Part shown: positions 1 through 25,384 of the stretch, one piece after another
How positions within the stretch are numbered: position 1 is the first letter of the stretch
How the letters are laid out: every line of letters begins with the position of its first letter
From: a virus
DNA length: 25,384 bases
IMG/VR virus record: IMGVR_UViG_3300033150_000165
Coordinates: 1-25,384 of that record
Strand: one strand, 5' to 3'
Position numbers and translations under genes: made by a program
Notes under the pieces: model-generated
Databases searched by the model: none
What the model saw: only the letters and a program-made list of their open reading frames with translations
What the model was told of the DNA's origin: nothing

Positions 1-1803
1 TGTGTATGTGTTGCCGTTTATTGTTGGAATTTGACCAAACAATAAATCAAAACCACTGCCCACAATATCGGCGTAAAGACCGGGGGCGCCCGTGGCTGAA
101 CTTCTAGTTGATTGTATAGGTGAGTCTACAGCTACAAATAGCGCATTACCACGCCAATCAGCTTTTGATGAGTCTATATATTTATTATCAGGAACACCAG
201 ATCCTGCTGGTTCATCTTCTATGTATTCTGCATATATAGTAGATCCTGAAAATATAATACCCCCTGCGTCAATAACACTTTGTGTTGGAGACGACAGTAT
301 TACGTCAGACTGCCTTCCAAATTTATCTGATAATACAAAGCCTACTTGATAATTTCTATTTTGTTTTAATGTGTGATTTGGGTGCTCTATAAAGTTAGTT
401 GCCCCAGTGGTGCCACCTTTTTGCTGTACAGAAACATTATACCCAATGTTGTTGGGTGGTGTATGTTTTGTTTGAAAATTACCATATATTACCCTGTTTC
501 CTGCTACTGATTGAGCAAAAGCTTTAACGGGCACTTTGTCATATACCCTTGTGGTCTGATCTTTAGCAATTGTTGTTTTTGGTTTCCTTGACTGATAAGA
601 ATAAACATAATAACCGTCTGCGCTATCTATTGGCGTTTGTATAGTGTCTAATATCCTTACAGCAAGCTTATCAGATTCTTTATAAAGAATTTCAATTTCT
701 TTTATTTTGTAAGAATTTTCAATGTTATTAGCCGCGTCTGGCAGCGGTATAATAAGCTCTATATCATTTATTCCATTTTCAAAAAAATCTAGCACAGAAC
801 TGCTAAGCGCTTTATTTTGATCGCCATTTATAAAATAACCTTTTTGTTTTGGTATAAAGGCTATTTGTGTAAATGGTGAAAATATAGAATACTCATTATC
901 ATCAAATTTAAATCTGTAAGCAAATCTTACAAATTTATCTTCTAAGTAATTGGGATCGCCTGGCCATGTAGTAATACCAGACTTGTCGGTCATTGTAGAC
1001 CCTAAAAAATAAGCTGTATCATTTGCAGCTATAGTTGTAGATACATCTTCAGAAAGAGTTATTACTGTTGAGGTTGCGGAGGTGTTATCTACGCTTTGCA
1101 CTAATAAATAGGAATTAGCATTGATCCCCGTTGCCGGGTTAGCAGCTGAAACAGTCAATACGGTCATTCCAGCAGCAATGCTTAAGTTGCTGTTAACAGT
1201 TATTGTATTCGTACTTACGGCTGTAACTTTTTCTACTTCTTCTCTGTATAGCTCAATAGGTAAATATGGGTTATACTTTGCTACAGATATATGGTGTTCT
1301 TTTGTATAATATGTAGAATTATTTCTTGCTGTTTCTACATTTATTTTTCTTGGCTGATTTCTATTGTCTGTCCAAAATAATAAATCTTCTATAAGATTAA
1401 CACCTATAATATTATTTCTTGTTGAAAAATTTAAAAAGCTGCCCTCAACCAAAGACGTATATTGCTCACCGTTACCAACCTCTAAAACTCTAATAGAGCA
1501 ATACGCGTCGCTTGGGGCGTCGCCTAATTCAGTCCAGTTAGTTAAAAAAGTGTATATTCTATCATTGGTTTCGTCCATAAGAAAGCCAATAATATAAGCG
1601 GGGCCATATGGCGGAAAGACGCCTAAATCGGTAGCGGCTATCAGCTTGTTACCTTTTATATTTTCAAGTGTGCCAACACTGTCTTCTTCAGATTTACCAA
1701 CAAGTATGTTCTGAGCGGTTCTGTATTCACCATTAGGCAATAACCTGTCGTCCAGGTCTTGATTCATTTTTGCCTTTAGAAAACTATTTTTAGCCTCAGC
1801 CAT
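1..1803 (-). CDS. Tail hub / stabilisation-type virion protein (3' end outside window)
   Basis: The frame opens at the ATG at 1803 and stays open to base 1, giving 601 codons without a stop; the C-terminus lies beyond the window. The N-terminus (about residues 10-55) has the pattern MNQDLDDRLLPNGEYRTAQN followed by a VGTLENIKGN stretch. I associate this with large virion proteins of marine phages annotated as stabilisation or tail hub proteins, often thought to be beta-propeller-like. Repeated patches such as IIGFLMDETNDRIYTF and LIEDLLFWTDNRNQPRKIN fit propeller blades (inference). Residues about 190-265 form a Ser/Thr/Val-rich beta segment that looks like an inserted domain. The start overlaps the stop of the upstream ring gene by one base (TAATG), so translation is probably coupled. 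I am sure it is coding and structural, and less sure of the exact tail role. Confidence 0.82.
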   Translation of the reverse strand, partial: MAEAKNSFLKAKMNQDLDDRLLPNGEYRTAQNILVGKSEEDSVGTLENIKGNKLIAATDLGVFPPYGPAYIIGFLMDETNDRIYTFLTNWTELGDAPSDAYCSIRVLEVGNGEQYTSLVEGSFLNFSTRNNIIGVNLIEDLLFWTDNRNQPRKINVETARNNSTYYTKEHHISVAKYNPYLPIELYREEVEKVTAVSTNTITVNSNLSIAAGMTVLTVSAANPATGINANSYLLVQSVDNTSATSTVITLSEDVSTTIAANDTAYFLGSTMTDKSGITTWPGDPNYLEDKFVRFAYRFKFDDNEYSIFSPFTQIAFIPKQKGYFINGDQNKALSSSVLDFFENGINDIELIIPLPDAANNIENSYKIKEIEILYKESDKLAVRILDTIQTPIDSADGYYVYSYQSRKPKTTIAKDQTTRVYDKVPVKAFAQSVAGNRVIYGNFQTKHTPPNNIGYNVSVQQKGGTTGATNFIEHPNHTLKQNRNYQVGFVLSDKFGRQSDVILSSPTQSVIDAGGIIFSGSTIYAEYIEDEPAGSGVPDNKYIDSSKADWRGNALFVAVDSPIQSTRSSATGAPGLYADIVGSGFDLLFGQIPTINGNTYT

Positions 1804-2957
1804 TAGTGTTTAATTATTTTAGATTTATTTCTTAATACCTGCGTGATTTCTTCAATCTTAATATTTGAAAGTCTAATTTTAGCATTTCTTAACTTTGCTG
1901 ATTTTTCTCTTCTAACGCGATTAATTATATACTCTGGTATGTTTACCCTTCCGGATAAAACGGAGTAGAGTATGAGCGAATAAAAGGCATCCTCGGCCAT
2001 CTTAGGAACGCGCATGTCAGTGTCATAAGCTAACCCATCTGAAATATATTCAAATATAATAACTTTATTAACTAAATCACTTGAAAATGAAAACTTACCC
2101 TCTCTTTCATTTATAGTAAAGAATCCGTTAACCTGTGTAGTTTCGGGATTTGCCCCGTATCTTTGGCCTTTACCAATTCTACTATAGGCAAAGTTATCAA
2201 TACCTGCATCTTCGAAGGCTTCGTTATACGCACCGGTAATTTTTTTCATATCGGCGGCTTTCCACTTTTCTTCAGCTATTGAAGTGCCTGTTATATTATC
2301 ATCAAAGTTATCTTGCGTTGGTATACCTTTGCCATCTTGTATTGGCATTTCTGTAGGGTTAGACGTTAGTCTGGTTGGATATATAACATGCTTGATGCCC
2401 ATACCATCTGTCCAAGAAGCCTTAACATAGTTAACATAGTCTTGAGGTAATGGAAGACTTAAGTTATTTGGGATTGTTAATTCTTGAGCTTTTACGGACT
2501 TTAAAGTATCATAACTAAACTCCTGCATTGCTCTTTTAGCAAAAAACATTAAATCCGTGCGCTTCATTGAAGGTACTAATTTCCCTTCGCCAACATATAT
2601 CATAAGAAAATTATTTATAATATCATCAATTGATATATAAGAATAACCACCATAATTAAGGTCCTTGAGTCTTACTCTATAATAGCCAATTGCAAACGCA
2701 CCTGCCGCGAGTGTTATTTTATTATTTGATATACTATACTCCACCGCAACAGGAGTATATGGACTTACACCTGTCAAGCTATATTCAAATACAAAGTTAT
2801 TTTGTACGTAACCCGGACTGTTTGGGTCCCATGAATTAGAATTATATAATTTTAACTGCTCGTCAAAAGTAAATTGAAACTCAGTTTCAGTGCCTACTGC
2901 TTGAAAACTTTGTGCTCCAGCGTAATATTGTCTATTAGTTTCGTTTATTAATCCCAT
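1803..2957 (-). CDS. Tail ring / connector protein with an N-terminal beta insert
   Basis: This 384-aa protein resembles a ring or adaptor protein of short-tailed Bacteroidota phages. It begins MGLINETNRQYY, and residues 104-125 carry the pattern GGYSYISIDDIINNF leading to YVGEGK. Next come RTDLMFFAKRAMQEFSYDTL and the LPLPQDYVNYV motif near residue 175, which I recall from this family. In relatives, as I remember them, the QYY start runs almost directly into the IDDIINNF core. Here about 85 residues (14-101) of Phe/Tyr/Thr-rich beta sequence lie between. The C-terminus (about 350-384) is basic. The gene sits between the 306-aa connector and the hub gene, and its stop overlaps the hub ATG, consistent with stepwise tail assembly. 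The role is inferred from context and remembered family patterns, not from a search. Confidence 0.75.
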   Translation of the reverse strand: MGLINETNRQYYAGAQSFQAVGTETEFQFTFDEQLKLYNSNSWDPNSPGYVQNNFVFEYSLTGVSPYTPVAVEYSISNNKITLAAGAFAIGYYRVRLKDLNYGGYSYISIDDIINNFLMIYVGEGKLVPSMKRTDLMFFAKRAMQEFSYDTLKSVKAQELTIPNNLSLPLPQDYVNYVKASWTDGMGIKHVIYPTRLTSNPTEMPIQDGKGIPTQDNFDDNITGTSIAEEKWKAADMKKITGAYNEAFEDAGIDNFAYSRIGKGQRYGANPETTQVNGFFTINEREGKFSFSSDLVNKVIIFEYISDGLAYDTDMRVPKMAEDAFYSLILYSVLSGRVNIPEYIINRVRREKSAKLRNAKIRLSNIKIEEITQVLRNKSKIIKH

Positions 2958-2960
2958 TTA

Positions 2961-3881
2961 TTAGCTTTTTTCATTTACCTTTTCTTGTTGAACTTTTCCC
3001 GCAGCCATTTGAACTATTTGAGGATCTCTTATGACTACCCCAGCATATAAAAGAATTTTAATTATTAAACTAGTTTGCTCTGACTGGTGGAGTTGGAAGT
3101 CAACCGAACTTGACGCGTCATAGTTATAACCGCTCCCGCTTGAAGTAAAGCCCCAGTTTATATTTCTAGGTTTTTTTATGTATGAAGCCTTTATGCCACT
3201 TGTAATAGTCGTGGGATAAACATATAACTTATTGTTTTCAAATATATATATGGGATATTTAAGTGTAGGTTTTGTTAATGGCGACATATTTATATGAAGA
3301 AAATCATTTCTATCAACCCTTTCAACTTCTTTTTCGTCATTATATATTACAGTGCCAATTTTATAAAAATCATTTTCATACAAATTAACTTGCAATACTG
3401 AGCCAGTTACTGGTATTGCAACTAATTGTATAAAGCCACCACCCGGCGAAATAACATAGTCGGTAGTCTCGTTTATTATAACACCATCTAAAAACACCTC
3501 AAGGGTGCCTGCTAAAATGTCTGCGGCTTGTAAGCCTGAAAAATAATAGGATTGCGTTCCTGCTACTGTAGTAAACGACTCTTGCCCAATTATTGAAGAA
3601 GGTGTTGGCAAGTTAAAATAATTTGAAACGTACGTTGCAATAGATGGTACGTTTTTAAATGGAGCAAGCTTTTCTTCAAGATTCTTAACCCTATTTGCGT
3701 ATTCACTGTCATTTTCAGGAACTCGCAATTGTTGGTTTAAATCTTCAAAATATTCATTGAATATCTCAAGTTGAACTTGCGCACCTATCTTGTTAAATTC
3801 ATCAGGGGTTAAATAACCGCGCTGCTCTTTGTTCATTATTAACAAGACAGTTCTGTATACTTTATCTACGCTTACCGCCAT
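2961..3881 (-). CDS. Head-tail connector / tail adaptor-like structural protein
   Basis: This 306-aa protein opens with a helical domain (residues 1-95) containing NKEQRGYLTPDEFN near residue 17. The motif is widespread in structural modules of Bacteroidota phages, including crAss-like ones as I recall. Residues 101-169 are a separate beta-rich segment with the pattern GTLEVFLDGVIINETTDYVI, ending in VLQVNLYE. This looks like the small 'NGv...dY' beta domain often seen in tail fibres, here inserted in a connector. The second half returns to a conserved-looking core with KPTLKYPIYIFENNKLYVYP and ASYIKKPRNINW. The start at 3881 follows a terminator hairpin at about 3902-3929, so this gene should start a separate transcript or rely on read-through. 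Only three bases separate it from the next gene. A virion role is likely; the exact ring position is unknown. Confidence 0.75.
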   Translation of the reverse strand: MAVSVDKVYRTVLLIMNKEQRGYLTPDEFNKIGAQVQLEIFNEYFEDLNQQLRVPENDSEYANRVKNLEEKLAPFKNVPSIATYVSNYFNLPTPSSIIGQESFTTVAGTQSYYFSGLQAADILAGTLEVFLDGVIINETTDYVISPGGGFIQLVAIPVTGSVLQVNLYENDFYKIGTVIYNDEKEVERVDRNDFLHINMSPLTKPTLKYPIYIFENNKLYVYPTTITSGIKASYIKKPRNINWGFTSSGSGYNYDASSSVDFQLHQSEQTSLIIKILLYAGVVIRDPQIVQMAAGKVQQEKVNEKS

Positions 3882-3901
3882 TTGTTGTTATATTTTAATA
3901 A

Positions 3902-3929
3902 AAGGCGGCAATGTAGGTACCGCCGCCTT
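3902..3929 (-). terminator. Rho-independent terminator after the 253-aa gene
   Basis: Perfect 8-bp GC-rich arms, AAGGCGGC (3902-3909) and GCCGCCTT (3922-3929), surround a 12-nt loop. Read on the minus strand, the stem runs into TTTTATT. It lies in the 62-bp gap between the 253-aa gene stop (3944) and the connector start (3881). Confidence 0.8.
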
Positions 3930-3943
3930 ATTATAGTTACATG

Positions 3944-4705
3944 TTATTTAAACTTTTTCTCTATTGACTTGAATACCTCTACACCTTCATCGGTTTTAAA
4001 GTATGCAGCCATAGCAGAATATGGGTTTTCATCAAACGGTATAGTCATAAGCTTTTTACCGTTGGTTGCCCAAGTAAAGTATCTTTGATCTTGCGAAAGC
4101 TTTATGATATTTGCTTCCGTTGCTTTAATTGCAAAGTTACGTAATTGAACGTTATCATCATTTACTAATTCTAAAAACAATTTAGGATTACGTTTGGCAA
4201 ATAACAATAAATCACGTTTAAGCTCTTTTGAGCTCATTTTAGAAACAGCCGAGCCGCTCTCAACACGCATAATAGCCTCTGCCATATCAATGTCTATTGA
4301 TGTTGCTGCATTAAGCGCTTGTATTTCAAGCTCAATTATTTCAAGCTCATCAACAGCTTCCATTACAGTATCTAACTCAGCATATCTTGTGTTTTTATAT
4401 GGGTGATACAATGATAATAGCTTCTGTAGCGCTTGATGTTCTTTTGGCACATGCAAGTGCCCATTCTTAAATGATATATGACCTAATGTAGCCTCACCAC
4501 TTTGTTCGTCTCGAAAAGGAGTGGGCATGTTAGTTGCATACCTTAATTCTCTTTGTTGCGCTTTTTCTGCGTCAAACCAAAGCAATGGTCTATTTGCTTT
4601 GTGTCTAGAGGGTATAGTAAAACTTAATGGTGTTTTATTACCCGTTAAATAATAGTGACGGTCTTTAATCTCCCATTGATCCGTCTGTTCTTTAGCTTTT
4701 GCCAT
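3944..4705 (-). CDS. Capsid-proximal structural protein of unknown fold
   Basis: This 253-aa protein lies directly downstream of the major capsid gene and is flanked by a terminator on each side, so it forms its own transcription unit or a read-through tail of the capsid transcript. Residues about 60-95 carry MPTPFRDEQSGEATLGHISF and NGHLHVPKEHQALQKLL. I recall this block from an unannotated family found next to capsid genes in marine phages. Residues 115-150 are acidic and probably helical. The C-terminal third includes RYFTWATNGKKLMTIPFDEN. There is no signal peptide, membrane segment or enzymatic motif. Possible roles are capsid completion, head-tail joining or decoration; the sequence does not decide. 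The 24 bases covering the leader and the start codon nearly match those of the scaffold gene. Confidence 0.75.
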   Translation of the reverse strand: MAKAKEQTDQWEIKDRHYYLTGNKTPLSFTIPSRHKANRPLLWFDAEKAQQRELRYATNMPTPFRDEQSGEATLGHISFKNGHLHVPKEHQALQKLLSLYHPYKNTRYAELDTVMEAVDELEIIELEIQALNAATSIDIDMAEAIMRVESGSAVSKMSSKELKRDLLLFAKRNPKLFLELVNDDNVQLRNFAIKATEANIIKLSQDQRYFTWATNGKKLMTIPFDENPYSAMAAYFKTDEGVEVFKSIEKKFK

Positions 4706-4727
4706 AATATAATAAAATTAAATAGTT

Positions 4728-4772
4728 AAAAAAAGTAATAGCTACCCCCGTTATTACAACGAGGGTAGTTAC
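4728..4772 (-). terminator. Strong rho-independent terminator after the major capsid gene
   Basis: On the minus strand, a stem (4758-4772 pairing with 4735-4752, core TACCCTCGTT with AACGGGGGTA including one U-G pair, loop of five) is followed by seven consecutive T (4734-4728). It lies 15 bp past the capsid stop codon and before the 253-aa gene. Confidence 0.88.
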
Positions 4773-4786
4773 TACATTATTGGTTA

Positions 4787-6229
4787 CTAAGCGTTTTTCA
4801 ACAATACAAAGTTGTTAGCGCCTTGCACACATAAGCATCTTTCAGAAAGGAAGTGTACCTCCATAGCATCAAGATCAGATGTAACCGCCCCACCAACAGA
4901 TCCAGTTAGCCAAGACTTCATTTTACGATCATCGGCCTGTGAAGCTCTGTATCGTACATGTAAGAAAGGTCTACGGATGTTAGTTCCAAGGATTTGGTCA
5001 TATACAGTTGAAGTACCGGCTGGAATAAGTACACCGTCAATAGAGTCAGTACCTTCAGCAGTAAGCTGAGAAGTATTTCCTCTTGTTGAAGCGTCGTTTA
5101 AGTATTTCCAGTCAGTCTTATAGAAGTCGTAAGATCCTCTACGGAAACCGCTAAACCCTAGGTTTAATGCCATTTCTTCAGAGTTTTCAAACAATCCATA
5201 AGCAGTACCACCATTCGCGCCGTCAGAAATATCAGCCAACGCATCATCAAACTGTAGGTTTGTATCGCGATCTAAGAAAAGCATATTTTCTTCGATAGCA
5301 CCTTGAGTATCCAAGTTTTTAAGGATAGGATCAAAATCAGCTTTGATACCACCAATACCTCCGGTGTGTACGTTTCCGCGATCTTCGATAGCGTAGAAAA
5401 GACCTTCAGATCCTTTAGCGCCTTGTGAAGCAGCAGAAATACCACCAGCTGCTTGGTCAGCAGGCTCGGCTTCAACTACAGACATTTCAAGATAATCTTG
5501 AAAACGTAAGCGAGTTTCAGACTCAGCCTTCAAATACCATAAGAAACCAGATGTACCGTCTTCAGTAGCTACTTCAACCCACCCGATTTGAGCTGTGTCA
5601 GAACCAGAAACCTCATATTTATCTTTAATGATAATAGGAGAATTGCTAAACTGGGTGAAGGTAGCATCAACAGCACCGTCCATTCCGTTAGTTCCTTTTG
5701 CAAACTCAGAACCGAATACAAATACTTTCAATGCAGCCGCGCCTACAATAGTAGCATTCCATGCGTTAGCGTCAAAAGGATAAGCGTCAACAGTTGTATC
5801 AGTGGCCGCTTTTACAATCGCTTTTTGCTCTGTTCCAGTAGCTGGATCAAATACAACAACCAATTGGTTTACGCGGATAGCGTGAGCGTGTTGCCCGGCA
5901 CCACCACCGATTTTGTTCTCAGCGTCGTTGATTACGATTTCTGCGTCGCCAGCTGCGGCAATTGTACATGCATCATAAGATACGTGCAAACGGTTTTGCT
6001 CAGACCAAACGACTTGGTCAGAGGTCATAGGCATTTCAGCGCCTACCATACTAAGAAAGCCAGAAAGTGTACGATTACCATATCGTTCTACTTCTGCTTC
6101 ATAAATCTCAGGCAAATATTGCTGTGAGAAGTCATTTCCTGCTCCACTAGTAAAGTCTAGATAACTACCAATAGTAGGTACAGGTTTTGCTGTTGGGACA
6201 ATGTCCCCAAATAAAGGTGTAATAGCCAT
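4787..6229 (-). CDS. Major capsid protein
   Basis: This 480-aa protein is called as the shell subunit from its position and character. It follows portal and scaffold genes in the usual order, ends in a strong terminator, and is soluble, Ala/Gly/Asp-rich and Lys-poor compared with its neighbours. The N-terminus (QQYLPEIYEAEVERYGNRTL, about residues 36-55) is helical. Residues about 85-185 are a Val/Ala/Gly-rich beta segment that could be an E-loop or inserted domain. The C-terminal pattern around LHVRYRASQADDRKMKSW and DAMEVHFLSERCLC is one I recall from marine phage capsid proteins. An HK97 fold is expected for tailed phages but cannot be read from sequence alone. The start at 6229 is preceded by an A-only tract rather than a Shine-Dalgarno sequence, 13 bp after the scaffold stop. 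Confidence 0.87.
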   Translation of the reverse strand: MAITPLFGDIVPTAKPVPTIGSYLDFTSGAGNDFSQQYLPEIYEAEVERYGNRTLSGFLSMVGAEMPMTSDQVVWSEQNRLHVSYDACTIAAAGDAEIVINDAENKIGGGAGQHAHAIRVNQLVVVFDPATGTEQKAIVKAATDTTVDAYPFDANAWNATIVGAAALKVFVFGSEFAKGTNGMDGAVDATFTQFSNSPIIIKDKYEVSGSDTAQIGWVEVATEDGTSGFLWYLKAESETRLRFQDYLEMSVVEAEPADQAAGGISAASQGAKGSEGLFYAIEDRGNVHTGGIGGIKADFDPILKNLDTQGAIEENMLFLDRDTNLQFDDALADISDGANGGTAYGLFENSEEMALNLGFSGFRRGSYDFYKTDWKYLNDASTRGNTSQLTAEGTDSIDGVLIPAGTSTVYDQILGTNIRRPFLHVRYRASQADDRKMKSWLTGSVGGAVTSDLDAMEVHFLSERCLCVQGANNFVLLKNA

Positions 6230-6242
6230 TTTTTATTTTTTT

Positions 6243-7457
6243 TTAGCTGTTAAGTTTAATTTTTTTAATTCTTAATTTTGAAGAATCATTGCCACCAATT
6301 ACTTTTACTTTTAACCCATTTACAAACACGCTATCAGGTGCACTTTGTCTGACTTCAGTTGAAACATTATTTGATTTAGCTGTTATCTCGCGTACTGCAT
6401 CTGATTTTCCTTGCTCATAAAAATGTTGGGCAATAGTATCAGCATTTCTGGCCGCATATATGGCTTTATGGTATTGAGAGTAATTTTTAACTTCTCCTTT
6501 GTCATTTAGAAACTTTCCAATGACGCTTTTTAAATCACTCTGTTTTTCCATAACGGAATTAGTATCTTTAACGTTGTACCTAAATTTCTTTTCACCAACA
6601 CTGAAATCAAAACCTTTGAATTCATTAGTAAAATAATTATTAGTACCACTTAAGAAACCTTTTCTTATAGCTTCATTACTGCGTTGCTCTTCGTTATATC
6701 TATTGAAAAAGTCCATAGCTTTTTGTTGCTCCTGAGTTACGCCCGGTCTCAACTTGATCTCGTCGTAGTATTTACTCTTTAAGCCTTCCAAATAGTTTTT
6801 GGCCTTTGCAATTTCTTCTTTATACGCTATTTTCTTTTTGCGTACGTCTCTCTCATCATCTAATTCTTCGTCATATGAAAAATCTTCTAATAAGAGGTTA
6901 ATATCTTCACGCTCTAAATAAGGTTTTGTTTTAGTGTAATATTCTTGCAACAAAGCCCCATCAGATATATTACTGTAATCCGCATTTAAGCGAACATAAT
7001 CTTGTAATGTTCCCCCAGTTTCATTCATAAAGTCTACAACTTTTTGAATATTTTCTGGTAAATTAATATTTTGTTCTGTAGAGTGCTGAACCGCTTCATG
7101 TACTTGATTTTGTAAATCTTCAGCTTTTTCTTCAACTTCTTCTTCTGTAATTTCTTGAATTACTTGTACGTCCTCTTTTAATTCTTTTTCGGCGGGCCGT
7201 ACTTCTTCAACCACTTCTTTGCTGTCTGTTTTGTCTTCTTGCTTTTCGACAACAACATCGCCCACATTTGTCTCTTGTGTTTGAACGGCATCTTCTTCTT
7301 TTTTTTCTGTTAAATCTACCTTTACTGCTTCTATTTTCGCAGTTTGTTCTTCTTTTTTAGCGGCAAGATCTACTTTAATAGGTTTATCTTGCTTAGCTAG
7401 GTTTTTCATTTTACGGGGTTTAACTTTAAATTCCCCTTCTTGCTTTACTTCAGCCAT
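6243..7457 (-). CDS. Capsid scaffolding protein
   Basis: This 404-aa, highly charged protein sits between portal and major capsid genes, the classical scaffold position. Residues 1-125 are low-complexity Lys/Glu/Val sequence, probably disordered, and contain a short internal repeat: IKVDLAAKKEE (27-37) and VKVDLTEKKEE (45-55). The central part (about 130-260) is helical and acidic, with a block around FMNETGGTLQDYVRLNADYS and a coiled-coil-like stretch after DERDVRKKK. The C-terminus (about 380-404) is strongly basic (KLRIKKIKL), as expected for a tail that docks on the inner shell surface. No protease motif is visible. Function is inferred from location, charge and helicity, without a homology search. 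Confidence 0.78.
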   Translation of the reverse strand: MAEVKQEGEFKVKPRKMKNLAKQDKPIKVDLAAKKEEQTAKIEAVKVDLTEKKEEDAVQTQETNVGDVVVEKQEDKTDSKEVVEEVRPAEKELKEDVQVIQEITEEEVEEKAEDLQNQVHEAVQHSTEQNINLPENIQKVVDFMNETGGTLQDYVRLNADYSNISDGALLQEYYTKTKPYLEREDINLLLEDFSYDEELDDERDVRKKKIAYKEEIAKAKNYLEGLKSKYYDEIKLRPGVTQEQQKAMDFFNRYNEEQRSNEAIRKGFLSGTNNYFTNEFKGFDFSVGEKKFRYNVKDTNSVMEKQSDLKSVIGKFLNDKGEVKNYSQYHKAIYAARNADTIAQHFYEQGKSDAVREITAKSNNVSTEVRQSAPDSVFVNGLKVKVIGGNDSSKLRIKKIKLNS

Positions 7458-7488
7458 GATATAATATAATTAAATAATTAGTAAAAAA

Positions 7489-9897
7489 TTACTTTGGTTC
7501 AAATTGTTCTAAACCAAACCCGCCTAAAACATCAAAACCCGAAGATTCAAAGTTTTTTGGAGGGGTATTGTTTTGCCGCTGATTAATAAGCTCGCTTTGC
7601 TGTGATGCAACTAATTTAGAGCGGTTGTCTTTACGGTCTTCTTTATTATTTTCTTTTGCAGTTTGAGCTTGAGAGTTTATTTGAGCGAGCTGCATGTTAT
7701 AACTAAACTCTTCACCCATTAATTGCTTCTTGATAGCCGCCTCTTGTTGCAGCTTTTGAATTTCAAATTGGACCTTAGCCTGCTCTAGTTGTATTTTTTG
7801 CTGATTTATAACTTGCTGCTTTTGTGTTTCAGCTAAAGCGGTTTGCTCAGCTAATTGAGCGTTTGCTTGAGCTTGGGCTGCAATGTTGGCTTGCTGCGCT
7901 TGTTGATCACGCTTAGCTTTTTGCTGCTGCCTAATCTTTAAAAACTCGTTAGCGGTTTTTATATTTGCAATGTTCCTAATATCTATTGCGTCATCTAGAC
8001 CAATTAATCCAGCCGATAAAGCTGTTTGTATATTGTTCTCTAGTTTTGCTTTTTCTTCATCATCTGGCATTAGTTCTAAAAATATGCCAAAGTCATGCAT
8101 CTGCAGTGAGGCTAATTCTTCTAAAGTGCCTACGTTGTAATTACTTACAGATTTTTTTAAAGATTCCGCTGTTAGTGGGTACGCTAAAGCGTCTGCTAAT
8201 CGAAGCGCAATATTTTCACACGTTGATAACGTAATAAACAATTGAGCCTGTAATATGTGCCTTGTAGCTGTATTAGAATTAGCCGCTGCTATTTTTTGTA
8301 ATCCCACCAAAGCATTTTTATCCGGTGTACTACCGTCTCTTGCTTCATTTAAGCCGGTTACGTCACGAATCATTTGTAAATAATACTGATATGTAGATAT
8401 TAAAGCCGAAAGTTTACTCATACCATTAGACGACTGTAATTCTTGAATTGGTACTTTACCCCTATTAATATCACCATCTTGTGTTAGGCTCCTGCCCACA
8501 ATACTACCGGTCTGGAAGTACATATTAAGCGCTTCCGCTGGGTTATAATTTGTTCCGTTTCCTAAGTCAACTTCGGCTAAGCCATCAACATCAAGATAAA
8601 CACCGTCGGGCACCACCCTACTAATAACTTGCTGCATTTTCAAATGTGTTATTTGAATCATATCAGCAAATCCAGTTATTCTATTTACCAAAGAATCTAT
8701 TCTACCCTTGTACATTCTTGGCGCACAAATTGAATAATTCATTTTTATTTTAGTTGTATCAGCAAATGGGCGAGTCATATTTTCTGCTAAATCCCATTTG
8801 AGCATTTTATTGTAGCCTAGTACTTTAGCCCCGGAATATAAAACCTCTATGCTTCGGCCCACTCTTTCAAAGTTATCATTTTCAGGCGGGTTAAATGTAT
8901 CTGGCTTTTCTAAGGCTTTTTCTAGGCCAGCATCATTTCTTTTAATTTTAAATACTTGATCGTTATATGTTTTGTATTCAAAAAATAAAATATTAATTTG
9001 GTTGTCGTCTGTTCCAGCCCCGTAATAATTTCTTAAATGATTATTAGGACTGCTGCCCCACTTTTGTATTTCAGATAACTCTTGATCTGATAAATACGGA
9101 AATTGTTTTTTAACTTCTGCTAATGATATTGTTTTAACTTCACCAACATAATATAAATCTTCAAAGTTTGGGTCTTCCGTATAAGAATACACCATACTAG
9201 CCGGGTCAACATATTCAACCTTTACACCGTCAGAAGGGTTAAAATTTGTTTTTGTAGCACCAATGCCAGTAACAACTAAATCATAAAGAACCCGCTTTCG
9301 CAGCTCGTCGTATCTATTTTTATCTAATATAGTATTAATAGCTTCTTCTTCGGCTATTTCTACAGATTCTTTAAACTCAAGCTGCATTTTTAGTGAAAGC
9401 TCGTTTACATCGTTGGGGAGTTGCTCTTTGTTTGTTGAATATAAATTTAGCCCCAATGTACTTTCTACATTATCTAAAAAATCTTTTGCTGTCATATCGC
9501 GTTGCAAGCGCTCAGCATAATCTGTTCTTTTCTTTAAAGACTCAGGGTCCTGAGCAAACGCCTTTATTTCATAACTCCTTTGCGACATTCCATTTACAAC
9601 AATGTCAACAAACTTAGCTATCACGGGAATTGGTTTCCAATCTAAATTTAAATAAGATAAATCACCGTTAATTGCCAACTCATCTTTGTATTTTTGTATA
9701 GGCTGCTCTCCTCTGGCGTATAGTTTTAGCCTGTGAAAATTTTGGAAGTTAGCTGTAAACCTATCATTACCTCGGTTATTTCTAAACCATTCGTTTTCGA
9801 TAGCTCTGCCTACAGCTGCGCCGTATTCTAAATTTAGCTTTTCCACCGCGGGTACCACCTGGTCGGGAAATGAACTATTGTAGCTACTATATACCAT
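7489..9897 (-). CDS. Portal protein
   Basis: This 802-aa protein forms the dodecameric DNA gate at one capsid vertex, judged from its place directly after the large terminase (one stop-start junction, TAAATG) and before the scaffold. The size suits large portals of short-tailed phages. The N-terminal half includes LYARGEQPIQKYKDEL and NLDWKPIPVIAKFVD, a membrane-free beta/alpha body, and a central region with VTGLNEARDGSTPDKNALVG that I recall from such portals. The last 150 residues or so form an Ala/Gln-rich helix from QQQKAKRDQQAQQANIAAQA through QEAAIKKQLMGEEFSYNMQL. This fits the long coiled-coil barrel that extends into the capsid in P22-type portals. No nuclease or protease motif is fused to it. 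Confidence 0.87.
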   Translation of the reverse strand: MVYSSYNSSFPDQVVPAVEKLNLEYGAAVGRAIENEWFRNNRGNDRFTANFQNFHRLKLYARGEQPIQKYKDELAINGDLSYLNLDWKPIPVIAKFVDIVVNGMSQRSYEIKAFAQDPESLKKRTDYAERLQRDMTAKDFLDNVESTLGLNLYSTNKEQLPNDVNELSLKMQLEFKESVEIAEEEAINTILDKNRYDELRKRVLYDLVVTGIGATKTNFNPSDGVKVEYVDPASMVYSYTEDPNFEDLYYVGEVKTISLAEVKKQFPYLSDQELSEIQKWGSSPNNHLRNYYGAGTDDNQINILFFEYKTYNDQVFKIKRNDAGLEKALEKPDTFNPPENDNFERVGRSIEVLYSGAKVLGYNKMLKWDLAENMTRPFADTTKIKMNYSICAPRMYKGRIDSLVNRITGFADMIQITHLKMQQVISRVVPDGVYLDVDGLAEVDLGNGTNYNPAEALNMYFQTGSIVGRSLTQDGDINRGKVPIQELQSSNGMSKLSALISTYQYYLQMIRDVTGLNEARDGSTPDKNALVGLQKIAAANSNTATRHILQAQLFITLSTCENIALRLADALAYPLTAESLKKSVSNYNVGTLEELASLQMHDFGIFLELMPDDEEKAKLENNIQTALSAGLIGLDDAIDIRNIANIKTANEFLKIRQQQKAKRDQQAQQANIAAQAQANAQLAEQTALAETQKQQVINQQKIQLEQAKVQFEIQKLQQEAAIKKQLMGEEFSYNMQLAQINSQAQTAKENNKEDRKDNRSKLVASQQSELINQRQNNTPPKNFESSGFDVLGGFGLEQFEPK

Positions 9898-12183
9898 TTA
9901 TATTATTTTTGAACTGTATCCTTTATTATCATACTTTTTAATACTTAAAGTATGCGATTTTATTATTTTTTCCGCCCTGGGGCTATATTTGTTTTTATTA
10001 CAAGCCATTATAGCTAAGCCTGAGCTAATAGAAGCATCGTGCTTAGTTCTGTTGTTAATATTAAATTTACCCCAATCTTCTAATGTGTTTTGAAAATATG
10101 TAGTTCCGTAAGTGTTATCACTCAATAAGCCTACATGATTTTCTATATAACTTTCAATAGCGGCTGCATGGGCTTGTTTAATATCTTCACTTGAGTTGGG
10201 CATTCCGCCTATTTCTTTTTCTGTAACCGAAAGCTTATTTAAAAGCTTATCTGGGCGGTTCATTGAAAATCCTCTATAACCCCTTCTTTTTAAATAATAT
10301 AATAATCGAGGCTTATTATTTTCAGCTAATATTGGCATGCCATAAAACACTAAAGCCATAAGTACGTCTTCAAAAAATATTTCAGCCGTCTGTGGTCTTG
10401 AAATATATTCTAAAAAAAACGTATTAGCCGGGGCATCTTCTAGGCTAAACTTAGTTAAGCCATGCAAAGATCCTTTAGACCCTTTACCATCAGTCGTTCC
10501 TGATATATCATAACTATCACAGCCAAACGCACCCATATGTTCATTGCCTGGATATTTTATACCATTTTTTATTATTACACGGTTTTGTTGGTTTTTATTA
10601 GGAATCCAAGATATTAAAAATCTTCCATCTTTATTAGGTGAAAATATTACTCTTGTGTCTTGAATACCGTTTTCCCAATAAAAGCTTCCGCGCGTTACAA
10701 TGCTAGAGTTTTTTAAATCTTCATTGTAATCTATTTGCTGATATATTTTGGTTAGATTAAACAAAGACTCTTTAGCCTCATCCCTAAAAGCATGCTGCTC
10801 AGTTCTTGGAAATTGGCGATAATATTCATTCAGTCCATCTTGATCACTTTTAAGACCGTCAACTTCATTTTGCCAATGCTCAATAACTCCCTGATCTATC
10901 GACTCTCCGTAAGGGCCTTGAATGGGCTTTTCCGGTGTGTTGAATACAGGTATCCCATAAGAGTTAATGAATCCTTCGTAGTTCCATTCCATAGGTATGA
11001 ACAAACTATATAGTCCCGAGCTAGTCTGTCCATTGCGATTTCTTTTTGTAACATCTGAAGCGTAATATAGTTTTTTAAAATTCTTTCCTCCTTTGTCTAA
11101 AGAGTTAGATGTTGAGCCCATCATACACTTACCTACGATCCTGGATCCTAAACGTAAACACGTTTTTGTTACGCGCCAGTTATTTAATATATTGTCAGGT
11201 CTCTCCCATTTACCGCTTTCATCGTGAACTAATAGTTTTAGTTTTTCACCATCATAGCTGTTATCACCTGTATTTTTCCAGTCAATAGTTGTGTCTAACC
11301 CCTCAAGCTCTTCTGGGTTTTCACCTTGATCAAGTTTTCTTCTAGTTAGTTTTGAAGCAGGAACCCTATATGCTAATTCTGTTTTCGGACGGTCCATACC
11401 GTCTTGTATTGGTTTAAAAAAGAAAGGGTAATTTACTGATATGGGTACTACCTTATCTGTAAACATTTTTTTAGCATCACCCCCTGATTTTGATAAGATA
11501 CCGAATCTTGAATCTGAACTGATTGTTGCCAGGTTAACAGTTTCGCCTGATGCCATGAATGAGAAACCTGATCGTCTGTTTTTGAGGTAGCACATACCGT
11601 AGCATCTTTGATCTGCTTTGCAAGCTTCCCAGAATATAAAGAATAATCTGTTTGACTCCCTAAAGTCTGCTGCCCCAACATCAATTTTACTCCACTGCTC
11701 CCAGAATATAAAGAATAATCTGTTTGACTCCCTAAAGTCTGCTGCCCCAACATCAATTTTACTCCACTGCAGGTACATAAAGTGAGTGCCAGTGACGTAA
11801 GTAGCCAAGCCCTTATTATAGAACCAAAATCCCTGCGATCTGCGATTAAATTCTTGATCAATGTAGTCATAATATTTATCTTTGAAATACTCAGGCTTCG
11901 TGTTCCATTCAAATACACTTTTAATTTTTTGCAACTCTTTAGGGTAATCTAATCTACCCCATTTGTCTGCTTTAAAAGTGTGCACGTTTGTTTCTTTAGG
12001 CAACGCTATTTTTAGGTTTTGTATTTCATATATTTCACCTATCTGTCCGGTTTTGCTTATTACTACAACGTCATATTCTTTGTTATAGCCATATTCCCAT
12101 TTTTTATAACGGTTGTTTTTCTTAATCACGCTTTTTTTAATGTGATCAGGTAAAACCTTATATAATGTTTGCTCGTATATCAT
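9898..12183 (-). CDS. Terminase large subunit (packaging ATPase-nuclease), with internal duplication
   Basis: This 761-aa protein is the DNA-packaging motor. The ATPase part shows a deviant Walker A (LKNRRSGFSFMAS, residues 200-211), a Walker B (KLLVHDE, 316-322, catalytic Glu322) and a coupling-type Ser/Thr segment (GSTSN, 356-360). The nuclease part shows the RNase H-like acidic set: Asp in GCDSYD (554-559), Glu621 in ILAENN, and Asp716 in KHDASISSGLA. Residues 140-163 are repeated exactly as 164-187 by a 72-bp tandem duplication just before Walker A; without it the protein would be 737 aa. The start at 12183 overlaps the preceding 91-aa gene by ATGA. The family call is strong. Whether the duplicated protein is active is unknown, and an assembly error is possible. 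Confidence 0.93.
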   Translation of the reverse strand: MIYEQTLYKVLPDHIKKSVIKKNNRYKKWEYGYNKEYDVVVISKTGQIGEIYEIQNLKIALPKETNVHTFKADKWGRLDYPKELQKIKSVFEWNTKPEYFKDKYYDYIDQEFNRRSQGFWFYNKGLATYVTGTHFMYLQWSKIDVGAADFRESNRLFFIFWEQWSKIDVGAADFRESNRLFFIFWEACKADQRCYGMCYLKNRRSGFSFMASGETVNLATISSDSRFGILSKSGGDAKKMFTDKVVPISVNYPFFFKPIQDGMDRPKTELAYRVPASKLTRRKLDQGENPEELEGLDTTIDWKNTGDNSYDGEKLKLLVHDESGKWERPDNILNNWRVTKTCLRLGSRIVGKCMMGSTSNSLDKGGKNFKKLYYASDVTKRNRNGQTSSGLYSLFIPMEWNYEGFINSYGIPVFNTPEKPIQGPYGESIDQGVIEHWQNEVDGLKSDQDGLNEYYRQFPRTEQHAFRDEAKESLFNLTKIYQQIDYNEDLKNSSIVTRGSFYWENGIQDTRVIFSPNKDGRFLISWIPNKNQQNRVIIKNGIKYPGNEHMGAFGCDSYDISGTTDGKGSKGSLHGLTKFSLEDAPANTFFLEYISRPQTAEIFFEDVLMALVFYGMPILAENNKPRLLYYLKRRGYRGFSMNRPDKLLNKLSVTEKEIGGMPNSSEDIKQAHAAAIESYIENHVGLLSDNTYGTTYFQNTLEDWGKFNINNRTKHDASISSGLAIMACNKNKYSPRAEKIIKSHTLSIKKYDNKGYSSKII
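11627..11770 (-). repeat. Exact 72-bp tandem duplication inside the terminase gene
   Basis: The bases 11627-11698 and 11699-11770 are identical over all 72 positions and directly adjacent. The unit is 24 codons, so the reading frame is kept. Flanking bases differ, which sets sharp borders. The absence of any substitution implies a very recent event or a sequencing/assembly artefact. Confidence 0.97.
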
Positions 12184-12455
12184 TGTGATCTACCTTCTGC
12201 AAAACCTTTAAACGAACTTGCTCGTGTATTATTTTCTTTTCCGTCAAGCATAGCTTGCTCTTCTTCTATGCGATTTAAAATTTCAAAGGCATCGAATATA
12301 GCTAGCTTTTTGGTAGCTGCTGCATTTTTAAGTCGGTCAGCCGAAACATCATCTTCAGTATTAGTGATAATTTTTTCTTCTGCAACTTTTATAAGTTCGC
12401 TAACCGCGCGCCGCCCAGCTTGGATTATACTCTTTTTCGTTTCCTTTACGGTCAT
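12180..12455 (-). CDS. Candidate terminase small subunit
   Basis: This 91-aa helical, charged protein lies immediately upstream of the large terminase and overlaps it by four bases (ATGA), the usual place for a small terminase. The block SADRLKNAAATKKLAIFDAF (about residues 38-57), followed by EILNRIEEE, predicts one long helix suited to a ring-forming oligomerisation domain. I recall similar sequences next to terminases in marine phages, usually unannotated. The N-terminus (residues 1-30) is basic-amphipathic, with no clear helix-turn-helix. The protein is short for a small terminase, which lowers confidence. It also overlaps the upstream gene by 56 bp in another frame. It could instead be an unrelated packaging accessory. 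Confidence 0.5.
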   Translation of the reverse strand: MTVKETKKSIIQAGRRAVSELIKVAEEKIITNTEDDVSADRLKNAAATKKLAIFDAFEILNRIEEEQAMLDGKENNTRASSFKGFAEGRSQ

Positions 12456-13005
12456 ATTTAATTACAATGTCATTTGATTTCATACAATATAAGCGCTCGT
12501 TGTCTATAATAAACTCAAACTCGCCAAAGGGTGTAAACCCAATTAAGTCCCCCGGGCTTATTTTAAGCGCTTCTAACGTCTTATTTCCATATTTTAATAT
12601 ACCAACTAGGGGCTTCTCAAAATTAATTGAAAACATAGCGTCTTCTTTAATAGGTTTTATAAAACAATATTCTAAATTCGTGTACCAGGTTTTATCTTTT
12701 TTATACATATAAACTTGATCCATATTAACAAAATACAAATCATTTTTAAAATATGTACTACCATTTTTTTCTCTGCCTTTAATATCATAATATCTTCTAA
12801 ATATGTTATGATGTATAATGACTTTATCACCTGGCTCTATATTTGTTTTAAAAGCTTTAGGTGTAGCAACAACAATAGCTTCTTTGCTTATATAGCGAAA
12901 GGACTCTATATTGGTATTCAATATTAAATCATTGTTGCCAACTTTTTTCTTGTTATTGTATCTATCCTCTGCGGGTTTAACAATAAAACTATACAGGCTT
13001 TCCAT
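12400..13005 (-). CDS. Tandem (two-domain) GroES-like co-chaperonin protein
   Basis: I read this 201-aa protein as two successive GroES folds. Domain 1 (about residues 4-101) runs SFIVKPAED, then a mobile-loop-like GNNDLILNTN (23-32, LIL in place of the IVL tripeptide of E. coli GroES), SKEAIVVATP for the GEVLAVG strand, EPGDKVIIHH (57-66) for VGDIVIFN, and YFKNDLYFVNMDQVYMY (85-101) for the terminal strand. Domain 2 (112-186) repeats this: YCFIKPIKED, PLVGILKYG, SPGDLIGFTP (150-159) and IIDNERLYCMKSNDIVIKY. Its mobile loop is very short. The gene lies next to the terminase genes, about 5.5 kb from groES-groEL, and overlaps both neighbours. The fold call is mine, by eye; a structural role unrelated to GroEL remains possible. 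Confidence 0.68.
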   Translation of the reverse strand: MESLYSFIVKPAEDRYNNKKKVGNNDLILNTNIESFRYISKEAIVVATPKAFKTNIEPGDKVIIHHNIFRRYYDIKGREKNGSTYFKNDLYFVNMDQVYMYKKDKTWYTNLEYCFIKPIKEDAMFSINFEKPLVGILKYGNKTLEALKISPGDLIGFTPFGEFEFIIDNERLYCMKSNDIVIKYDRKGNEKEYNPSWAARG

Positions 13006-13232
13006 TAATACTCTAAATCATACTCAACGGATATTGCCATGTTTTGATTAAACTTTTTCCATGGCAACACCTCGTTTTGTTTTTTTATATATATGTTGTA
13101 AGAGTTGTCAGTATTGTCAAATAATATATTTGATATTTCGTGCCCGCCATAAACCTGCTGCCCTACAGAATAGTGCATTGCGTCGTTTTTATAATCAGAG
13201 CCAATACTGATTTTTCTTATATTATTGTCCAT
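13005..13232 (-). CDS. Small protein of unknown function (beta-rich)
   Basis: I do not recognise a function for this 75-aa protein. It shows alternating hydrophobic residues suggesting a small beta fold: YSVGQQVYGGHEISNILFD, NIYIKK, then WKKFNQNMAISVEYDLEY at the C-terminus. No signal peptide, membrane segment or Cys cluster is present. It overlaps the coiled-coil gene upstream by 11 bp and the two-domain GroES-like gene downstream by one base (TAATG). It is therefore real, co-translated and probably made in similar amounts to its neighbours. I recall similar pairs of small genes near terminases in marine phages, but no assigned role. Confidence 0.65.
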   Translation of the reverse strand: MDNNIRKISIGSDYKNDAMHYSVGQQVYGGHEISNILFDNTDNSYNIYIKKQNEVLPWKKFNQNMAISVEYDLEY

Positions 13233-13458
13233 CTTTATTTAGCTCTGTGTATTCTCCAGTCTCAAGATTAATATTTACTTGGCCGTATTCAGCTTCAAGT
13301 TCTTTTTTATAATCCTCTACTTTTTTACTAACATTTGCAAACTCATGCAGCACCCCGTGCTTTTGGGCCTCTAAATAACCTACTTGATTTAATAGTTCAT
13401 TTAGTTTATTTTGCTGCTCGCGTATTTTAGTTAATTGCTTATCTTTAATTTTTGTCAT
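13222..13458 (-). CDS. Small coiled-coil protein of unknown function
   Basis: This 78-aa protein is mostly one predicted coiled coil: residues 5-60 show heptad-like spacing of Leu/Ile/Val with many Lys/Glu/Gln (QLTKIREQQNKLNELL, then VSKKVEDYKKELEAEYG). The end (EYGQVNINLETGEYTELN) looks like a short beta hairpin. No catalytic or metal motif is seen. It follows the holin gene by 19 bp of A/T-only leader and overlaps the next small gene by 11 bp. Position just after the holin could suggest a spanin or holin regulator, but it has no signal or lipobox, so I do not claim that. A packaging or assembly accessory is equally possible. Confidence 0.65.
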   Translation of the reverse strand: MTKIKDKQLTKIREQQNKLNELLNQVGYLEAQKHGVLHEFANVSKKVEDYKKELEAEYGQVNINLETGEYTELNKDGQ

Positions 13459-13477
13459 TTAATTTAATTTAAGTTAA

Positions 13478-13873
13478 TTATTTTGATTGCATGGATTTTG
13501 CTTTCTCCCAGCTACGACCTACAAAATAGGCTCCATACACTGTAACTAAAAGTGTTTGAAATATAGGTATATATTCTTCAGCAATGCTAAACTCACCTAT
13601 ATTGCCATCAAAAAACGCACAAACTGTAAATATAACAGTCAAGTATGTTAATACTAATGGTCTTATATTTTTAGACAACTTAGAATCAGAAGCCATATCC
13701 GCCTGCCATCTTGCTGTAACCTGCTCTTGCGCTTCTTTATCTGCTTTTTCTAGTATTTCTGTTATAAGGCGTTGCGCTTCTAATTTTTCTTCTTTAGTTG
13801 TAGTTAAGTTATCTAAAACTTCACCGACCTCTTTTATAACAGAACCAGTAAGCCACTGCCAAATTTTTTTCAT
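13478..13873 (-). CDS. Holin (3TM / GTA-type holin family)
   Basis: This 131-aa protein begins with an amphipathic helix (IWQWLTGSVIKEVGEVLDNL, residues 4-23) and a charged helical linker (24-68). Two clear hydrophobic segments follow: about 72-88 (PLVLTYLTVIFTVCAFF) and 102-118 (IPIFQTLLVTVYGAYFV), then a basic tail. The TTTKEEKLEA linker and SKNIRPL just before the membrane segment match the three-TM/gene-transfer-agent holin pattern I know from marine phages, with the N-terminal helix as the weak third membrane element. It is translationally coupled to the upstream DUF4846 gene (TAATG overlap), which makes a lysis cassette. It should form inner-membrane lesions at the end of infection. Confidence 0.8.
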   Translation of the reverse strand: MKKIWQWLTGSVIKEVGEVLDNLTTTKEEKLEAQRLITEILEKADKEAQEQVTARWQADMASDSKLSKNIRPLVLTYLTVIFTVCAFFDGNIGEFSIAEEYIPIFQTLLVTVYGAYFVGRSWEKAKSMQSK

Positions 13874-14604
13874 TATATTTTAAATCTTTTTAAATTGTTT
13901 TCTGTAAACCAAAAACCTATATTAGGCACTTCATCTATATTAAACCAAACTGTATTATTTTCGGTATTTATTAATATATGATGATCTTGCGCCGGCATAA
14001 AGCTTTGTGATATCATTATTTTTTTATCTCCACATTCGTTTTCTATTACATCTACAATAGTTACTGCGTGACCTGGAAATCCGCCTATAACAAATATATC
14101 ACCAGCGGACATATCATTTATAGTTACATGTTTTGTGTCATACTTATTTATCGACCACGTTCCAGCGTAAGACCATATAACGGCCATATATTTATTAAAG
14201 CTTTTAAATGTGTTGCTTAGCTTTTTTTGTTTTAAAAACTCGCTATAGCTATACCTTGTTCCATCTGTGAATGTAAATACTATTTTATCTACATTACCTT
14301 TATCAAAATGGTACCAGGCCCTAAAGTACATTGCTGCATCTGCGCACTGATGTAAATCTCTTTTACCAATGCTGTAATCAAACTTTGCCGCATAATAATT
14401 ACCCAGCCCATATACAGCATAACCATCATAAGTTAGCACTTCTTCTATTTTTATCTCTTTATTGATTAACCATTTATGGTAATCCGTTGTAACTATTCTT
14501 TTATAACTTTCTGGTATTTTAAAGTAATTTGATATAGAAAGTTCATCTTGAGCATTGGTAATGCTTAAGCAAAGAAAAGCTAAAATAAAAACTAGCTTTT
14601 TCAT
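13873..14604 (-). CDS. Secreted DUF4846-family protein, candidate exported lysin
   Basis: This 243-aa protein has a Sec signal peptide: MKK, a hydrophobic core LVFILAFLCLSI, and probable cleavage after ITNA (residue 18). The mature part carries hallmarks of DUF4846 as I know it: DGYAVYGLG (60-68), the Cys block QCADAAMYFRAWY (86-98), YAGTWS (146-151), AGDIFVIGGFPGHAV (167-181) and SQSFMPAQDHHIL (199-211). Cys87 and His179 could form a papain/NlpC-like catalytic pair (inference). The family is typical of Bacteroidota cells, so the gene was probably captured from a host. Coupling to the holin suggests it attacks the cell wall from the periplasm, but its substrate is unproven. An envelope-modification role is the alternative. 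Confidence 0.78.
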   Translation of the reverse strand: MKKLVFILAFLCLSITNAQDELSISNYFKIPESYKRIVTTDYHKWLINKEIKIEEVLTYDGYAVYGLGNYYAAKFDYSIGKRDLHQCADAAMYFRAWYHFDKGNVDKIVFTFTDGTRYSYSEFLKQKKLSNTFKSFNKYMAVIWSYAGTWSINKYDTKHVTINDMSAGDIFVIGGFPGHAVTIVDVIENECGDKKIMISQSFMPAQDHHILINTENNTVWFNIDEVPNIGFWFTENNLKRFKI

Positions 14605-14618
14605 TTTATTAAATTAAA

Positions 14619-15512
14619 TTATTTATTTCTATTAAAAAAATTTGATATATTAGTTGGCAATTGTGCCGTTGGCTTTGGAGAACTCAACTGAATTGGTTTT
14701 GGTTTTAAAATTACAGGTTCGTAAGGAGCAGCCTTCGCAGCTTGTCTATATTGTTTTCGCAATGCTGGTAAATCTCCCACATATTGCATTAATCTGGAGG
14801 GGTATATTTTTCCGTCTACCATTCTTTCTTTAATCCTATCCTCATCTATGTGGCCGTATTCTTCTAAAAATTGTTGTGATTCCTCTTTTGTCATGCCTCC
14901 AAAATCGCGGGGATCTGCAAAACTAGCGGCTTCCTTTAGGCCGTAGGTAAGGTTTCCTGGATTGTAAACATTCAACCCGTCGCCTGTTTGAATTGTAGAA
15001 TGAGATGTTACCCCGTACCCGTAGCTGGCTCTAGTAACGTCCCCTTCTTCTGGTGTACTACCAGCGGGCCTTAGTTCAAATCCAAGCTGGGGTGCTACTG
15101 CGTCAAATTGATCGTTGCCCGGTATTATCGGCATTTTGTCGCCAGGCTTGTACGTAACATTATTTATAGTTACTCCGTCTGGCCCAACTGAATTAGGCAC
15201 AGTGACGCCTGCTTCTCGCATTATACTACACGCATAAAGTGAACAAGCCGAGCCTCCTCTTTCTTTTAGCCATTCATATGTTTTTTGAGGAACCACCCCC
15301 GCTCCAGTTACTGGCCCTTCCCCGCCGTAATTCACGGTATATTTATCCGTCCTCACGGCGGCTTCAGCGGTCTCATCAATTCTAGCTCTAATCCCCATTA
15401 CTCTTTTACGCTCAGCGTCTAATGCTTGACGTGCTGCAATACGCCGATCTCTTAACTCATCTTTTGTAAGGTTATCTGTATTATCAGTAGGATTGTCAAT
15501 TTTAAAAGCCAT
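14619..15512 (-). CDS. NlpC/P60-like cysteine hydrolase, probably virion-associated
   Basis: This 297-aa protein has a basic helical N-terminus (15-50), then a probable papain-like hydrolase domain. SACSLYACSIMREAGVTVP (88-106) aligns by eye with the DCSG...YVFREAG.LP nucleophile block of NlpC/P60 enzymes, making Cys90 the nucleophile. EEGDV (155-159) and TSHSTIQTGDGLNVYNPG (169-186) correspond to the GD strand and the catalytic His (His171). The region 205-255 is acidic then basic, and the C-terminus is Pro/Lys-rich. There is no signal peptide, so it should act from the virion during entry or be released by the holin. It begins MAFKIDNP, nearly the same start as the 102-aa gene nearby. Enzyme class is a reasoned guess. 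Confidence 0.6.
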   Translation of the reverse strand: MAFKIDNPTDNTDNLTKDELRDRRIAARQALDAERKRVMGIRARIDETAEAAVRTDKYTVNYGGEGPVTGAGVVPQKTYEWLKERGGSACSLYACSIMREAGVTVPNSVGPDGVTINNVTYKPGDKMPIIPGNDQFDAVAPQLGFELRPAGSTPEEGDVTRASYGYGVTSHSTIQTGDGLNVYNPGNLTYGLKEAASFADPRDFGGMTKEESQQFLEEYGHIDEDRIKERMVDGKIYPSRLMQYVGDLPALRKQYRQAAKAAPYEPVILKPKPIQLSSPKPTAQLPTNISNFFNRNK

Positions 15513-15514
15513 AT

Positions 15515-15817
15515 TTATTTTTTAGCTTTGTATATTGTTTTATTAAGATCTCCTACATTTTTCATTGGCTTACCATAATTTAATCCAGACTGAGGTATTG
15601 GGCCATTGTTTGTTTTCATTTCTACAGGAGAACCATACATAGTAGCCGGGCTAGTGTTTGCTACAATAGCAGCCTGGCGCTTTGCTTCATATTTATTCAG
15701 CTTTCCGTCTTTATCTAAATCTCCTAGTAACATTAATCCGCTACCCTCTTTTAATTTGTCGGACACCTTCATAATAGGATTTCCATTGCCGCGTCCGGGT
15801 TTTTGTGTATATGCCAT
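15515..15817 (-). CDS. Small EF-hand protein
   Basis: This 100-aa protein contains one textbook EF-hand calcium loop, DLDKDGKLNKYE (residues 33-44), with Asp at positions 1, 3 and 5, Gly at 6, Leu at 8 and Glu at 12, flanked by KLKEGSGLMLLG and AKRQAAIVAN. The rest is Gly/Asn/Pro/Lys-rich, including MYGSPVEMKTNNGPIPQSG and a basic end (KTIYKAKK). A lone hand of this type is reminiscent of dockerin-like or excalibur-like calcium sites, so Ca-dependent folding or assembly in seawater is plausible (inference). It lies two bases before the NlpC/P60-like gene and ten bases after the HExxH gene. The protein is probably a virion accessory; its partner is unknown. Confidence 0.68.
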   Translation of the reverse strand: MAYTQKPGRGNGNPIMKVSDKLKEGSGLMLLGDLDKDGKLNKYEAKRQAAIVANTSPATMYGSPVEMKTNNGPIPQSGLNYGKPMKNVGDLNKTIYKAKK

Positions 15818-15827
15818 TTTTTTTATT

Positions 15828-16136
15828 TTATGCGTTTTTATATGCTTCTGCCTCCCAAGGCAATTTTTTATTTCCTTCCTGCATTGCTGATCTTAAATAT
15901 TTTTTACCTTTCCAGTATACGTATTTATCGTCGTAATCAAGATCACCACGGTTCATTTGATCTATATGAATCTTTTCGTGATTTATAACGTCTTGTATTT
16001 TATTTATTGGAACATCTTTATTTATAATAATAGTTCCGTTGTTATTGGCTTTACCCATAACCCCGTCTTCCATATCTACTTGATATATTGGAGTGTTGTC
16101 TATTGTATACGGAGGATTATTGAGTTTAAAAGCCAT
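15828..16136 (-). CDS. Small HExxH metallopeptidase-like protein
   Basis: This 102-aa protein carries INHEKIHIDQMNRGD (residues 51-65), whose H53-E54-x-x-H57 is the zinc-binding and catalytic core of gluzincin-type peptidases. A downstream acidic block, LPWEAEAYKNA (92-102), could supply the third ligand (Glu95 or Glu97), as in very small 'minigluzincin' families. Between them WKGKKYLRSAM is a likely beta strand and linker. No signal peptide is present. It begins MAFKLNNPPY, sharing a start with the NlpC/P60-like protein. The gene is two bases past the stop of the Cys-Gly-Cys microprotein. Possible jobs are virion maturation or wall/pellicle digestion at entry. The motif is clear; activity is unproven. 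Confidence 0.65.
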   Translation of the reverse strand: MAFKLNNPPYTIDNTPIYQVDMEDGVMGKANNNGTIIINKDVPINKIQDVINHEKIHIDQMNRGDLDYDDKYVYWKGKKYLRSAMQEGNKKLPWEAEAYKNA

Positions 16137-16138
16137 AG

Positions 16139-16300
16139 TTATTTTCTATATGGAAACATTTTATTTAGCTTGTCTTGTCTTTTTTTACAGCCGCAACCAC
16201 CTGGTATATTTAAGCCATTTGCTAGTCTATCAGCAAACTTGTCTATACCTGTAGCCTTAGTGGCTCTCGCTATAGTATCTCCTACTCCTTTATCTTTCAT
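16139..16300 (-). CDS. 53-aa Cys-Gly-Cys microprotein
   Basis: A short frame opens at the ATG at 16300 and stops at 16139, encoding a basic 53-aa protein. It begins MKDKGVGDTIARATKATGID, continues KFADRLANGLNIPG, then has GCGCKKRQDKLNKMFPYRK at the C-terminus. I recall a similar ending (CGC-(D/E)KR..KLN..FPY) in small proteins of marine phages, but no function. The CGC motif could bind metal or make disulphides, perhaps with a partner since only two Cys are present. Its ATG overlaps the stop of the upstream basic gene (TAATG) and it ends two bases before the next gene, filling the gap exactly. That spacing is the best evidence it is real. Confidence 0.68.
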   Translation of the reverse strand: MKDKGVGDTIARATKATGIDKFADRLANGLNIPGGCGCKKRQDKLNKMFPYRK

Positions 16301-16611
16301 TAGCAATTCCATCTTCTTCTAGCCGCTCTACCTCTTTCAGATTTCCAACCTTTTGATCTTGCACAAAAAGATTTTCTTCGCTTCCAGGCTTTGCTGCCTT
16401 TTTTTAATTTCTTGGGATCTTTTGTTACAGCAGTTTGCAGTTTACTTCCAGGGTTGTCTCTTCTGTATTTTTTTACACCTTTTTCAGACATACCGCCTCC
16501 CGCCGCTGCGCCTGTGCCGGATTTGTTAGCTTTATTGTAATAGCCTTTTGACTTCTTCCTAGACGGAGCATCTCCTTTTTTACTTAATGGTGAGTTATGC
16601 TGAACGTACAT
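16300..16611 (-). CDS. Small very basic protein with SFCAR motif (DUF5872/DUF6321-like)
   Basis: This 103-aa protein is strongly basic. The segment GGGMSEKGVKKYRRDNPGS (38-56) followed by KLQTAVT and KRRKSFCARSKGWKSERGR (78-96) matches a pattern I know from small uncharacterised proteins of phages and large DNA viruses (roughly 'G.S.KG..KY....G..LQ..VT...KRR.SFCAR'), listed as domains of unknown function. I am not certain of the exact DUF number. The charge suggests nucleic-acid binding or packing inside the capsid. It is coupled to the downstream Cys-Gly-Cys gene and starts two bases after the 64-aa gene stop. It has no signal or membrane segment. Confidence 0.7.
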   Translation of the reverse strand: MYVQHNSPLSKKGDAPSRKKSKGYYNKANKSGTGAAAGGGMSEKGVKKYRRDNPGSKLQTAVTKDPKKLKKGSKAWKRRKSFCARSKGWKSERGRAARRRWNC

Positions 16612-16613
16612 AA

Positions 16614-16808
16614 TTATTGTTTTGCGCGCTGTGTAATCGGCCCTTGCAATTCGTATGATTTGCAGGGATACTTTTTTACTTGCATACCATTTGGTCCGCG
16701 GTTACTTCCTTTAACTTGTGGAAGGCCATCTAAATCAATAGGACCGTCCCATACATGAGATTCACCTACTGTTCCTTGCAATGGTTTTTTGTAATTCTGT
16801 TTTGACAT
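16614..16808 (-). CDS. Small hypothetical protein
   Basis: This is a 64-aa basic protein with no recognised family. It is Gly/Pro/Lys-rich with a central GESHVWDGPIDLDGLPQVKG and a single Cys in VKKYPCKSY. No membrane segment, repeat or catalytic motif is visible. It sits between the 228-aa Gly/Ala-rich gene (19-bp A/T leader) and the basic SFCAR-motif gene (two-base gap), so it fits the minus-strand operon. It is probably a minor virion or assembly component by context alone. Confidence 0.58.
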   Translation of the reverse strand: MSKQNYKKPLQGTVGESHVWDGPIDLDGLPQVKGSNRGPNGMQVKKYPCKSYELQGPITQRAKQ

Positions 16809-16827
16809 AATTAATTATTTATTATTT

Positions 16828-17514
16828 TTAACTTTGAGTTCTGCTTAAGCTGGCTAGCATTTTTTGTGATGTAGACGCCCCTACGGCTAAATCTCTTTGG
16901 TCTTGAGTTCCAAATACGCCTGTTGCTGTAGATTGAGCATTTGGAGAAAATCCGCCGGTGTCCATCATTTCGATAGAGTCATTCATACTATTAACATTTT
17001 CTTCAACGCTATAGCTATCCCGGTTTTTTAAAAAAGAGTGGGGATCTTTTGTTGCAGCATTAAATCCTGTAAACGCACCAAAAGCACCACCCCCATTAGG
17101 CCCAGAGCTTAATTCTTTAATTCTTGATGCATACGCTTTTAATAAATTTCTATTCTTACCGCTTCCCGCTTCTCCACTGGTTATTAGTTCTGCGTATTTT
17201 TGGCGTAGATCATAGGCGCTCATTCCAGGGATGTCCTGTAAATTAGTTGTAGCGGCAGGGGCTACAACATTAGGGTTATTTCGCATTGTGCCGCCTATCA
17301 TAGCACCAGTTATTTCTGGCATTTCGGGTTCCGGTCCCGGTCCACCCGCATTTGGATTGGCTCCTACTGCATTTGGATTAGCAGTTTTTATATTTGCGCC
17401 AGCCGCTACGCCAGCCCCTAGGCCTATGGCACTCCCATACTGCATAAATTTCTCTGCTTTATTGCCACCGCTATTATTACTTCCTGCTGCTACCGCTGCT
17501 GCTGCTGTGCTCAT
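16828..17514 (-). CDS. Gly/Ala-rich hypothetical protein, possible internal virion or tail protein
   Basis: This 228-aa protein is low in complexity at the N-terminus: an Ala run, then GGNKAEKFMQYGSAIGLGAG and two ANPNA repeats (residues 45-56: NPNAVGANPNAGGPGPEPEM). The stretch GSAIGLGAGVAAGA (27-40) is hydrophobic enough for a weak membrane-active segment. Residues about 95-135 (MSAYDLRQKYAELITSGEAG, then LLKAYASRIKEL) are helical. A glycine-zipper-like segment near a flexible N-terminus is seen in some ejection proteins, but that is only a possibility here. The start lies one base past the stop of the upstream 187-aa gene. I assign no family. Confidence 0.6.
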   Translation of the reverse strand: MSTAAAAVAAGSNNSGGNKAEKFMQYGSAIGLGAGVAAGANIKTANPNAVGANPNAGGPGPEPEMPEITGAMIGGTMRNNPNVVAPAATTNLQDIPGMSAYDLRQKYAELITSGEAGSGKNRNLLKAYASRIKELSSGPNGGGAFGAFTGFNAATKDPHSFLKNRDSYSVEENVNSMNDSIEMMDTGGFSPNAQSTATGVFGTQDQRDLAVGASTSQKMLASLSRTQS

Positions 17515-17515
17515 A

Positions 17516-18079
17516 TTATAGATTTTTTGCTATTGATGAAAATTTATCAAAGGTTTTCATGTCAAAAGGCGACGCTAGTGAAAACTCTGGTTTTACCTCG
17601 CCTATTCCTCTAGGTTCCAAGATCGTTGGTTTAAACAAATGAGAATCAGAAGTCGTTCCTCCTTTTTCTTTTTGCTTTTCATTAAACTTTTGCCCTTTAA
17701 AAAACTCCGATTTAATTAATGCGTCTTTCTTATCTTTATTTTTAGCGGTAATCCTACTAGCTCTATTTTTATCTCTAATATCACGCCTTTCTTTTCTACC
17801 TGTAAGCCTAGCCGCTTTTGCATCTTTACCTTCTGCTGTAGCTTTGTCAATCTTAGCTTGCAGTTTACTTGCGGGCTTCTTACCCTTTTCTATTTGCCCC
17901 TCAGCTATTTGAAGATCGGTTTTCCCGGCTTGTATGCCGGCTGCAATACTAGCTCCGGCTTCAGCTATATCCCGTCCAATACTACTCCAATCTGCCGTTT
18001 GTCCTACACTACTTGTATTTACTGGTGCTGAAATACGTCTAGCTTTTATTCCGGGAACTGTAAAAATTTTATCACTCAT
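17516..18079 (-). CDS. Lys-rich helical hypothetical protein, possible internal virion protein
   Basis: This 187-aa protein has an amphipathic Ala-rich segment (DWSSIGRDIAEAGASIAAGI, about residues 30-49) followed by a long basic helical region (55-135) full of Lys/Arg/Ala (KGKKPASKLQAKIDKATAEG, then RKERRDIRDKNRASR). The C-terminal 40 residues are less charged. This resembles the layout of internal or ejected head proteins that contact DNA, but no family is recognised. It overlaps the winged-helix-like gene upstream by 8 bp and is followed one base later by the Gly/Ala-rich gene. The two may work together. Confidence 0.58.
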   Translation of the reverse strand: MSDKIFTVPGIKARRISAPVNTSSVGQTADWSSIGRDIAEAGASIAAGIQAGKTDLQIAEGQIEKGKKPASKLQAKIDKATAEGKDAKAARLTGRKERRDIRDKNRASRITAKNKDKKDALIKSEFFKGQKFNEKQKEKGGTTSDSHLFKPTILEPRGIGEVKPEFSLASPFDMKTFDKFSSIAKNL

Positions 18080-18491
18080 AATTTATTTTTTTTATTGCTA
18101 AACTAAGCATACGCTCTGAATATGATTGCGGCTTTTTTATTAGTGGTATTTCTTCCTCATCTAAAAGCATTTTGTACATGCGCGTAATCATTTGTTTACA
18201 CTTAAAGGAAGTTTTATATATATTGTACTTTTGAGTTGTATGGTTTCTTTTTCGCCACACAGTTACCCAGCCTTCTTTCAAAAGTCTATTCCATCTTTTA
18301 TTATCCCAGCTGTAAGCAAGCACGCCTATTTTATAATCGTTTTTTTTAAAGTGGTCTAAGCAATCAAAGTATATTAAAAGCTCCAAATCCGCTTCTTGTA
18401 AATTGTAATTCTTAGCAGCCCATTTTCTAATTATACGGTAGTGCTTTAAAATGTTTAAGTTACGCAGATCAGACGCTTCTAAACGTCTCAT
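18072..18491 (-). CDS. Winged-helix (MarR-like) putative DNA-binding protein
   Basis: This 139-aa basic protein has a helical N-terminus (NLNILKHYRIIRKWAAKNYN, residues 11-30), then LQEADLELLIYFDCLDHF (31-48). KIGVLAYSWDNKRWNRLLKEGWV (54-76) could hold the recognition helix, with WRKRNHTTQKYNIYKTSFKC (79-98) as a wing, and KQMITRMYKMLL is a closing helix. That order matches MarR-type winged helices (LxLLxYL, recognition helix ending in L..G.V, beta wing, 'S.K...' helix), and I recall similar unannotated genes in marine phages. It overlaps groES by ATGA and the next gene by 8 bp. A regulator of late genes or a DNA-bound virion protein are both possible. Confidence 0.58.
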   Translation of the reverse strand: MRRLEASDLRNLNILKHYRIIRKWAAKNYNLQEADLELLIYFDCLDHFKKNDYKIGVLAYSWDNKRWNRLLKEGWVTVWRKRNHTTQKYNIYKTSFKCKQMITRMYKMLLDEEEIPLIKKPQSYSERMLSLAIKKINYE

Positions 18492-18748
18492 ACAACAACA
18501 ACCACGTCTTGCATTCGAATAACGTGGTACATTTTGCCTTCAAACTCTATTTGGTGTCCTGCATGACGATCATAATATATTACATTGCCTTCATTTACAC
18601 CAACTACTTCATCGCCTGCAGAAACGACGCAGGCCTCCGCATATCTAATGTCTTCCCGTTGTTTTTCCGCTATAAGCAAACCCCCTTTTGTTTCAGTTGT
18701 GCCCTGCTTTTTCTTTGATATAACTAAATTTCTACCTATTGCTTTCAT
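18488..18748 (-). CDS. groES: Phage co-chaperonin GroES
   Basis: This 86-aa protein caps GroEL. It has the N-terminal strand GRNLVISKKK, the mobile loop TETKGGLLIAEK (residues 18-29, GGLLI in place of E. coli GGIVL), YAEACVVSAG (36-45) for GEVLAVG, GNVIYYDRHAG (54-64) for GDIVIFN..YG, the IEFEGKMYHVIRMQDV strand (67-82) and a hydrophobic end. It is shorter than the 97-aa E. coli protein, mainly because the 'roof' hairpin between the SAG and GNV strands is cut to about ten residues. T4 gp31 likewise lacks a normal roof. The gene follows groEL (17-bp overlap), the reverse of the bacterial order, and overlaps the winged-helix-like gene. Confidence is high. Confidence 0.92.
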   Translation of the reverse strand: MKAIGRNLVISKKKQGTTETKGGLLIAEKQREDIRYAEACVVSAGDEVVGVNEGNVIYYDRHAGHQIEFEGKMYHVIRMQDVVVVV

Positions 18749-20288
18749 CTGTAACTCTTAAGTTGTTAATTACACAATCTGTTGAAATTATAGTTGTAGC
18801 CACGGAAGCCGCATTTTTTAAGGCACTTTTGGTAACCAATAAAGGATCTATAATGCCTGCTCGTACCATATTTACGTCCTTACCTGTAACAACGTTTAAC
18901 CCTTTATTTTTTGTTTGGGGATAAACAATATCTAAACCTGCATTGCTGAGGATTGTTTCGTATGGAGCTCTTATTGCTTCAAGTAAAACTTTTTCACCCT
19001 CACTTTTAGCTGTTATAGCAGTAGATGCATTAAGCAAAGCAATACCTCCCCCTGGAACTATACCTTCTTTTATTGCGGCTTTTGTAGCACAAATAGCGTC
19101 TTCAACTCTATCTTTTTTCTCTTTTAACTCTACTTCTGAGTTTGCTCCAACTTTGACAGAAGCCACTTTAGCGGAGAGACGAGCAATTCTTTTTTCAAGT
19201 CGAAATCTAAAACCTGATTGCGCATTTTCATCAAGTTGTTTTTTAACTTGTTGTAAAAGCTCTTGAGCTTCTTTACTGGGTTCGTTAATTTGAAAAATCG
19301 TTTCTTCATTATTAGTTACAGATTTTAAACATTCGCCAAGATGTTCGGGCTGTATGAGATCCATGTCGTCCCCAAGATTTTCATTTATTACGGTAGCGCC
19401 TGTTAACAACGCTAGGTCCTGCAATACTTCTTTTTTGGTTACTCCATACGTAGGAGCATCAACAACGTTTACTTTTATATTGCCTTTTACGTGGTTCATA
19501 GCTAGAGCATTTAAAACTTCTAGCCCTAAATCAGCCACTATTAAAAGGCTTCTTTTGTTTTTTATAACGTACTCTAATACGCTTTGTATTTTTCTTATAT
19601 TAGGAACCTCTGATTCTACAATTAAAACTAAAGGATTATTTAGTTCTGAAGTCCCATTTTCTTTATTAGTAACGAAATGGAAGTTTTTAAGCCCCTTGTC
19701 ATATTGCACTCCATCAACAATTTCAATTGTAGTGGTAGCCTCGTTAGATGTTTCCATCATAACCACTCCTGTATTGTCTACAGCTTTAAAAGCCTCTGCG
19801 ATTAAATCGCCAAGTTTTTTATCATTATTGGCAGATATTGTAGCAACTTGGTTTACCATGTCACCCGTTACTGGTATTGCTAGCTTTTCTAAAGCTCCGC
19901 AAACCTTTTTAACTCCTGCGTTTATACCGTCTTTAATGTCGCGAGTGCCATGCGATTTAAGCGCTTTGTAAGCTTGCTTAAGTATTGCATGCGCCAGTAC
20001 CGTTGCTGTGGTAGTTCCATCGCCAGCCTCGCTTACGGTTCTTTGTGCCGCTTGCTTTATTAGTGTTGCTCCAATATTTTCAACCGGATCTAATAGTGTA
20101 ATTGCATTTGCAACAGTCACTCCGTCTTTTGTAATAACAGGCCTGCCTGCGTTATCTTCAAGAATTACACATTTACCGCTAGCCCCTAATGTAGAGCTAA
20201 CGGCTTTTGTGAGTTTTTCAATTCCAGTAAAAACTTTTTCTTTGGCATTATTACCAAAGTTAAGATTCTTAACAATTTTGTCAGTCAT
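18732..20288 (-). CDS. groEL: Phage chaperonin GroEL
   Basis: This 518-aa protein is a group I chaperonin subunit that should fold phage proteins in an ATP-driven ring. The key ATPase residues are present: Asp55 in TKDGV, Asp90 in GDGTTTATVLA, and Asp397 in RVEDAICATKAA, with the PGGGIALL nucleotide loop (412-419) and GIIDP (478-482). The apical face keeps hydrophobic character but differs from E. coli: the GYLSPYF segment reads GLKNFHF (199-205). The nucleotide loop LGPKGRNV is LGASGKCV (34-41). The C-terminus ends in DESNR without the Gly-Gly-Met tail. Length is about 30 aa under E. coli GroEL. The gene opens after an A/T-only leader and overlaps groES by 17 bp. The sequence is divergent, as expected of a phage version rather than a recent host copy. 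Confidence 0.96.
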   Translation of the reverse strand: MTDKIVKNLNFGNNAKEKVFTGIEKLTKAVSSTLGASGKCVILEDNAGRPVITKDGVTVANAITLLDPVENIGATLIKQAAQRTVSEAGDGTTTATVLAHAILKQAYKALKSHGTRDIKDGINAGVKKVCGALEKLAIPVTGDMVNQVATISANNDKKLGDLIAEAFKAVDNTGVVMMETSNEATTTIEIVDGVQYDKGLKNFHFVTNKENGTSELNNPLVLIVESEVPNIRKIQSVLEYVIKNKRSLLIVADLGLEVLNALAMNHVKGNIKVNVVDAPTYGVTKKEVLQDLALLTGATVINENLGDDMDLIQPEHLGECLKSVTNNEETIFQINEPSKEAQELLQQVKKQLDENAQSGFRFRLEKRIARLSAKVASVKVGANSEVELKEKKDRVEDAICATKAAIKEGIVPGGGIALLNASTAITAKSEGEKVLLEAIRAPYETILSNAGLDIVYPQTKNKGLNVVTGKDVNMVRAGIIDPLLVTKSALKNAASVATTIISTDCVINNLRVTDESNR

Positions 20289-20321
20289 ATTAAATTAAAT
20301 TATATTATATTGTAAATTAGA

Positions 20322-20612
20322 CTACTTAAAGGTTTTGACTACTTTGGGTCCGTTTAAAAATTCAACTTTCTTTTGGTAGTGTTCAACAGTCTTATCAATT
20401 GCGGTTTCTGCGGCTTGCATTGTTTCACGTCTTGTAACGTCAATCCACTTTTCTTCATTTTGAAGATCTTGATATTCTGTTTGGTAATAACCGTTTGGTA
20501 ATTGAACTATGCGCCAATTTGCTTTATCAGCTATATGGTTCCATAGTTTGATTCGGTTTTTAGTTGGTTGTGGTTGACTAGCCCACGAATTAGTCTCGTA
20601 ATAAAACGTCAT
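20322..20612 (-). CDS. Small hypothetical protein upstream of groEL
   Basis: This 96-aa protein has an N-terminal part rich in aromatic residues (FYYETNSW, NRIKLWNHIADKANWRIVQL, PNGYYQTEYQD) and a C-terminal helix with many charges (RRETMQAAETAIDKTVEHYQ, then VEFLNGPKVVKTF). No catalytic motif or membrane segment is visible, and I do not recognise a named family. It lies 33 bp upstream of groEL and 85 bp downstream of the YadA-like fibre gene. That gap holds a weak hairpin (GCTC...GAGC, 20644-20657) and an AT-rich tract but no convincing terminator. It may be the first gene of the chaperonin transcript; a fibre chaperone is a possible but untested role. Confidence 0.65.
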   Translation of the reverse strand: MTFYYETNSWASQPQPTKNRIKLWNHIADKANWRIVQLPNGYYQTEYQDLQNEEKWIDVTRRETMQAAETAIDKTVEHYQKKVEFLNGPKVVKTFK

Positions 20613-20697
20613 TGGTTTTGGTTTTAGTTGTTATTATTGGTTTGCTCTAACCCGAGCAGGGTATATTTTATATATTACCGGTTTTTATGGATTTTTA

Positions 20698-22566
20698 CTA
20701 ATGTGCTTTTGCTTGAATTACAATCCATTCAGATCCTGTTGAATAAACAGCAACACCTTCGTATGATTTTGATATTTGAAAAAAAGTTTCGCCGTCTATA
20801 GTTTCTCCACCTGTTGCTGTAATATTTATTTTATCATTAGCTCCAGAGTTAAGCGTTCCGTCTGTTGTAATTCTTATAAGCCTATGCATATTTGATGAGG
20901 CGAGTGGTAAATTAAGTGTGCATGTACCATTACCCCCCAACCAACTTAGTAATACTAAATTGTAGTGATTTCCAACGTTGCGGGTTGCGTTAGGGCTAAC
21001 ATTTTCTCGTTGAGGCGTTAAATATGCCAAACCTTCATTGTTTCTTGCATCTTGTACCCCTTGATCCAGGTTTATTCTAACTTGATTGTTAGATCTATAA
21101 AGCTCTCCTCTTTCCACGCCAGCTGCTGCAGCATCTGAATCGTTAGCGTATGAATTAGATAACCTAAGTGCAGGGAATAATAACCCAGATTGCGAACTAG
21201 TACCGGCTTGTATTTCTATTGCGTTTTTTCTACCAGTAGTAGAAAACCCAGTTCCAAATACAATTCTACCAGTAGCGGTGGGTGTTGCATTATAACGTCC
21301 AATTATAACGGTGTTATCTTCACCGCCATCTTCTAGGTTTCTACCGAAAGCATAAGATTGACTTCCTGATAACACGTTATTATGCCCAAGTGCCATGGCA
21401 ATTGTTGCGCTGCCGCTAATTGTGTTATTAAGTCCGAATGCGTAATCATCTGCACTGCTAAGCGTGTTACTTTTACCTATAGCATAAGTATCAATAGCGT
21501 TTGTAGTATTACTTTTACCTAAGACGCAGCTGTCATTATCATTTATAGTATTGTTAAAACCAAGAGATATGCCGTCAGCTACGTCATTTAAAGCGTTTGA
21601 AGAACCCATGGCGAAATTTGTATTTATTTCGCTAGATTCTGTAGTGTTAGTTAAAATATTTGAAGTTCCTACTACACAAGAACTACCTGATTTAACAGTG
21701 TTGTTAAACCCAGCGGTCACAATATTCCCCCCTACGTTTAACTTGTCAATACCCACGTCATTTCCATCACCTGTTGCCCAAACTTGACCGCCAGCTACAA
21801 TGTTATTTGCTCCTAATCCACCACAGCGATTTCCTGTTACTGAGTTATTAGAGCCAAAAGCAACAGAGCTATTACCTAAAACACTGTTGTTATCACCCGA
21901 AGTTAAAGCATTAGTGCCAGGTATGGTATTATTGAAACCCACTAGTAAGCTTCCAGCTACGTATACCCGATTCGCTGATTCAGAAACAATAGAATCTTCT
22001 ATGCCGGTCCCAGTCGGGGTCCACATGGTCAAAGTTCTTGGGGTGCCTGTTCCGGTTACACATGCGGCTACCTCTGCGTCTAAATAAGCTTTTGTCACGG
22101 CGTCTTGAGGGGATGTTGGATCTGATAAATTTATTATTTTACTTTGGGCTTTGTCAAGCACCCCTGTTATAGTCGACGGCCCCGTGTTTATTATCAATGC
22201 TTCACCCCTTATGGTAGCTTCAGAGGTAATTTCATTTAGAACTCTAAGATCGTTTTGCACTGTTAGGTCATTGGATATTATTACATCGTTCGGTAGCCCA
22301 ACCGTCAAAGTCTGACCTGCTGCTGATGTTTCTATTTCATTAGCAGTACCTATTATAGATAAAGCTTGGGTAATAAGATTTATTGAGCCGGTGCCAGTAT
22401 CGCCTCCAATAGATAAATTAACTTTAGCGTTTGCAAGGCCCGCTATTGCGCCCAGCGTAAACGTACGGGTTAAGTTATCACCTTCTCCGTCTGTCGTTTG
22501 CTGTGTACCTATCACTGTATCAGAGTCCGTAGGTGTTGCGGATGGGTAACTATAAATTATTGCCAT
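20698..22566 (-). CDS. Tail fibre with YadA-like head repeats
   Basis: This 622-aa protein is probably a trimeric host-binding fibre. Residues 1-50 form an anchor-like start (SYPSATPTDSDTVIGTQQTT, then TRTFTLGAIAGL) resembling that of the neighbouring collagen-like fibre. A coiled-coil/beta neck (about 90-170) includes SKIINLSDPTSPQDAVTKAY, a phrase common in phage fibres. Residues about 205-435 hold many copies of a roughly 14-16-residue unit, typically (A/V)xGxxNxx..., such as SVAFGSNNSVTGN, YAIGKSNTLSSAD and YAFGLNNTISGSA, the left-handed beta-roll repeat of YadA heads. The last 190 residues are a globular domain ending EWIVIQAKAH. It has no signal peptide, so it is a virion protein, not an autotransporter. 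The receptor is unknown. Confidence 0.83.
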   Translation of the reverse strand: MAIIYSYPSATPTDSDTVIGTQQTTDGEGDNLTRTFTLGAIAGLANAKVNLSIGGDTGTGSINLITQALSIIGTANEIETSAAGQTLTVGLPNDVIISNDLTVQNDLRVLNEITSEATIRGEALIINTGPSTITGVLDKAQSKIINLSDPTSPQDAVTKAYLDAEVAACVTGTGTPRTLTMWTPTGTGIEDSIVSESANRVYVAGSLLVGFNNTIPGTNALTSGDNNSVLGNSSVAFGSNNSVTGNRCGGLGANNIVAGGQVWATGDGNDVGIDKLNVGGNIVTAGFNNTVKSGSSCVVGTSNILTNTTESSEINTNFAMGSSNALNDVADGISLGFNNTINDNDSCVLGKSNTTNAIDTYAIGKSNTLSSADDYAFGLNNTISGSATIAMALGHNNVLSGSQSYAFGRNLEDGGEDNTVIIGRYNATPTATGRIVFGTGFSTTGRKNAIEIQAGTSSQSGLLFPALRLSNSYANDSDAAAAGVERGELYRSNNQVRINLDQGVQDARNNEGLAYLTPQRENVSPNATRNVGNHYNLVLLSWLGGNGTCTLNLPLASSNMHRLIRITTDGTLNSGANDKINITATGGETIDGETFFQISKSYEGVAVYSTGSEWIVIQAKAH

Positions 22567-22590
22567 GTGTCTTTTTATTTTTTTATTATG

Positions 22591-24555
22591 TTAAGTTGCC
22601 GGTACAGTTGTCCCTATAAAACTACCTTCTATTTTTAATTCAAATCTAGGGGCTGTGGTTTTTGTGTCTACATGTACTGTTGATAACGCCACACCTTGAG
22701 TTATAGATGGATAAGTTACTGAAACCGCCTCGGTGGTGCTCCCATTCAAAGGTACAACACCTATTGGTTCAGGTTCTCCAGCACCTACAGCCCCAGTTAT
22801 TTCTGTAACCGCTTCCCCTCTACCCGCTACCCCGGAACTTGTAGTGCCTACATTAACAAGCTGAGTACATCGTGGTTGTATTATAATAAAATTAGATGTT
22901 GTGCTTACGTATTGCCCCGTGGTAGAAACTACCATAGGTTCGTTTATAGCTATGTTCCCGCTTAGATTTACAGCTACATTACATTTATGATTTAAATAAC
23001 TGTTTGACCCGGTTATTTTTGAAGCAAGACCATCTAGTTTTACAAATAACTCTACGTCAGGATTACTTTCAAAAAATGCTTTTGATAAAGCGTCGTCGGT
23101 CACATCTAGTATTAAGCTAAAAAAGTATAGGCTATTTGTTTTTTGATTGCCATCACCCACATAGCTAACTATTGCTTTTTGTACTGTGTAATTTAAATTA
23201 TAATCAACGTTTCCGGTAGAGTCGCATAAAACAGGTTTTACGTTAGGTATCACCTCAAAACTTGCTGCAGCACCATCTGCACCACGAGGGCCTTGTGCTC
23301 CTGGTGTACCTGAAGGTCCTGGTATCCCTTGTTCTCCCTCGGGTCCTTGCGCCCCATCAACTCCCTGCACTCCTTGAAGCCCTTGTTCTCCTTTCGGACC
23401 TTGAGGTCCTTTCGGCCCGGTAGGTCCCGCAGGTCCCTGGGGTCCATTTGCTCCATTAGCACCACGGGGTCCTGTTTCTCCTCTAGGGCCTGTTTCCCCT
23501 TGCGGGCCTCTTTCTCCCTGTGGGCCGGGATTTCCAGTAGGTCCTTGTGTTCCACCGGCACCTTTCGGCCCTGTTGGACCTGTAGCTCCGGTATTTCCCG
23601 TGTCGCCTTTGTCGCCTTTAGGGCCTTGTATTGGACCTATGTTCTCCCATGTGTTACTCGCTGTCCATACATATCCATCTCCATTTTGTGCGGTAACAAT
23701 CCAAAGATCACCTACTGTATTTTCAGAGGCGCCGGGTAAATCATCTACTGTTGCTTTTGTGCCTTTAATAGTTACAGAGTTGCCATCAGCCCCGTCCGCT
23801 CCATTGGTTCCGTTAGTTCCGTTTACACCCGCAGGGCCTTGCGGGCCTTGTTCACCATCATCGCCTTTAGGCCCTTGGGGACCAATTTCCCCTTGAGGAC
23901 CGGCTGGCCCTGTTGGTCCAGTCGCACCTGCTACTCCGGCTGCTCCTGCTCCGCCTTCTCTTCCTTGCGCTCCTATTAAATCATTTGTTCGAAACTCATC
24001 TCCGTTTGTAAATGTTATTGTAAGTGTTCCCTTTGGGTCTGTTCTAACATCTCTTATGCCGTTGCCTTCTGCTCCAGTCGCGCCTGTTTGACCTGTAGGA
24101 CCAGTCGCACCTGTTGGACCTGCCACTCCTGGTGGGCCTTGCGGGCCCTCGATGCCTTTAGCATTGGCATATTGTGGTATATTTAAAACCCCATCAATTA
24201 AAGTAGCTTCCCCGGTTTCGCCTGATGTTTTTATGCTTTGTACAACACCTCGGTTACTAGTGTACCCGGAGGGATTTGAAGATAAATAGTATCTGCCATC
24301 TATGTTAGTTGCAACTGAAGGTATCTCTCCACTGTTTCTTGTGAGCTCTAGCACCCCGGTTATAGCATTAAACGATGCTCCTGTTACAACTCGGTCCTCG
24401 ACAAAGATTTCTGAAACTGATTCAGCAGCAACATAGTTTTTTAAAGTACTCAATTTTAGGCTTTTTGTAGCGTAGCCCTTGGATTTGTCGTCTATGAGCA
24501 GCAAATCGTCGTTTGATACTGTGCTTGTTAGTGGATAACTGTTTATTCTAGGCAT
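22591..24555 (-). CDS. Collagen-like tail fibre
   Basis: This 654-aa protein has an N-terminal anchor (INSYPLTSTVSNDDLLLIDD, then TKSLKLSTLKNYV, residues 4-42), a beta region (45-130, with DGRYYLSSNPSGYTS), and three Gly-X-Y collagen blocks at about 134-164, 196-258 and 310-430. They are interrupted by two short beta modules: DVRTDPKGTLTITFTNGDEF (169-188) and the segment with VGDLWIVTAQNGDGYVWTAS (281-300). The tail (431-654) is globular and beta-rich and is the likely receptor-binding tip. Collagen blocks in phage fibres form trimeric triple helices. The start is directly after the stop of the 80-aa basic gene (TAAATG). Its Gly/Pro codons make it more GC-rich than its neighbours. Confidence 0.87.
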   Translation of the reverse strand: MPRINSYPLTSTVSNDDLLLIDDKSKGYATKSLKLSTLKNYVAAESVSEIFVEDRVVTGASFNAITGVLELTRNSGEIPSVATNIDGRYYLSSNPSGYTSNRGVVQSIKTSGETGEATLIDGVLNIPQYANAKGIEGPQGPPGVAGPTGATGPTGQTGATGAEGNGIRDVRTDPKGTLTITFTNGDEFRTNDLIGAQGREGGAGAAGVAGATGPTGPAGPQGEIGPQGPKGDDGEQGPQGPAGVNGTNGTNGADGADGNSVTIKGTKATVDDLPGASENTVGDLWIVTAQNGDGYVWTASNTWENIGPIQGPKGDKGDTGNTGATGPTGPKGAGGTQGPTGNPGPQGERGPQGETGPRGETGPRGANGANGPQGPAGPTGPKGPQGPKGEQGLQGVQGVDGAQGPEGEQGIPGPSGTPGAQGPRGADGAAASFEVIPNVKPVLCDSTGNVDYNLNYTVQKAIVSYVGDGNQKTNSLYFFSLILDVTDDALSKAFFESNPDVELFVKLDGLASKITGSNSYLNHKCNVAVNLSGNIAINEPMVVSTTGQYVSTTSNFIIIQPRCTQLVNVGTTSSGVAGRGEAVTEITGAVGAGEPEPIGVVPLNGSTTEAVSVTYPSITQGVALSTVHVDTKTTAPRFELKIEGSFIGTTVPAT

Positions 24556-24798
24556 TTATTCGTTTTTTGTTCCGTTTTTACGGGGATTCATACCGCCTCT
24601 ATTTCTATGAGCTGTTACAAAAGTACCGGTGTAGTGATCATAGTCCTTACCCTTGATGCTTTTACCTGCTTTTTTAGCTGCACGGCGCTTTTTTTGGCTA
24701 TCTGCGCGCTTTTTCTTACGATCAGTACTATTTGCGTACTTTAAATCGCGTTGTTTCTTGCGTTTCGCAGCTGCTGGCGATAACTTTTGTTTACCCAT
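24556..24798 (-). CDS. Small very basic protein, first gene of the late operon
   Basis: This 80-aa protein is about one-third Lys/Arg: SPAAAKRKKQRDLKYANSTD then KKRADSQKKRRAAKKAGKS (residues 7-46). The end, GKDYDHYTGTFVTAHRNRGG (50-69) and MNPRKNGTKNE, resembles the tail of small phage proteins I have seen (DYDH..... HRNRGG), which can recall the His/Asn pattern of HNH enzymes. The set is too incomplete to call a nuclease. It is probably a DNA-binding or virion-packed protein. It lies at the head of the minus-strand transcription unit, just inside the divergent control region, with an A-tract leader and no Shine-Dalgarno sequence. Confidence 0.68.
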   Translation of the reverse strand: MGKQKLSPAAAKRKKQRDLKYANSTDRKKKRADSQKKRRAAKKAGKSIKGKDYDHYTGTFVTAHRNRGGMNPRKNGTKNE

Positions 24799-24834
24799 TT
24801 AATTTTTTTTTGTATATATTATTATTTTACGTAC

Positions 24835-24861
24835 TTTTTACCGTTTTTACAGTTTTTACAG
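24835..24861. repeat. Iteron-like array: three tandem 9-bp repeats
   Basis: TTTTTACCG (24835-24843), TTTTTACAG (24844-24852) and TTTTTACAG (24853-24861) run head to tail without spacers. A weaker copy, ATTTTACG, lies just left of them. Such short direct repeats often bind initiators or regulators. Confidence 0.75.
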
Positions 24862-24928
24862 TTATAAACGCGACAATAGGGTGCTACTATTATATATAAC
24901 TACCTAATGTCATATTATTTTATTAGAT

Positions 24929-24958
24929 ATATAGGGGTAATGGGTTACCCTACTATAT
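24929..24958. repeat. Imperfect 30-bp palindrome
   Basis: Arms ATATAG-GGGTAA (24929-24940) and TTACCC-(TA)-CTATAT (24945-24958) surround a TGGG loop, with only a two-base bulge. It could be an operator or a hairpin. No T-run follows, so a terminator is unlikely. Confidence 0.7.
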
Positions 24959-25031
24959 TAACCTACCCATGCTAATACAAAAACCCGTTTTGTTTCGCCC
25001 AGTCCCCCATTTTCTGTACGATTCAGGGCAT

Positions 25032-25103
25032 GGATCAGGGTTTAGGATCCTGTTTCCTGTGAATATCCAGACTTTTCCCGGGATCAGCTACGACCTGAGA
25101 TCC
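25032..25103. repeat. Two similar GGATC...GATCC hairpins
   Basis: Hairpin A is 25032-25050 (GGATC, 9-nt loop, GATCC). Hairpin B is 25081-25103 (GGATCAG, 7-nt loop, CTGA then GATCC with two extra bases). Both left arms read GGATCAG. They lie in a locally GC-rich block, which stands out from the AT-rich surroundings. Confidence 0.6.
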
Positions 25104-25192
25104 TGTGCTACAGCTCTGTGCAATATGTATAGCATTTACATACCTAACACGTATGGCATTCGATAATATATATGAATATAAATAATAGCAAT

Positions 25193-25345
25193 ATGAAATT
25201 CAAATTTAATCACAAAGTCATACTAAAGTATGCTGGCCAAGCGCTGGTCATCGGAACAACTGGGTTCATTCTAGCAGCATGTGTCAGCCTGATTGTACAC
25301 TTAATCCAGCACGGAGCGCCAACGTCATTCGGGATCTACGGATAA
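25193..25345 (+). CDS. Candidate 50-aa single-pass membrane protein
   Basis: A short plus-strand frame starts at the ATG at 25193 after an A/T-only leader and ends TAA at 25345. The protein has a basic start (MKFKFNHKVILKY) and one hydrophobic segment (about residues 17-38, ALVIGTTGFILAACVSLIVHLI), then a short polar tail. LAAC resembles a lipobox, but the sequence after it stays hydrophobic, so a simple membrane helix fits better. It would be the first rightward gene. Another ATG at 25377 (ATGTCAAC) may begin the next one at the window edge. Small early phage membrane proteins of this kind can interfere with the host, but I have no evidence for that here. Confidence 0.5.
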   Translation: MKFKFNHKVILKYAGQALVIGTTGFILAACVSLIVHLIQHGAPTSFGIYG

Positions 25346-25384
25346 ATGATCCCATAAACCTTAAAAAATTATAACTATGTCAAC

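Follow-up and report, generated by a model that had tools for sequence, protein, structure and literature searches.

The DUF4846 protein encoded next to a holin gene in a 25,384-base viral record (the whole stretch of DNA analysed, referred to as the window) was assigned, with moderate confidence, a role as a secreted accessory enzyme, that is, a second envelope enzyme similar to Tgl of Kayvirus rather than the main endolysin of its phage. On present evidence, DUF4846 is not the main endolysin, which in relatives is encoded by a separate Peptidase_M15 or Amidase_2 gene. We propose that DUF4846 would be exported through the Sec pathway, lose its signal peptide by cleavage and reside in the periplasm, where it may cut or trim peptidoglycan stem peptides, the presumed substrate. 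Because the protein could accumulate outside the membrane before lysis, it would probably weaken or remodel the wall during infection. By analogy with Kayvirus Tgl, it would probably also cooperate with the neighbouring holin and speed lysis once the holin fires.

The big genes of the window lie on the minus strand (Table 1). By its terminase, the phage falls close to Cellulophaga phages, to the elemoviruses of Flavobacterium and to a podovirus of 60 kb from Manatee Spring, and the host group of the phage carrying DUF4846 is marine Bacteroidota. The terminase gene (minus strand) holds an exact in-frame 72-bp tandem duplication at 11627-11770; since the repeat is single-copy in all four near-identical relatives checked, the duplication may be an assembly artefact. 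In addition, the minus strand of the window encodes a GroEL-like protein (18732-20288) and a small GroES-like protein (18488-18748) within 18488-20288, and groEL/groES annotations are present in related phages too.

Table 1. Features of the window considered in this analysis, with coordinates counted from its first base.
Feature	Position	Strand	Remarks
Terminase large subunit	9898..12183	(-)	phrog_6681, 4.4e-160; strand shared with the DUF4846-holin pair
Coiled-coil-like gene, 78 aa	13222..13458	(-)	directly 3' of the holin; conserved across the podovirus family
Holin, PF11351 / phrog_3427 family, 131 aa	13478..13873	(-)	ATG shares one base with the stop of DUF4846
DUF4846 (PF16138), 243 aa	13873..14604	(-)	signal peptide ~1-18; GD 168-169; predicted Cys87, His179
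297-aa fast-evolving protein	14619..15512	(-)	divergent NlpC/P60-like by profile; Cys90/Cys95, GD124-125
Zincin-like protein, HEKIH, 102 aa	15828..16136	(-)	marks, across the family, the variable spot that lies upstream of the holin

Predicted enzyme class and export of DUF4846

The protein matched PF16138 with an E value of 1.3e-50 over residues 25-240 (172.6 bits against a cut-off of 37; profile positions 2-239 of 239), and none of the NCBIfam or PHROG models names it. A search with the window's DUF4846 protein did not find it among 50,697 INPHARED phage records. Relatives were collected from 18 close and 25 more distant viral loci, and a bacterial sample of 80 loci came mainly from Bacteroidota and Clostridia. 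The alignment comprised 89 viral and bacterial sequences, 18 of them viral. Cys87 and His179, which the original prediction had described as retained, were invariant in all 89 sequences, as were Gln86, Gly168, Ser201, Met203, Pro204, Ala205 and Gln206; Asp169, the second residue of the GD motif, was kept in 86 and Gln200 in 88. Part of the bacterial set was drawn with an LHQCAD pattern, but the numerous LQQCADA members came in through the second search pattern; conservation of the bacterial cysteine is therefore not circular.

An AlphaFold model calculated from the 89 diverse sequences reached a pLDDT of 93.2 and a pTM of 0.88, and an earlier setting with 12 near-identical sequences (pLDDT 33) was discarded. 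In the model, Cys87 is the first residue of a helix (87-101) and His179 the first of a strand (179-189), while Gln200 closes the strand that follows. Moreover, hhalign of DUF4846 against a profile of 22 NlpC/P60 domains gave a score of 27.75 with GD and His in register, a score reached in none of 200 column shuffles (mean 13.7, maximum 21.2), with a hhalign probability of only 20%, which makes the match a modest one. Foldseek searches of the model against the PDB and BFVD returned no matches at E<=0.001, the weak BFVD matches being DUF2272 and CHAP proteins, and a profile search of PDB sequences gave chance matches only. The model, with its cysteine helix and histidine strand, is consistent with the papain-like fold for which structure prediction had been proposed as a check; in view of the Foldseek results, the assignment of the fold draws on profile similarity and on the order of the motifs.

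From sequence and model, DUF4846 is predicted to be an NlpC/P60-like, papain-like cysteine hydrolase, an assignment that we regard as good but not closed, with Cys87 as the predicted nucleophile, His179 as the predicted base and probably Gln200 as the third residue. On the strength of the GD motif, a 2023 survey by Ozhelvaci and Steczkiewicz had already grouped DUF4846 with papain-like, NlpC/P60-like enzymes (PMC10318531), so the enzyme class is not new. The description of the family as uncharacterised is therefore correct for experiments but not for the fold class, which was already published, and the proposal of a secreted, NlpC/P60-like cysteine hydrolase agrees, as a prediction, with the model, the conserved Cys and His, the profile match and the survey.

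An enzyme of this superfamily need not act on the wall. DUF4846 could be a papain-like protein with a non-peptidoglycan target, such as a periplasmic protein, a lipoprotein or an acyl substrate, or a non-catalytic binder, and the superfamily does include such enzymes (PMC10318531). Consistent with this idea, a Pfam profile search detected no substrate-binding domain in the protein, and Foldseek gave no close solved relative. However, the strict conservation of Cys87, His179, GD and SxMPAQ in the 89 sequences argues for catalysis, and the cell-wall NlpC/P60 family was the closest profile tested; we consider this reading, with either a different target or mere binding, very unlikely.

The N-terminus of the window's protein, MKKLVFILAFLCLSITNAQ followed by D, resembles a type I signal peptide by a crude rule, in agreement with the export signal originally proposed. 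By the same rule, the type I pattern is present in most phage copies, some viral calls being doubtful, whereas 47 of the 71 sampled bacterial copies are lipoprotein-like. The 18 viral sequences formed a single clade (support 100/99) in a tree whose sampling favours viral patterns, suggesting that DUF4846 is a long-kept phage form and not a set of recent pick-ups. No common partner was found among the gene neighbours of bacterial DUF4846.

The holin junction and the endolysin slot

The DUF4846 and holin reading frames lie where the original prediction had placed them, and base 13873 is common to the DUF4846 stop and the holin ATG (TAATG). The holin matched PF11351 (GTA_holin_3TM; 5.9e-6, 27.2 bits against a cut-off of 24.8) and phrog_3427, annotated 'holin' (3.8e-27), which upholds its identity, but hydropathy revealed two clear membrane segments (about 70-88 and 101-119) and not the three that had been claimed. 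As evidence for a cassette, the one-base overlap was rejected because a third of the junctions on the window's minus strand overlap (9 of 27, one-base and longer).

The association with the holin was compared across 21 podovirus loci, several of which come from near-identical contigs and are not independent. DUF4846 abuts the holin in 17 of these loci, and a gene of 163-216 aa sits between the two in the remaining four. The position at or near the holin is kept in members down to 43-51% identity, and such proximity over deep podovirus divergence fits a true lysis role, which counts against the accessory reading. In the wider family, 44 long contigs contained the holin in 37 cases, DUF4846 in 4, M15 in 21 and Amidase_2 in 3. 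Where DUF4846 is absent, the interval from the zincin-like gene to the holin is filled by other genes, some of which likewise overlap the holin start. As the holin occurs in 37 of the 44 contigs and DUF4846 in only 4, DUF4846 is a lineage-specific gain that entered a variable spot next to the older holin gene.

Of seven podovirus relatives searched over their whole length, four encode a canonical M15 or Amidase_2 endolysin elsewhere, and the contigs of the remaining three stop too soon to be informative. In the three closest relatives whose contigs reach the endolysin slot (G002, G005 and G006), a giant late gene and a conserved 84-97-aa gene are followed by the endolysin gene. In G002 and G005 this gene encodes a 119-aa Peptidase_M15 protein and lies about 31 kb downstream of DUF4846; the matching slot of G006 is occupied by a gene for a 135-aa Amidase_2 protein. 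The slot enzymes matched Pfam M15_3 and Amidase_2 as well as the PHROG lysis (endolysin/amidase) families phrog_894 and phrog_822. In the more distant G007 (43% identity), an M15 gene lies 4 kb upstream of DUF4846. An exchangeable M15/Amidase_2 slot is the pattern expected of the main endolysin. The window stops well before the slot, and the contig of its near-identical relative G001 also falls just short, running on for only some 100 bases beyond the giant gene; an endolysin in the window's own phage is therefore inferred by synteny. With M15 or Amidase_2 genes in G002, G005, G006 and G007, DUF4846 is not the sole endolysin candidate in these relatives.

The swap between Peptidase_M15 and Amidase_2 at the end of the late block was located at L144:1271-1630, L145:2987-3346 and L146:5688-6095.

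The original prediction had cast DUF4846 as a secreted endolysin triggered when the holin depolarises the membrane; under this model, the protein would wait in an inactive state in the periplasm until the membrane potential is lost through the action of the adjacent holin. The predicted signal peptide, the conserved Cys and His, the one-base overlap with the holin and the 21 podovirus loci in which the two genes stay adjacent or nearly so all point in this direction, and depolarisation is known to release certain secreted endolysins (PMC6832245). Nevertheless, we consider this role very unlikely, given the separate M15 or Amidase_2 gene in the swap slot of close relatives, the four loci with a gene inserted between DUF4846 and the holin, the occurrence of the holin mostly without DUF4846, and the replication-gene neighbourhood of DUF4846 in another lineage (described below). 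The last two observations also speak against a two-gene lysis cassette, and the M15 or Amidase_2 genes elsewhere in four of seven podovirus relatives against DUF4846 as the endolysin. A hydrolase gene that touches a holin gene, therefore, need not encode the endolysin, which is a caution for similar annotations.

DUF4846 in a second lineage and its 297-aa neighbour

DUF4846 is also present in crAss-like-type contigs of 88-114 kb. In G012, whose terminase is nearest to those of crAss-like phages at ~25% identity, DUF4846 lies in a rightward replication block beside an HTH replication-initiation-like protein, followed by helicases and DNA polymerase. The opposite strand of G012 carries a PG_binding_1+Amidase_2 endolysin, the terminase, portal and head genes and a phrog_3427 holin. 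An Amidase_2 gene lies on the strand opposite to DUF4846 in G008, G011 and G013 too, and a family A DNA polymerase is encoded near DUF4846 in L037 and L044. DUF4846 thereby coexists with a canonical endolysin in four podovirus relatives and in four crAss-like-type contigs (G008, G011, G012 and G013), and its replication-gene setting in the second lineage indicates that a link to lysis loci is not a general feature of DUF4846.

A survey of phage DUF4846 genes for holin neighbours, which the original prediction had recommended, gave a divided answer, as DUF4846 was at or near the holin in the 21 podovirus loci but not in the crAss-like-type lineage. Likewise, the combination named beforehand as adverse, a clear endolysin elsewhere together with DUF4846 away from lysis loci, was found in part: endolysins are present in relatives, and the displacement from lysis loci is seen in the second lineage only.

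The main rival to the accessory role is that DUF4846 remodels the host envelope apart from lysis, for example for the export of other proteins or a block of superinfection, and that its holin adjacency in podoviruses is incidental. In crAss-like and related contigs, DUF4846 lies beside either an HTH protein of replication initiation or a family A DNA polymerase and is divergent from the late block holding the endolysin and holin. Furthermore, bacterial copies are mostly predicted lipoproteins and have no consistent neighbour, suggesting that the ancestral role was not lysis. In podoviruses, however, DUF4846 sits beside the holin on the strand of the terminase, portal and head genes, and Kayvirus Tgl illustrates that a secreted enzyme transcribed early can still serve lysis. 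We therefore regard remodelling without a part in lysis as possible but doubtful, and retain the accessory lysis role as the preferred reading.

In the crAss-like-type loci L039, L046 and L050-L056, DUF4846 is preceded by a lipoprotein-like gene of 51-81 aa (ending CKSKKKYYKSQKCWNAKKQK...) and by one for a small protein bearing several membrane segments.

In podoviruses, the gene directly upstream of DUF4846 is always that of the 297-aa protein, which has no evident signal peptide. Its match to the NlpC/P60 profile (33.4; shuffle maximum 24.2, 0 of 200) is better than that of DUF4846 and centres on a GxxCSxxAC motif and GD. By hhalign, DUF4846 and the 297-aa protein showed no homology to one another (0.3%). 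The 297-aa gene was present in all 8 podovirus records with DUF4846 and in none of the 42 without it, a co-occurrence that shared ancestry alone could explain. Among five crAss-like-type phages with DUF4846, three encode a relative of the 297-aa domain within a frame of 774-789 aa, and a fourth gave a weak match. We speculate, as an unlikely arrangement, that Bacteroidota phages acquired the 297-aa protein (intracellular) and DUF4846 (exported) jointly, as a wall-acting pair beside the canonical endolysin.

Comparison with known enzymes

Through this analysis, a phage clade of the DUF4846 family is well resolved for the first time and placed in a biological context that lends itself to testing; the results suggest that, in phages of diderm Bacteroidota, an exported cysteine hydrolase is used beside the endolysin. 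Within PF16138, the phage protein is a member far above the cut-off and retains GD, Cys and His; relative to the bacterial members, phage copies form a clade of their own, mostly with type I signal peptides, whereas most of the sampled bacterial ones are lipoprotein-like. The likeness to NlpC/P60 enzymes (PF00877, MEROPS C40) lies in the order Cys, GD, His and polar residue, in the significant profile match and in the predicted extracytoplasmic location. In contrast to these enzymes, DUF4846 gave no PF00877 match at E<=1, its Cys and GD are ~81 residues apart instead of ~38, its nucleophile context is QCAD instead of DCSG, and its third residue is probably Gln and not His.

With the Sec-dependent endolysins LysTP712 and Lys44 of fOg44 (PMC6832245), DUF4846 shares a signal peptide, predicted here, and a holin neighbour. 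However, each of those enzymes is the main endolysin of its phage, whereas DUF4846 relatives carry a second, canonical endolysin. Kayvirus Tgl is a homologue of host exported autolysins that bears its own signal peptide, is transcribed early and is lytic in its host only after loss of the membrane potential (PMC7150955). DUF4846 resembles Tgl as a phage homologue of host exported enzymes, with its own predicted signal peptide and a place near lysis genes, and in both systems the main endolysin is encoded elsewhere. The two differ in that Tgl belongs to Gram-positive phages and acts as a lytic transglycosylase, whereas DUF4846 is a predicted cysteine hydrolase of phages of diderm Bacteroidota.
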